64,000 nucleotides of DNA, taken from contig CALSNM010000007.1 of NCBI GenBank assembly GCA_943787725.1, positions 62,001 to 126,000 of the forward strand. The letters run 5' to 3'. A program made the translations under genes and the position numbers. The notes beneath the pieces are model-generated. The model did no database searches and was not told the DNA's origin. It was given only the letters and a program-made list of their open reading frames with translations. The DNA comes from an uncultured Flavobacteriales bacterium (GTDB taxonomy: Bacteria > Bacteroidota > Bacteroidia > Flavobacteriales_D > Parvicellaceae). Shown piece after piece: positions 1 through 64,000 of the stretch; the first letter of the stretch is position 1; each line of letters opens with the position of its first letter.

Positions 1-1854
1 CCAAAGTATTGTAACCTCTTACAACATACTCGCGTGTACCATCATCTCTTTCAACTACGTGGAATCCTGGTTGGCTTAATAATTTATCTCTAATTTCTTT
101 CGGTAATTGTCCTTCATCCGAATCAAAAACTACCGCTACATCTACAAAACCTTCGCTATCATTGGCAAAACCACTAGTATTAATAGGAAGACTTGAACCT
201 TCACCCAGTGTTACGCTAGCAACATCTATACTATATTCCGTACCCAAAGAGTCCTTATATTTTCTATAAGCCAATTCAAAATCAGCATCAGACATCGTAA
301 CTCCAACCTTATTAACCATTGCATCGGGTTTTGTTGCTTTCTCTTCATCTAAATAATCTGGAACACCGTCCAAATCATTATCTAATGGACATCCAAACTC
401 ATCCACAAGAATTCCTTCAGGGGTTTTTGCGCACAAATCAATAAAGTCTACTATTAAATCACCATCAGAATCAATAGAATCTAATTTTTGCATATCATCA
501 AACATTGAAGGCTTATCTTCCTCAATAGAGTCTATTTTTCCAGAATTCAGATCGATAGAAAGTGCAAAATGCGAATATAAAAATCTATCATTTGCCTTAT
601 TCCCTTGTCTGCCTCCCAAACTTTCAATAGTGATTCCATCAACCAAATCAGAAAACGCAAAATGCATGGATGTTCCTACTCTAAATTTTATTCGATCAGT
701 TATGTGAAAATTTGCACCAACTTCTAAAGGAATAGCAAACGTCCTTTCCGAATATTTACCAAAACCATCTAAATCCAATTCTCTTATATCACTTTCATAA
801 ACATAATCTCGATAAATTTCGGTTGCATCTTCAGAGCCAACAGATCCTTCCTCCATATTTCTAATCGTCCCATCAGACCAGTAATTATAGTAATTACCAT
901 TCGCATCGTACATGTCAGATTTGGACAAGAACTCCATTGACTCTATACCAAAAGATATATATGGATCCACATTTCTTTCTGGTTTTAGCAGCTGCTTAAA
1001 ATTATAATTTAAAGTCCACCCACCTGTTGTTATGTGAGAATTGAAATTTAAATTGCGTGTTTCAGACCTTTCGCTTCCACTCACCTGACCAAATAATACA
1101 TAAAAACTTATGTCTAAGTAATCATTAATTGGATTTATCAAGCGTAAATCGTAACCTATTCTACTAACAGTTGGATGATAGCCTTTGTGATTACTCCCTA
1201 TATCTCCATAAAAAGTAAACATCCCTGTCCCCAAACTTAATTGCGGTCTAAATACTATTTCCAATGGCTTCGGTCCTAAACTCTCCTTTTCATTGGAAAC
1301 CTCCATAGCATCTGAAGAGTCTGAAACATCTATAACTGATGTAGAATCTGGAACACCCATAACCGCTGTAGAATCTGGAACACCCATAACCGCTGTGGAG
1401 TCTGGAACACCCATAACCGCTGTAGAATCTGGAACACCCATAACCGCTGTAGAATCTGGAACACCCATAACCGTGTAGAATCTGGAACACCCATAACCGC
1501 TGTGGAGTCTGGAACACCCATAACCGCTGTAGAATCTGGAACACCCATAACCGCTGTAGAATCTGGAACACCCATAACCGCTGTAGAATCTGGAACACCC
1601 ATAACCGCTGTAGAATCTGGAACACCCATAACCGCTGTAGATCTGGAAACCCATAACCGCTGTAGATCTGGAACACCCATAACCGCTGTAGAATCTGGAA
1701 CACCCATAACCGCTGTAGAATCTGGAACACCCATAACCGCTGTAGAATCTGGAACACCCATAACCGCTGTGGAGTCTGTGGTGTTTTCTTGAGAGAAACC
1801 AACAACGGTCAATAAACTGCAAATAAATAAGAATATGAGGTGTTTAATTTTCAT
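1..1854 (-). CDS. Outer-membrane beta-barrel protein with repeat region and thrombospondin type 3 repeats (partial, frameshifted)
   Basis: The start at 1854 opens a signal peptide (MKIKHLIFLFICSLLTVVGF, cleaved after FSQ). Next come about 16 tandem copies of the nonapeptide STAVMGVPD, encoded by a 27-bp minisatellite. After the repeat the minus strand reads an outer-membrane-protein-like segment (KPLEIVFRPQLSLG, then YDLRLINP and FGQVSG), followed at about 350-500 by calcium-type DxDxDG motifs (DSDGDLIVDFIDLC, DNDLDGVPDYLDE) typical of thrombospondin type 3 repeats. The gene runs off the window at base 1, so the C-terminus is missing. Near 1468 one base is missing from a repeat unit, and the frame opened at 1854 stops at 1330. 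Three further lost bases at about 1640-1665 cancel each other. Family resemblance is to Bacteroidota OmpA-like or porin-like surface proteins; the precise function is unknown. Confidence 0.7.
1341..1768 (-). repeat. 27-bp tandem minisatellite, about 16 units
   Basis: Units of the form gtagaatctggaacaccca plus taaccgct (plus strand) follow each other without spacers. Read on the minus strand they encode STAVMGVPD. Three units differ by 'ggagtc' for 'gaatc'. Units near 1468, 1640 and 1665 are 26, 25 and 26 bp long, so they shift frame. The array lies directly behind the signal peptide of the outer-membrane protein gene. Confidence 0.95.
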
Positions 1855-2033
1855 TTAAATACTTCTAAAATCATTCCGTGTACGGCACTGTGAGCATAAT
1901 GTTCTATTAAAGTAAGTAAAAAAACAAAAAAATACATGGCAATAAGAGAAGTTTGAGGCGAATGATGCACTAACAAATGTTAAGAAGCCAAATTCTATCG
2001 TGAAATATAGATTGAATTGTAAGATCTCTGCAT

Positions 2034-2533
2034 TCAATCTATTGATTTAAACTTTTCCCCTTCAATACCAGATTTAATTTTATCGGCTCTTTTCATTTCA
2101 TAAAAAACAATTGATGCTGCCACTGCTACATTCAAACTTCCAACCTCTCCATACTGCGGTATTGTCAATGTATTTACCATCTTGGCAATTACTTCTTTTG
2201 GCAACCCTGTTCTTTCATTTCCAAAAATTAAATTGCAATTATTAGGGAAATTATAATCAATTAAACTAGCTTCATTTTCACCAATTTCCACTCCAACATT
2301 AACAATCTTTAATCTCTCTGACCAAGCAAAAAAATCTTTTTCTGTGTCAAAAATCAATAACTTTCCCAAATCTTCAATTTTCCGAGTGTAGGAATGAGTT
2401 CCTCCTTTAAACTTCCATCTTTCCTGTCCACCAATAAGAATTAAAAAATTTCCTCCGAATGAGATATGAGACCTTGCTATCATCCCAATATTTTTAGAAC
2501 TCCTAGGTTATATAATACGGTATTAAATTTCAT
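2034..2533 (-). CDS. SpoU/TrmH-family RNA 2'-O-methyltransferase (one-base frameshift near N-terminus)
   Basis: The long open frame starts at 2483 (MIARSHISFGG), but that is inside the conserved first motif. Reading upstream with one base added at about 2506 gives a complete N-terminus from an ATG at 2533: MKFNTVLYNPRSSKNIGMIA. The motif NPRSSKNIGMIARS is SpoU motif 1. Motif 2 (LIFGNERTGLP) and motif 3 (IPQYGEVGSLNVAVAASIVFYE) follow. The restored protein has about 166 residues, the size of the single-domain TrmL-type enzymes that methylate tRNA with S-adenosylmethionine. The target RNA cannot be told from sequence. The break is probably a lost base in a short G/C run (cctaggtt where cctagggtt is expected). 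It is a stand-alone gene with no obvious operon partner. Confidence 0.8.
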
Positions 2534-2580
2534 TAAAACAAAGAACCGTATTAATATGTTATTCTACAAATTCTGTTAGA

Positions 2581-4843
2581 TTAAAACTTAAGAATAAGAC
2601 CTGTAAAAAAGTTTATTCCTGCTTGGGGAAAAGCTCCAATCATATTATATCTGCCATCAACACTTTCCTTGTTTGCAAAAGCATCATCAGGCTACAGGAT
2701 TATAATATTCAGATTTGAATTTATAAATCCAAGCATTAGAAACGTATTGCGTATTTGTAAAATTTCTGATCCAAGCGTTCCAAATAATTTCTTTAAATAA
2801 TTTCGTTTTCAAAGAATATTGCAATCGAATATCATTTACAACATAAGCAGCTAGCATTCTATCTGAATTTGATGTGTTATCGATGTATTGGTCACCAACA
2901 TATTTGGTAACAACTGCCAGTTCCATATTTCCATATTTTTTTGAATTTAATGGCTTAAAAACTATTTGACTAGAAGCTATAATATTTGGCGAAAAAGCTA
3001 TATGTGTATTTTCATAATTCGTTTCTACTTGTCCCCATGTATCCCAATCATCAATAAATTCCGTAAATGAAGCTATTTTGTTATCACTAATGGTTGTGTT
3101 CATTTTCCATTCTAAATTCTTTAATAAGGAAATCCCTCCACTTATTTCAATTCCTCTTCTATAAGAGGAAGCAACATTTGTTCTTACAGCTGCGCCAACA
3201 TCATTAATTGCTCCCGTAAGAATTAATTGATTTGTATAATCCATGGAATAAATATTTATATTGGCATAGGCTTTCTTATATTTCAACTTATACCCAAACT
3301 CCAAATCCTTCATACTTTCATGACTTGGACGACTATTTGGCGTTGAATTCGTGTAATCATCTCTATTGGGCTCTTTATTTCCCACTCCAAAAAATGCATA
3401 TAAGGAATGCTTTTCATTTAGCTTATAGTTAACTCCCGCTTTCGGATTAAAGAAGGATGCACTTATAGATTGGCCCGCACTATTTAGTTCATTATCAAAT
3501 CCAAGAAAATTATATTGGATCATGCGTTGTTGTAGATCAAACAAAAGGTTAAGTTTATCACCAATTTTGTAATCAAGTTTTGCGTAAAAATTTACATCAT
3601 TCTTTGTTGCATCATCATCATAATACCTGTGTCTTATTTTACCGTTACTAGCATATTGAGCCCAAATAACCTCACCATAATGACCTCCAATATACTGATT
3701 AGCACCTCCGCCAACGATTAAATTTAGATTTTTCTTAGCATATGTATACGAGAAAACAGTTCCATAAAAATGATTGTCCAACCACCTTCTTCGGATTAGG
3801 TCTGTATTTTCAATAGTATCCCCAGATAGAGTGTTCACGTTTTCCAATCCATAATCAGAAAGAGCATCCTCTGTTCTGTATTGCTCATAATATCCTAACC
3901 CACGCGTATAATGCAAAGAAATATTAAAGTTTGAATACTTTTGAATTTTCTGAACAAAATGCAATTGATAATGAGTTTGATCATAATTATCTACTTCGTT
4001 TTCATAAGTATAAGCATTGTAGGTTCTCAAATCAGTATCAGAACTATCCAAATATCTTACTGGAACTCCGTTCCAGGCTTGATATGTTTTTTCATGTCCA
4101 GAAAAAACAACTGCTTTAAGCATTGTTTTTTCTCCAACATATCCTCCTGATAAATAATATGATTTTAAATCTGAAGAAGCTCTATCAATGTATCCATCCG
4201 ACTTTAATTGAGATAACCTACCTTCAAATGTCCAATTATTATTGAGTAACCCCGTTCCAAATCTCACTGTATTTTTAATTGTATTAAAAGAACCTAAACT
4301 ATTTGATATCTCTCCAAATGGTTTTACATCATCTGAACCAAGTGTATTTAAATTAATACTTGCTCCAAAAGCACCTGCACCATTTGTAGAGGAACCAACC
4401 CCTCTTTGTATTTGAATACTTGCTGTAGAAGATGAAATGTCTGGTAAATCTACCCAAAATGAACCTTGAGATTCTGCATCATTTAAAGGAATTCCATTTA
4501 TAGTGACATTAACTCTTGTAGCATCGGAACCCCTAATCCTAATACCAGTATAGCCAACGCCTGCACCCGCATCAGAAGTAGTGACAACTGATGTTGCCTG
4601 ATCTAGCAAAATGGGTAAATCGACACCATGGTTTTGCTTCTCAATATCATCAGCAGTAATATTCTCATGAGCAACAGGAGAATTTTCATTAACACGGGTT
4701 GCACTAACCACAACTTCATTCAATATCTGTTTTTCAATCGTATCAGGAATTGTGACGACGCTAGAATCAGTATTGTAAACGCTTTGAGAATATCCAGAAA
4801 TTGAAGACAATAAGATACTCAGAAAAATAATTTTCTTATTCAT
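2581..4843 (-). CDS. TonB-dependent outer-membrane receptor, probably for thiamin (frameshift at 3' end)
   Basis: The start is placed at 4843 (MNKKIIFLS, signal peptide ending GYSQS); the longer frame from 4888 adds 15 residues with no signal character. Near residues 40-110 is the TonB box and plug region (ILNEVVVSATR, then IRIRGSDATRVNVTINGIPLNDAESQ), followed by a long barrel. The open frame ends at 2687. Removing one base at about 2689 lets it continue to DDAFANKESVDGRYNMIGAF and on to LILKF, stopping at 2581. The final phenylalanine is the usual barrel-terminal aromatic, so about 753 residues is the true length. A TPP riboswitch lies directly upstream, and pnuT-like and thiamin-binding genes lie beyond it. 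This points to thiamin or a precursor as the ligand (inference). Confidence 0.88.
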
Positions 4844-4907
4844 GATTTTAGGTTTATTGTGTCTTACAAGGGAGTAAGAAAAACACATGTTTTAATTTAC
4901 AATAAAC

Positions 4908-5006
4908 AATCCCTACGCTAGAATTACCTAGATCAGGTTCTTTTCGTCAATCAAACGAAAATGGGTGTAATCTCAGCCTTCCGATAATTATCGGATAGGC
5001 ACCCCC
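4908..5006 (-). promoter_or_regulatory. TPP riboswitch (THI element)
   Basis: On the minus strand the core reads GGGGGTGCC, a P3 hairpin TCCGATAATTATCGGA, then GGCTGAGATTACACCC, a variable arm, GAACCTGATCTAGGTAATTC and AGCGTAGGGA. These are the conserved THI-box blocks (CTGAGA and ACCTGATCT...TAA...AGCGTAGGGA) in order. It lies about 65 bp upstream of the receptor start, so thiamin pyrophosphate would repress receptor expression. No strong poly-U terminator is visible, so control may act on translation initiation. Confidence 0.96.
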
Positions 5007-5020
5007 TTTGAATTAGGATA

Positions 5021-5050
5021 CAAAATTATCTAAATAATAATGTCCAACAA
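5021..5050 (-). promoter_or_regulatory. Promoter for the riboswitch-receptor transcript
   Basis: A perfect Bacteroidota -7 box TAATTTTG (5028-5021, minus strand) has a TTG at 5050-5048, 19 bases further upstream. It sits in the short gap after the kinase stop codon, so the receptor mRNA starts separately from the upstream transport genes and carries the riboswitch in its leader. Confidence 0.65.
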
Positions 5051-5053
5051 TAT

Positions 5054-5566
5054 TTAATTAAAATAATTTGAAAATATTTCCAGAACTCTTTCCAATCGAC
5101 CTGATTCACTGCCACTTACAACTATAAAAGGAACACCTAATTTTATTATCTCTTCTTTATAAATGGAAAACAATTCATCTCTGTTATTCGGATTTTCCCT
5201 TTGCGAATCTTCTTTCCAAGGAAAATCTGGAGAGGCTAATAAGTATAAATCGGGTAGATTATTCTTCAAAAATTCCATGATTTCTGGTTCACAACTTCCG
5301 TACTTGTATTCGCTCCATATTTTTATCGTTAATAAATCGGTATCACAAATTAAATATGAAGGAGTTTGACTAGTAATATCTTTTTCTAATTCCAACTGCC
5401 CTCTTGCAATTAGGACTAAGTCATTTTCATCGTATTCTCGATCTAAAGAATCAATATACTCTCGCGCATATTCTCGCACATGAGGAGTAAACAATGATTC
5501 CGATAAATGTTTGCACAAGGTACTTTTACCAGAAGATTCTGGTCCCGTTATCACTACCTTCTTCAT
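5054..5566 (-). CDS. NadR-like P-loop kinase (AAA_28 family)
   Basis: This is a 170-residue cytoplasmic P-loop protein with Walker A GPESSGKST at residues 8-16, REYAREY around residue 35 and CDTDLLTIKIW near residue 75. The pattern matches the ribosylnicotinamide-kinase domain found at the C-terminus of NadR, here as a stand-alone protein. It overlaps the end of the PnuC-like gene by 4 bases, so the two are translationally coupled. PnuC plus an RNK kinase is the usual nicotinamide riboside uptake pair. Here, however, a TPP-riboswitch receptor lies downstream and a YkoF-like thiamin-binding protein upstream, so phosphorylation of thiamin or a precursor is a real alternative. Substrate is undetermined. 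Confidence 0.8.
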   Translation of the reverse strand: MKKVVITGPESSGKSTLCKHLSESLFTPHVREYAREYIDSLDREYDENDLVLIARGQLELEKDITSQTPSYLICDTDLLTIKIWSEYKYGSCEPEIMEFLKNNLPDLYLLASPDFPWKEDSQRENPNNRDELFSIYKEEIIKLGVPFIVVSGSESGRLERVLEIFSNYFN

Positions 5567-6207
5567 ACAACTTCTAAATTATGTGATTTGTTATCTTCAG
5601 TTGTTTTAAGCCAAGCAAAATATCCTGCAATAGCAATGAAAGCATAAATAAGATATAAAAAACTAGAAATTGTTAAGCCTTTATAAAAATATAACGGAAT
5701 GGTTATAACATCTCCGACTATCCAAAATATCCAGTTTTCAATTTTTCGTTTTGCCATCAACCACATTCCACAAAAGAAGATTGCTGTTGTTAATGTATCT
5801 ACATACGCAGTCCAATTATCAAACTTATCAAAGGCAGTATATATAATACATATAGAACTGCATGCCACCGTAAAAATAATGCTTGTTATTATCTTTTCTT
5901 TATTATTTGTTCTGGAAATATGTAATAAGTCTTTTCCATTAGATTTTCTGGTCCACAAATACCATCCATAAATACTCATTATTACATAAAATATATTAAT
6001 AATAAAATCTCCAAACAACTCCCACTTAACAAGTAAGTAAACGAATATAATAGAAGCAAAAATCCCAGAAGGATAAACGAGTACATTATTTTTTTTTGCA
6101 TACAAAACACTAACTATGCTAAAAAATACTGCCGTTAACTCAAGTGCAATGTCTACCTTGGCGTATGCTGAATATTGACTAAATAGTGTTTCAAAAAGTT
6201 GGTTCAT
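5563..6207 (-). CDS. pnuC: PnuC-family vitamin transporter (PnuT-like)
   Basis: This integral inner-membrane protein of about 214 residues has seven or so hydrophobic segments and PnuC-type signatures (MSIYGWYLW in the middle; NWIFWIVGDVITIPLYFYKG near residues 160-180). PnuC proteins are facilitators that work with an intracellular kinase that traps the substrate. I chose the ATG at 6207 (MNQLFETLFSQY); the frame opens earlier at 6222. The gene overlaps the upstream thiamin-binding gene by 17 bases and the downstream kinase by 4, forming one unit. Context favours thiamin (PnuT), but nicotinamide riboside cannot be excluded from sequence. Confidence 0.85.
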   Translation of the reverse strand: MNQLFETLFSQYSAYAKVDIALELTAVFFSIVSVLYAKKNNVLVYPSGIFASIIFVYLLVKWELFGDFIINIFYVIMSIYGWYLWTRKSNGKDLLHISRTNNKEKIITSIIFTVACSSICIIYTAFDKFDNWTAYVDTLTTAIFFCGMWLMAKRKIENWIFWIVGDVITIPLYFYKGLTISSFLYLIYAFIAIAGYFAWLKTTEDNKSHNLEVV

Positions 6208-6451
6208 AATTGCTGCGATCACTTTTTACAACTTTTAAATTGACAATAATATGTTCTTCATTTTCAAAAGAAGTTTTAATTTCCTTTGTCAAGAATGACA
6301 TAACATTATTGTATTCACCGTAAACTTGAGTGCTCAGAGGATTCTCTATAATAGTAAATTCAGAATCTCTTAATCGCTTAATAAAGTCCTTTATTGGTGG
6401 CTCAAAATCAGTTTTTAACGGCATTAAAGTAAGTTCTACTGAGATCTTCAT
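6191..6451 (-). CDS. YkoF/MTH1187-like thiamin-binding protein
   Basis: An 86-residue protein matches the small MTH1187/YkoF (Thiamine_BP, formerly DUF77) fold: MKISVELTLMPL at the start, a middle helix (PIKDFIKRL), and the signature block NPLSTQVYGEY near residues 37-47. YkoF itself binds thiamin or its pyrimidine part. It is the first gene of a three-gene unit with a PnuC-like transporter and a P-loop kinase. The promoter would lie at 6452-6548, where no riboswitch was seen. A thiamin role is inferred from family and neighbours. Confidence 0.72.
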   Translation of the reverse strand: MKISVELTLMPLKTDFEPPIKDFIKRLRDSEFTIIENPLSTQVYGEYNNVMSFLTKEIKTSFENEEHIIVNLKVVKSDRSNYEPTF

Positions 6452-6548
6452 AGTAGTTTGATTTGGATAACTGCAGCAAATTTAAAGAAAGAAATCTTTT
6501 TATTTTGAACATTTCACTACTTTCGAAGCATAATATAAATTATAAGTT

Positions 6549-7322
6549 ATGTCAGAAGCAATGAATCAGGGAAATGTAAAATTATCAATTAGTGAAAAGG
6601 GAATTGGCACAATTGAGTTTTCCCACCCATTGAGTAATTCCTTGCCAGGGAAAATATTAGCAAAATTAGCAGACACAATTACTGAAGCAGGAGCAAATGA
6701 TTCTGTAAAAATTATTATTCTAAGATCAGCCGGTGAACGCGCTTTTTGCGGTGGAGCTAGTTTTGATGAACTAATTTCAATAAACAATATTGAAGTAGGA
6801 AAAACTTTCTTTTCTGGTTTTGCTAATGTCATTAATGCCTCTCGTAAATGTCCAAAATTGATTATTGGGCGTGTTCAAGGAAAAGCTGTTGGAGGGGGAG
6901 TTGGAATGGCTAGTGCTGTTGATTTTTGTTTTGCTACTAAATTTGCATCGGTAAAATTAAGTGAATTAGCCGTAGGTATCGGACCTTTTGTTGTTGGTCC
7001 TGCAGTTGAGCGAAAGGTTGGAACTTCTGCAATGAGTATGATGGCAATTAATGCAACTGAATGGTATAGTGCAGATTGGGCAAGAGAGAAAGGGCTATAT
7101 GCGGATGTTTTTAACGATATTAACAAAATGGATGAAGCAATCGAGACACTTGCAAACAAATTGGCATCTTCAAACCCAGAAGCTATGCGCATGCTTAAAC
7201 AAGTTTTTTGGGAAGGAACGGAGCACTGGGACGCGCTTCTTTCAGATAGAGCTGCTATGAGTGGAAAATTGGTTCTTTCTGATTTTACTCGAAATGCAAT
7301 TCAAGCTTTTAAGAAAAAATAG
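6549..7322 (+). CDS. Enoyl-CoA hydratase/isomerase family protein (crotonase fold)
   Basis: A 257-residue crotonase-fold enzyme. The first oxyanion-hole region reads AFCGGASFDEL near residues 66-76, and the second GKAVGGGVGMASAVDF near 114-130. One catalytic-type glutamate is present in KLSELAVGIGP near 142-152. The second acidic residue of classical crotonase (the PGAGGTQ region) is replaced by FVVGPA, so isomerase, methylglutaconyl-CoA or degradative side-chain chemistry is as likely as simple hydration. The gene stands alone and ends at a strong shared terminator. Confidence 0.85.
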   Translation: MSEAMNQGNVKLSISEKGIGTIEFSHPLSNSLPGKILAKLADTITEAGANDSVKIIILRSAGERAFCGGASFDELISINNIEVGKTFFSGFANVINASRKCPKLIIGRVQGKAVGGGVGMASAVDFCFATKFASVKLSELAVGIGPFVVGPAVERKVGTSAMSMMAINATEWYSADWAREKGLYADVFNDINKMDEAIETLANKLASSNPEAMRMLKQVFWEGTEHWDALLSDRAAMSGKLVLSDFTRNAIQAFKKK

Positions 7323-7341
7323 CACCTAAATTAATAATGAG

Positions 7342-7372
7342 AAAAGGCAGTGTTGTCTGCACTGCCTTTTTT
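7342..7372. terminator. Bidirectional rho-independent terminator
   Basis: GGCAGTG (7346-7352) pairs with CACTGCC (7360-7366) around a 7-base loop. It is flanked by AAAA and TTTTTT, which extend the stem and give a U-tract on both strands. It lies between the convergent crotonase and adhesin genes. Confidence 0.9.
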
Positions 7373-7394
7373 GGTTTCACTTCTTTCTAGTTGG

Positions 7395-10300
7395 TTATCT
7401 AACGACTGTTACATCACCTATATATTCATGCCCTTCTCCTTTGTCATCGATTGTTCTTACTAACCAAACGTAAGCATCAACTTGTACTGGAGTTCCTTTA
7501 TGTTTTCCATCCCAACCGATGTCTTTGTTGTGTGATTCGAAAATTTGTTCACCCCAGCGATTGAATACATAGAAATCATACGTGACTGCATCAATACCAA
7601 ATCCTTTTGGTATGAAAACATCATTTTTACCATCATTATTTGGTGTAAATGCACTTGGTGCAAAGAAGATATAGTCTCCATCAATGTGGATTGTTTGTGT
7701 GTATACGTTTTCACAGGTATCTGTTCCATTGATACTAAATAGGGTAAGTGTAATATCAAAGTATCCAGTATCAGAATATAAGTGAGTTGGATCACTCATA
7801 ATTCCAGTGTTGATTGAATCTACTAAAATACTGTCTCCATTTCCAGTAATTGATGTTCCATCTCCAAAGTCCCAAGCATATATTGAGCCTCCAATCGAAT
7901 AATCAATCATCTCAATTACCGGGTTTAGTATAGAAGTTTCTGCCGGAGCAACACCGAAGCTAGCTACTGGTAAATCATGAACAGTAATCATTGCTGTAGA
8001 GTTTATCGCTGTGAAACATCCGTCACCACTAGTTATTAATATACACACATCGTATGTTCCCGGGGTTGTGTAGGTATAATTAAACGTATTATTTGGTCCT
8101 GAGTATTCAGGTATACCATCACAATCGATATCAAATTCGAAGTTTACTCCTATATCTGAGTTGGCAACAAATTGAGCTGTAAATGGAGCACAACCTGATG
8201 AATCAAAGGCCGCAATAAAAGCTTGTGGATTTGGATTAATCGAAACAGTAGTTGATACAGTATCATTAATACTGCAACCATCTGTAAGTACTGCATAATA
8301 GGTTGTTGGTGCACTTGGATTCACATTTACAGTAGACACATTTCCAGATTGTGTACTTGGAACACTATTTCCTGCATCATCATACCATATAAATGTATAT
8401 GGATTTGTAAGTGTGTCTCCACCCGTTGCAGTGGCAACTAAATCTACAGCACCATCAGCACAAATATCAACTGGAGGAGTAATTGTTAAAGCAAGAGGAG
8501 GAGTAACCGTAATCGTTACACATGAACTTACTGGTAAACATCCATTTGCATCTGAAACCGTAGCGCAGTATTGCGTTGTTGTAAGCGGAGCTACCGTAAC
8601 AGGCGCTGAACCAACGTTTGGTAAGTTGTCCCAAGTAACTGTATAAGTTCCATTTAAGAAAGGAGTTCCTCCTTGACCACTTGCCCATACCTGAGTAGAA
8701 TCACCATAACAAATAACCCTGTCGAGATCCGCAACTGCTATTAATTGTGATGGCTCTGTAACGTTTACCAATTGAAAAGCTATACAGCCATTCGCATCGG
8801 TTACTTGAACAGCGTACAACCCATCTTCTAATGCCACTGCTGTTTGTGCTGTTTGTGCTGAAGGGTCATCCCATTGGTAAGCAAACGGAGCTGTTCCACC
8901 AGAAGTATATACTGATGCACTGCCTGTACTATAACCATTACACAAGGGTTCAATAAAAGTAATACTATCAATTACTGGAGCTGCTTCATCAATTACATCA
9001 GCGGTACTACTAACAATACATCCATTCGCATCGGTTACTTCAAAAGGAACAAGACCTGCACACAAGTCCAGTATTATTGCTATTACTCGGAGAGTTTCCT
9101 AGCCCAAACCAGCTATATGCATAAGGAGTTGTTCCGCCGGATGCGGTAATACTTCCCTCTCCATTACAATCAGAACAAGTAGCGTTTACTGTACTTACTG
9201 ATTGCACTAGCACAGGTGGCTCCGTTATCGTAATATCTATTTGTTCAGTGCACCCGTTCGCATCTGTGATACGAACCGTATAAGTTCCTGCACACAGGCC
9301 AGTAACATCAGGACTCGTCAATCCAAGGGGATCCCAGTTATATATATAAGGTGCACTTCCTCCAGAAACTGACACTTGAATTTGTCCATCGCAAAATCCG
9401 AAGCATGAAACATTTTCCAAGTTATCAACCGAAATAACAATGGGTGTTGGTTCCGAAATTGTAACTGAACTTACACTTGTGCAGTTGTTGTCATCATTTA
9501 CTGTTACTGTGTAAGTTCCTTCACACAAGCCTGTTGCTTGCTGAGTTGTCTGACCAACATTCCAACTGTACCCATAATCTGTTGTGACTAATCCACCACT
9601 TGCATTAACAAGTGCATCACCATCACATCCTGTATTACAAGACGCATTGTTGAAGTTAAATATAGCCGAATTCAATGGGTTTGGCTCCGTTATACATGCT
9701 GATTCTGAACTAACACATCCTGCAACATCTGTAGCGGTTAATGAGTAACATCCTCCATCTAATCCAAACAAAGTATTCAAGTTAGTTCCTGCTGGAATTG
9801 GATTTCCAACTCCATCAACCCATTCCAAAGTAGGAACTCCTGTTCCTCCTGTAACTGCATATTGCATTGAACCATCTTGATCACCAAAACACGTTACATC
9901 TGAAGAAGCAACAAAAGTAACTGTTGGTCCTTCAATGTCATTTAAACAAATTACACTGTCTTCAAAACATCCGTTGCCATCTATTACTGTCACAGTATAA
10001 CAATTAGCAACTAAATTAGATGCACAGGCAGTCGTTTGTGTGAATACATCATTCCATTGATAAACATAAGGAAGTGCTCCTCCAAAGATATTTACACAAG
10101 CCGAACCGTTGTCAAATCCGCAGTTTGGATGGGCAATCGACACACTCATTCCAATTTGAGTTGGCTGCGTAATGTTTACAGTTTCAGAAATTGTACATCC
10201 GTTTGCGTCAGTAATAAGGCAAGTGTATATTCCAGAGCATAAGTTATTAACTACAGCAGTAGTAGCAAATGTTGGATCATTCCACTGGTATGTATTACCT

Positions 10301-13300
10301 CCTGAACCACCACTAGCAATTACACTAGCAGAACCATTACAATTCCCAAAGCAATCCACATTAATCGTAGTTGATGTAAGCGCTAATGGGGTAGGCTCAG
10401 TAATTATTGTTGTAGCTGTGGTGACACATCCATTTGCATCTGTTACCGTTACGGTGTAAGTTCCAGCTAAAAGATTACTTGCTGTTACTTGAGATCCAGC
10501 TCCATTATCCCATAAATATGTATATGGAGCTATACCTCCTGAAGGACTAACCTCTGCAAAACCATCACTATAACCATTACAACTAACGTTACCTGTTAAA
10601 TTAATTGCTGCTTCAAGGACAGTTGGCTGCGTCACAATTGCTGAAACCGTTGTTTGACAGCCATCTGCATCCGTTATTGTACATATATAATTACCCGAAC
10701 ACAACCCAAAGGCAGTCGCTCCTGTTTGATTACCTGTAGATGCTCCCCATTGATAACTAAAAGGTGTCATTCCAACTATTCCCGCTGCAGTAGCTGTTCC
10801 ATCACAGGCTCCAAAACAAGAGATTTCGGTTGAACTAGCAGATCCTGTTACTTGATCAGGCTCTCCGATGGAGTAATTCAATATATCGGTGCATCCCTGA
10901 CTATCAACTATTGATAATGTATAAGATCCTGCACATAACCCCCCGATGGAGTCTACAGTTCCTACAGTAATGTTGTTTACATCCAACCAGCTATAAGAAT
11001 AAGGTTGTGTTCCTCCAATTGTTGCAAGTGAGGCAATACCATCACATGATCCAAAACAAATAGTATTGTAGAAAGTTTGAATCGAAATCATTACGTCCGG
11101 TTCTGTAATTTCAATAGATATTGAAGCATTACATCCTATTGAATCGGTAATTGTAACAGCATAAAACCCTGCAGCTAAGTTAGAAGCTGTTGGAGTAGTT
11201 TGACTTCCCGCATTAACATCCCATAAAGCAGTAAAGAATCCATTACCTCCAATCATATCTACTGTTGCTGAGCCATCATTAAAACCATTACAGCTAATCA
11301 TAGATGTATCTACAATCATTGCAGACGGTCCATTTAAATCTTGAACTTCAATACATATAGTAACACTGCAACTATTTGCGTCTGTCACCAATACACAATA
11401 GGTACCCGCTAATAAATTGGATGCGCATGAGTTGGTGGATCCATCTGGCCATAAATAACTATAAGGAGAGGTTCCTCCACTTGCTATGATACAAGCATTT
11501 CCATCTGGCAGACCACAATTTGCATTCACCACTGTAGAGTCCAAAGTTAAGCTTGTTGGCTCTGATATAGTAACAGGTGCTGTTGCTGAACAACCATTCG
11601 CATCAATAATAGTAACATTATATGTTTGAGCACATAAATTAAATGCTGTAATAGTTGTTTGCATTAACGGATCATCCCATTGATATGTGTATGGAAATGT
11701 CCCTCCCACCGCAGCTGAAGAGGCCTCTCCATCGCAATTTCCAGAACATGAAGCATTAACATTAACAGACGTTGCAGCCATAATCAAAATTGGCTGATTA
11801 ATCGTCCCTATTCCACTGGATGACACACATCCATTCGCGTCTGTAATAGTTACATAATAGTCTCCTGCAGTGAGTCCTGTCGCCGTGATACTATCTTGCC
11901 CTTGAGAGATATTTGAAGCATTGAACCACTCATAGTGATAAGGAGCAGTTCCTGTTCCGCTAATTGAAGCAGTAGCTGTTCCATTTGCATCGCCAAAACA
12001 CAATGCATCTGTAGTAGAGGTAACAATTACATCACCTGGAGGAATATCTCCAACAGCTGCAGTTGCCACTTGTGTGCATCCATCAGCGTCTACAACCACT
12101 ACAGTATATGTATTAGGGATTAAATCGATAGCAGTTGCAGTTGCTTGTGTTAATGCATCATCCCAAGTATAAGTAAACGGAGTAATCCCATTGGTTGTTG
12201 TTACGGTTGCATCTCCTGTTGGCGTTCCACAGAAAGCGTCAGTGAAGGTTGTTGCTAATTGGATTTCCAAAGGCTCTCCGATTATTGCGTCAATACTAAA
12301 TGTACATCCCAATGCATCTGTTACAGTTACGGTATAGGTTCCGGGGAATAATGTAGAAGTAGTAGCAGCTGTTGTTTGCCCTGCTGCATCATTCCATGCG
12401 TATGTATAAGGTGCTGTTCCTCCTGAAGCAATCACCGTTGCATTTCCATCAGAGTATCCAAAACAAGTAACATCTGTTGAAACTGATATAACAGCATTGA
12501 GTGCTGTTGGTTCTACAATGGTGACACTAACTGTTGCTTGACAACCAACATCATCAATCATTTCACCTACATAGGTTCCTGCACATAAACTAAGTGCACT
12601 CGCAGTTGTTTGACCAATTGGATTGTTGTTATTGTCATACCAAGTATAGTTCAATGGAGGTGTTCCCCCAAATATTTGAATTTGAGCAAAACCATCACAT
12701 CCAGCATTGCAACTTACATCTGTTTGTGTTAAGATAGTTGCTGAAGGTGCTCCTAAATCAACTACACATATATTTATTAACTCACTACATCCATTCGCGT
12801 CTGTTACTGTAACATCATAACATCCAGCAAATAAATTAGAGGCGATTGCCGTTGTTTGACTTCCTGCGTTAGCATCCCACTGATAGGTAAATGGAGCAAC
12901 TCCCGTTACAATGGTAACTTCTGCAGCTCCATCATTTTGGTTACAGTTAGATCCTGCCATTGATCCCGCAAGAACCAGTGCGATAGGCTCTGTTACCGAC
13001 TGTGTCTCTGTTATTGTACATCCATTTGCATCCACTATAACAACGTCATAGGTTCCTGCACAAAGATTATCTACTGATGCTGTAGTTGTTAATGCAGGAT
13101 CATTCCATTGATAGGTAAATGGAGGCGTTCCTCCTGCTGGTGAGGAAGTAATTGTTCCATCACATGCAGCATTACAACTTACATCCACAAATGAGAACAC
13201 ATTTCCAAGTACCGGCGGTTTAGATAATGTAACATCAAATGTTTGAGAACATCCGTTAGCATCCGTTACAACTACATCGTACGTTATAGCGCAAAGGTTG

Positions 13301-16300
13301 GTAGCTATTGGTGTAGTTTGATTTCCTGTATTTGCATCCCAAGCATATGTGTAAGGTGCTGTTCCGCCAGTTGGAATAACCTCTGCAGAGCCATCACAAG
13401 CTCCTTCACAAGAAACATCAAATCCATTGTAGTCAGATATTACAGTAGCAGCTCCTGCAAGTACTGTTGGTTCGTTAATTGTTTGAATAGTACTGTTATG
13501 TACAATACCATTTGCATCCGTTACGACTACAAAATAATCGCCTGCACATAATCCTGTTGCAGTTGTGGTTGTTTGTCCAATAGGATTACCTGTTGCTACC
13601 GACATCCAATCGTATGTAAACCCTGGCATACCTCCACTTGCAATTACTGTAGCTTGTCCATCACATACCCCAAAGCAAGTAACATCTGCACCTGTTAGGG
13701 TTGTAAAAATTGCATTTGGCTCTATGATTGTAAGACATAATGTATCAGCACATCCGTTAACGTCTGTAGATACAACAGCATAATCATCCGCACACAATCC
13801 AATTACATTTGGTCCAGTTAAAGCTCCATTTAATAAAGTTGCAGCACAATCATTAAACCATGTGTAAGTTATTACTCCTGTTCCGCCTGTAGCTAGTACA
13901 TCAGCAGTTCCATCACATACACTTGCTCCAGAAGCATCTACTGTTGATACAATGGAAGTAGCTACCGGTACAGGTTCAGTTATCGTTGTTGAGAAAGATG
14001 ATGTACATCCATTTACATCCGTTACATCAACTGAATACGTTCCTGCGCATAAACCTGTAACATCTGGTGTTCCTTGTCCTGCTGCTGGCAATGGTGACCA
14101 TACACTTGAATAAGGTGCAACACCACCTGTAATCGTAATACTAATTTCTCCGTCACAATACCCATTACAAGTAGCATCTACTTGATTGGCAAGTACGGTT
14201 GTTGGTCCTGATAAATCAGAGACAGTAGCAAGTGCGGTTCCTACACAACCTACATTATCCATTACTGTTACCGTATAAGCTCCTGCTGGAACTGTATTTG
14301 TGTTAGCTACGGGGTTTCCTAACCCATCAACCCAATCTTCTGTAGTATAAAACCCAGAACCACCTGTTGAAGTTGCTACTGCAATCGCTCCATCTGATTG
14401 ACCACAGTTAGCATCAATAGCAGCTGTTGTTATAACAACAGGTGTTGGCTCTGCAATGGTTACACATTCAGTGATAACACACCCGTTATCATCGGATACT
14501 GTAACACAGTAAGTTCCAATAGCTAAACCTGTTACGGTAGGTGTATTACCTACACTTGCAGCGGTTGCCTGATCTACCCAATCATATATATAGTCTACTG
14601 CAGCTGTACCACCTGTTACAGTTGTTGTAACCGTTCCATCTGAAAACCCATTACAAGAAGCATCTGTTGCTGAACTTGTAATAGCAAGTGGAGTAGGTTC
14701 TATTATTGTTTCTGTGGCAGTTGTTACACACCCCACAGCATCTGTTATAGTTACATTTATTGCACCTGCACATAACCCTATATTAGTAGTTGAGTTGGTA
14801 GCTGCTCCTGAATCCCACAAGTAAGTATATGGTGCCGCACCTCCCGTCATAGAAACAGTTGCCTGGCCGTCACAGAAAGTATTACATGAAGCATTATTGT
14901 CTATTACTATTGCAGCTGTTCCTCCAGTAATATCGTTTACAACAACTGTTGCTGTTTCAACACAACCGTTAGCATCAGTTACTGTAACATTGTAAGTTCC
15001 TGAAGTTATTGCACTAGCACATAATGTTGTTTGTGCCGATGGATCATCCCATAAATAAGTATAACCAGCTGTACCTCCGGATGGAGTAACACATGCTTCA
15101 CCATCTGCTTGAGAACAGTTCGCATCTGTTTGACTAGTTACTAAGACTAAAGGTGCTGGCTCATTAACCGTGTAAGTATCTGTTGCAGTACATCCATTAT
15201 CATCTGTAACGGTAACTTCATAAGTTCCGGCACAAACCGATGTTTGGTTTTGTAATGCTGGTGTTGGTCCATCATCCCAAAGGTAAGTAAGTGTTCCTGT
15301 TCCTCCAGTTGCAGTTGCTTCTAATGTTCCATCGCATATAGCATTACAATTTAAGTCTGTTCCGGTAACTGATGTTACAGCTACCGCTGTTGGTTCTGTA
15401 ATAGAAATAGTTTGGGATGTTGATACTCCGTTGGCATCAACTACTGTTAATGTATATGATCCTGCACATAAACCTGTAAGATCTTCTGCAGTTGCTCCAC
15501 TACTCCAAGAGTATATATATGGGGGAACACCTCCAGTTACTGTTGCATCAGTTTCACCGATACAAACACCATTACATTGGATATCTACTGTTGTTATTGT
15601 AAGGATAATTGCTCCTGGTTCGACAACCGTTACACAAGCAGTAGTAACACATCCTGTTACAGCATCTGTTACCATTACACAGTAAGTTCCTGCACAAAGT
15701 CCCGTTGCATTTTGCGTTGTTTGTGCTGATGGATCATCCCATAAATATGTATATGTTCCTGATCCACCTACTGGGGCTACTGTTACTTCGGCGTCACATA
15801 AACCAAACCCTGATGCATCTATTACTACAGAGGCAGTAGCTGTTGGACCCGCTAAATCGTTAATCGTTACACTTGCTATTTGAGAACATCCTTGAGCGTC
15901 TGTTACCGTTACGTTATAAGTACCTGCAACAATGTTTGAAGCACATGCTGTTGTTTGAGCACCCACGTCGTTCCATGCATACGTATAAGCTCCTGTTCCA
16001 CCTACTGCAACAACACAAACTTCTCCGTCCGCTTGTCCACAGTTAGCATCTGTACCAGATGTTGTAAGGATAATCGCAGTTGGTTCTGTAACTGTTACGA
16101 TGTCTGTTGCAGTGCAACCGTTTGCATCTGTAACTATTACATTAAATGTTCCATCACATAATCCAGCTACATCTTCTGAGGTAGTAGTCGCTGGATCATC
16201 CCATAAATAAGTTAAAGCACCGGTTCCCCCCGTTGTTGTTAAATCAGCCGAACCATCACATACTCCATTACACAATGGATCTGCACCTACTATTGCTGCA

Positions 16301-19300
16301 GTTAATAAATCTGGATCTGTAAGCGTTACATCAGCAGTTGTCGAACAACCATTCGCATCCGTTACCGTAACTGTTTCTGTTCCGGCACACATTGCAGTTT
16401 CATTAGCAGTATTTCCACCACTTGTCCATGCGTATGTATATGCAGTGGTTCCACCAGCTACTGTTACATCCGCTGTTCCATCACATACAGCATTACATAA
16501 TGGGTCTGTACTAGAAGTTATTGCTGCTGTTAAAACAGCTGGTTCAGTAATGGTAACAGTTGCAGAAGCAACGCATCCTAGAGCATCTGTTACATCTACT
16601 GAATTTACACCTACACATAAAGCAGTAGCTACATCTGTTGTTTCTCCATTACTCCATAAATAGGTAAATGCTGGATTTCCTCCTGCCATTGTTACAGTAG
16701 CTCCACCATCACATACTCCGAAGCAAGATACTTGGTTATCAATAATTGTTGTTGCGGTTCCTCCTCCTAAATCATTTATTGCCGCAGCTATTGTTTCTGT
16801 ACAGTTGTTTGCGTCAGTAACAATTACTGTATAAGTACCTGCTGGTAAAGTTCCTACAAATGCTGAAGTAGAAGCACCTGGATCATCCCATAGGTACGAA
16901 TATCCAGGAGTCCCTCCCGCCGCTACAACAGAAACGTCTCCATTTGAAGCTCCACAAGCTGCATCATTTGAAGCTGGAGTTAATGCTATTGCTATCGGTT
17001 CGTCAATTACTACCGATCCAGTTGCTGTACACCCTTGTGCATCTGTAACTGTTACGCCTGCTGTTCCTGCACATAAAGTATTTGTTGTAGTAGCTGTTGT
17101 TCCTAATCCACCTGCAGCATCCCACTGATAAGTATATGCAGATGTTCCACCTGCAGCAACAACAGTTGCATCACCATCACAAACACCATTACATGATGCA
17201 TCGTTTCCAGTAACAAAGACTGTTAATAAGAGAGGTTCTGTTACTGTATAAGAATCGGTTGCGGTACATCCTTCTGCATCTGTTACAGTTATGTTGTAAG
17301 TTCCCGCACACAGTCCAGATGCTGTTGCATTGATTCCTGCTCCACCATCCCATGCATAAGTATAAGGGGCTGTTCCACCTGCGGTAGCTGATGATGTTGT
17401 TCCATCACATACAGCATTACAAGAAGCATTGGTTCCTGATGCAGCTACAGTTACAACTATTGGCTCTGTAACTGTTGCATCAGCTATTGCCGTACATCCA
17501 TTCGCATCTGTTACAGTTACTGTGTAAGTTCCGGGACATACAGTTCCTAGTTGATCTTGTCCCGCTCCTAACACACTCCATGAGTAAGTATAAGGTGCTG
17601 TTCCGCCAGCCCCAACTGAAGTTACATCTCCATCGCATAGACCATTACATGATGCATTTACCGATGCTGCTGTTACAGTTAGCTGATTAGGTATACTAAT
17701 CGTTTCAGTGGAAGTTGCGGTACATCCGTTTGCATCCGTTGCAGTCACTGTATAAGTGCCTGCACAAACATTTGTTTGGGTTTGGCTTCCTGAAGATGGT
17801 CCTCCATCCCAAGAATAGGTGTATCCGGGCGCTCCTCCCGAAGCATTATCTCCAGTGAGGGTACCATTGCATACTCCAAAACAAAGAGCATCAGTAGATG
17901 CTGAAGTCATAATAACTTCCGCTGGAACTGCAACTACAGCAACATCAGTCGCTACACATCCATTACCATCTGTAAAAGTAACTGTATATGCTCCTGCTCC
18001 AACTGCATGAGGCCCAGCTGTATTTTGACCAAAACTCCAAGAATATGAACCAGGATCAGCAGAGGATGCTGCTACTGATCCATTATCACCAAAACATAAA
18101 GCATCTGCAGGTACTGCTGTTACCGCCGGAATTGGATTGATTGTAATAGGCAAAGTTATAGCTCCAACACAACCATTATCAGTAACCGAATAAGTCACGT
18201 TATAGACACCAGCAGTGGGAAAAGTAATATTAGAAGGGTTTTGATCAGCACTTGTTGCAGGAGTTGCCCCAGGAAAAGTCCAGCTGTAAGAATCACCACT
18301 GTTGTTTGGCGTATTATTAAAGTTAACATTATTCGTGGTCAAACAAAAATCTCCTCCAACAGTAAAGTTAGCGTCTGGAAGTGGATTAACCGTAACCGTA
18401 GCTGCAGCATTAGCATCTGGACATCCAACAGTACTTCCAATAACTGTATAGCTTGTTGTAGCTGTAGGAGAAGCTGTAACCGCAGCTCCGGTTGTTGGGC
18501 TAAGACCAGTACTTGGGCTCCAAGTATAAGTAGCAGCACCAGAGGCAGTTAAATTTATACTTTCCCCCAGGCATATTGTTCCGCTATTAACTGTAACTAT
18601 CGGTGCGGGATCTACTTGAACAGTGATAGTTGCCGTGCCAATACATCCATTTCCATCATCAACTGTTACTGTATAAGTTGTTGTAGATGTTGGAGCAGCA
18701 ATAGGTGTAGCGGAAGTTCCAGAACTGAGACCTGTTGTAGGAGACCATGAATAGGTACCTCCTCCAGTTGCAGTTAAATTTGCACTTCCACCATCACAAA
18801 TAACTATTGTTTGTCCAGTACCTGGCCCCACAGTCCCAGATAAAACACTAGTTCCAGTAATAGTTGGAGCGGTTCCTGCTAAAACAGTAACAACAACATC
18901 ATCTTCAGATACCCCTCCTCCGCATAAGGGGTTTCCAATATTTGAAGAAACCGTATAAGTTGTAGTAGATCCCGGAGAAACAGTTATTGATGAAGTAGTT
19001 GCTCCACCCGGCGACCAAGTATATGTGCCATCACCACCGGTAGCTGTTAGTGTAGTGCTTACGCCAGGACAAATAGAAACATCTGATCCCGCATTAGCTC
19101 CTACCAAAACTCCATTATTTGTTATAATTTGGTAATCACAAACATCTCCAGCCCAACCATCAATAACCAAGTAATATGTATTTCCTGGGGTTAAGCCAGT
19201 TGCATTAAAAGGGGTGGTCCCGGGTGCCATAGGACTGACGCATCCATAACTAGTTATCGCACCAGAACAACCTCCATCAAAAATCATCATCTGTATACCA

Positions 19301-20370
19301 TCATTCCACGTACAATTAGAAACAGCTACATCAAAAGAGACGGATGAAGCATCCGCCACAAAAGTCAAATAAGAGCTATTCTCAATTGACCCACAAAAAG
19401 CTGAATTTATTTGAGTTGAATAAGAAGCTGAATAAGCTGCACTGGTATTACCGCAATAACTCGTTAAATCACAAATTGGAACAGCATTAGCGCATAAATC
19501 CGCAGCTACAGGATTACCTCCACAGCCAGGAGGTGGCACCTCTTGGTTAATGATCAAATCAAACGGAGTACAATCCGGCGATGGAAATGTTGAAATAACA
19601 ATGTAATAAGTTTGGCCACCAGTTAAATTTAGATTCTGAATATTGGGAAGACCAGCGGATTGGGTGTCTGAACCAATACAGTTTGTACCTCCTGAATCAG
19701 GACAACCGTCTAAGACAAATATCCCGGTCCAAGTTGTAGTGCCATTTGTTATAAATTCAAATGGACCCGTTGCAGATGGGGTGAATGACAAAACATAATC
19801 CTCTCCATTCATATAGGAAGAACCACAAGCGCTAGTTGAACTGTAACAATCTCCTGCACCACAAGTAGTTAACCCAGTAACCTGATAAGGCATTGTATTT
19901 ACGACAAGAGCATTTGCACAGTTTCCTCCAACTATACCATCTCCACAGCCGCCACCGCCACCGCCACCGCCGCCACCAGAAACGTATGAAAGTGTGCTAG
20001 TGTTACAACCAGTGGCAGTACCGCAGCTTGCACAATCAGTGTTGTAGTGAACATAGTAGGTCCCAGAGGATGCAGCAGTCCATTGAACTGGCGAGGTTCC
20101 AAAACCAACAACTGGACCGGTCGGACTACCACTTGTAATGGTAATGCAACCACCAGCACTCAAAGAAGATTCGTAAGTCGTTCCTGCAACTGCGCTGGAA
20201 ATTGTGTTGTACTCTGTCTGATATTGGCAAGTACTAACATTTACAGTACCATTAGTTGGTGCGACGGCACTACCGTATGATGAGGTATTGTTGCACTGTG
20301 CCATTATATTAGGACTTAATATCCAGGTAAAGAATAACATTAAAAGGGCAACAAAAATTCTTAATAACAT
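7395..20370 (-). CDS. Giant SprB-like repeat adhesin with gliding-motility C-terminal sorting domain (one frameshift)
   Basis: About 4,324 residues once one extra base at about 9062 is removed. The open frames are 20370-9040 (3,776 residues) and 9065-7395, and the join restores the repeat consensus TGLCAG. Order: signal peptide (MLLRIFVALLMLFFTWILSP, cleaved near MAQC), a Cys-rich N-terminal domain, a ten-glycine run, a PPC-like beta domain, four Ig/PKD-like beta modules (TTTYTVTVDDGNGC type), then about 40 SprB repeats. After these come two PKD-type domains (YTTPGTYDVC, AWDFGDGTS). The protein ends in a type B T9SS domain (FTPNNDGKNDVFIP, FNRWGEQIFES, W-G-K-G-Y, ending VTVVR). SprB-type proteins are exported by the type IX system and carried along the cell surface in gliding. 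It is probably cotranscribed with the small gene 8 bases upstream. A cargo role in gliding or adhesion is inferred. Confidence 0.93.
8690..18120 (-). repeat. Array of about 40 SprB-type protein repeats, roughly 80 residues each
   Basis: The coding period is about 240 bp. A typical unit reads ASCNGVCDGDATVVAAGGT, then a short Y-T-Y-x-W-D strand, then LCAGTYTVTVTDANGC and a T-E-P linker. I counted 39 units before the frameshift and one or two after it. Some units replace C-N-x-x-C-D-G with C-G-Q-x-D-G and N-D-L linkers. Two units (near 15820 and 13930) begin D-A-S-G and lack the first cysteine. Confidence 0.92.
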
Positions 20371-20378
20371 ATTGCTTA

Positions 20379-20894
20379 TTATTTTATTACAATTCTATAT
20401 TTGGTCGGATTATTGTCAATATGATTTTTTTTCTCATTGGGCATTTGATCATATTCTGATTTGTAAATTTCATGACGCAGATCAATTACTGATTCAGGAA
20501 CTTTTACATTTTCATCTAAAGCATAAACAGCATTCCAAGCAACAAAGTCACCTCCTGCTCTCGTAGTTATAAATTTTAAATCATCCTCAGTAATATAACC
20601 TTCTCCAATAATAACAGTATTAAACCCTCCAACACCATTTGATGTTTCGCAAGATTTAATTTTTATCCTAAAGTTGCTTGAAACGTATTTATCAAATTGC
20701 TGAGCTTGACCTCTAGAACCCAACCTTAAATTTTTGAACGAATAGATTACAGAAACATCCTCAAAAGCAGGTTTTTTTGATTTGCGATTTTCATTTATTC
20801 TAGCTTCCACAGATTTTGGAACAATTTTCGTTTGAGAGAAAAATTCGCTTGTCAAAGCAAACAAAAAAATCGCAATTGAAATGATTTTTAACAT
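20379..20894 (-). CDS. Secreted protein of unknown function encoded directly upstream of the adhesin
   Basis: A 171-residue protein with an N-terminal signal peptide (MLKIISIAIFLFALTSEFFS, cleaved near SQT). I do not recognise a family. The mature part is basic and lysine-rich at first (ARINENRKSKKPAFEDV). It has one cysteine (KSCETSNGVGGFN) and ends IVIK without a T9SS sorting domain. Its stop lies 8 bases before the adhesin start, so the two are almost certainly in one operon. The last part (DLRHEIYKSEYDQMPNEKK) recalls helper proteins with a conserved acidic helix, but this is only an impression. A role in adhesin export or anchoring is inferred from position alone. Confidence 0.75.
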   Translation of the reverse strand: MLKIISIAIFLFALTSEFFSQTKIVPKSVEARINENRKSKKPAFEDVSVIYSFKNLRLGSRGQAQQFDKYVSSNFRIKIKSCETSNGVGGFNTVIIGEGYITEDDLKFITTRAGGDFVAWNAVYALDENVKVPESVIDLRHEIYKSEYDQMPNEKKNHIDNNPTKYRIVIK

Positions 20895-21246
20895 AATAAA
20901 ACTTCTAATTATTGCTTAATATACTGACTAATTCTGATGCCTAAAGCCATATTTTATAAATATAGAAATATAACGCTTAAAAACTAGATGGTTGCCTCAA
21001 TAAATTAAGCTACATTATCATTTAAACTCAGCCTTACTTAACTAGCTAAAAGATTAATCCTTAATAAGTCTGTTCTTGTCCCCAATAAGAGCACCTTTAT
21101 CCCTAAAAAATGGTGCGGAACGCGACTATTCTCCTGCAATAATTTCATTTTAAATTTCACAATATTGATTGATTTTGTTATGTTTTAAACATATTTTAAG
21201 TAATTATTCTAATACACATATCAAAGCATTTTACTTTCTTTGTGCA
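20895..21246. other. Intergenic region between the divergent adhesin operon and aroB
   Basis: About 350 bases with no convincing gene. It should hold two divergent promoters. On the aroB side the stretch TTTACTTTCTTTGTGC (about 21231-21246) resembles a Bacteroidota -7 region just before the chosen aroB start. No hairpin with a U-tract and no known riboswitch was seen. Confidence 0.5.
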
Positions 21247-22305
21247 ATGTCAAAAAAAGTAGACAATCAGAGTTTCAATATTCCAATTATTACAACCCAA
21301 TTAGATCTTGAAACAGAACTTTACCGCTACCCAGCAGAAAATACTTTTATTCTGACTGACGAAAATACTGCAGCTTTACTGCCAGATTTAATTAAGACCA
21401 TTTCAAAACTTCAAAATGCTGTTACAATTGAAATACCAAGTGGTGAAGCAAACAAAACCATCAATACCTGTTTAAATATTTGGCAAAAATTAAGCAATAA
21501 CCAAGTAAATAAAAAAGCACTTATAATTAATTTAGGAGGAGGAGTTATTACTGACCTAGGAGGATTTGTGGCCTCTACATACAAAAGAGGTATTGACTTT
21601 TTAAATATTCCAACAACATTGCTTGCAATGACGGACGCTGCAATTGGAGGAAAGACAGGAGTGGATTTAGATAATTTCAAGAATCAAGTTGGGATGATCA
21701 GCTCTCCAATTGGAATTTATTATGACTCGAATTTTCTTTCGACTCTGCCAAAAAATGAATTAATTTCTGGCTTTGCAGAAGTCTTAAAACATGGTTTAGT
21801 AAAAAGCAAATCTTATTGGGAAAAATGTACTAATATTAGTTTTGATGATCTGAATTGGGAGGATGTAATTTTAGGCTCTGTAGAAATCAAATGCGCCGTT
21901 GTCAAGAGAGACCCATATGAGAAAGGAGAAAGAAAACTCCTCAATTTTGGACATACCATTGGGCATGCAATTGAAACCTTTATGATGAACCAATCAACCC
22001 CTATAATGCATGGAGAAGCAGTTGCAATTGGAATTATTTGTGAAAGTTATATTAGCACAAAAATCGCTAAATTATCAAAAGCAGAATTAGAAGAAATTAC
22101 GACCAATATTTCGAAGCTATTTCCAAAAATAGAATTGAAAAAGTCTACTTTTTTAACCTTGATAGAATTGATGAGAAACGATAAGAAAAACATTTCAAAT
22201 GAGATCAATTTTTCATTGCTAGACAGTATCGGAAAAGGCATCTATGATCAAAATTGTTCTGAAGAAATGATTATAGAAGCTTTATCTTACTATACAGAAC
22301 GTTAA
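21247..22305 (+). CDS. aroB: 3-dehydroquinate synthase
   Basis: The second step of the shikimate pathway: DAHP to 3-dehydroquinate, with NAD and a metal. The frame opens at 21169, but the ATG at 21247 (MSKKVDNQSFNIPII) is preferred because the preceding bases look like a promoter and the upstream residues are not conserved in the family. This gives 352 residues. Motifs visible: nucleotide-binding GGGVITDLGGFVAS, then PTTLLAMTDAAIGGKTGVD, and the metal ligands in FGHTIGHAIE and HGEAVAIGI. aroA follows 3 bases after the stop, so the pair forms an operon. Confidence 0.95.
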   Translation: MSKKVDNQSFNIPIITTQLDLETELYRYPAENTFILTDENTAALLPDLIKTISKLQNAVTIEIPSGEANKTINTCLNIWQKLSNNQVNKKALIINLGGGVITDLGGFVASTYKRGIDFLNIPTTLLAMTDAAIGGKTGVDLDNFKNQVGMISSPIGIYYDSNFLSTLPKNELISGFAEVLKHGLVKSKSYWEKCTNISFDDLNWEDVILGSVEIKCAVVKRDPYEKGERKLLNFGHTIGHAIETFMMNQSTPIMHGEAVAIGIICESYISTKIAKLSKAELEEITTNISKLFPKIELKKSTFLTLIELMRNDKKNISNEINFSLLDSIGKGIYDQNCSEEMIIEALSYYTER

Positions 22306-22308
22306 TTT

Positions 22309-23535
22309 GTGAAAATTTCAAAACCAAATAGCGGTAAAATAACAGGCATTATTAAACTCGTTTCTTCGAAAAGTGAAAGTAATCGTGCGTTAATAATTCA
22401 AGCACTTTGCGATGAAACAATCACCATCAACAACCTTTCAACTTCTGATGATACCAATACGCTAAAATTATTGCTAGATAGTTACAACAAAAAAAATGTT
22501 CTTGATGCGCATCATGCGGGGACAACATATAGGTTTTTGGTTGCTTTTTTAAGTTGTCAAATTGGTGAATGGACCTTAACAGGATCGGAACGAATGAAAG
22601 AAAGACCTATTAAAGTCCTGGTTGAAACCCTTAGGAAAAATGGGGCAAACATAAATTACCTAGAGAAAGAGGGCTACCCTCCTCTGCTTATAAAAGGAGC
22701 CAATCTTGACCTATCAAATATACAAATTGATGGTAGCATAAGTAGCCAGTATATTTCAGCTCTTTTACTTTTAGGACCATCAATGGCAAAAGCTACTAAG
22801 TTCTCTTTTATTGATAGGATTATTTCCAAGCCATATATAAACATGACGCTTGCGATAATGGATCATTTTGGAGCAAAAACAAAGTGGGAAAACGGCTCTA
22901 TTCTTATTGAAAAAACCCCGTATAAAGCGAATCGTTTAAGTATTGAATCAGATTGGAGTGCGGCATCATATTGGTATCAAATAGTAAGTTTAAACAGAGA
23001 TTCATCCATAGACCTTGAGGGACTTAAAAAGCAAAGTTTTCAAGGCGACTCAGAGGTGGCTAATATCTTCGAACAACTTGCTGTAGAAACAACATATAAA
23101 GAGAATTCAATTAGTATTTCTAAGAATAACTCTGCTACTTTAAAAAAAATTGAATTAAACCTCAACAATACCCCCGACTTGGCGCAAACAATTATTTGTA
23201 CATGTGCTGGACTTGGAATAGAAGCGACAATATCTGGCTTGGAAACTCTGGTAATTAAAGAAACGAACCGATTAGAAGCATTGAAGAAAGAATTGCAAAA
23301 ATTTAATATTGATCTACAAATAATCGAAAATCATACACTTTATTTAAAAGGGAAGCAGAAAATTACAAACCCTATTTCATGCATTCACACCTACAATGAC
23401 CACAGAATGGCAATGGCTTTCGCTCCTCTCTGTCTAGCAGTAGGTCCTTTTAGTATAAACCATCCTGAAGTCGTCTCTAAATCCTATCCAAATTACTGGA
23501 AAGATTTAGAAAGTGTTGGATTCAAAATTAGCTAG
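22309..23535 (+). CDS. aroA: 3-phosphoshikimate 1-carboxyvinyltransferase (EPSP synthase)
   Basis: A 408-residue enzyme of the shikimate pathway that joins PEP and shikimate-3-phosphate. It starts with GTG at 22309, directly after aroB, and no ATG fits better. Motifs: SKSESNRALIIQAL near residue 20, AGTTYRFLVAF near 75, ERMKERPIKVLVETL near 100, and the C-terminal YNDHRMAMAFAPL near 365. The length is slightly short, as is usual in Flavobacteriia. Its stop overlaps the stop of the convergent peptidase gene by 4 bases. Confidence 0.95.
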   Translation: MKISKPNSGKITGIIKLVSSKSESNRALIIQALCDETITINNLSTSDDTNTLKLLLDSYNKKNVLDAHHAGTTYRFLVAFLSCQIGEWTLTGSERMKERPIKVLVETLRKNGANINYLEKEGYPPLLIKGANLDLSNIQIDGSISSQYISALLLLGPSMAKATKFSFIDRIISKPYINMTLAIMDHFGAKTKWENGSILIEKTPYKANRLSIESDWSAASYWYQIVSLNRDSSIDLEGLKKQSFQGDSEVANIFEQLAVETTYKENSISISKNNSATLKKIELNLNNTPDLAQTIICTCAGLGIEATISGLETLVIKETNRLEALKKELQKFNIDLQIIENHTLYLKGKQKITNPISCIHTYNDHRMAMAFAPLCLAVGPFSINHPEVVSKSYPNYWKDLESVGFKIS

Positions 23536-25943
23536 TTTTTCAACAAAACTTTAGAACCAACAAACTTACCTGAATTTAAAACTGAGACGAGATACTGTCC
23601 ATTTGATAAACCAGAAATATCTAGCAAAATTTGAGCTGCTACAGAAACTTCATTTACCCATAACTTTCCATTCATATCGTATATGCCGACTGTATATTCT
23701 CCTGAATCAAAATCAGATAAATCAACATTTACAATCTCTTGAACCGGATTTGGGTATATATTAAATACTTCGTTCCTTACCTTCTCTTCAAATCCGACAT
23801 ATCCATTTTCCCAGCCAAATGCATACTCTCCAGACAAAAGATTGTTAATGTTCACATATGCATTAGCATTAACTGCAGACCCCAACGTATTAACTGTATA
23901 GTCAGAGACAACCTCCCAATCACCAGAAGCATTTTCTCGATAAAAAACTCTTAAACTATCTTCCGTAAACCCAGCCTCAGCTACCAAAATATTATCTAGG
24001 TTCCCGGAACTTCCAGTGGTTCCATTTAAAAATATTCTCCCCGAAGCTTCGTGACCATTATTTGAAAGGCCAGCAACTCTCCAATACCTTTCTTGGGAAA
24101 GAGAATATCTATAGCTTTTTAAATTGTCCTTAAATGGATCTGGTGCCACCCAATGATGTTCCAACCTTAAAAAAGCTGAATCCGAAACGGCTGTTGTTGT
24201 TACCTTGAACATTGGATACGATTTATCCTTAATGCCATTACCAGTAATTACGATATTCTCACCTGTAACTGCTTGACTAATTTTATCTGACCCATTTAAG
24301 TAAGAAATCACTGGAGAAAAAGGAACTGTAAATTGAAAGTTGTCCGACTGACCACTCATTACAAATGAAGCGGTATACTCCTGCCAATCATCATCCATAA
24401 AAGTAATCTCTAGCGGAACATTTGCATAAAAATTAGGAGCCGCCTTCAGCTTTTGTTTAACAAACACATCCACCGTATAATTTCCTCCTGAACCGGAAAT
24501 TAATGTCGAATCAATACTAAAATGCGGAAAACCTGGATTAAAAATCCAATCATTAAAAAAGTCAGTTACATTTATTCCGCTAATTGTGTTTAGATGGCTC
24601 ATAAAATCAGTAGCATCAACATCTTTATATAAATGAGCTGCCAAAAACGACTTTAAACCGATGAAAAACAAAGAATCTCCGAGGTATCCTCGCAATGCAT
24701 GCGCCACATCTGCGCCCTTGTTGTAGGAATGATCCCCGTACGTAATTTGGTGTGGAACACCACTCAAAGCAAAATATCCACCATCACTCACATGCGCATG
24801 ATGCAAAACATCCTTGTGATTCAATTTAATATCATTTATGTAAGCATCGTAACCATATAAATATTCTAAAAATAATCTCTCTGAGTAAGATGCCATACCT
24901 TCATTAATCCACATATCTTCTGCAGTTCGACATGTTAGTAGATTACCCCACCAATGATGCGCCAACTCGTGAGCCATTAATGTTTCGTAAGTCAATGCTC
25001 CAGAAGCTGTTGAACGAGGATATGCTATTGAAGTAGCGTGCTCCATTGCACCAGCGTTAAAAGGAACTAAATGAAACCCAACCTTATCCCAGAGGTATGG
25101 CCCATAACCAACTTCAAAAGCTTCGATAGCACTATGAAGATTAGTAAATGATGCTTTAAAATTATTCGTATCAGCCGGTTCTGAAATTAAAAATACCGGA
25201 GTAGTGTTCGTAGTAACGCTGCTAACATAATCTTGATAGACATGCGTATAATTGCCCACAGCTATGCAGGCTAAATAGGTAGGAATTGGAGAATCCATTC
25301 GCCAAGTTCTAATCAACGAATCCACTCCAACAACTTGATCATTTACTATATATCCGTTTGCATAAGATGTTTTACCAGCATTAGTCAAAATGGAAAAATC
25401 ATATGTTGCCCGTTCAACAAAATTATCAAAACATGGGTGCCAGACCCTACCATAATTATGAGGGTCAGCTTCAAACCCAACACCCAGATTGTAAGAATAA
25501 CTGCCTTGAAAATACCATCCGCCCCAACCAGACGGGTCACCTTGAGGAGAGCCATTATAATAGACGACTACATCACTTGTATCATCAATATTTAATGTTA
25601 CCGGTAAAGCAACCGAAAGTAACGTATCGTTATAGGTAAAAGCAAGCAACTGTCCTTGTGATTTAATTGAATCAACCACCATTTGCAATAAATCCAAATC
25701 CAAAATCGCCACATTATTTTTTAAGGAAACGAATTGTATCTCACATGAGCCTGTAATTTTTTGATTACCATAATCTGTAATATCTAAGTAAACATTATAA
25801 TTGAGCACATCTATAGTATCACTGCGGGTATTTAAGGCCTTTTGATTTAATTGAGTACTATGATATTTGTGATTACAGTGATATTGTGATTTCACAGAAA
25901 ATAAAACTCCATAAAAAATAATACTTAATAAAACTCGACTCAT
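23532..25943 (-). CDS. Secreted M1-family metallopeptidase with T9SS type A sorting domain
   Basis: An 803-residue protein with a signal peptide (MSRVLLSIIFYGVLFSVKS). The M1 aminopeptidase fold shows a GAMEN-type variant (GAMEHATSIAYP) and the zinc site HELAHHWWGN around residues 323-332, with the third ligand in INEGMASYSE about 18 residues later. The C-terminal 75 residues are a type A sorting domain (VFNIYPNPVQEIVNVD, then GLSNGQYLVSV and KVLLKN), so the protein should cross the outer membrane by the type IX system. The histidine in GAMEH where N is usual may alter peptide N-terminus recognition. The gene is single and diverges from the next one. Confidence 0.93.
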   Translation of the reverse strand: MSRVLLSIIFYGVLFSVKSQYHCNHKYHSTQLNQKALNTRSDTIDVLNYNVYLDITDYGNQKITGSCEIQFVSLKNNVAILDLDLLQMVVDSIKSQGQLLAFTYNDTLLSVALPVTLNIDDTSDVVVYYNGSPQGDPSGWGGWYFQGSYSYNLGVGFEADPHNYGRVWHPCFDNFVERATYDFSILTNAGKTSYANGYIVNDQVVGVDSLIRTWRMDSPIPTYLACIAVGNYTHVYQDYVSSVTTNTTPVFLISEPADTNNFKASFTNLHSAIEAFEVGYGPYLWDKVGFHLVPFNAGAMEHATSIAYPRSTASGALTYETLMAHELAHHWWGNLLTCRTAEDMWINEGMASYSERLFLEYLYGYDAYINDIKLNHKDVLHHAHVSDGGYFALSGVPHQITYGDHSYNKGADVAHALRGYLGDSLFFIGLKSFLAAHLYKDVDATDFMSHLNTISGINVTDFFNDWIFNPGFPHFSIDSTLISGSGGNYTVDVFVKQKLKAAPNFYANVPLEITFMDDDWQEYTASFVMSGQSDNFQFTVPFSPVISYLNGSDKISQAVTGENIVITGNGIKDKSYPMFKVTTTAVSDSAFLRLEHHWVAPDPFKDNLKSYRYSLSQERYWRVAGLSNNGHEASGRIFLNGTTGSSGNLDNILVAEAGFTEDSLRVFYRENASGDWEVVSDYTVNTLGSAVNANAYVNINNLLSGEYAFGWENGYVGFEEKVRNEVFNIYPNPVQEIVNVDLSDFDSGEYTVGIYDMNGKLWVNEVSVAAQILLDISGLSNGQYLVSVLNSGKFVGSKVLLKN

Positions 25944-26085
25944 ATCAATGCGATTTAATTAGAACAAAGATATTAAATTTCGGAAACCACTATTTTGGAA
26001 AAACTTCAACTTACTTTATCGCTGAAAATGGATTCTGTGTAATTCTTTTCGTATTTTTAGAGTCTGCATTCTATAAAAAAATTCA

Positions 26086-27621
26086 ATGAAGCCATCAGCG
26101 GAGTTATTTGATCTCGTTAAATCATTAAGCAAATCAGAAAAGAGATTTTTTAAATTATCTTCTTCTTTACAAACCGGCGAAAAAAACTATCTGCAAATAT
26201 TTGATGCCATCGAAAAGCAGAATAGCTATGATGAAGCAGCGTTAAAAAAACAATTTGAGAAAGAAACTTTTGTTAAACATTTCCCTTCTGAAAAAAACCA
26301 CCTTTACAAAACGATTCTTAAAAGTTTACGTGGATTTCATTCCGATAACTCTATAAACTCCGTTTTAAAGCAAGAAATAAAAAACGTTGAAATACTCTAC
26401 CACAAAGCACTGTATAAAGAATGTAAAAAATTCTTAACAAGGGCTAAAAAAGTAGCCAAAGATTATGAAAAATTCTATTATTGGTTTGAACTTATAAATT
26501 GGGAAAAACAATTGATCGAAGAAGAGTATGAAAGAGGAATTTTCACGTACGACCTTAACAAGTTAATTAGTGAAGAATTATTAGTAATTGAAAAACTGAG
26601 AAATCTTGCAGAATACCAAATGATCTACTCCCGTATCAATTACATTTTCAGAGGTGGAAGTTTCACCAACAACGAGGAAGAGAAAAAAGAAGTTCAAATC
26701 ATCTCCAACCACCACTTAATTAAGGGTAAAAACACGGCCATTTCAGAAAGGGCAACTTCGATTTGCTATTATATTCAAGGGTTATGTAATATCACAAGAA
26801 GAGATTTTCACGCTGCTTTAGAAAAGTTAAATCGTACCAAAACTATTTTAGATAATAACCCTAAAATAAAACAAGACTTAGCAACTAGATATGTCCGCAC
26901 CATGAAAAACTTAATTTTCATGAACATCTCTACGAAAAACCTTGACAAAGCACAACAACTTATCAACGAAATGAAAAAGTTGCCATCCCAAAAAGGATTT
27001 AGCACGATTGATGTAGAGCTTAAAATTTTCACTTTTAGTCATAATACGCAGGTAATGGTACATGACAGAAGAGGAGAGTTTGAAGAAGCAATCGTAACTG
27101 TTGATTCTATGATTGATGGTCTAAAGAAATATGAAAACAAGCTAAGCAAAGAACAAGCAATTCTGTTTTACTACAATATTGCCTATATCTATTTTGGAGT
27201 TGGGAACTTCAAAGAAGCTTTAAAATGGATAAACAAGATTTTGAATGACAATGAACAAACCCTTAGACAAGATGTGTATACATTTTCTAAAATATTCAAC
27301 CTTATTATTCATTACGAATTAGGCAACATTGACTTACTGGAATACACTATTAAATCTACTTCAAGACATCTAAAGAAAACAAACAAGGACTACTTAGCAC
27401 AGGACTCAATTATAAAGTTTATTAAAAAATTAATTAAGCTCGACAAGAAAGAAGATGAACTGCAACACTTTATCAATGCAAAAGTAGAGCTAGAAAGCCT
27501 CTTCAAAGACCCTAACGAAAGAATTGTTCAAGAATATTTTGATTTTTTGGGCTGGTACAACAGTAAAATTGACAATACTTCTTTCCCGGAAGCTATTAAA
27601 AAGAAACTGACTTCATCTTAA
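26086..27621 (+). CDS. Helical-repeat (TPR-like) cytoplasmic protein, conserved in Bacteroidota
   Basis: A 511-residue, highly charged, alpha-helical protein with no signal peptide. The first 90 residues (KSLSKSEKRFFKLSS, then a KQFEKETF helix) are a distinctive N-terminal domain. The rest is a solenoid of paired helices resembling TPRs (for example ALYKECKKFLTRAKKVAKDY and YNIAYIYFGVGNFKEALKW). I know similar uncharacterised proteins from Bacteroidota but no function. The end overlaps the convergent DUF6265-like gene by 26 bases. A promoter is expected in 25944-26085, shared with the divergent peptidase. Confidence 0.8.
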   Translation: MKPSAELFDLVKSLSKSEKRFFKLSSSLQTGEKNYLQIFDAIEKQNSYDEAALKKQFEKETFVKHFPSEKNHLYKTILKSLRGFHSDNSINSVLKQEIKNVEILYHKALYKECKKFLTRAKKVAKDYEKFYYWFELINWEKQLIEEEYERGIFTYDLNKLISEELLVIEKLRNLAEYQMIYSRINYIFRGGSFTNNEEEKKEVQIISNHHLIKGKNTAISERATSICYYIQGLCNITRRDFHAALEKLNRTKTILDNNPKIKQDLATRYVRTMKNLIFMNISTKNLDKAQQLINEMKKLPSQKGFSTIDVELKIFTFSHNTQVMVHDRRGEFEEAIVTVDSMIDGLKKYENKLSKEQAILFYYNIAYIYFGVGNFKEALKWINKILNDNEQTLRQDVYTFSKIFNLIIHYELGNIDLLEYTIKSTSRHLKKTNKDYLAQDSIIKFIKKLIKLDKKEDELQHFINAKVELESLFKDPNERIVQEYFDFLGWYNSKIDNTSFPEAIKKKLTSS

Positions 27622-28114
27622 AAGTTACACTTCTTTCTCCTTCTGGCCTTAACCCACTGATCGTCACTTCTAAAGAGTCTTTTGAAGCTTTAAAATACCG
27701 AATTTTCTGAGGAAAATCATTCACCAAATTTTCAAAAATTACTTCGTTATCCTTCATCAATATTAAGGAAAATGGAATCATCGCTTCACCCCCGGGGCGG
27801 GCAATATATTTTATTTCCCCATTCACTTCTCGAATGCAAAGTGAAGATGTAATGGTCGTATCATTTCCCGTAATAGAAATTCCTTTTCCGCTGATGGAGT
27901 CTGGATAATATTTCCATTTCTCAACAAAACTAACTTTAGGTGTTCTGAAAGAAAACGCAGTTGAATCCAGCCAGGCACCTTCAATCCATTTTAGATTATC
28001 GATGGAATACATTTCATCTGATTGGTCTATTTCTAAATCTAAGGGCTCTTTTTTATCAGTGCCGTCATGCGAACAACTCAAAACAAAAAAACACGAGAAG
28101 TACATATAAAACAT
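27596..28114 (-). CDS. DUF6265-like lipoprotein
   Basis: A 172-residue protein with a short hydrophobic leader and lipobox (FFVLSCSHDG, Cys near residue 14), so probably a membrane-anchored lipoprotein. The mature part has the tryptophan-rich pattern of DUF6265: LKWIEGAWLDS, then VEKWKYYPDSISGKG, YIARPGGEAMIPFSL and FENLVNDFPQKIRYF. The function of the family is unknown. The start at 28114 overlaps the rlmB stop, so the two genes are coupled. Confidence 0.7.
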   Translation of the reverse strand: MFYMYFSCFFVLSCSHDGTDKKEPLDLEIDQSDEMYSIDNLKWIEGAWLDSTAFSFRTPKVSFVEKWKYYPDSISGKGISITGNDTTITSSLCIREVNGEIKYIARPGGEAMIPFSLILMKDNEVIFENLVNDFPQKIRYFKASKDSLEVTISGLRPEGERSVTFKMKSVSF

Positions 28115-28869
28115 TATTTATCATTTGCTCTTTGTCTATTGATCTCATACATTACAACTGAAGCTGAAACCGCTACATTTAAGGACTCAATCGTACCAAA
28201 CATGGGTATTTTAACTCTTCCTTCACACATTTTTAAATACTCAGAAGACACTCCATTTTCTTCACTCCCCATTACCACAGCTATTGGTCCAGTAAGACTG
28301 GTATTAGGCAATAAATCTTCCGTTTTTTCCGTACAACCTACCACCTTAACTCCATAATCTTTCAAATATTGAATAACATCCTTTAGATTATGTTCTTTAC
28401 AGACTGGGATTTTATTTAATGCGCCTGCTGATGTTTTGACCGCATCTGCACTTACTAAAGCAGATCCTTTAGCAGGGAGTACAATTGCATGAACACCATT
28501 GCACTCTGCAGACCTTGCAATTGAGCCTAGATTTCTAACATCTGTAACTCTATCAAGAATAAAAATAAATGGATCTTCTCCATTATCATAAATTTGAGGC
28601 AACACATTTTCCAAAGAATAATAGTCTATTGGAGAAGTAAACGCAATAGCACCTTGATGGTTTTTTCGCGTCAAACTGTTTAATTTCTGAACTGGAACTC
28701 TTTGCACTAGAATATCATGCCCTTTAATTGCGTCTTTCAATTCGTTGTGCAAATCTCCTTGAACTCCGGCCTGCATTAGTAGTTTGTTTATCGTTTTCCC
28801 AGCTTCAATAGCTTCGATAATAGCGCGAATGCCAAAAATAAAATACGTGTCTTTTTTATTATGCTCCAT
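28114..28869 (-). CDS. rlmB: 23S rRNA (guanosine-2'-O-)-methyltransferase RlmB-type
   Basis: A SpoU-class enzyme of 251 residues from the ATG at 28869 (MEHNKKDTYFIFGIRAIIEA); the frame opens at 28917, but the extra residues are not family-like. An N-terminal L30e-like substrate-binding domain (IFGIRAIIEAIEAG) is followed by motif 1 (LDRVTDVRNLGSIARSAEC), motif 2 (VVMGSEENGVS) and motif 3 (IPMFGTIESLNVAVSASVVMYE). The family methylates a guanosine in 23S rRNA (G2251 in E. coli) or tRNA G18. RlmB fits the length and N-domain best. Confidence 0.88.
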   Translation of the reverse strand: MEHNKKDTYFIFGIRAIIEAIEAGKTINKLLMQAGVQGDLHNELKDAIKGHDILVQRVPVQKLNSLTRKNHQGAIAFTSPIDYYSLENVLPQIYDNGEDPFIFILDRVTDVRNLGSIARSAECNGVHAIVLPAKGSALVSADAVKTSAGALNKIPVCKEHNLKDVIQYLKDYGVKVVGCTEKTEDLLPNTSLTGPIAVVMGSEENGVSSEYLKMCEGRVKIPMFGTIESLNVAVSASVVMYEINRQRANDK

Positions 28870-28879
28870 TAAAATAACT

Positions 28880-30126
28880 TTAATTAATCCAATATACACG
28901 TCCATTCCTCCATGCATCTACTGCACGATACCAGTGTGTTCGATATCCAGGACCCCTTATTAACTTATAATCATTGTTTGTAAATGGATTATTCACTTTA
29001 TAAAAAGTAAATCTTAAAGAAAGCGTATTTGTTTCTTCTCCATAAATCCATGTTTCAGAATCATTGGATTTATTGACTACTCTTTGGAGGTCCAAAAATC
29101 AAACTAATCATCCCTCTATCTGTTTTCCAGCCTTCAATATAGCTGGTAAAATATTGATTTGCTGTTTGCACCCTATTGTAATACTTTTTTATTAACTCTC
29201 TGCCTCTCTCTTTACTTCCAGTCTTATTAATCCAAAATTTATCCACGCTCTTTTTTAAATCGCTACTCAACAAAAAACTATTGTACTCATTCTTAGTACA
29301 GATATACCGCAATGGATAAAACATTCCCTCTACCGTCTTAACTAAAGGGAAGTCAGGTTTTTGCCTAAACAACGTATATCCATTTCTAGAAGAAGTATCC
29401 GTTTGAAACTGAACGAAACCAGAATCCTGAACAGTAAAGTTCATTCTCCCTTCAGAATTCAGCGTATAAAGGACAATGCTATCGGGATAGTATTTAAACG
29501 GTTTTGAAACAATAACACTGAAAGGAGGCGCAGCTAATGGGAATTTTCGGTTATAAAACCTTCCTTGAAATTCAGCATTCTTATTCATTTTTGACTCCAC
29601 AACAAATTCATTGTCATTTACTATATAATTTGCAAATAAAGGGACTTGTTCAGGCAACTTTTTTAATAAAAAGAATTGACTTCCAGATGTTTTTCTTTTG
29701 TCTACGAGCAAATGAGCTTCATCAACACTACCCCTGTTTAAATCCGTTGTCAGTATCTTTAGAAAATATTTACCCCCCATCGGAACAGGAATCGAAAAGT
29801 TTCCCAGTATCGATTTAACCGACTTTTCATCGGTTATATCCTCTATTTTTCGGGAAGCACTATCCAAAATAATTTTGGAATCGATTCCATTATATAATCT
29901 GATAATGAACAAGAACAGAAGCATGATAAGGTTCAGATTTATCCTTCCTTACATAAAGTAACTCTGCAGAATTGATGTTGAAATACACTTGACTGGAATC
30001 ATTCTCATGGTGATATATCATATAATCGGGCTGCAATATACTTGCCGTTCCAGAATATAGATGGGCATAATTTGCATTATATGCAGTTGGATTACATCGA
30101 CTAAAAAAAGAAAGAGTTAAAACCAA
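28880..30126 (-). CDS. GWxTD domain-containing lipoprotein (two frameshifts)
   Basis: Three adjacent open frames make one protein: 30126-29890, 29924-29070 and 29095-28880. Removing one base at about 29900 joins HYQ to LYNGIDSK, and one at about 29078 joins FGPPK to VVNKSNDSETW. The total then divides exactly by three (415 codons). The N-terminus is hydrophobic and ends in FFSRCNP, which resembles a lipobox. The C-terminal third is the GWxTD domain (SYIEGWKTDRGMISLIFGPP, ending WRNGRVYWIN). The start is uncertain: TTG at 30126 is the first in frame, and a better leader may lie further up in another frame. The family is common in Bacteroidota; its function is unknown. Confidence 0.82.
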
Positions 30127-30206
30127 TAAGAAAAAACCAACTGTATGACCACTTATTTAAAATCAATTTCTACTTATTTTTGGCGCCAAAGTTATTGATT
30201 TAATTA

Positions 30207-30737
30207 TCACCTTGTAATAATAGGAGTAATCAATTCGTTACTTATATTTAAAGCTCTATCAATCAATACTATCTTGAATAATATAGAATCATTACTTGTT
30301 GCCCCAAAATTGTAATACCGTGGCTCCAAGGTTGTTTTAATCTCGCCTTTCAAAGCTTTGTTTTGGCCGATTGGCGTTATATTTTCAATTCTAAATGCCA
30401 ACGTAATTGGATCAGCTGCAGGAAAATTATTTCCATTAGGATCAGAAGTTCCTCTTACCGTGTCACCGTCAACGATTTCGTAATAGTCAAAATACATATT
30501 ATAATAGTAGTAGGAGCTTGGCTCAAAAGGAGTCAAAGTATCTGCAATGTTTAAACCAATATCGCCGTCGCCATCGGTGAAACTTACAACAAATACCCCG
30601 GAGGAGTCCCCTTGAGCTTCGAAACTAACAAACTCAATTTTTGGCTCATTGGCATATTCCTCGGGCTTTAAACAAGATGAAGTCAATAAAGTACCCAGAA
30701 TTACAAATACAACCGTTATTTTTGTGATGAACTTCAT
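30207..30737 (-). CDS. Small lipoprotein, Bacteroidota-specific
   Basis: 176 residues. A signal peptide ends in the lipobox LLTSSCLKPEEY (Cys near residue 22). The mature protein begins with a beta strand FVSFEAQGDSSGVFVVSFTD followed by DGDGDIGLN, a calcium-like acidic loop, and is beta-rich throughout. I know similar uncharacterised lipoproteins in Flavobacteriia, but not a function. It diverges from the LuxE-like gene with only 34 bases between starts. Confidence 0.75.
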   Translation of the reverse strand: MKFITKITVVFVILGTLLTSSCLKPEEYANEPKIEFVSFEAQGDSSGVFVVSFTDGDGDIGLNIADTLTPFEPSSYYYYNMYFDYYEIVDGDTVRGTSDPNGNNFPAADPITLAFRIENITPIGQNKALKGEIKTTLEPRYYNFGATSNDSILFKIVLIDRALNISNELITPIITR

Positions 30738-30771
30738 ACAGAACTATAAAAGTACAATTTTATTTACAAAC

Positions 30772-31764
30772 ATGGCTAAACTTTCCTTTGACATAAAAGC
30801 TATTTTTGACATTAATTCAGACCTTGATTTTAACGAAAAAGCTTTGGAAATATTTCATTGGCAAGCCAAAAATATTCCTGTTTATAAAGAATACATTTCA
30901 TCATTAGATCTGAACCCAGACAACATCAATAAAATTGAACAAATACCTTTCCTTCCAATTCAATTTTTTAAATCGAGAAAAATAATTAAACGAACCCTGG
31001 CTCCGGAGACAATCTTCAAAAGTAGTGGTACAACTAAAACGGGAAGGAGTCAACACTTTGTGGCAGACTTAAATCTCTATCAGCAATCGTTTACAAGGGG
31101 ATTTGAGTTAACATATGGTAAAGTGAGTAATACTTGCATAATTGCCCTTTTGCCAAACTACCAAGAGCAAGGTGACTCATCTCTAGTTTTTATGATAGAT
31201 TCTCTAGTCAAGCAATCTAACCATTCAAAAAGTGGATTCTATTTAAATGAAAAAAATATACTTTTAGAAACTTTGTTAGAATTAAAAAACTCAAAAACCA
31301 AAACTTTATTAATTGGAGTGACCTATGCCCTTTTAGATTTCATCGAAAAACAAAACATTGATTTTGATAACCTTATTGTTATGGAAACTGGAGGCATGAA
31401 AGGGAGAAGAAAAGAGATTGTTAGGAAGGAACTGCATGACATTCTATGCCTTGGCTTTGGAGTATCTCAAATACACAGTGAATATGGCATGACAGAACTT
31501 CTATCTCAAGCATATTCATCCGGAAACGGATTATTTATTGCCCCTCCCTGGGTGAAAATTTTTATCCGTCAAATAAGTGATCCTCTTTCTCTTTGCGAGG
31601 TAAATAAAACTGGAGGTGTTAATGTTATTGATTTAGCCAATATAAATAGTTGCTGCTTTATTAGCACCCAAGACCTGGGGAGAGCGAAAAGCAATAATCA
31701 ATTCGAAATCATTGGTCGGTTCGACAATTCAGACACAAGAGGGTGCAATCTGATGATTAGTTGA
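30772..31764 (+). CDS. LuxE/acyl-protein synthetase-like adenylating enzyme
   Basis: 330 residues from the ATG at 30772 (MAKLSFDIKAIF); the frame opens at 30649 inside the divergent gene and that extension is rejected. Features of the LuxE acyl-protein synthetase family within the adenylate-forming superfamily: PFLPIQFFKSRKI near residues 60-72, the phosphate-binding loop IFKSSGTTKTGRSQH near 82-96, TLLIGVTYALL near 180, METGGMKGRRKE near 203 and SEYGMTELLSQAY near 238. LuxE activates fatty acids. In Bacteroidota these stand-alone proteins are thought to activate an acyl group for surface or pigment chemistry, but the substrate here is unknown. Confidence 0.85.
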   Translation: MAKLSFDIKAIFDINSDLDFNEKALEIFHWQAKNIPVYKEYISSLDLNPDNINKIEQIPFLPIQFFKSRKIIKRTLAPETIFKSSGTTKTGRSQHFVADLNLYQQSFTRGFELTYGKVSNTCIIALLPNYQEQGDSSLVFMIDSLVKQSNHSKSGFYLNEKNILLETLLELKNSKTKTLLIGVTYALLDFIEKQNIDFDNLIVMETGGMKGRRKEIVRKELHDILCLGFGVSQIHSEYGMTELLSQAYSSGNGLFIAPPWVKIFIRQISDPLSLCEVNKTGGVNVIDLANINSCCFISTQDLGRAKSNNQFEIIGRFDNSDTRGCNLMIS

Positions 31765-31919
31765 AACCTCCTAAATTCTGCACATATTAAAAACCCCAAG
31801 AAAATTTGATTCATCAAAATTTCCAAAATATTTACTTACATTTATCCCCATAAATTCTCAACCACTTTCAAATATTAAAAAGCGGAACAAAACTTGATAA
31901 CCACATAAAAAAAATACAT

Positions 31920-32468
31920 ATGAAAAATATAAAATCGTTTCTTATTTTATTTACAGTTGCCCTGAGTCTTGGAGCCTGTAAACAAAAAATACCTTACACT
32001 AGGGATGTTCTGAAAAGGTATCATTTGACAGATAGTGAGATAGATCAGCTGCAGTATTATTTAGTGAATGATGTGGTTATCTACAATGCATCAACAGAAG
32101 GCAGTAACACTGAACTTGTGGATGGAGAAATTGTGATTAACGAAGAGCAAAGTACAGATAAAATAATCTTTAGATCTGGAACAAAAGGAATTCTTGAAAA
32201 ATCTATCTCCGAAAATAAAATTGCGATTCGATTCGAAAATGGAGAAGGCAAAACATTGATTTTTGGTTCGTCATCTATGAAAGGGAGATATTCGCTTCAA
32301 GCTGAAAAATGGAATCCAAATGGACAAGGACAAATTACCTATGCTGGAGAAAAATATGTTACTTCCAAATACAGTAAGAATGCCTACATCGCTATTAAAC
32401 TGAGACGAAATAGTGATAAAAGCAACAGCCAAAGAGTTGTAAAAGGAAAGAAATTGAAAAAAGGTTAA
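31920..32468 (+). CDS. Putative lipoprotein
   Basis: 182 residues with a signal peptide and lipobox (TVALSLGACKQK, Cys near residue 20). The first mature segment (KIPYTRDVLKRYHLTDSEID) is helical and charged. The rest is a beta-rich domain containing EGKTLIFGSSSMKGRYSLQA and YAGEKYVTSKYSKNAYIAIK, and the tail is very basic (GKKLKKG). The function is not recognised. It ends next to a terminator shared with tyrS. Confidence 0.75.
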   Translation: MKNIKSFLILFTVALSLGACKQKIPYTRDVLKRYHLTDSEIDQLQYYLVNDVVIYNASTEGSNTELVDGEIVINEEQSTDKIIFRSGTKGILEKSISENKIAIRFENGEGKTLIFGSSSMKGRYSLQAEKWNPNGQGQITYAGEKYVTSKYSKNAYIAIKLRRNSDKSNSQRVVKGKKLKKG

Positions 32469-32496
32469 AACAAAGCAAGCCGCTTTTCAAAACATG

Positions 32497-32530
32497 AATA
32501 AAAGCTGTGTTTAACTACACGGCTTTTATT
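32497..32530. terminator. Bidirectional terminator hairpin
   Basis: AATAAAAGCTGTG (32497-32509) pairs with CACGGCTTTTATT (32518-32530) with one G-T pair, around an 8-base loop. It overlaps the last codons of tyrS and follows the lipoprotein gene. Confidence 0.75.
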
Positions 32531-33795
32531 ATGAAATAATTTTTCTTACCTCTTTGCAAAAGGATATAACTGCCATCTATTAAGTCTGAGGAAAGAACTA
32601 GTTTTGTCTCATCAACTTTTTCTTTATTTACAGAAATGGAATTTTCTTTTAAAGCTCTTCGAGCTTCTCCGTTTGATTTCAAAAACCCTGTTTTATCGCA
32701 AAGCACTTCAATTATACCCATTCCTACTTCTAACTCCAGTTTTAAAACTTCTGCTTGCGGAACCCCCTCAAAAACATCCATAAAAATGGCTTCAGTCATT
32801 CCCTTCAAGGCTTCAATGGCTTCATTCCCTTTTTTGAATAAAATTTCAGAGGCATCTATTGCACTTTTATAATCCTCCTCAGAGTGAACACGAGTGGTAA
32901 TATCTTTTGCCAGTTCTTTTTGCAGCAAACGTAAATGAGGTTGCTCACTATGTTTCGCCTCAATTTCTTCAATTTCGTCTTTGGTTTTCAAAGTAAATAT
33001 TCGAATATATTTAGCCGAATCTTCATCACTTGAATTGATCCAATACTGGTAAAACTTATAAGGCGATGTTCTATTTTTATCCAACCAAACATTTCCTCCT
33101 TCTGTTTTACCAAATTTACTACCATCTGCCTTTTTAATTAAAGGTGTTGTAACTGCATAGGCTTCTCCTCCACCTTTTCTTCGGATCAATTCAGTTCCTG
33201 TGACAATGTTACCCCACTGATCTGAACCACCTAGCTGAACTTTACAACCTTTGTTCTTGTTCAACCAATAAAAATCATACCCCTGAACCAACTGGTATGA
33301 AAACTCTGTAAATGATAGACCTGTTTCTAGCCGAGACTTCACAGAGTCTTTTGCCATCATATAATTTACAGTAATGTGCTTACCAATGTCACGTATAAAT
33401 TCTAAGAAGTTCATCCCCTTAAACCAATCATAATTATTCACCATTTCTGCAGAATTGTCTCCACAATCAAAATCCAAAAACTGCTCTAATTGCTTTTTAA
33501 CGCACGCTACGTTATGGTCCAAAGCACTACTATCTAATAAATTCCTTTCTTGTGACTTTCCGGATGGATCTCCAACCATACCCGTTGCACCGCCAACTAG
33601 AGCGAAGGGCTTATGACCAGAACGCTGAAAATGAACCAATGTCATAATCTGAACCAAGCTACCTATATGCAAAGAATCGGCTGTTGGATCAAAACCAATG
33701 TAACCTGATGTCATCTCTTTATTCAACGCATCTTCAGTTCCTGGCATCATATCGTGAATCATGCCCCTCCACTTCATTTCTTCTATAAACCCCAT
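32515..33795 (-). CDS. tyrS: Tyrosyl-tRNA synthetase
   Basis: 426 residues from the ATG at 33795 ([15 protein letters not shown]); a TTG-started extension to 33834 is not needed. This class I synthetase has the HIGH-type motif [11 protein letters not shown] near residues 39-49, the tyrosine pocket ([24 protein letters not shown] near residues 177-200) and the KMSKS-type loop SKFGKTEGG near 233. The C-terminal S4 RNA-binding domain is visible ([20 protein letters not shown]). It is intact and probably a single-gene transcript. Confidence 0.96.
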
Positions 33796-34179
33796 ACTCT
33801 TTTTGATAATGTGCAACAAAGGTAAAACTTTCAAAAAGGTAGTATTCAGTATTTTGAAAAATGTTTACTTATTGGAAGCAATGATCAAAACTCATCTATT
33901 CATTAGAGAATCCAATAAATTTATTATTTTTACGTGAATGAAGGCTTTTCATATATTGCTGCAACGATATAAATAGAAAATAGAACTCAGCCGTTAACGA
34001 AAGCTCAATGCTTTCTAGTAACACTACTAAAGCTTTGATTTTAGTTTTAGTAATTAATAAATTCAAAACACAACCTCTTTGCTAGATGCAAGTTTGATAG
34101 CTTATCGACTTCTCTTTTGCTATATCCATGCATAAAACTTTGACAAAGATCGACCCAACTATTAAGCAGATCCGTTTTT
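33796..34179. other. Intergenic region between tyrS and the broken membrane-protein gene
   Basis: About 380 AT-rich bases. I see no convincing gene, RNA or terminator here. The tyrS promoter should lie close to 33800-33900, and the base composition near 33925-33945 (TTTATTATTTTTACG) would suit a plus-strand promoter. Confidence 0.4.
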
Positions 34180-35835
34180 ATGATTAAAAAACATGTGACA
34201 CATTTCCTTAAGCGCATCTGTGCAAGCAAAACAATTCTGTTTACTGGGACAATACTAATCATTTTGTCAAGTCTAATGATTTGGGCTACTAACAAAGGCT
34301 TAGATATTACCGATGAAAGTTTTTATTTTATAGGATACTATTTTAATATTGAAACGGTATTACCAATTACTTTTTTTCATAAAATACATAATGTTTTTTT
34401 TGGAAATGAAAACTTGATTTTAGTAAGGTTAACCAGGCTTATTTTAACGTTGGCAAGTTCCGGGTTTTTGGGATATACCAGTTGTACGTTTTTTAACTTT
34501 AAACATAAAACTGAAGGAACAATATTTATAATAATATTTTCATTCCTGGGATTTTCGTTTTATCCATATGCTACTTCTTACAATAGTTTGACTATTGTTT
34601 TCATGAATTTACTAATTGGGTTGACTTTGATCTACAAGAAGCAGGCAATCACTGCTTATACCTTTTCTTGTCGGCGTATTAACAACCTTGTCACTTTCTA
34701 ACCAAATTTCCAACACTATTTGCCTTTTCTCTTTTTATTCTTTTGACATTGTGGGTTAGCATATAACCGAACAACAAGCGTGAAAAATGTAAGATTAGGC
34801 CTTTTAACTTTGTCGTCTTTTTTAGTTGGCATTATCGCAACTTGTTTCATTGTGTTTGATTCATTCAAGGACTTTAATCATTCCTATGAAAACTTCACAA
34901 AAGGATTATTTCTTGTAAAAGGGCACTCATATTAGCTCGACTTTCACGAGTATCTATTATGGCTTTATACACATACTCTCCTTCAGTAAAATTTACATTT
35001 TAGCAGTCCATTCTCATTATTCTATTCCTCTATAGGTCCAAGTGGAAATATAAAACATTACTTATCATCTATTCCCTTCTTTTTATTTATGCTCTTATCT
35101 TACTCAGAATCAAAATCATCACAGAGCCTATTGGACTTTTTATTCCCTACTTTTTGATTTTAGCGATTATTGGTTTTCTCTTTTTTTTATTTGAAAAACC
35201 ATTTAAAAAGCGGGATATTATTTATGCTCTATTTTTTATCACATTGCCATTCTTGATAAGCTTAGGATCGAATAACTCTTTATTCGTTCATTTTATTTTT
35301 GGCGGAAATATTTTAGGTCTAGGCATATACCTATTAATGGAAAGAGCTTCCTAAAGAGCTTTCAAAACGGGGGCAATTTGTCTACTCTCAATAACAGTCC
35401 TTTTTCAAACTTCACACAGCATCATCTATAAACCATATAGACTAAACACTTCTATTTTGGAACAAACCTGTACCATAACCGATATTCCAGCTTTAAATGA
35501 CATAAAAGTGGACTCAGCGTTACTTGAAGTTTACACAGAAGCTTTCATTCTTACAAAAACACCCTAGTAAAAGGCTATTCCTATTTTCAGACCAGCTTGG
35601 CATTAGTTTAATTGCTGATAAACCTCCGTTTCCATTTTACTGGTTAGAAGAAAGAACATTAAGCGCGTTAAAACAAATATTAAACAGCACCGAACGAATA
35701 CACCCAGAAAGTTTACTATTAATTTTTCCAACGAAGATTAAAATTGATAAGAACATTAGAGATTCTTTCTCAAGCGTAAATATTAACTTTCCGAGTGATT
35801 ATGAAATAATAAAAACTATAATTTATCAAAGGTGA
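34180..35835 (+). pseudogene. Multi-pass membrane protein with a C-terminal soluble domain, broken by several indels
   Basis: The first 174 residues from 34180 are hydrophobic with an early motif GLDITDESFYFIGYYF, which recalls GT-C/PMT-type membrane glycosyltransferases or related proteins (weak). The sense then passes through other frames: SNQISNTICLFS, VKNVRLGLLTLSSFLVGIIA, KTLLIIYSLLFIYALILLRI, then 35154-35354 and 35524-35835. At least five single-base indels are needed to join them. The last part (WLEERTLSALKQILNSTERI, then ESLLLIFPTK) is a soluble domain. Apart from the frame changes the protein sense is continuous. The full product would be about 550 residues. Confidence 0.55.
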
Positions 35836-35864
35836 CACTTTAAATATTTACAGTCACTTAATGA

Positions 35865-35883
35865 GCGCTAATCGAATTAGCGC
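35865..35883. other. Perfect inverted repeat between convergent genes
   Basis: GCGCTAAT (35865-35872) pairs with ATTAGCGC (35876-35883) around a 3-base loop. It lies between two convergent broken genes and could be a terminator, but no clear U-tract follows on either strand. Confidence 0.4.
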
Positions 35884-36065
35884 CTTCGATTAAAATACCG
35901 GCAAAGCGATTCTACCACTTGGCTTTTTCTGTTAAACTCTTGATCCATAAACCTCAGACTTTTTTCGATAAAATTTAGTTAAGGTAAAATTTTCAAAATG
36001 AAAGTATTCGGTTATTAACTGAAACGAGCTGTCTGAATCTTAGGAATTAAGTTCAGAAAAAGCAG

Positions 36066-36424
36066 CTAATACCCTGCGCACAACAAGGCTTTCATGTAAT
36101 CTCTGGAGCTTGCTTTGTGCCCGACACCCTTAATGTAATATTGAAATATTTTCTTATTCTCCTTTGCGCACATTTCCAATTTCAATTTTTCCCTACTCCT
36201 GTCCGAAAGTATCCGTCCGGATTACTTGTATTTTTTCAAAAGGGAACCTCTTTGTGCACCTCCCTAAAAGCACTGTACAGCACTCTGCTCTCCACCTTCC
36301 ACCTTCTGCCTGAATTAGCAGAGGATAAAACGCTATTTGCCTTTAAACCTTCTTGATCTATTTGCAATTCTACAACAACACCTCCACTTGGAGCTTTATG
36401 ACAACTGATTACTTTAATGTACAT
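36066..36424 (-). pseudogene. Unrecognised protein of about 118 residues, frameshifted
   Basis: From the ATG at 36424 it reads MYIKVISCHKAPSGGVVVEL, then QIDQEGLKANSVLSSANSGR and VLYSAFREVHKEVPF, ending at a stop at 36236. With a frame change it continues EKIQVIRTDTFGQE, then after another change SREKLKLEMCAKENKKIFQY and VGHKASSRDYMKALLCAGY to a stop at 36066. The reading sense is clear after each shift. I do not recognise the family; the start looks beta-rich. It begins 22 bases after the NUDIX stop and may be in the same transcript. Confidence 0.5.
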
Positions 36425-36446
36425 TCTTACTAATTAGCATATAAAA

Positions 36447-37060
36447 CTACTCTTTATTATTCTTAAAAACTTCTATCACATCGATAATAGAGCCATAAGT
36501 ATTTAACATCTTGGACGCTATATCTTCTTGCTTTACCCACTCGTACATTTGTTATACCTTCTTCTTCTTGAGGCAATAATTCTTCATCACCATCATATTG
36601 CATTAAATACCAATGGGTTGGTTTATACAATTTTCTCCGTAAGTATCATATGTGTGATACGTCACTAATAGCTTGCTTATTAATGTTGGTTTTCTAATCC
36701 CACATTCCTCTTCTACTTCTCGGACAGCAGCAATTTCAATTGCTTCTCATCCTCCACTTTTCCTTTTGGTAAATCCCAAAAACCATTTCTAAAAATAAAA
36801 AGAACTTGATCTTTATTATTAATGACCACACCGCCGGCAGCCTGAACTGTTTTATATTGCCAAAAAATAATTCCCACATTCATCAAAACTGCTTCCTTGC
36901 ACGTATATATAGCTCTCCTGAAGGAGGAATGCTGTCTAAAATTATTTCTTTATGCATCATCATTATCACACGAATACACAAATTGAGAGTCTAATGTTGA
37001 AATATCTTCATCATTTTCGATGAAGAATAGTGGCTTATTCTTGATAAAAACTTTATACAT
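36447..37060 (-). pseudogene. NUDIX hydrolase, broken by several one-base indels
   Basis: Reading the minus strand with frame changes gives MYKVFIKNKPLFFIENDEDI at the start, then KEIILDSIPPSGELYI. The catalytic NUDIX part follows: AAGGVVINNKDQVLFIFRNG and WDLPKGKVEDE, then IEIAAVREVEEECGI. The Nudix box GX5EX7REUXEEXGU is recognisable once one residue after VEDE is restored. The end reads SIIDVIEVFKNNKE. Such enzymes hydrolyse nucleoside diphosphates linked to another group. Five or six indels lie in about 610 bases. The start at 37060 is only 8 bases from the divergent pyrE start. Confidence 0.75.
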
Positions 37061-37063
37061 TTG
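37056..37063 (+). promoter_or_regulatory. Bacteroidota -7 box for pyrE
   Basis: TACATTTG is an exact TAnnTTTG match 5 bases before the pyrE ATG. Transcription would begin at or just next to the start codon, giving a leaderless or almost leaderless message. The box overlaps the start codon of the divergent NUDIX gene. Confidence 0.5.
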
Positions 37064-37068
37064 CAGTC

Positions 37069-37710
37069 ATGTTTAATAATAAAGAATGCGGGTTAAAAGT
37101 AGCAGAATTTTTGTTACAAATCAAGGCGATTAAATTACAGCCTAACAAACCTTTTACGTGGGCATCTGGATGGAACTCACCAATATATTGTGACAATAGA
37201 AAAATATTGTCTTATCCCAAAATAAGAACCTACATAAGGCAGCAATTTGTTGAAATGATTGTAGATACTTACGGTAAGCCGGATGTAATAGCAGGAGTTG
37301 CTACAGGAGGCATTGCAATTGGGCATTGGTAGCTGAAGAAATGGGGTTCCTTTTGTATATGTTCGATCTCTACCAAAGGCCATGGTCTTCAAAATAAAGT
37401 TGAAGGGGTTTTAGATTCTAGTCAAAATGTTGTAATTGTTGAAGATTTAGTTTCTTCTGGCAAAAGCAGCCTTGATGCTTTGGAAGCAATTAGAGAAATT
37501 GGATGTAAGGTAAAGGAATGGCTGCTATCTTTACTTATGGATTTGGCATTGCTCAGGACAATTTTAAAGGGGCTAATTGCAAATTAACTCACTTTAAGTG
37601 ACTATACTTGCTTATTAAAACAAGCTACAGCTTCCAATTACATCAATGAAAAAGACATTTCATCTCTTAAAGAATGGAGAACAAGTCCATCTTCTTGGAA
37701 ACAGAATTAA
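37069..37710 (+). pseudogene. pyrE: Orotate phosphoribosyltransferase, broken by about five indels
   Basis: A pyrimidine synthesis enzyme: orotate plus PRPP to OMP. From the ATG at 37069: CGLKVAEFLLQIKAIKLQPN, then PFTWASGWNSPIYCDNRKI and PDVIAGVATGGIAIG. The frame breaks at about 37327, 37351, 37366, 37517 and 37600. The sense continues LVAEEMG, VYVR, KGHGLQNKVEGVLDSSQ, the PRPP loop VVIVEDLVSSGKSS, MAAIFTYGFGIAQDNFKGAN and KEWRTSPSSWKQN. The restored length of about 213 residues is normal. All breaks are single-base, and no substituted stop codon is required. It is followed 17 bases later by the SRPBCC gene. Confidence 0.88.
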
Positions 37711-37727
37711 ATTTAGAACTTTATAGT

Positions 37728-38134
37728 ATGACCAAAATAGAAAGTAAAAAAGTAAATGTAGCTTGTAGTGCAGAAGATTGCTATACTTTTCTAACTGATT
37801 TAAATAACTACGAATTACTTTTACCAAAAGATAAAATTTCTAGCTGGGAGTCTGACGAGAAAAAATGTTCTTTCAAAATTCAAAAGACGTATAAACTAAC
37901 TCTAGTTTACAAAAATGGATTACCGCACAATGAAATCCATTTGGTAAGTGGCGAAAATTCTCCATTTTCGTTTTCCTTAAACATTGTTCTACAGAATCAG
38001 ATGCTACTTGTGATGCACAACTATTATGTGAAGCAGATATCAACCCATTCTTAAAAATGATGGTTGAAAAACCATTAAACAACCTATTTGACTACATGGC
38101 TGACAGATTGGTTAAAGTAAAAGAAGGGGGTTAA
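37728..38134 (+). CDS. SRPBCC-family protein (one frameshift)
   Basis: From the ATG at 37728: MTKIESKKVNVACSAEDCYT, then FLTDLNNYELLLPKDKISSW and IQKTYKLTLVYKNG. A frame break at about 37995 is followed by ESDATCDAQLLCEADINPFL and KMMVEKPLNNLFDYMAD. This is the START/Bet v1-like fold often encoded beside pyrE in Flavobacteriia; such domains bind hydrophobic ligands. The function of this family is unknown. Its stop overlaps that of the convergent biotin ligase gene. Confidence 0.75.
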
Positions 38135-38884
38135 AAAACAAACTCTAGTTGCTTAATATCGAAATTAAATAACTGCCCCTCTTTTGTTTTAATTTCTAAT
38201 TGACCATTTGAAAGTACGTTTACAATTTTTCCTGTAATATTTCCTTGCGAGCTATTATAACTACGCATTTCGTCTATAAACAATAAATTAGTAAGATATT
38301 CCTCATGTATCTTAGAAATGCCTTCTCTTTGAAACCGTAAGTAAAATATTTCGATACTTTTTAAAAGGCCATTTAATACCGATTTTAACTCTAATTCTTT
38401 TTTCGATTCAAGGAATAAGCTGGTCACTCGAGGCTAAATTTTGGAAATTAGTTTGATTCACATTTAATCCGATTCCAATTATTGCGTATTCGAAATTTTT
38501 ACCTTTAAATTGATTTTCAATTAAAATTCCGCAAATTTTCTTTTCACCGACATAAATATCATTGGGCCATTTTATAAAAACATCCTCATCTATAACCGAT
38601 TCTAAATATTTACATATTGCTAGTGAAACTATTTTGCTAATTACAAATGCCTCGCTTGGCACGACTCTTTTTGGATTAAGCACCAATGAAAAAGTAAGGT
38701 TTTTGCCCGGTTCAGAACTCCACACATTACCTCTTTGCCCCTTTCCTTCTCCTTGAAAATGAGCCACGACAACTGTACCATCCAAAGCCTCCTGATTTGC
38801 GACTAATTTAGAAGCGTAATTATTTGTTGAATCAACCACATCCAATTCAATAATATTTTTCCCTATATACAATGTTTCTGGCAA
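38131..38884 (-). CDS. birA: Biotin-[acetyl-CoA-carboxylase] ligase (one frameshift)
   Basis: Attaches biotin to acetyl-CoA carboxylase. Frame 38884-38408 carries the catalytic core: LDVVDSTNNYASKL near residue 15, the biotin-adenylate loop FQGEGKGQRGNVWSS near 45, and IKWPNDIYVGEKKICGILIE near 105. One extra base at about 38427 interrupts NLAS / VTSLFLESKK. The remaining C-terminal domain (GNITGKIVNVLSNGQLEIKT) is read to 38131. The corrected span is exactly 251 codons. There is no N-terminal DNA-binding domain, so it is a ligase only. It diverges from rsfS. Confidence 0.9.
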
Positions 38885-38938
38885 TTTTAAAAGGTGTTGA
38901 TAATTGTCTAAAATAAGGGTTTCTAATTAAGATTTATT

Positions 38939-38946
38939 TACTTTTG
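38939..38946 (+). promoter_or_regulatory. Bacteroidota -7 box for the rsfS-ftsH transcript
   Basis: TACTTTTG matches TAnnTTTG exactly and lies 25 bases before the rsfS start, in the gap between divergent birA and rsfS. No clear -33 element was found at the expected distance. Confidence 0.5.
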
Positions 38947-38971
38947 CCGCACAAAAAATTAATTTGACTTA

Positions 38972-39350
38972 ATGAAAGTAACTAAAAAAATAAGTTCTAA
39001 GGCTTTAAAAGAAGCTATTATCAAAGGAATGCAGGAGGTAAATGCCCACGAATATTGTATGTATTGACTTACGCAAAATACCGAGTGCAGTAACCGATTT
39101 TTTTGTTATTTGTCATGGTAATTCTTCAACACAAGTTGAAGCAATATCAAAATCAATAGCTGAAACCACACTTACAGATATTAATCAGAAGCCTTGGCAT
39201 CAAGAAGGCAAAACAAATGCGGAGTGGATATTATTGGACTATGTGGATGTGGTTGCCCATGTGTTTTACAGTGATGCCAGAGAATTTTACAATATTGAAG
39301 GTCTTTGGGGAGATGCTCAAATAGAAAAGATTGAAGACATTACAATATAA
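38972..39350 (+). CDS. rsfS: Ribosome silencing factor RsfS (one frameshift)
   Basis: From the ATG at 38972 the protein reads MKVTKKISSKALKEAIIKGM, then QEVNAH, where one extra base at about 39049 breaks the frame. It resumes as NIVCIDLRKIPSAVTDFFVI and CHGNSSTQVEAISKSI, with KPWHQEGKTNAEWILLDYVD and REFYNIEGLWGDA near the end. The corrected gene has 126 codons. RsfS binds ribosomal protein L14 and blocks subunit joining in starvation. A start at 39042 would omit the first helix and is rejected. ftsH follows 58 bases later. Confidence 0.9.
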
Positions 39351-39408
39351 TTTGGTTTGATTCGTCCTAAATAATCAGACGAAACAATATCATTGAAAAA
39401 ACATTAAA

Positions 39409-41508
39409 ATGGCGAATAAGCAACCAAAAAAAACTACAAATAATAATGGAAAAAAACCAGCGTTTAACTTTTACTGGATTTATGCTATTATAGCCGTTAT
39501 TCTTATTTCGATCAACCTATTCAATTGGGATGGAGGTGTAAGAGAAATAACTCCTCAAAAATTTCGGACTGAAATGCTGGAAACAGATCAAGTTGCAAAA
39601 CTTGAGATTGTCAACAAGGAAATTGTGCGGATTTACATCAAGCAAGAATCATTGAGTAATGACACGCACAAAACGCTTGATGAAAAGAGTTTGTTTGGCG
39701 GAAGTAACAGGGGTCCGCATTACTTTTTTACTATTTTGAATGATGAAACATTAAAGGATGATATTACAATTTGGGAAAATCAATATGGAATAGAAGTCAA
39801 AGGAACTACTGAAGAAAACTATGGAAGAGAGCTCTTTAGCTGGTTAATCTTTATTGTAATTATGATTGCAGTATGGGTGTTCATCATGAAACGTGTTGGA
39901 GGAGGCGCTGGAGGAGGCGGAAGTCAAATCTTTAACATTGGAAAATCGAAAGCTCAAGTATTTGGAAAAGGAAAAAGCACCAATGTCAGCTTTAAAGATG
40001 TAGCGGGATTGGAAGAGGCAAAAGAGGAGGTGCAAGAGATTGTGGAATTTCTAAAAAAACCGAAAAAATATACTGATTTAGGAGCGAAAATTCCAAAAGG
40101 TGCATTACTAGTAGGACCTCCTGGAACAGGAAAAACATTACTTGCAAAAGCTGTTGCTGGAGAAGCTGAGGTCCCTTTCTTTTCTCTTTCTGGATCAGAT
40201 TTTGTCGAAATGTTTGTTGGAGTTGGTGCATCTAGGGTTAGGGATTTATTCAAACAAGCCAAGGAAAAAGCACCAAGCATAATCTTTATTGATGAAATTG
40301 ATGCAATTGGTAGAGCCAGAGGAAAGAACCCTAATATGGGATCGAATGATGAGAGAGAAAACACATTGAATCAACTTTTAACTGAAATGGATGGTTTTGG
40401 AACAAATAATGGCGTTATTATTCTTGCAGCTACCAACAGAGCGGATGTTTTGGATAAAGCATTATTGAGAGCTGGGCGTTTTGACAGGCAAATTTATGTT
40501 GACATGCCAGATTTAAATGAGCGAAGAGCAATATTCGATGTTCATTTAAAGCCACTGAAAAAAGTGACAGATCTTGACATTGACTTTTTGGCGAAACAAA
40601 CACCAGGTTTTAGTGGAGCAGATATTGCAAACATTTGTAACGAGGCAGCTCTAATTGCAGCAAGATTTGATAAGAAACAAGTCGAAAAACAAGACTTTTT
40701 GGATGCAGTTGACCGAATTATTGGTGGATTAGAAAAGAAGAATAAAATCATTTCTAAAGAAGAAAAGAAAGCAATTGCAATCCACGAAGCTGGACATGCT
40801 ACAGTTAGTTGGATGGTTGAACATGCGAATCCACTTGTGAAAGTAACTATAGTTCCGAGAGGAAAAAGTTTAGGTGCTGCATGGTATTTGCCAGAAGAGA
40901 GACAAATTACTACTACTGAGCAGCTGCTGGATGAAATGTGTGCTGCTTTAGGAGGGAGAGCGGCAGAATTAGTAACCTTTGGGAAAATTTCTACAGGAGC
41001 ATTAAGCGATTTGGAAAAAGTAACCAAAACAGCTACTGCTATGGTTAGTATTTATGGCTTAAATGAAAAAGTTGGAAACGTTTCCTATTATAATTCTCAA
41101 GGTGATGGTTATGGATTTTCTAAACCTTACAGTGATGACACTGCTAAGCTAATTGATGATGAAGTAAAGAACATGATCGAAGAGCAATATCAAAGAGCCA
41201 TAAAACTCTTAGAAAAAAACAAGGATAAACTGAATCTATTGGCAGATAAGCTACTAGAAAAAGAAGTTATCTTTAAAGATGACCTAGAAGCTGTGTTTGG
41301 AAAAAGAGCTTGGGTGGAAAAAGAAAAAACCGAAGAAGTACAAGCAAAAACTAACGTTAAAACACCGGAAGCACCGGAAGTAACTGCAGAAGAAAAAAGC
41401 ACAGATAGTGAGGAAGGAAAACCCAACACTGTTATTGAGAAAATAAAACCTGAAGGAGTGGATTCTGATGATAAAAGTGAATTTGAACCAGAAGGAGAAA
41501 CGAATTAA
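39409..41508 (+). CDS. ftsH: ATP-dependent zinc metalloprotease FtsH
   Basis: A 699-residue membrane protease for quality control of membrane and regulatory proteins. Two membrane segments: residues about 20-38 ([18 protein letters not shown]) and about 140-160 ([20 protein letters not shown]). The AAA domain has Walker [10 protein letters not shown] near 234-242, Walker [12 protein letters not shown] near 290, and the second region of homology [20 protein letters not shown] near 344. The zinc protease site is HEAGH near 459-463. The last 60 residues are a low-complexity acidic tail ([16 protein letters not shown]). It is intact and lies between rsfS and cdsA, a common Bacteroidota order. Confidence 0.97.
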
Positions 41509-41514
41509 TCAAGT

Positions 41515-42354
41515 TTGAAAGAATTACTCACAAGAGCAATCACTGGAGCCGTATTTGTCGCGGTATTGATTGGAGCCATTGTCTGGAATAAATATTCCGT
41601 GGCTGGACTCTTTTTCGTTATTTCTATACTTGGCTTGCTTGAGTTTTTCAAACTCATGGAAAAAGGTGGCTTTAAGCCAAAAAAGAGCATATCCTCTGTT
41701 GTTGGTGGTCTAATTTATGGGATCATCGTGTATTTTAGTTTTGGATATGGCGACTTCTCTTACTTGCTGTTTATCTTCCCTTTGTTGGTCTTATTAGTAG
41801 TGATTGAACTCTTTCGAAAGAGTGAAACCCCAGTATCAAACTTTGCCTTTTCTGTGATGGGGGTAATGTATGTGGTAATTCCTTTTTCCATACTAAATTT
41901 TTTCGCTTATAGCTCCCCCTATGAAGAAGTTTTGGAAATCAATGACAGGTATGATTACGTTTTTTTATTAGGCTTCTTTGTAATACAATGGGCAAATGAT
42001 ACGGGAGCGTATTTAGCGGGCTCTACTTTTGGTAAAACAAAATTATTCGAACGTGTTTCACCAAACAAAACATGGGAAGGGGCTATAGGCGGAGCTGTTG
42101 TTGCATTAGCTACAGGATTTTTATTTGCCTTCTTTACAGAGAGCTCTATTTTGCATTGGATGACTTGCTCATTTTTAATTGTAGTGTTTGGAACATTGGG
42201 AGACTTGACCGAATCACAGATAAAAAGAAGTACTGGAGTAAAAGACTCAGGCAATATTCTACCAGGACACGGAGGGATACTAGATAGATTTGACGGAGTA
42301 TTATTTTCCGCACCATTCGTATTAGCATATTTACATTTTGTAGATTTGATATAA
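41515..42354 (+). CDS. cdsA: Phosphatidate cytidylyltransferase
   Basis: Makes CDP-diacylglycerol from phosphatidate and CTP in the inner membrane. 279 residues, starting with TTG at 41515, 6 bases after the ftsH stop; no ATG lies near. Seven or eight hydrophobic segments. The C-terminal CdsA signature is clear: GDLTESQIKRSTGVKDSGNI followed by LPGHGGILDRFDG near residues 225-260. ANDTGAYLAGSTFGKTKL near 160 is the second conserved part. It acts just before psd, the next gene, in phosphatidylethanolamine synthesis. Confidence 0.93.
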   Translation: MKELLTRAITGAVFVAVLIGAIVWNKYSVAGLFFVISILGLLEFFKLMEKGGFKPKKSISSVVGGLIYGIIVYFSFGYGDFSYLLFIFPLLVLLVVIELFRKSETPVSNFAFSVMGVMYVVIPFSILNFFAYSSPYEEVLEINDRYDYVFLLGFFVIQWANDTGAYLAGSTFGKTKLFERVSPNKTWEGAIGGAVVALATGFLFAFFTESSILHWMTCSFLIVVFGTLGDLTESQIKRSTGVKDSGNILPGHGGILDRFDGVLFSAPFVLAYLHFVDLI

Positions 42355-42382
42355 GTTAAACACCAACTATTAAGATACATTT

Positions 42383-43039
42383 ATGAAAATCCATAACGAA
42401 GGTTTTAAAATTATCATATTATTTTTCTTACTGCTTGTAGGAATAGATTGTTTACTAATCTATTTTATCCCCATAGTATGGATATGGTCAATATTATTAG
42501 GTGCATCTATTATTTTCTTTTCGCTTGTAGTGTCTTTTTTTCGAGTCCCAAAAAGAGATGTAACGATTGATGGCAATAAAATACTTGCTCCCTCAGATGG
42601 AAAAGTAGTTGTTATAGAAGAGGTTTTAGAAACTGAATATTTAAATAAAAAATATACCCAGATCAGCATATTTATGTCTCCTTTAAATGTACATTGTCAG
42701 TGGTACCCAATAAATGGATTTGTAAAATATTTCAAATATCATCCCGGGAAATATTTAGTCGCGTGGCATCCTAAATCATCTATAGAAAATGAAAGAACCA
42801 CCATAGTAATTGAAGACACAGAAGGTAGAAAAATTTTATTCAGGCAGATTGCAGGAGCAGTAGCTAGAAGGATTGTTTTTTTTGGAAAAGAAAAAGAAGA
42901 AGCTCGTCAAGATAAAGAAGCTGGATTTATAAAATTTGGTTCTAGAATAGATGTTTTCATCCCTTTAAAAAGCACAATAAATGTTAAAATAAATCAAAAT
43001 GTAGTTGGCAGTCAAACTGTGTTGGCAACTTTTGATTAA
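42383..43039 (+). CDS. psd: Phosphatidylserine decarboxylase family protein
   Basis: A 218-residue, short-type proenzyme. Two membrane segments occupy the first 55 residues. The catalytic domain shows ILAPSDGKVVVIEE near 67-80, FMSPLNVHCQWYPINGFVKY near 95-114 and YHPGKYLVAWHPKSS near 118-132. The self-cleavage serine lies in FIKFGSRIDVFIPL near 190-203; cleavage between G and S would form the pyruvoyl group. It decarboxylates phosphatidylserine to phosphatidylethanolamine. It is in one operon with cdsA. Confidence 0.93.
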   Translation: MKIHNEGFKIIILFFLLLVGIDCLLIYFIPIVWIWSILLGASIIFFSLVVSFFRVPKRDVTIDGNKILAPSDGKVVVIEEVLETEYLNKKYTQISIFMSPLNVHCQWYPINGFVKYFKYHPGKYLVAWHPKSSIENERTTIVIEDTEGRKILFRQIAGAVARRIVFFGKEKEEARQDKEAGFIKFGSRIDVFIPLKSTINVKINQNVVGSQTVLATFD

Positions 43040-43090
43040 TTTAATGTATATTTGGGAAAATTATCTTAACAAATTGAAATCTAAATATAT

Positions 43091-43328
43091 ATGAAAAAAG
43101 TAATCTTATCATTTGGGCTTGTGCTATTTATGGCAATTGGGGGATCTGCCCAAACGACCTCAACCACTGAAGTAGCAAAAACAGAAACGAAAAAAGTCTT
43201 GTGCTAAAAAATCTTGTTGCAAGAAGAAAGCTGCTACTAATGGAACTGCCGCTACTACAACAAAAAAATGTTGTAAAAAGAAAGGTGCAAAATCTTGTGC
43301 TAAAAAGACTGAAACTAGTTCTAAATAA
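43091..43328 (+). CDS. Small secreted Lys/Cys-rich protein (one frameshift)
   Basis: From the ATG at 43091: signal peptide MKKVILSFGLVLFMAIGGSA, then QTTSTTEVAKTETKK. One extra base at about 43196 leads to a stop (VLC). Without it the protein continues SCAKKSCCKKKAATNGTAAT and TTKKCCKKKGAKSCAKKTET, ending SSK. The corrected length is 78 residues with six cysteines in CxxxxCC, CC and C groups embedded in lysines. It may bind metal or an acidic partner; function unknown. It ends at a strong terminator, and the acidic Cys-rich lipoprotein gene follows. Confidence 0.65.
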
Positions 43329-43342
43329 TTACAAACGATATT

Positions 43343-43370
43343 AAAGCCAAGCTAAAACTTGGCTTTTTTT
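43343..43370 (+). terminator. Rho-independent terminator
   Basis: AAAGCCAAG (43343-43351) pairs with CTTGGCTTT (43358-43366) around CTAAAA, followed by a T-tract. It ends the transcript of the Lys/Cys-rich gene. Confidence 0.9.
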
Positions 43371-43403
43371 AATTATAAATACACCTATTAAACTAATAAA
43401 AAA

Positions 43404-43766
43404 ATGAAAAAAATATTATTCGGATTCGGAATATTAGCAATGTTATTTGCTACTGCAACAATTTCTTCTTGTGGAGAGGCTGAATCTACAGATGAAAAAA
43501 CAGAATTGAAAGAAGGTGAAGACGGAGAAAAGTGCTGTTCTAAAGACAAAGAATGTTCTAAAGAATGTAAAGAAACATGTAAAAAAAACTGTACAGCTGA
43601 TTGCACTGAAGAAGAATGTTCTGACGAATGCAAAGCTGCTTGTAAAGCTGCTTGTAATCAGGAAGCGGAACATAAATGTTCGGACATGAAATGTGGAGAA
43701 GGAAAATGTGGGCACGGGAGTGAAGAAGGTGACACAGAAGAAGAAGGAACCGAAGAAGTTGAATAA
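43404..43766 (+). CDS. Acidic cysteine-rich lipoprotein
   Basis: 120 residues. A signal peptide ends in the lipobox TISSCGEAE, so it is probably anchored by a lipid. After an acidic spacer, residues about 44-95 contain 14 cysteines, many exactly four residues apart (ECSKECKETCKKNCTADC, then ECSDECKAACKAACN). The tail is glutamate-rich (EEGDTEEEGTEEVE). A C-x3-C ladder on a helix would line cysteines along one face; this suggests metal binding or disulfide structure. No homologue is recognised. The preceding gene is also Cys-rich but basic rather than acidic. Confidence 0.75.
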   Translation: MKKILFGFGILAMLFATATISSCGEAESTDEKTELKEGEDGEKCCSKDKECSKECKETCKKNCTADCTEEECSDECKAACKAACNQEAEHKCSDMKCGEGKCGHGSEEGDTEEEGTEEVE

Positions 43767-43783
43767 ACTACTTTAGATTTATT

Positions 43784-43816
43784 ATAAAAAAGCTCGGTAA
43801 ATACCGAGCTTTTTTT
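43784..43816. terminator. Bidirectional terminator
   Basis: AGCTCGG (43791-43797) pairs with CCGAGCT (43804-43810) around TAAATA, with A-run before and T-run after. It lies between the Cys-rich lipoprotein and the convergent dehydrogenase. Confidence 0.9.
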
Positions 43817-43837
43817 ATGTCTAATAATTCTTATCTA

Positions 43838-44995
43838 TCAATAAAATGTGTTGCCAGATTTTGCCATTCTTCGAAGCATTGGACTACACCTATAACGATC
43901 TTCTAAATATTCATTGTACAAATCATCCAAGCCATCTACACATTTCTGAATTCCTATTTCATCTGCCCAAGCTAATAACCCTTTAGGATAATTCACTCCT
44001 TTTGTCATTGCTAAATCTATATCTTCTTTGGAAGCTACATTCAGGAACAAAGCATCAGCTGCCTCGTTAATCAACATCACTAGTACTCTCCATACAATTT
44101 GATCTCCTAACTCTTTATTTTCATTTGCAATAGGCATTTCTCCTCCTTCTGCATAATCATAGTATCCCCTACCCGATTTACGACCGTACCATCCAGCCTC
44201 TGAATGTCTTTTTTGCGTAAATGAAGGTTTGTATCGTTGATCATAATAAAACGCCGCAAACACAGTCTCAGTAACCGTATAGTTTATATCATTACCAATA
44301 AAATCCATTAGCGTAAATGGGCCCATTCTAAACCCAGCAATTTCTTTCATTGCCCAATCAATTGTAGCAAAATCCGCAATTCCCTCTTCATAAATTCGCA
44401 ATGCTTCTCCGTAAAAAGGTCGGGCAACTCTATTTACAATAAAACCAGGAGTATCTTTTGCTAATACAGTTACTTTTTTCCAGCTACCTACCAATTCTCT
44501 TGTTGCTGATGTAATCGCTTCTTCAGTTTGAATGGCTGGAATAATTTCTACCAATGGCATCAAAGGAGCAGGATTAAAAAAGTGAACACCTATTACTCTA
44601 TTTGGATTTTTACAAGCTGCTGCAATTGCAGCAACAGATAGTGATGAAGTATTAGTGGCTAGAACACAATCATCTCCACAAATCTCTTCCAACCGACTAA
44701 ATACTGATTTCTTTATTTCCAAGTTCTCGATAATTGCTTCAATAACAATCCCAGACCCTTGCATTTCGTTTAAGTTGGATGCAGGAGTAATTCTATCAAA
44801 TATTTCAGTAGAAGTAGACGCATCTATTCTTCCTTTTTCAACCAAACGAGCTAAAATCTTTTGCAATTTATTCATTGCTTTCTCCAACGCATCTTGATTG
44901 GTATCGAATAGCACAACTTCATGTCCGGCAGTAGCAGCAACTTGCGCAATTCCACTTCCCATCGATCCAGATCCTATAACTCCAACTTTTATCAT
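43838..44995 (-). CDS. 3-hydroxyacyl-CoA dehydrogenase
   Basis: A 385-residue NAD-dependent enzyme that oxidises 3-hydroxyacyl-CoA. The Rossmann motif is GSGSMGSGIAQVA at residues 8-20. The catalytic region has TNTSSLSVAAIAA near 113 and VIGVHFFNPAPLMPLVEIIP near 135, with DTPGFIVNRVARPF near 185. A second C-terminal HCDH domain of about 90 residues follows (NEAADALFLNVASKEDIDLA), as in PaaH/HbdA-type enzymes with a tandem C-domain. It is a single gene, divergent from the RPE-CBS operon. Confidence 0.92.
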   Translation of the reverse strand: MIKVGVIGSGSMGSGIAQVAATAGHEVVLFDTNQDALEKAMNKLQKILARLVEKGRIDASTSTEIFDRITPASNLNEMQGSGIVIEAIIENLEIKKSVFSRLEEICGDDCVLATNTSSLSVAAIAAACKNPNRVIGVHFFNPAPLMPLVEIIPAIQTEEAITSATRELVGSWKKVTVLAKDTPGFIVNRVARPFYGEALRIYEEGIADFATIDWAMKEIAGFRMGPFTLMDFIGNDINYTVTETVFAAFYYDQRYKPSFTQKRHSEAGWYGRKSGRGYYDYAEGGEMPIANENKELGDQIVWRVLVMLINEAADALFLNVASKEDIDLAMTKGVNYPKGLLAWADEIGIQKCVDGLDDLYNEYLEDRYRCSPMLRRMAKSGNTFY

Positions 44996-45081
44996 TCTGT
45001 ATTTTTTTGTGAAGATAGAAAATCAGGATAATAAACTTGTGTTTCATTGGCAAAATCCTCTTTTCTAACTTACTTTGCAAC

Positions 45082-46092
45082 ATGAAAATTTCAGCATCCA
45101 TTTTTTCTGATAGTGAGAAAAACATTCTTACTACCATTGATAACTTAAATAGCTATCATGTGGATGTAATCCATGTAGACTGTAAAAACAGGCTATCTAT
45201 TTTTGATGATATTAAAGTTATTCGTGAGAATTCTAATTTACCGATTGATTTACATATCATTACAGATAATCCGGAAGCATATTACCCTGGAATTATTGAA
45301 CACAACATTGATTATGTAACGTTTCAATACGAGGATTTAATAGAAAAGAAGCTTACAATTCCAACTGATTACAGAGGAAAGTTAGGAATAGGCATAACCA
45401 CCTTTACGGATATCTCTGTATTTGAGAACTATAAAGATTCATTCGATTTCATCTTGATGATGGCAACTATTCCAGGTGAGAGTGGAGGAAAGTTCGATAA
45501 ATCGAATTTTACCAAAATTCGTGAATTCAGTCAGCAATATCCTGAGAAAAAAATTCATGTTGATGGAGGTGTAAACGCAGAAGTTTCCTTTATTCTCAGA
45601 AACATGGGGGTTTACCTTTCTGTTTCTGGATCTTATTTGTTCAACTCGGTCTCTATTGGATCTGCATTGTTGAACTTAAAACTAAATGAAATTGAATCAC
45701 ATTTTTTAGTGAAAGATTTCATGCAGAAAACGGATTCTTCCCCTGTTATCAATAGCAAGGATTTAACCTTAGAAAGCTTATTACTTACTTTCAAAAAAGG
45801 AGCTTTAGGTTTTGCAATAATTAATGATGAAAATGACAAATTTGCAGGAATAATCGGAAACGCAGATTTACGAAACGGCTTATTAAAACATGTAAATGAT
45901 TTGAATAGTTTGAACATGCAAGAACTGATAAACCCTAATCCTTTAGTGATTAATGAGAATATTAATGTGCATCAAATGCTTCAATTTATTAAAAAACAAA
46001 CTAAACCCGTAATCTATTTACCGGTAGTCAATAACCATAACAAAACAGTAGGAATAGTTAGTTTCCTCAACCTAATCAAAGGAGAATTATGA
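45082..46092 (+). CDS. Ribulose-phosphate 3-epimerase-like barrel fused to two CBS domains
   Basis: 336 residues from the ATG at 45082 (MKISASIFSDSEKNIL); the frame opens at 45037 but that extension is not conserved. Residues 1-205 are an RPE-family TIM barrel with the metal and acid-base residues in place: VIHVDCKN (His and Asp), IDLHIITDNPE (His), then MMATIPGESGGKF and IHVDGGVNAE (Asp). Residues about 215-335 form two CBS modules (FAIINDENDKFAGIIGNADL; PVIYLPVVNNHNKTVGIVSF), which usually bind adenine nucleotides. The last bases overlap the DAHP synthase start by 4. The combination of RPE and CBS is unusual to my knowledge; nucleotide control of pentose-phosphate flux is an inference. Confidence 0.82.
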   Translation: MKISASIFSDSEKNILTTIDNLNSYHVDVIHVDCKNRLSIFDDIKVIRENSNLPIDLHIITDNPEAYYPGIIEHNIDYVTFQYEDLIEKKLTIPTDYRGKLGIGITTFTDISVFENYKDSFDFILMMATIPGESGGKFDKSNFTKIREFSQQYPEKKIHVDGGVNAEVSFILRNMGVYLSVSGSYLFNSVSIGSALLNLKLNEIESHFLVKDFMQKTDSSPVINSKDLTLESLLLTFKKGALGFAIINDENDKFAGIIGNADLRNGLLKHVNDLNSLNMQELINPNPLVINENINVHQMLQFIKKQTKPVIYLPVVNNHNKTVGIVSFLNLIKGEL

Positions 46093-47087
46093 TCATACAT
46101 TTAAAAGAAAATATTGACGCAAATAAAGTGGAAGAACTTGCTGCACAAAGCAAATCTATAGCGTTAAAAACAGGCAGCTATACTCGTTTAATAACTTCTT
46201 CGAGCATTAAAGAACTTCCTTCTTTTTTAGATGATTATACCGACGAGTTCTTTACGATGGCTTCAGATATTCAATTAGCTAGTAAAGATTACAGAAGCGA
46301 TATTAAAGAAATAGATTTCGACACTTTTAAAATTGGAGGAACCACTAATAACACTGTTTTGATTGGCGGACCTTGTTCTGTAGAGTCCGAAGAACAAATA
46401 AATGCAAGTGCTGAACATTTAATCTCTATGGGATTAAAGACACTAAGAGCTGGCTGTTTTAAACCAAGAACTACTCCTTATTCATTTCAAGGTTTAGGAA
46501 TGGAGGGTTTAATGCTGTTGGTGAAAATGAGAGAAAAACACGGGCTTAAAATCGTTACTGAAGTTCGAGACTCTACGCATGTAGATGCAATAATCGAACA
46601 CAGTGATGTAATCCAAATCGGAGCAAAATCAATGTATGACCATGGTATTTTAAAAGCTTGTGGAAAACAAAACAAACCTGTTCTTTTAAAAAGGGGTTTT
46701 GGAACAACTATTCAAGAGTTTGTTCAATGTGCTGAATTTATATTATCATCTGGAAATCCAAATGTTATTCTTTGTGAAAGAGGCCTGAGAACTTTCGAAA
46801 CAAAGACAAGATTTACATTGGACCTTTGTGGCGTTGCATGGTTAAAAGAAAAAACAAACTTGCCACTCATATTAGATCCTAGTCATGCTATGGGGCATGC
46901 CTTTGGAGTTCCTGATTTAGCTAGAGCTTGTACCGCAATGAACATAGACGGGCTATTAGTTGAAATGCATCCAAATCCAAAAGTGGCAAAATCAGACGCA
47001 AGTCAACAATTGAACTTTGAAGAATTTAAAGCAATGAAGAATTCTCTTGACCCAATCGCTAATGCAGTTGGAAAAACAATCATATAA
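46089..47087 (+). CDS. aroF: 3-deoxy-7-phosphoheptulonate synthase (class I beta, DAHP/KDO8P synthase family)
   Basis: 332 residues. Residues 1-85 are an FL-type N-terminal regulatory domain as in Thermotoga DAHP synthase (MIIHLKENIDANKVEELAAQ). The barrel carries IGGPCSVESEEQI near residue 95, LRAGCFKPRTTPYSFQGLG near 120, IQIGAKSMYDHGI near 175, KPVLLKRGFGTTIQEF near 200, ILCERGLRTFETKTRFTLDL near 225, and the metal-ligand region LDPSHAMGHAFG near 260 and VEMHPNPKVAKSDASQQL near 295. It condenses PEP with an aldose phosphate, most likely erythrose-4-phosphate. There is no fused chorismate mutase. It is translationally coupled to the RPE-CBS gene before and the KdsC-like gene after. Confidence 0.88.
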   Translation: MIIHLKENIDANKVEELAAQSKSIALKTGSYTRLITSSSIKELPSFLDDYTDEFFTMASDIQLASKDYRSDIKEIDFDTFKIGGTTNNTVLIGGPCSVESEEQINASAEHLISMGLKTLRAGCFKPRTTPYSFQGLGMEGLMLLVKMREKHGLKIVTEVRDSTHVDAIIEHSDVIQIGAKSMYDHGILKACGKQNKPVLLKRGFGTTIQEFVQCAEFILSSGNPNVILCERGLRTFETKTRFTLDLCGVAWLKEKTNLPLILDPSHAMGHAFGVPDLARACTAMNIDGLLVEMHPNPKVAKSDASQQLNFEEFKAMKNSLDPIANAVGKTII

Positions 47088-47563
47088 TGGCATTAAGTAA
47101 TATAAAGTTTGTTGTTTGTGATGTTGATGGAACATTAACCGATGGTGGCATGTACATCACATCAGAAGGCACTCATTTCAAACGTTTCAATACCAAGGAT
47201 GGTATGGCAGTTAAAATGCTTTATCAAAATGGATATCACGTTGGGTTAATCAGTCACAGTAAGACTACTGAAATGGTTACTGAAAGAGCGAATATGCTTA
47301 ACATTAAGCATTGTTATGTTGGAAGCGATGACAAGCTTACTATTCTTAAAAAATGGATATCTGAACTGGGAATCTCTTTGGAAGAAGTAGCCTTTTTGGG
47401 AGACGATAATAACGACAATAAAGTTATGGAACATGTTGGTGTTTCAGTATGCCCAAGTGATTCTAGCAAAAGAATATTGAATACAGCAGATATCATTCTT
47501 GAAAGAAAAGGCGGAGATGCTTGCTTAAGAGAGTTTGTTGAAGAACACTTAGGGTTGGAGTAA
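47087..47563 (+). CDS. KdsC-type HAD phosphatase
   Basis: A 158-residue C0-type HAD phosphatase with motif I FVVCDVDGTLTDGGMYI near residues 7-23, motif II LISHSKTTEMV and motif III with VAFLGDDNNDNKVMEHVG near 100-117. This pattern is that of 3-deoxy-D-manno-octulosonate-8-phosphate phosphatase (KdsC) and related NeuA/CMP-Kdn phosphatases. It starts at the last base of the DAHP synthase stop (TAATG), so the two act together. Substrate is either KDO-8-phosphate, as the family name implies, or another ulosonate phosphate made by the neighbour. Confidence 0.85.
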   Translation: MALSNIKFVVCDVDGTLTDGGMYITSEGTHFKRFNTKDGMAVKMLYQNGYHVGLISHSKTTEMVTERANMLNIKHCYVGSDDKLTILKKWISELGISLEEVAFLGDDNNDNKVMEHVGVSVCPSDSSKRILNTADIILERKGGDACLREFVEEHLGLE

Positions 47564-47632
47564 GTGTAAAAACCGTTTTGTACCTTTTTCTGTTTCTAGA
47601 ATTATACAAGTAGTGTTTCTAAAACCCTACTT

Positions 47633-48592
47633 ATGAAAATCGTAGCTTTTATTCTCATTGTTTTGTTTACTTCAAAAATTATTGCCGGCGATAGAAGGTA
47701 CAATCATTTATTAAAGCTCTACACTTCCAATACTGAAAAATGTTTAAAGGTTTCCAAAAAACACATAACTAAACATCCCGAAAAAAGTGTTCCTTATTAT
47801 TTTGCTGCCAAAATCTATTTAGACAAGTTCAATAAGAGCCCAAAATTATCGCAAAAATATAGTTTAATAAGCCGCAGCATTTTTTATGGAACCAAATTAG
47901 ATAAACTAAATGATGAAGCATTAGAATCTAAGGTAGATTGGAAGTCGCAAAGAAAAGAGATTATAAATAAATCTTTAGCATTAATATCTGACCTAAATAA
48001 TGCTGATTTTGGAGACAAAGCAGGTAAGCTTTCTAAAAAATTAAACCGCCTTGAGTATTCTTCTCCAAAAAAGAAATTAACTCCAAAAAAGGAAACCCGG
48101 GAAGGTGAATTAGCTGCGGAAGACATTAAAATGATGTACTATGGACTTCCTACTGGAAATGAAAGGATCAAATCAGCTAGTATTACAGACGAAAAACAAA
48201 TACTAGCCATTATTAATTCCGAAAGAAAAAAACAAGGGATGCAAGAATTAATATGGGAAGAAGATTTAGCGCGAGCTGCGCGTTATCACGCCTATGATTT
48301 AGCAACACAAAAATATTTTAACCACAACTCTTATGATAGGAAAAATGGTAAATTGATTAAAGTTGGAGGAACCTTTGAGCGAATTCATAGATTCTATTCC
48401 AAGACATTCGTTAATTCCGAAAATATAGCTGCTGGGTCCTCCAATCCTAGTGGAACTTATAATCAATGGTATAAAAGCCCTGGTCATTATAAAAATATGT
48501 TCAACCGAAAAAGTAAAAAAGTAGGGATAGGAATCTACTATGATAAGGATAGTTTGTACGGATACTATTGGGTGTTTTGCACTGCATTTTAG
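47633..48592 (+). CDS. Secreted SCP/CAP-domain protein
   Basis: 319 residues with a signal peptide (MKIVAFILIVLFTSKIIAGD). Residues 20-160 are a helical region (TPR-like, YYFAAKIYLDKFNKSPKLSQ). The C-terminal CAP/SCP domain starts near residue 190: ILAIINSERKKQGMQELIWE, then LARAARYHAYDLATQKYFNH, VNSENIAAGSSNPSGTYNQW and SPGHYKNMFNRKSKKVGIGI. The histidine and glutamate pairs of the CAP pocket are visible (HAYD, HN, SENIAAG, GHYKNM). The family function in bacteria is unknown; lipid or polysaccharide binding is proposed. Confidence 0.9.
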   Translation: MKIVAFILIVLFTSKIIAGDRRYNHLLKLYTSNTEKCLKVSKKHITKHPEKSVPYYFAAKIYLDKFNKSPKLSQKYSLISRSIFYGTKLDKLNDEALESKVDWKSQRKEIINKSLALISDLNNADFGDKAGKLSKKLNRLEYSSPKKKLTPKKETREGELAAEDIKMMYYGLPTGNERIKSASITDEKQILAIINSERKKQGMQELIWEEDLARAARYHAYDLATQKYFNHNSYDRKNGKLIKVGGTFERIHRFYSKTFVNSENIAAGSSNPSGTYNQWYKSPGHYKNMFNRKSKKVGIGIYYDKDSLYGYYWVFCTAF

Positions 48593-48620
48593 GATATTCT
48601 ATTTTACCCTTTTTACGGTA

Positions 48621-48651
48621 TTGCATTAAATACATCAAATATTTATTTTTG
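48621..48651 (+). promoter_or_regulatory. Promoter for the small Lys/Cys-rich ORF
   Basis: A -7 box TATTTTTG (48644-48651), an exact TAnnTTTG match, with TTG at 48621-48623, 20 bases upstream. It lies 10 bases before the ATG at 48662. Confidence 0.6.
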
Positions 48652-48661
48652 TCCTTGAATA

Positions 48662-48796
48662 ATGAAAAACGATACACATATAATATCTCACAATAGCCCT
48701 AAACCCATCTTCTTAAAGAAGAAAGATAAGTGTTGCGAAAAATTCAAAAAGAAAAAGAAGAAGGCTTGCAAAAACTGTCCAAACAACTGGTGTTAA
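48662..48796 (+). CDS. Very small lysine/cysteine-rich protein
   Basis: 44 residues: MKNDTHIISHNSPKPIFLKK, then DKCCEKFKKKKKKACKNCPN and NWC. There are five cysteines, with CC and CxxC pairs around a run of lysines, and no signal peptide. A good promoter lies just upstream and the ORF ends 27 bases before the next gene. Possibly an RNA- or metal-binding protein; this is a guess from composition. Confidence 0.55.
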   Translation: MKNDTHIISHNSPKPIFLKKKDKCCEKFKKKKKKACKNCPNNWC

Positions 48797-48823
48797 TTCA
48801 ATTTTGCACAAAACAAGGGCTAC

Positions 48824-49018
48824 ATGTTTATCGTTTATATGCTTCAGAACAAAAAAACACTTATTACTCAAATTGGATTTACCGAAGACTTGATTGCAAC
48901 GCATAAACAGCTTGAAAAAAAGTTTAAAAGAAAATTGGTTCTTGTTGGAAAAGAAAAATATAAGTCAAAAAAAGACGCAATGATTCGGGTGAAACAACTA
49001 CGTAATAAAATTAGGTAA
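48824..49018 (+). CDS. Degenerate GIY-YIG-like small protein
   Basis: 64 residues: MFIVYMLQNKKTLITQIGFT, then EDLIATHKQLEKKFKRKLVL and a basic end (KDAMIRVKQLRNKIR). The layout matches the UPF0213-type GIY-YIG proteins (VYILQ...YIGxT..L..R...H...KLVY.E......A..RE..LK). However, YIG is QIG, the catalytic arginine and glutamate are not in place, and the length is short. It may be a non-catalytic derivative. Its stop is one base from the ilvA stop (convergent). Confidence 0.55.
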   Translation: MFIVYMLQNKKTLITQIGFTEDLIATHKQLEKKFKRKLVLVGKEKYKSKKDAMIRVKQLRNKIR

Positions 49019-49019
49019 T

Positions 49020-50270
49020 CTAAACCAAAAACTGAAACAAGTCGGGCTTCTCGTTCAAGTATTCTCCAAAAAAGCCTCTGTCTTCCATTCTCTTTTTAAG
49101 CGCATTGAGTGTTGATGGGTTTTGAAGCTCTACCCCAACCACCGCTGGACCCATATTACGGTTGTGTTTTTTTGTATACTCGAAATGTGTAATATCATCA
49201 TTTGGGCCTAATATATCTGCCACAAACTCTTTTAATGCTCCTGCTCTTTGTGGAAAACTGATTATGAAATAGTGTTTCAAATTTGCATGCAAAAGAGCTC
49301 TTTCTTTTATCTCTTCAGTTCGCGTGATATCGTTATTACTTCCACTAACCAGGCAGACAACATTCTTGCCACGTATTTCATCTTTAAACTGATTCAAAAC
49401 AGCGATTGAAAGAGCTCCTGCAGGCTCCACAACAATTGCTTCTTTATTATATAAGTCTAATATTGTTTGACACACCTCTCCTTCCTTTACACAATACATA
49501 CCAGATAAATACTGCTGACAAAGGTCAAAATTTAAATCTCCTACCCTTTGAACTGAGGCTCCATCAATAAATTTATCAATGTAATCTAATTTAATATTAA
49601 CTCCCTTTTCCAAAGAAGTCGACATGGATGGGGCACCATACGGCTCAACTCCTATGACTTTTGTATTTGGCGAAAGTTCATTAAATATAGAAGAGATACC
49701 AGAAGCAACTCCTCCTCCTCCAACAGGTACAAATAAATAATCAATCTCGTTTTTGGATTGCTCTAAAATTTCCAATGCGATTGTCGCTTGACCTTCAATT
49801 ACCTTTTCATCATCAAACGGATGAACAAATGTCATCTCATTCTCTTTGCAATATTGATTTGCACAAACGTAAGCATCGTCAAACGTATCACCTACTATTA
49901 CTATTTCTATAAACGAACCACCAAACATTTTTACTTGTTCAATCTTCTGTTTTGGTGTAGGAGTCGGCATGAAAACAACCCCTTTTACTTTTAGCTTAAA
50001 GCAAGAAAAAGCAACTCCTTGCGCATGATTTCCAGCACTTGCACAAACAACTCCTTGCTTTAATTCACTCTGTGTTAAAGAAGCAATTTTGTTATAGGCT
50101 CCTCTTATTTTGTAGGACCTAACTTGTTGTAAATCTTCTCGTTTTAATACAATATTAGATTCAAATTGTTGCGCTAAATTTTCGTTCCTCATTAAAGGTG
50201 TTCTCAAGGCAACATCAACTAAAAGCAATGCTGCTTTTTTCACATTTTCCAACCTAACTTGCGTCCTCAT
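49020..50270 (-). CDS. ilvA: Threonine ammonia-lyase
   Basis: A 416-residue PLP enzyme that makes 2-oxobutyrate from threonine, the first step to isoleucine. The PLP lysine is K54 in RSYKIRGAYNK. The phosphate loop is near 190 (PVGGGGVASGI). The C-terminal domain (LKHYFIISFPQRAGALKEFV) is an ACT-like regulatory domain of one module, fitting the shorter class of the enzyme. It is the last gene of the ilv operon, 4 bases after ilvC. Confidence 0.95.
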   Translation of the reverse strand: MRTQVRLENVKKAALLLVDVALRTPLMRNENLAQQFESNIVLKREDLQQVRSYKIRGAYNKIASLTQSELKQGVVCASAGNHAQGVAFSCFKLKVKGVVFMPTPTPKQKIEQVKMFGGSFIEIVIVGDTFDDAYVCANQYCKENEMTFVHPFDDEKVIEGQATIALEILEQSKNEIDYLFVPVGGGGVASGISSIFNELSPNTKVIGVEPYGAPSMSTSLEKGVNIKLDYIDKFIDGASVQRVGDLNFDLCQQYLSGMYCVKEGEVCQTILDLYNKEAIVVEPAGALSIAVLNQFKDEIRGKNVVCLVSGSNNDITRTEEIKERALLHANLKHYFIISFPQRAGALKEFVADILGPNDDITHFEYTKKHNRNMGPAVVGVELQNPSTLNALKKRMEDRGFFGEYLNEKPDLFQFLV

Positions 50271-50274
50271 ACTA

Positions 50275-51750
50275 TTAGTTTAACTCCAATTTCTTCATTT
50301 CCGTCATTGACAACCTGAGTAAAGCGCCAACTTTTTCGATTGGATGGTTTTTTAACTCATTGTCTAATTCATTTATTTTAACGGCATCATTGTATTTTGG
50401 ATCAAAAAATGGCTTACCAATTAGGTCTAAATCCAAGGATGATACAAAATCTTTGAGTAAAGGTTTACACGCATGGTTAAAAAGATAACAACCATATTCT
50501 GCAGTATCGGATATTACCCTATTCATTTCATACAATTTTTTACGGGCTATTGTATTTGCAATTAAAGGCGCCTCGTGCAAAGATTCATAATATGCAGACT
50601 CTGCCTTTATTCCATTTTCAATCATTGTTTCGAATGCCAATTCGACTCCTGCTTTGGTGAATGCAACCATTAATAATCCTTTATCAAAAAACTCCTGATT
50701 AGTAAAACTCTCATTGGTTTCGACAGCCTTTTCAAATGCTGTTTCTCCCGTTTCTCTCCTCCAAGTTAATAATTCGGTGTCGTTATTCTTCCAATCTTTC
50801 ATCATCATTAAAGAGAAATCTCCTGATAAAATATCTTTCATATGTTTTTCAAACAAAGGCTTCATAAGAGTCTTTAATTCATTTGCCAACTCATTGGTCT
50901 TTAATTTAGAAGCCCCATTCAATCTATTCATCATTTGCGTTAAACCACCATGCTTCAATTCTTCTGTTATTGCTTCCCATCCATACTGAACTAATTTGGC
51001 CGCATATCCTGGATCTATTCCATTTTCGATCATTTTATCAAAATAAAGAATTGACCCTGTTTGTAGGACACCGCAAAGTATAGTCTGCTCACCCATTAAA
51101 TCAGATTTAACCTCAGCTACAAAAGATGAGTTTAAAACTCCTGCCATGTGTCCTCCAGTTGCAACGGCATAAGCTTTTGCAATTTCTAATCCATCGCCAT
51201 TTGGATTATTTTCTGGGTGAACAGCTATTAAAGTAGGAACACCAAACCCTCTTTTATACTCTTCTCTCACCTCGGAACCTGGAGATTTTGGGGCCATCAT
51301 TATCACCGTTAGATCTTCACGAATCTTCATTCCTTCTTCAACAATGTTAAAGCCATGAGAATAGGATAAAGTAGCTCCCAATTTCATTAATGGCATTACT
51401 TTATTCACAACATCTGTATGCTGTTTATCTGGAGTCAAGTTGATTACTAAATCCGCAGTAGGAATCATTTCTTGATATGTTCCGACTTTAAAATTGTTCT
51501 CTTCCGCATTTAAATATGATTGTCGCCTCGTATCGATTGCCTCTTTTCTTAATGCATAAGAAACATTCAACCCTGAATCCCTCATGTTAAGGCCTTGATT
51601 TAATCCTTGAGCTCCACATCCAACGATTACTACTTTTTTGTTTTTAAGTTTCTCAACTCCATTTACAAACTCGGAACTGGACATAAAATCACATTTTCCA
51701 AGCTGCAAAAGTTGGTCTTCTCGTGATAGTGAATTGTAATAATTTTCCAT
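50275..51750 (-). CDS. ilvC: Ketol-acid reductoisomerase (class II, long form)
   Basis: 491 residues, the long form with a duplicated C-terminal domain. The Rossmann motif is [17 protein letters not shown] near residues 40-56. The N-terminal half also shows [12 protein letters not shown] near 127 and [15 protein letters not shown] near 150. Metal ligands lie in [17 protein letters not shown] near 216. The C-terminal repeat carries [20 protein letters not shown] near 385. It converts acetolactate and acetohydroxybutyrate using NADPH. Fourteen bases separate it from ilvN. Confidence 0.95.
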
Positions 51751-51763
51751 TGCTTCTATTTTT

Positions 51764-52297
51764 TTAATATTGTACTTTTTCTAATTCTTCAACTATTGAT
51801 TTTAGTGTTTTCATTGGCTTGGTAATAGCCACTCTTCCAGACCTAACAAACTCGAGCATACCATACGGCTCTAGCTGATCAAATAGTGCTTGTGTTTCAT
51901 CCTTATGACCTGTTTTTTCAATCACCGTAAATGCAGGTTCAACCGATAAAACTCTAGCATGATGCGCTCTCACTATTTTCTCAGCCTCGCCTCCAGATAG
52001 AAGCACTTCAGTAGGTACTTTATATAAGGCTATTTCCTGATAAACCACCTCCGAATCTTTGTGATAAACAGCCTTAACCACCTCAACTTGTTTTTCAAGT
52101 TGAAGAACAACCTTCTTTACCATATCTTCGGCTTCACAGATTACAAGGGTATAGCGATGAATATTGGGTATTTCGCTTTCTGATGCTGCAATACTCTCAA
52201 TATTTATTTTCCTTCGAGTAAATATTATTGTTACTCTGTTGAGCATACCGACTATATCTTCGGTAAAAACCGATATTGTATATCTTTCTTTTTTCAT
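51764..52297 (-). CDS. ilvN: Acetolactate synthase small subunit
   Basis: 177 residues. An N-terminal ACT domain ([20 protein letters not shown], then [20 protein letters not shown]) binds feedback valine. The C-terminal domain holds [20 protein letters not shown] and [20 protein letters not shown]. The start lies 1 base after the large-subunit stop (52299), so the subunits are translated together. Confidence 0.95.
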
Positions 52298-52298
52298 T

Positions 52299-54032
52299 TT
52301 ACTTTAATCTTATCTCGCTCACTGAGGCACCCGTTGGCACCATTGGAAAAACATTATTTTCTTTGCCAACTATTGCCTCTAAAAAATAGGCTCCTTTATG
52401 ATTTAACATTTCCTTAATTGCTTCAGCTAATTCCTCTCGCTTTACTACCTTTTTAGTCGCTATACCATACCCCGAAACAATCCTCTGAAAATCTGGATTA
52501 ACCATGGTTGTTGATGCATATCTTTTTTCAAAAAACATTTCTTGCCATTGTCTCACCATTCCCAAAAACTCGTTATTCAAGACAACTATTTTAACATCTA
52601 CACCATATTGAAACATCGTTCCTAACTCCTGGAGCGTCATCTGAAAACCACCATCACCAATAACAGCGACTACTTGTTTGTTAGGCTGTCCCATTTTGGC
52701 TCCAATAGCGGCTGGTAAGCAAAACCCCATAGTTCCAAGACCACCTGATGTTATCATAGATTTAGTTTGTTTGAACTTGAAATATCTGCAAGACATCATT
52801 TGGTGCTGTCCTACATCTGTAACGACAATATTATTATGATCAGACTGAATATTTATTTCATTTATCACTTCACCCATCGTAAGTTTTTCTGTTGATGGGT
52901 AAAGCTCATTTCCTATTACCAATTCATATTCTTCCTTTTCTAAGTCTCTAAATTTCTGCAACCAATCTGTATGTGATTTTTGATCTACTATTTTACATAA
53001 TTCCAACAATGCTTCTTTGGCATCCGCAATAACAGGGATATTTGTATGCACATTTTTACTAACCTCTGATGGATCGATTTCTATATGTACAACTTTTGCT
53101 TGCTTTGCATACCGACTTAAATCACCTGTTATTCTATCATCGAAACGCATCCCAATCGCTATCAAAACGTCACATTCGTTGGTGAGCTTATTAGGAGCAT
53201 AGTTTCCATGCATTCCTAACATTCCAACATTTAAATAGTGATCCGATTCAAGGGCAGATAGTCCCAATATTGTCCAGGCAGAGGGTATCCCAGTTTTTTC
53301 GATAAAAGATTTAAATTCTCTCTCAGCCTTAGATAAGATTATTCCTTGACCAAATAATATAAATGGACGTTTAGCACTATTGATTAAATTCGCTGCTGCT
53401 TTAACCGAATCCAAGTTTAACTTTGGTTTAGGGCGGTAGCTTCTCATACCAGTGAATGGAACATAGTTAAAATCTACCTCTTCAAACTGCGCATCTTTCG
53501 TTATATCCACCAATACTGGACCTGGTTTTCCAGAACGCGCTATGTAAAATGCCTTCGCTATTGCCATTGGTATTTCTTCTGCCCTGGTAACTTGAAAATT
53601 CCATTTGGTCACAGGCATTGAAATCCCAACAACATCCGTTTCTTGAAAAGCATCCGTCCCTAATAAATGACTCGCAACTTGCCCTGTTATGCAAACAAGA
53701 GGAGTTGAATCAATTTGTGCATCCGCTATTCCAGTTATCAAATTCGTTGCTCCTGGACCTGAAGTTGCAATACAAACACCAACCTTCCCGGTTGCTCTTG
53801 CATATCCTTGGGCTGCATGCACGGCACCTTGTTCATGTCTTGCTAACACATGTGTTAGTTCCTGTTCAACATCATATAATGCATCATAAACTGGCATAAT
53901 AGCACCGCCCGGATATCCAAACATTAAATTCACACCTTCAGCAATGATTGATTGAACTACTGCTTGTGAACCAGTCATTAAACCTTGTTTAGGCATTGTA
54001 TCTTTAACTTCAATAGTATCCATGTTATTCAT
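52299..54032 (-). CDS. ilvB: Acetolactate synthase large subunit
   Basis: A TPP- and FAD-dependent enzyme at the branch of isoleucine and valine synthesis. The start chosen is the ATG at 54032 (MNNMDTIEVKDTM), directly after the ilvD stop; the frame extends to 54110 inside ilvD, where the sequence is not conserved. Motifs: FGYPGGAIMPVYDALYD near 40, the catalytic glutamate in HEQGAVHAAQGYARATGKVG near 65, and the TPP-diphosphate site GDGGFQMTLQELGTMFQYG followed by NNEFLGMVRQWQEMFFEKRY in the last 120 residues. About 577 residues. Confidence 0.95.
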   Translation of the reverse strand: MNNMDTIEVKDTMPKQGLMTGSQAVVQSIIAEGVNLMFGYPGGAIMPVYDALYDVEQELTHVLARHEQGAVHAAQGYARATGKVGVCIATSGPGATNLITGIADAQIDSTPLVCITGQVASHLLGTDAFQETDVVGISMPVTKWNFQVTRAEEIPMAIAKAFYIARSGKPGPVLVDITKDAQFEEVDFNYVPFTGMRSYRPKPKLNLDSVKAAANLINSAKRPFILFGQGIILSKAEREFKSFIEKTGIPSAWTILGLSALESDHYLNVGMLGMHGNYAPNKLTNECDVLIAIGMRFDDRITGDLSRYAKQAKVVHIEIDPSEVSKNVHTNIPVIADAKEALLELCKIVDQKSHTDWLQKFRDLEKEEYELVIGNELYPSTEKLTMGEVINEINIQSDHNNIVVTDVGQHQMMSCRYFKFKQTKSMITSGGLGTMGFCLPAAIGAKMGQPNKQVVAVIGDGGFQMTLQELGTMFQYGVDVKIVVLNNEFLGMVRQWQEMFFEKRYASTTMVNPDFQRIVSGYGIATKKVVKREELAEAIKEMLNHKGAYFLEAIVGKENNVFPMVPTGASVSEIRLK

Positions 54033-54033
54033 T

Positions 54034-55704
54034 TTAAAATTCATCCGTAACACAACCTTCTGAAGCACAAGAAACGGTTTTGGCATATTTATACATAACT
54101 CCTTTATCAAACTTTAGTTTGGGAGCTTTCCATTTACCCTTTCTTATTTTTAATTCTTCAGCAGAAACGCCCATATTTATTGTGTTTTCAACGGCATTTA
54201 TGGTAATAATATCTCCATTTTCGAGCAATGCAATAGGACCTCCATCTTGCGCTTCTGGAGATACATGCCCAACGACAAACCCATGCGAACCACCAGAAAA
54301 CCTGCCATCCGTTATCAATGCAACATGATTACCCAGACCAGCGCCTATTATAGCAGCAGTTGGCTTTAACATTTCTGGCATGCCAGGTCCTCCTTTGGGG
54401 CCTTCATATCGAATTACAACAACATCTCCTTTTTGAACCTCACCGTTTCGAATTCCATCGGTAGCTTCATACTCGGAATTAAAAACTCGCGCCGCTCCTG
54501 TGAACTCCAACCCTTCTTTTCCAGTTATTTTTGCTACAGCTCCTTTAGGAGAAATATTTCCTTTTAATACACGTAAATGACCTGTTGGTTTTATTGGGTT
54601 TTCCAATGGTCGTATTACTTTTTGACCACCTAGTAAACCAGGAACATCATCAAGGTTTTCTGCTAATGTTTTCCCTGTTACCGTTAAACAATCACCATGC
54701 AGCATATCTTTTTCCAACATGAACTTTAATACCGCAGGAATTCCTCCGACTTGATGCACATTCTCCATTAAAAATTCACCACTTGGTTTTAAGTCTGCTA
54801 AAAAAGGGGTAGAGTTAGATATTTTTTGAAAATCATCCAATTCAAATTCTATGTCAGCAGCTTTAGCAATAGCGAGGAAGTGCAAAACAGCATTTGTGGA
54901 CCCGCCCAAAACTGTCACCAGTCTTATTGCATTTTCCAATGATTTCCTGGTTACTATATCACTTGGCTTGATGTCTTTCTCCAATAACAATCGCATAGCT
55001 TCTCCAGCCTTTACACTTTCCCTTTTCTTTTCCGCACTCAAAGCTGGATTAGAAGAATTATAAGGCAATGACATTCCAAGCGCTTCTATTGCTGATGCCA
55101 TTGTATTTGCAGTGTACATTCCTCCACAAGCCCCAGCACCCGGGCATGCTTTTTTTATTACCTCTTTGTACTCCTTATTGTCAATCTTTCCTGCAACTTT
55201 TTGACCCCATGCTTCAAATGCTGAAACAACATCTAGAGGCTTGTCGTTATGACAACCCGATGCAATTGTTCCCCCATATACCAGTATACTTGGTCGATTT
55301 AAACGTAACATTGCCATTAATGCTCCTGGCATATTTTTATCACATCCAACAACCGTTACCAAACCATCGTAAGACATTGCTTCAACAACTGTCTCCATCG
55401 AATCTGCTATAACATCTCTCGATGGAAGAGAAAACCGCATACCTGGAGTTCCCATAGAAATTCCATCACTAACACCAATTGTATTAAACACCAAGCCTAC
55501 TAGATCAGCATTTTTCGTGCCTTGCTTGACCTTTTGGGCGAGATCATTTAAATGCATATTACATGGATTTCCTTCATATCCAGTGCTTGCAATCCCAACA
55601 AAAGCTTTCGAAAAATCTTCTTCAGTCAGCCCTATTGCATGCAACATAGCTTGAGCTGCTGGCTGAGAATCGTCTTGTGTTACTCTTTTGCTAAATCTAT
55701 TCAT
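54034..55704 (-). CDS. ilvD: Dihydroxy-acid dehydratase
   Basis: An Fe-S enzyme of 556 residues that removes water from the dihydroxy acids of isoleucine and valine synthesis. The start is the ATG at 55704 ([13 protein letters not shown]), 1 base after the ilvE stop. Cluster and active-site signatures: [12 protein letters not shown] near residue 47, [14 protein letters not shown] near 120, and [20 protein letters not shown] near 185. C-terminal [20 protein letters not shown] near 460 is the substrate region. Confidence 0.96.
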
Positions 55705-55705
55705 T

Positions 55706-56597
55706 TTAGACCAGTTCAAATTGTTTGTATTCCTTCTTTCTTACTCGGTTTTGATAAGCATTTGCCAAATCGAATCCCATCGTGTCTTCCCAACTAAAAT
55801 TAAATTTATGACCATCTAAACTTTCCACACCGGCAACTTCTGCTGCAGTACCCGTAAAGAAAGCACCGTCAGCATCATGAACTTCTTCCGGAGTGAAAAA
55901 CTTCTCTTCCAATTCAAAACCTAACTCATCAGCAAGCTCAAATATAGTTTGTCTAGTTACTCCATTTAGTATATTTCCCACTGGAGCGGTAAAAAGCTTA
56001 CCCTCTTTTTCATAAAAGAAATTTGCTCCTGGACCTTCAGCAACGTTTTCATGCATATCCAATAGTAAAGCTTCATCAAACCCTTTTTGTTTTGCTTCAG
56101 TAGTTGCTAAAATCGAATTTGTATAGTGACCCGTCACTTTTGCCTCAACAAAACATGATTTCGGATTTGGTCTTTGAAAAGAAGAAGTCATTAAACGCAA
56201 TTGAGAATCGCCTAAGTATTTACCCCATTCCCAAGAGGATAGCATTACATGCACCTCATCGGTTGGCTGCAAGGCCATGTTTTCCCCGAGGTAAACTAAT
56301 GGTCTGATATAAGCATTCTCCAAGTTGTTTTTTTTCTAACAATTGATAAGTAAGTGTCGTTAACTCCTCTACTGAATATTGCAATTTAATGTGCATTTTC
56401 TCTGCTGAATAGAGCAATCTTTCGTAATGCTCTTTGGCTTTAAAAACTCTCGCACCATCTTCTGTTTTATACGATCTAATTCCTTCAAAAACTCCAGATC
56501 CATAGTGCAAAGTTTGTGAATAAAGGCTCGTAGAAGTTTCTTTGGCTTTTAACCATTCACCATCCAAATAGATTATTGTGTCGTCGTTGTAATACAT
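55706..56597 (-). CDS. ilvE: Branched-chain amino acid aminotransferase (one frameshift)
   Basis: A PLP enzyme for the last step of Ile/Val/Leu synthesis; the first gene of the operon. Frame 56597-56256 carries [20 protein letters not shown], then [20 protein letters not shown]. At an eight-A run (plus-strand T-run 56328-56335) one base too many shifts the frame. Without it the protein reads [20 protein letters not shown] and goes on to the catalytic lysine in [20 protein letters not shown] and [18 protein letters not shown], ending EYKQFELV at 55706. The corrected length is 296 residues, normal for the family. ilvD starts 1 base after the stop. Confidence 0.93.
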
Positions 56598-56626
56598 TTT
56601 GTTATTGTTTTATAATTTATTTTTTC

Positions 56627-56658
56627 AAAAAAAAAGCCTTTCTGTTGAGAAAGGCTTT
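56627..56658 (-). terminator. Attenuator terminator of the ilv leader
   Basis: On the minus strand AAAGCCTTTCT (56658-56648) pairs with AGAAAGGCTTT (56643-56633) around the 4-base loop CAAC. The 11-bp stem is followed by nine U's, and the A-run on the plus strand is 56627-56635. It lies between the leader peptide stop and ilvE. A competing antiterminator can form: GAGATAGG (56686-56679), which overlaps the leader stop codon, is complementary with one mismatch to CCTTTCTC in the terminator's 5' arm (56654-56647). Confidence 0.9.
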
Positions 56659-56684
56659 AATATTTATTCAATATTCTTCCTATC

Positions 56685-56747
56685 TCACCAACATGGCGCA
56701 GAAATAATAATGACTGTAAGTAGTAATATGTTTATCGTTTGTTTCAT
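56685..56747 (-). CDS. ilv leader peptide (attenuator)
   Basis: 20 residues beginning MKQT and containing INILLLTVIII: 9 of the 11 residues are Ile, Leu or Val (five I, three L, one V). It ends SAPCW and stops with TGA, just before an antiterminator sequence and the attenuator terminator. When charged Ile, Leu or Val tRNA is scarce, a ribosome would stall on the run. This would leave GAGATAGG free to pair with the terminator arm and let transcription enter ilvE. With ample tRNA, the ribosome reaches the stop, covers GAGATAGG, and the terminator forms. The mechanism is that of enterobacterial ilv leaders; its use here is inferred from the sequence. Confidence 0.85.
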   Translation of the reverse strand: MKQTINILLLTVIIISAPCW

Positions 56748-56756
56748 TTCAAAACA

Positions 56757-56789
56757 CAAATCTAACTACTTTGTGAGCATTTTAACCAA
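56757..56789 (-). promoter_or_regulatory. Promoter of the ilv operon
   Basis: TAGATTTG (56764-56757, minus strand) is an exact TAnnTTTG -7 box. TTGG at 56789-56786 lies 21 bases upstream as a -33 element. Transcription would begin near 56750, next to the leader peptide start. Confidence 0.6.
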
Positions 56790-56857
56790 CTAATTATTTT
56801 AAAAAATAAAAAGTCTGATTAGTTATTTTCACAATCCAAATAAGGGTTATTCTATTT

Positions 56858-59173
56858 TTAAATTCCCATGATAGCACTTTCTAGCTCCTTTTGTTTTTTA
56901 AACTTTCCCAAGAGGTGAGAATAAAAATCTACATCGTTATGAACAATGCCTGAATATTCGGCATAATCAATCGTTATGCTTTTAACCTTGACCACAGATT
57001 TTTCTAATTTACGTCTTAACAAAGACAGCATTTTTGTTTTTGTTTTCCCTTCAAAATTAAAATAAACAGCAAGTAACAATTCTCCCATAAACCTTTCACA
57101 TATAAAGAAAGTTCGAAATGCACTCAATAAATCATTTTCCGATAATTTAGAATATTTCTCTTTTAAAGATTTAATCTTTGTGTATTTTTTGGAAAAGTTT
57201 GATTTGACAGGGTCAGTAAAAGAGCTAACTGTTAAGACTAAATTATTTTCCTCCATTGTAAATGATAAAGATGCATGCCTTAGCTCAGTAAACTCCTGGC
57301 ACCCTCTTGCGCCCGCCCTTTCTTCATCAGTATTTCCTGGATAATTATCTAATTCTTCTCTAGAAGATGAAATTATCTCTCCTCCTCTTATCTCTCCTAT
57401 TCCATTTGCCAGTAACTCTAAATAAACATTTCCTCCATGAAGATAACTACCGTGTAATTGTTTACTCACTTCATACAATTCAACAGGGTTCAATGAAAAA
57501 TTACCCAATTCAAATTGATCTGAAGCAAATGCATCATCAAATTCTAAATAAAAATCATTTGGCAATTTATCTTCTGGCTCCCCAATTGTAATACCAACTT
57601 GTAACTGAACTTCGTCTACATGTTGACTTATGGCATCAGGGCCAATTGTAATGACACGAACCGTGAAATTTTTCGCTTTTAATGAATCGGGAATTACGAA
57701 ATTTTGCGTGAATGCATTAAAAGTACATCCATCTGCATAGGTATAAACATAGCCAAAATTTGAATATTTTACCTGAAAATCTCCAGTGAACATTTTCAAT
57801 TCTGCAAGCCTAACCCTAAATCGCTTTAGCCTTTCCTCTTCAATTGCTAATCCCTTTTTAGCTCTTTTCAGTTGTTTTTCAATTTGTGGCTTACGATTAT
57901 ACAACGCCGACAGCCTATCTTGTAAAAAACTGGTTTTCTTTTGAGTTTTATTTTGCGCATAACGATTTTTATCTAATTCAAATTCTGTTTCCTTTATTTT
58001 CAATAAATTATCTTCCAGAGCTTTAGAGTAGTGTTCTACCCAGTATCTCAATCCCTCCTCTCCATTAATTTCATTGTCCACAAATGGAATACTTTTAAAC
58101 TCCAATCTTTTGATGTTTGTATGTAAGGTTTGACCATCTCCAAATGTTGAATCAGGAGAAAGTTCTTTCGAAAGCTTAGACGCATATAATAAATAAGATT
58201 GTCCTTCTCTAGTTACAACTACTGTTGATTGCTGCCGAGAATTAAATCCCCATATGCTAAAGTGAATATTTGTATAGCCATTTTTCATAGCTTCAAACTC
58301 CCTTACCGCAGTCTGATTTGCCACAATTGATTGCATATTTTCATATCCAGAAACTATTTTAGTATCATAAGTGAATAACCCTACACCTTTTGGAACCCCT
58401 AAACTATTTCTTCTTCCTCTAATTAATTCTTTTTCATGCAGCAATCCTGCTGTTCCACTTCCATCTCCAGCTGCTAATAAAACACTTTTATAAAAACCAC
58501 TTTTACCTCCTATTTTTAAAAAATATTCATATGACTTGTTCTGAATAAATTTTCGCATTGATTCGGAAATAACGTTGACTATTTCTTGTTGCTCAACCAA
58601 CTTGAAATTCTTTAATTCATTTAATTCCTTAACTCTATTGTTAAATATAATATTTGGATCCAGAACATTCATTATCGTCGAAATTGGTGTCCTCTGACCA
58701 TTTTTTATTCGAACTGCTTTATCTGGAAGACTAGTAGATAATTCTCTTAAAAAATTGACATATACGCTATCCGATATTCCCTCTGTTTTTATTTCATCTC
58801 TCCTGTTAAGCTCTCTATAAGTAGTTTGTAAAGCCATTTTTGTTGCTACTTCAGAAAGCAGTCCTTGAGAAGTCTTTTTAAGTTCATTAAAATTCACCTC
58901 TAACAACGAAGGTTCATAAACGATTATCTTCTCGATAGAGTCATAATCAATTATTGAATCTGGCAGCGGCTCTCCTTTACTTTTATACAAAAAGTATATT
59001 GTATCACCCGCGTATTTAAAGTATTCACCAAGGTTTCTATTTAGTGCAGGACTTTTAATTACCACATGGTGTAAAATTGCTTTCTCTTCTGGAGTAAGCA
59101 TACTATTTTGACCTAAAAAAAAATGCGAGATAAACAATAGTAAAAACAGTAAATATGTCTTGATTGGTTTCAC
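56858..59173 (-). CDS. Large secreted protein of unknown function
   Basis: 771 residues with a signal peptide (MKPIKTYLLFLLLFISHFFL, cleaved near GQNS). The N-terminal third is helical and charged, with GGKSGFYKSVLLAAGDGSGT near 225 and RNSLGVPKGVGLFTYDTKIV near 255. A basic coiled coil occupies roughly 400-470 (KKTSFLQDRLSALYNRKPQI and EKQLKRAKKGLAIEEERLKR). The C-terminal third has beta motifs (DGCTFNAFTQNFVIPDSLKA, then PNDFYLEFDDAFASDQFELG). The end (KQKELESAIMGI) shows no T9SS domain, so it is probably periplasmic. I do not recognise a family. It diverges from the methyltransferase gene. Confidence 0.75.
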   Translation of the reverse strand: MKPIKTYLLFLLLFISHFFLGQNSMLTPEEKAILHHVVIKSPALNRNLGEYFKYAGDTIYFLYKSKGEPLPDSIIDYDSIEKIIVYEPSLLEVNFNELKKTSQGLLSEVATKMALQTTYRELNRRDEIKTEGISDSVYVNFLRELSTSLPDKAVRIKNGQRTPISTIMNVLDPNIIFNNRVKELNELKNFKLVEQQEIVNVISESMRKFIQNKSYEYFLKIGGKSGFYKSVLLAAGDGSGTAGLLHEKELIRGRRNSLGVPKGVGLFTYDTKIVSGYENMQSIVANQTAVREFEAMKNGYTNIHFSIWGFNSRQQSTVVVTREGQSYLLYASKLSKELSPDSTFGDGQTLHTNIKRLEFKSIPFVDNEINGEEGLRYWVEHYSKALEDNLLKIKETEFELDKNRYAQNKTQKKTSFLQDRLSALYNRKPQIEKQLKRAKKGLAIEEERLKRFRVRLAELKMFTGDFQVKYSNFGYVYTYADGCTFNAFTQNFVIPDSLKAKNFTVRVITIGPDAISQHVDEVQLQVGITIGEPEDKLPNDFYLEFDDAFASDQFELGNFSLNPVELYEVSKQLHGSYLHGGNVYLELLANGIGEIRGGEIISSSREELDNYPGNTDEERAGARGCQEFTELRHASLSFTMEENNLVLTVSSFTDPVKSNFSKKYTKIKSLKEKYSKLSENDLLSAFRTFFICERFMGELLLAVYFNFEGKTKTKMLSLLRRKLEKSVVKVKSITIDYAEYSGIVHNDVDFYSHLLGKFKKQKELESAIMGI

Positions 59174-59219
59174 TTTGCTATTATAACAGAAAAACAGGAA
59201 AAAGGGACATTTAATAAGA

Positions 59220-59227
59220 TATCTTTG
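59220..59227 (+). promoter_or_regulatory. Bacteroidota -7 box for the methyltransferase
   Basis: TATCTTTG matches TAnnTTTG exactly, 22 bases before the ATG at 59250. No convincing -33 element was found. Confidence 0.45.
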
Positions 59228-59249
59228 TCAAAAATTTTAAACGCGACAA

Positions 59250-60098
59250 ATGAATTTTGAAGACAATCCTAAAAGCATCAAGTTCCATGTGAAAAAGTTC
59301 TTACGTAAGAATCAAGATCGCTTTAAAAATAAAAAAGTTATCGATTTTCCTGCGGGCAATGGAGTAACATCAAGAATTATTAAAGAATTTGGGGCAGATC
59401 CATACCCATTTGATTTATTCCCAGAATACTTTAATATAGATGGATTAACTTGCAATCGCGCAAACATTAATGAAGGAATTCCAGTGGATGATAAATTCGG
59501 TGATATGCTTATTTGTCAAGAGGGCATCGAACATTTTTCAGATCAGTTATTAGCTTTTAAAAACTTTAACCGCGTCTTAAAAAAAGGTGGGAACTTATTA
59601 ATTACAACACCTAACTATTCTAATTTAAAAGCAAAATTGAGTTATCTATCGGGAGAATCAGAAAGGTTTGGATCGATGATGGCACCGAATGAATTGGACA
59701 GTGTATGGATGTCTAAGCAAGATATTACTAGCGAAGTCTATTATGGACATATTTTTTTAGTTGGAATTCAAAAACTACGGGTTCTTGGTCAGCTATCTGG
59801 ATTCAAAATTAAAGAGGTTCATTTTACAAGAATGAAATCAACTTCCTTTTTTCTATTGTTCATCTTTTACCCTTTCATCTATTTTTCCAATTGGCGAGCA
59901 TATAAAAAACGGTTACGAAAAAATAACGACTACGACTTGACCACTAAAAAAGAAGTATATAAAGAAATATTCAAACTAAATACAAGTTTTAAAATTCTTA
60001 CGGACCATAGTTTAATGGTTGAATTTGAAAAGACAATGGAGGTTTCGGAAGTTGGAAAAAAACTAAAAAGTCAGCACAAGGAATTTGGAAGAACCTAG
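59250..60098 (+). CDS. Class I SAM-dependent methyltransferase with membrane-near helix
   Basis: 282 residues. The S-adenosylmethionine motif is KKVIDFPAGNGVTSRI near residue 28, with an acidic residue in DPYPFDLFPEYF near 51. DMLICQEGIEHFSDQLLAFK near 84 and FNRVLKKGGNLLITTPNYSN near 107 are Methyltransf_11-type motifs. A hydrophobic stretch (SFFLLFIFYPFIYFSNW near 202) may tether it to a membrane. The substrate is unknown; small lipids, quinones or sugars are typical of this family. Single gene. Confidence 0.8.
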   Translation: MNFEDNPKSIKFHVKKFLRKNQDRFKNKKVIDFPAGNGVTSRIIKEFGADPYPFDLFPEYFNIDGLTCNRANINEGIPVDDKFGDMLICQEGIEHFSDQLLAFKNFNRVLKKGGNLLITTPNYSNLKAKLSYLSGESERFGSMMAPNELDSVWMSKQDITSEVYYGHIFLVGIQKLRVLGQLSGFKIKEVHFTRMKSTSFFLLFIFYPFIYFSNWRAYKKRLRKNNDYDLTTKKEVYKEIFKLNTSFKILTDHSLMVEFEKTMEVSEVGKKLKSQHKEFGRT

Positions 60099-60193
60099 AT
60101 ATTAAATTCAAATCAACCAACAGAAACATTTGACTTACCTATTCATTATGGAAAGGAAACGAACAACAGAATATTCTAATAATTTATGTCGAG

Positions 60194-61396
60194 TCATTCA
60201 AAATCCGGATAGAGTAAATACTTCTTTCGCTTAGTTTTAAAAAGCTTAACCTCATCTTGGAAGCTTTCCCAAATTTCATTTGCATCTTTTCCAGTTTCAA
60301 TCATTTCCCGAATTTTTTTATCTCCAGTCAATAGTTTAAAAAAGCCATCCTTTCTAAAAAAATCTGTTTTATTCGATGATTCCTGATAAATCGCTACTAC
60401 CCAATGTAAATATAATTTTCCAAGATTCCTTAAGTAATGCTCTCCAAAGTCTTCCAAATCATAACCATTACATTTTTCTCCATCCAATTTTGGGTGCTTT
60501 GCTCCGGGTGTTGGTGAAGGCGTAAACGAAAAACCCGTTTCCCCTATTAAGGGTGAGCCTATCATCTGAAACGGTTTCTGTGTGCCCCTTCCAATACTTA
60601 CATTCGTTCCTTCAAACAAACATAAAGAAGGATACAAATAAATACTTGCCATGTTTGGTAAGTTAGGAGAAGGTTTTATTGGTAATTCGTAAAATTCAGA
60701 ATGTTCATAGTTATGACATTTAACAACAATCAAGTCACATTGAACACCATTTGCTAACCACTTTTCACCATTAATCATTTGCCCGTATTCTCCAATCGTC
60801 ATTCCATGTACAATTGGAACTGGATGCATTCCAACAAAAGATTCATTTCCGTTTTTAAGAATTGGTCCATCTACATAAAACCCATTTGGATTAGGTCGAT
60901 CCAAAATAATCATTTTTTTATGCTGTTCAGCGCATGCCTCCATTACATAATGCATTGTACTTATATAGGTGTAAAAACGCGCACCCACATCTTGAATGTC
61001 GAATATCACAACATCTATATCCAATAATTTTTCAATACTTGGTTTTCTATTTTTCCTGCCGTAAAGGGACAAAATAGGCAAGCCTGTTTTGCTATCTTTT
61101 CCATCTGTAACTTTTTCACCTGCATCAGCATTTCCTCGAAAACCATGCTCAGGAGCAAAAACTTTTTTCACATCTATTCCTAATGACAATAAGGTATCTA
61201 CCAAGTGAGTTGAACCAACCATTGAAGTTTGATTTCCAATAATAGCAACGCGTTTTTCTTGAATGATTGGCAAATATTTATCAAACATTTTACTTCCTAC
61301 TTGAATAGTAGTTTTATACTGAGCAAGCAGCTGAAATGAATTCATTACTGCTAGTACTAGTAGTAGACCAAAAACTTTATTAAACTTGTACTTCAT
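60194..61396 (-). CDS. namZ: DUF1343 / NamZ-type exo-beta-N-acetylmuramidase
   Basis: 400 residues with a signal peptide (MKYKFNKVFGLLLVLAVMNS, cleaved near QLLAQ). DUF1343 signatures: VAIIGNQTSMVG near 49, VFAPEHGFRGNADAGEKV near 79, LPILSLYGRK near 105, FDIQDVGARFYTYISTMHYV near 132, MIILDRPNPNGF near 163, PSPNLPNMASIYLYPSLCLF near 243 and GTNVSIGRGTQKPFQMIGSP near 264. NamZ removes terminal N-acetylmuramic acid from peptidoglycan fragments, so a role in cell wall recycling or feeding is likely. Its start lies about 13 bases from the divergent permease start. Confidence 0.9.
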   Translation of the reverse strand: MKYKFNKVFGLLLVLAVMNSFQLLAQYKTTIQVGSKMFDKYLPIIQEKRVAIIGNQTSMVGSTHLVDTLLSLGIDVKKVFAPEHGFRGNADAGEKVTDGKDSKTGLPILSLYGRKNRKPSIEKLLDIDVVIFDIQDVGARFYTYISTMHYVMEACAEQHKKMIILDRPNPNGFYVDGPILKNGNESFVGMHPVPIVHGMTIGEYGQMINGEKWLANGVQCDLIVVKCHNYEHSEFYELPIKPSPNLPNMASIYLYPSLCLFEGTNVSIGRGTQKPFQMIGSPLIGETGFSFTPSPTPGAKHPKLDGEKCNGYDLEDFGEHYLRNLGKLYLHWVVAIYQESSNKTDFFRKDGFFKLLTGDKKIREMIETGKDANEIWESFQDEVKLFKTKRKKYLLYPDFE

Positions 61397-61409
61397 TAAA
61401 TCATATTAT

Positions 61410-63038
61410 TTGAACACTGAGCTATATATTGCAAAACGCATGCTAAAAGGGAAATCTTCTAACAAGAAAATTTCGCGCCCAATTGTATCTCTTGCAATAA
61501 TAGGAATTACTTTAGGCATAGCGGTCATGCTCTTGTCGGTTTCTATCGCAACAGGTTTCCAAAAAGAGATTCGGGATAAAGTTATTGGTTTTGGTTCGCA
61601 TATTCAAATCACTCCGGAATTTGGCAATCTTTCTTTTGAATCTACTCCAATGATTGCGGACCAGCCTTTTTTGAAAGACATTTCTAATGAAGAAAAGGTA
61701 AAGCACATTCAAAACTTCGCCTACAAGCCTGCCATAATTCAAACGCGTGGAGATAAGAAAAAAGAAATTCAAGGAGTTATTTTTAAAGGAATAACACAAG
61801 ATTTTGACCCTTCATTTTTTGAAAAAAATTTAGTAACCGGTAAAATACCTATTTACTCAAACGAAGCAATCAATGATAGTATTTTAATATCCAGTTATGT
61901 TGCAAAAAAATTAAAGCTTGAACTCAATGAAAAAGTAACTACCTATTTCGTAAAAGAGACTGGGCCCAAACAACGTAATCTTATTATTGCAGGGATATAC
62001 GAAACGGGAATGGAAGATTTCGATAAGCAATTTGCCATTATTGACATCAATCATATTCGTAAATTAAATGGTTGGGGAATTACTGCAAATTTATTTTTAA
62101 AAGATGAATGTAGAAATGGCTTTCCTGTGATTGAAGCGCAAGTAGTTGGAGGCAATGAAAACTACAGATACAGTTGGAATGGAAGCAGCTATTCGGATGA
62201 ATACGAGATTATTCTTTGCCCTATAAGAGATACTACAATTCAGTTAATAGCGACAGATTTTCAATCCTATAGTTACTTAGATGAACCTGAGCAAAACTCT
62301 GTACCAGATACTGCTTGGCTATCGATCAAAGTAGACAGCGCCTTTTCTTGTGATTGTTCATTTTCTGATATGAGGATTGATTTTGAAGTGGTTGATGAAA
62401 ATACACTTGAATATAACTTCAACGGAAATACGATTACCACAATATTAAAAACATCAGGTGGAAGTGCAAAATATTATACAGGTGGGTTTGAAGTTCTTCT
62501 AAAAAACTATAATGATTTGTTTGTTGCAAAAGATTTAATTAAAAAACATACTACAAGAGAATTTAGTGCTTCAGCAATAACGGAACGAAATGAAGAAATC
62601 TTTAATTGGCTTAATATGTTGGATCTAAATGTTTACATAATAATTGGATTGATGATTTTAGTTGCAATCATCAATATGACTTCGGCACTATTAGTTATAA
62701 TTTTAGAAAGAACTCAAATGATAGGTATTCTAAAAGCTTTAGGACAAGGAAATTGGAGCATCCGAAAAATATTTCTATACAATGGAGGTTACCTCATTAC
62801 CAAAGGAATGTTGTATGGGAATATAGTAGCAATAGGAATGATTGTTGTTCAAAACCAATTTCAAATCCTTACCTTACCTCAAGCCAATTACTATGTGAGC
62901 ATAGTACCAATGGCATTTCCGTTCACTGCACTTATTTTAGTGGACGCTTGCGCATTTGCACTCTGCTTTATAGCTTTGGTTTTGCCATCTTACATGATAA
63001 CGCGAATTAGCCCAGTTAAAGCAATAAAGTTTGAGTAA
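61410..63038 (+). CDS. LolC/LolE-like FtsX-family ABC transporter permease with an extra periplasmic insert
   Basis: About 542 residues from the TTG at 61410 (MNTELYIAKRMLKGK); a TTG at 61386 would overlap the divergent NamZ gene and is less likely. The first TM is near 25-47 (IVSLAIIGITLGIAVMLLSV), and the periplasmic MacB-type domain starts with GSHIQITPEFGNLSFESTPM. Three C-terminal TMs follow (LNVYIIIGLMILVAIINMTS near 412, the YNGGYLITKGMLYGNIVAIG region, and FTALILVDACAFALCFIALV). LolC/E proteins are usually about 400 residues. Residues about 226-375 (ECRNGFPVIEAQVVGGNENY to FNGNTITTILKTSGGSAKYY) look inserted. Lipoprotein release is the family role, but no LolD ATPase is in the window. 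Confidence 0.85.
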   Translation: MNTELYIAKRMLKGKSSNKKISRPIVSLAIIGITLGIAVMLLSVSIATGFQKEIRDKVIGFGSHIQITPEFGNLSFESTPMIADQPFLKDISNEEKVKHIQNFAYKPAIIQTRGDKKKEIQGVIFKGITQDFDPSFFEKNLVTGKIPIYSNEAINDSILISSYVAKKLKLELNEKVTTYFVKETGPKQRNLIIAGIYETGMEDFDKQFAIIDINHIRKLNGWGITANLFLKDECRNGFPVIEAQVVGGNENYRYSWNGSSYSDEYEIILCPIRDTTIQLIATDFQSYSYLDEPEQNSVPDTAWLSIKVDSAFSCDCSFSDMRIDFEVVDENTLEYNFNGNTITTILKTSGGSAKYYTGGFEVLLKNYNDLFVAKDLIKKHTTREFSASAITERNEEIFNWLNMLDLNVYIIIGLMILVAIINMTSALLVIILERTQMIGILKALGQGNWSIRKIFLYNGGYLITKGMLYGNIVAIGMIVVQNQFQILTLPQANYYVSIVPMAFPFTALILVDACAFALCFIALVLPSYMITRISPVKAIKFE

Positions 63039-63106
63039 TCTTTGTTGATTATTGCTTCATTTAGGGAAGTTAATGCACTTTGATCGCAATTATACAATAC
63101 GGAAGA

Positions 63107-63754
63107 TTACAACTTCCTAGCTATCATTAATCCATCCCTTATTGGGAATAAGATGTTTTCTACCCTAAGATCATTATGAATTTTTTCATTGTATTCAAGG
63201 ATTGCTTTTGTTTCCATATCGCAGTCCTCAACTTTCTGAACTACTTTTCCACTCCATAATACGTTATCTGCAACTATATAAGCTCCTGTGGGGAGCTTAT
63301 CAATTACCAAATCGAAATAATTTGAATAATTTGTCTTGTCAGCATCAATAAAAACCAAATCAAATTTTTCTATTAGAGTAGGAATAATTTCAATTGCATT
63401 TCCAATTCTAAAGTCAATCTTTTTGGAAACATTTGCCTTTTCAAAATAAGAAGATGCAAAATCCTCTAATTCAGCATTTCTATCAATTGTAACAACTTTT
63501 CCATCCTTCTTTAAACCCTCCGCCAAACAGATTGCACTGTAACCTGTGTAGGTGCCTATTTCGAGAATATTGGTCGGTTGAATCATATTACTCAACATGC
63601 TTAAAACCCTTCCTTGCAAATGTCCCGAAAGCATTCTTGGTTGCAATATTTGAATATTTGTCTGTCTATTCAAATCTTTTAACACTTCAGTTTCTGATGT
63701 AGTATGAGCTGCACTATAGGCGTCTATCTCATTTGGTAAAAAATCCATTTGCAA
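63107..63754 (-). CDS. Class I O-methyltransferase
   Basis: A 215-residue enzyme of the caffeoyl-CoA/catechol O-methyltransferase type. The SAM site is NILEIGTYTGYSAICLAEGL near 63, followed by VVTIDRNAELEDFASSYFEK. The metal site is DLVFIDADKTNYSNYFDL near 132 and GAYIVADNVLWSGKV near 156. It moves a methyl group to a vicinal hydroxyl using SAM and a divalent metal; the substrate is unknown. The start could be the second ATG (63748, MDFLPNEI). The stop is 2 bases before the M16 peptidase end, so the pair is transcribed in tandem. Confidence 0.9.
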   Translation of the reverse strand: MQMDFLPNEIDAYSAAHTTSETEVLKDLNRQTNIQILQPRMLSGHLQGRVLSMLSNMIQPTNILEIGTYTGYSAICLAEGLKKDGKVVTIDRNAELEDFASSYFEKANVSKKIDFRIGNAIEIIPTLIEKFDLVFIDADKTNYSNYFDLVIDKLPTGAYIVADNVLWSGKVVQKVEDCDMETKAILEYNEKIHNDLRVENILFPIRDGLMIARKL

Positions 63755-63756
63755 AT

Positions 63757-64000
63757 TTATTTTTTTGGAAGAAATGAAAGACTTGAGAATTTATCAATAT
63801 CCAACATCTCATTAGCTACTTCTAATAATGATTCTGCACTGATACTATCGATTTTATCGTAAACACCTTCAATGCTTTCAACCTCATCAAAATACAACAT
63901 ACTTTTACCTATTGACAGCATCAAATTAGAATTATTATCATGTCCAATAGCTATATGTCCTTTCAATTGTTTTTTTGCCAAAGAAAGTTGAGTTGCACCA
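63757..64000 (-). CDS. M16 family peptidase, C-terminal end (partial)
   Basis: The end of a longer gene that enters from the right edge. The readable part is GATQLSLAKKQLKGHIAIGH, then NSNLMLSIGKSMLYFDEVES and a helix SAESLLEVANEMLDIDKFSS, ending SFLPKK. This matches the C-terminal domain of processing-peptidase-like zinc peptidases (pitrilysin/M16). The catalytic HxxEH domain lies outside the window. The O-methyltransferase begins 2 bases after the stop. Confidence 0.75.
   Translation of the reverse strand, partial: GATQLSLAKKQLKGHIAIGHDNNSNLMLSIGKSMLYFDEVESIEGVYDKIDSISAESLLEVANEMLDIDKFSSLSFLPKK

Follow-up and report, generated by a model that had tools for sequence, protein, structure and literature searches.

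Gene organization of the locus

The window, a 64,000-nt stretch of one contig from an uncultured member of the Flavobacteriales, carries on its reverse strand (-) a compact group of overlapping genes followed by a TPP riboswitch and an outer-membrane receptor gene. The first gene of the operon (6191-6451, -) encodes a small YkoF-like protein of 86 aa that is predicted to bind thiamin. Its match to the Pfam family Thiamine_BP (PF01910) is weak, at 22.8 bits (E = 9e-5) slightly short of the 24.9-bit cut-off, and it also matches PF07615 (E = 1.3e-3), with 2ibo as the nearest solved structure (E = 9e-4); all 11 YkoF homologues of the module match PF01910, the best at 6.5e-9. Overlapping this gene by up to 32 nt is one for a PnuC-family inner-membrane transporter (5563-6222, -; listed with a GTG start, an ATG at 6207 also being possible), which belongs to PF04973 (169.7 bits, E = 7.8e-50), scores 92.8 bits against the NCBIfam model TIGR01528 and matches the solved PnuC structure 4qtn in a phmmer search. 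It is predicted to be a thiamin carrier, in the role of PnuT. The transporter gene in turn shares 4 nt (ATGA) with the gene for a stand-alone NadR-type P-loop kinase of 170 aa, hereafter KIN (5054-5566, -), whose sole domain is AAA_28 (Pfam; 107 bits, E = 1.5e-30) and whose best NCBIfam match, NadR, is confined to the kinase part.

Beyond the riboswitch lies an ORF for a TonB-dependent outer-membrane receptor (2687-4888, -; PF00593, E = 2.5e-20; PF07715, E = 4.3e-11), likely starting at the ATG at 4843, ahead of a signal-peptide-like stretch. Homologues of this receptor come after KIN in most relatives, and the protein is predicted to be a thiamin receptor in the role of Omr1/OMthi. The first-pass annotation had described overlapping YkoF-like, PnuC and NadR-type kinase genes together with a riboswitch and a receptor; all were found at the positions it gave, and Pfam and NCBIfam agree on their names. 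Elsewhere in the window, the reading frame of a giant repeat adhesin-like ORF (9040-20370, -; 3776 aa) is broken near 9070, and the C-terminal part of the protein continues in another frame as ORF 7395-9065 (-); the break looks like a one-base frameshift and is perhaps an assembly error. A short ORF at 1330-1854 (-) has a signal-peptide-like start and tandem STAVMGVPD-type units, with frame slips between units.

Riboswitch and promoters

The TPP riboswitch aptamer (4893-5015, -) begins ~40 nt past KIN, upstream of the receptor gene. Its alignment to Rfam RF00059 is full-length (4893-5013; 43.2 bits, E = 1.6e-7), but the score lies below the curated gathering score of 54.3 bits, which explains why a default Rfam scan missed it. 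A model (R1) built from 21 related aptamers, the window riboswitch included among them, returned 70 bits over 4902-5015. Just upstream, at 5021-5028 (-), TAATTTTG matches the motif TANNTTTG, the -7 box of Bacteroidetes promoters. Of 62 related riboswitches, 46 carry the motif in the 45 nt that precede them, where shuffled sequences predict 2.1; over the window as a whole it is not enriched. The box and this enrichment make it very probable that the receptor gene is transcribed from a separate promoter under riboswitch control, in agreement with the first-pass annotation.

The YkoF-PnuC-KIN operon has a candidate -7 box too, TAAATTTG (6477-6484, -), 25 nt ahead of the YkoF start; as a single-site match it is weak alone. 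The search with the riboswitch model returned no riboswitch upstream of this operon in the window. In the predicted leader fold, the 3' side of P1 pairs with nucleotides immediately ahead of the start codon of the receptor gene, which suggests, as a hint from folding, how the switch might work.

Conservation of the module in relatives

Conservation was assessed in a close sample of 60 same-order genomes, in which absence calls rest on family searches, and in 80 named KIN loci from across Bacteroidota. KIN is present in 37 of the 60 same-order genomes, and the order YkoF, PnuC, KIN, TPP riboswitch and receptor recurs in same-order loci, some genera lacking YkoF. Since this order is kept in related genomes, it is not a product of chance. 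A TPP riboswitch lies no more than 1.5 kb from KIN in 23 of the 30 same-order loci fetched. Among the named loci, PnuC is upstream of KIN in 52 of the 75 with enough upstream sequence and a TPP riboswitch occurs within 4 kb in 28 of the 66 with enough downstream sequence; in about a fifth (15/80) the expected neighbours are all missing.

Three lineages have a second TPP riboswitch, which stands before the YkoF, PnuC or KIN genes: ahead of the YkoF gene in L018 and in L004/L032, two records of a single genome, and in Marivirga arenosa (L088) before PnuC-KIN, with another after KIN. The earlier proposal that the riboswitch gates only the receptor thus describes the genome of the window and does not extend to all relatives. 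In one relative (L029), PnuC and KIN are fused in a single ORF. Together, the fusion and the riboswitches before these genes tie KIN itself, beyond the receptor, to TPP. Other KIN fusions carry an aldose epimerase domain (L155) or a GNAT acetyltransferase (L160), and in four loci (L044, L066, L079 and L098) a gene for an MFS-type transporter, possibly an alternative carrier, overlaps or abuts KIN in place of PnuC. The PnuC proteins linked to KIN and those linked to NadR separate only in part in a PnuC tree, and neither this phylogeny nor conserved PnuC residues gave a usable signature for thiamin versus nicotinamide riboside.

Distribution of KIN, TPK, ThiC, ThiE and ThiL

The first-pass annotation had called for a check for other thiamin kinases. 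Run with PF04263, it detected no thiamin pyrophosphokinase (TPK) in the genome of the window, nor in any of the 60 relatives. None of the 13 relatives with ThiC is among the 37 with KIN (Fisher p = 2e-7), and the ten with neither are mostly incomplete genomes. Clear ThiE was found in 15 of the relatives, all KIN-negative, and ThiL above cut-off in 56 of the 60, the window's genome among them. As judged by the markers PF04263, ThiC and ThiE, KIN-bearing relatives therefore have ThiL and no recognised source of its substrate, thiamin monophosphate (TMP).

The same pattern extends to a class sample of 197 nearly complete Bacteroidia genomes, in which KIN, counted at E < 1e-20, was found in 106, ThiC in 62 and TPK in 39. 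Among the 135 ThiC-negative genomes, 99 have KIN only, 29 TPK only, seven neither and none both (Fisher p = 3e-23, treating genomes as independent); two of the seven with none of the three markers also lack ThiL. At least nine families include species with KIN and species with ThiC, in four cases within one genus, and such splits inside families cannot be explained by common descent alone or by one old event. ThiL was detected in 98 of the 99 KIN-only and in 29 of the 29 TPK-only genomes. Retention of ThiL was accordingly dropped as proof of a TMP product, because its presence in TPK-only genomes leaves the product of KIN undecided on this marker. At an E-value threshold of 1e-50, the KIN-only genome G187 and the ThiC-positive genome G217 gave no ThiL match. 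ThiC is absent from the at least 16 genomes that encode a TenI-like protein near KIN (0.5-4 kb).

KIN and ThiC were counted together in seven class genomes. One of these (G151) was discarded as an exception, its protein being a true NadR (L152), and two (G096 and G211) are real co-occurrences. Four genomes of one genus, which have ThiC and TPK, encode a KIN-DUF4301 fusion of about 735 aa beside PnuC (L146-L149), with a TPP riboswitch before the receptor in three of the four loci. These exceptions soften the exclusion pattern without breaking it.

Comparison of KIN with NadR

KIN carries the Walker A, DTD motif and D..R lid that mark the NadR kinase domain, and shares G8, G13, K14, E32, R35, D75, D120 and R123 with NadR. 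Its structure model (pLDDT 95.3) is closest in fold to NadR (8x7f, TM 0.90; 1lw7), followed by thymidylate kinases. The NMN adenylyltransferase domain (GKF.P.HKGH, CTP_transf_like), present in the NadR controls L141 and L152, is absent from the 170-aa KIN. In a tree of 148 kinase domains, the 134 KIN sequences group together (support 0.75), with the KIN-DUF4301 form as their sister (0.94 for both combined) and NadR outside. Three positions distinguish the branch: W84 is present in 134/134 KIN sequences, whereas 9/10 NadR proteins have Y/F; Y45 occurs in 133/134, against 0/10 in NadR, which has L/F/M there; and E124 occurs in 131/134, against 1/10 in NadR, where other residues mostly occupy the site. 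That these near-fixed residues differ from NadR suggests an altered pocket in KIN.

Five genomes (G073, G113, G186, G201 and G246) encode KIN together with a separate NadR containing both NMNAT and kinase domains (L141-L145). Four of these five nadR genes adjoin their own pnuC, and no TPP riboswitch was found at any of the five loci. Across the class sample, NadA is about as common with KIN (67/106) as without it (60/91), and the two are not associated (p = 0.77). The genome of the window, which is 82% complete, gave no match to NadA or to the NAPRTase family PF04095; the latter is a poor marker of niacin salvage, matching 23 of 197 genomes and missing a Bacteroides control. Some use of nicotinamide riboside by this genome is possible. 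To our knowledge, the activity of NadR-type kinases is limited to nicotinamide riboside.

Proposed thiamin salvage pathway and alternative readings

From gene content and regulation we infer, with a probability of roughly 80%, that KIN converts thiamin taken up by the cell to TMP, from which ThiL makes TPP. The host would then be a thiamin-requiring member of the Flavobacteriales and the cluster its vitamin B1 salvage module. In this scheme, for which we infer the substrate, the TMP product, the direction of transport and the off-behaviour of the riboswitch, thiamin would cross the outer membrane through the TonB-dependent receptor and the inner membrane by facilitated diffusion through the PnuC-family carrier in its PnuT role; the small YkoF-like product is probably thiamin-binding. 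KIN, presumably a descendant of the NadR kinase domain that has lost the adenylyltransferase part, would use ATP to convert thiamin to TMP, thereby trapping it in the cell, and ThiL, encoded elsewhere in the genome, would convert TMP to TPP. Binding of TPP to the riboswitch ahead of the receptor gene would reduce receptor synthesis, closing the loop. Transporters of this family are generally accepted to work in this way, the substrate entering by facilitated diffusion through PnuC or PnuT and being trapped once phosphorylated (PMC7221760, PMC7749635). The suggestion in the first-pass annotation that the kinase acts on thiamin is strongly supported by the mutual exclusion between KIN on one side and TPK and ThiC on the other, by the TPP riboswitches at KIN loci and by the missing link to NadA; its alternative substrate, HMP, is unlikely, as KIN-bearing relatives lack clear ThiE.

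Membership in the NadR kinase family and the best fold matches to NadR would also suit a nicotinamide riboside kinase, with PnuC as its importer and the thiamin receptor adjacent by accident or through shared import needs. Members of the PnuC family often carry nicotinamide riboside, and the lack of NadA and PF04095 matches in the window's genome points the same way. We nevertheless regard this reading as unlikely, as it leaves unexplained both the exclusion with TPK and ThiC and the TPP riboswitches ahead of YkoF, PnuC and KIN genes. Moreover, KIN does not track NadA, KIN-bearing genomes exist with separate NadR-PnuC pairs, and KIN lacks the adenylyltransferase domain required to convert NMN to NAD. 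A relaxed specificity, under which the cellular substrates of KIN would include thiamin and also nicotinamide riboside or a different vitamer, is chemically conceivable, both compounds having a primary hydroxyl group as well as an aromatic ring that bears a positive charge, and would accord with the branching of KIN from NadR kinases and the lack of NadA in many KIN genomes. The near-invariant Y45, W84 and E124, which differ from NadR and suggest a changed pocket, together with the absence of a link to NadA, make such dual use very unlikely.

Two further readings keep KIN in thiamin metabolism and assign it another reaction. Formation of TPP in one step, with KIN replacing TPK (ThiN/Tnr3) as a pyrophosphokinase, would match its position, the one that tnr3 holds next to pnuT in Bacteroides (PMC5613172), and its substitution for TPK in the exclusion pattern. 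This we consider improbable: the P-loop fold of the NadR/thymidylate-kinase type transfers one phosphate, KIN has no match to the TPK catalytic domain PF04263, and the near-universal ThiL of KIN-only genomes fits a TMP product, with the reservation that ThiL persists in TPK-only genomes as well. Phosphorylation of HMP, or of the thiazole alcohol, instead of thiamin is suggested by at least 16 class-sample genomes (e.g. G077:C1:20630-22358) in which KIN and a gene for a TMP synthase/TenI-like protein are 0.5-4 kb apart, and by a stronger TMP-TENI match in some KIN genomes. Clear ThiE is absent, however, from all 37 KIN-bearing relatives, and several nearly complete ones (G005, G013, G042, G043, G051, G053, G057 and G059) lack any TMP-TENI match, so that HMP phosphate would be unusable to them; in the window's own genome, the TenI-like match (G000:C1:65615-66115) is broken by three stop codons and may therefore represent a decaying gene. 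This makes HMP or the thiazole alcohol an extremely improbable substrate. Collectively, these comparisons favour thiamin as the substrate of KIN and TMP as its product.

Implications for vitamin B1 metabolism in Bacteroidia

We consider it likely that this branch of the NadR family, marked by W84, Y45 and E124, serves the class Bacteroidia as its dedicated thiamin kinase and substitutes for TPK in most thiamin-requiring lineages. KIN would represent a probable change of substrate in a family of P-loop kinases, for which these three residues are candidate determinants of specificity. Family models currently label it as NadR or AAA ATPase, and as a candidate thiamin kinase KIN would correct the automatic 'nicotinamide riboside' annotation of itself and of its PnuC partner. 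Thiamin salvage requires a phosphorylating enzyme, which the TPK marker misses in 99 of the 197 Bacteroidia (those with KIN and neither ThiC nor TPK). If the assignment is correct, KIN supplies the missing step in most of the sampled Bacteroidia that are unable to make vitamin B1, and pipelines seeking only TPK, ThiK or ThiC misjudge KIN-bearing bacteria as non-users of thiamin. Exchange of vitamin B1 in microbial communities would be better predicted from genomes in which KIN is named.

Comparison with known systems

The closest known arrangement is the thiamin salvage operon of Bacteroides, in which omr1/OMthi, pnuT and tnr3 are associated with TPP riboswitches and the enzyme is TPK (PMC5613172). 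Unlike that operon, the module described here has a NadR-type kinase in place of thiamin pyrophosphokinase and an additional YkoF-like gene, and the riboswitch in the window precedes the receptor only. The window transporter resembles PnuT of Shewanella and Bacteroides in its PnuC-family membership and its linkage to a TPP riboswitch and thiamin genes, its own specificity being predicted. With NadR and PnuC, the module shares the kinase domain family and fold as well as the coupling to PnuC for metabolic trapping; KIN differs from NadR in lacking the NMNAT and DNA-binding domains, in forming its own branch with W84, Y45 and E124, in its association with TPP riboswitches, and in coexisting with a distinct, genuine NadR in five genomes.

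Only ThiK, ThiM and ThiN appear as signature enzymes of thiamin salvage in a large reconstruction of vitamin metabolism (PMC6593275). In the open-access literature searched, no NadR-type thiamin kinase had been described; subscription papers or curated regulon databases may hold such a prediction. The type of system is thus already known, and KIN would be a further, unrelated enzyme solution within it. In its proposed reaction, thiamin and ATP giving TMP with ThiL finishing the pathway, KIN resembles ThiK (YcfN) of Escherichia coli. ThiK is an aminoglycoside-phosphotransferase-like protein, whereas KIN is a P-loop kinase, and on this basis KIN would constitute a non-orthologous replacement of ThiK.
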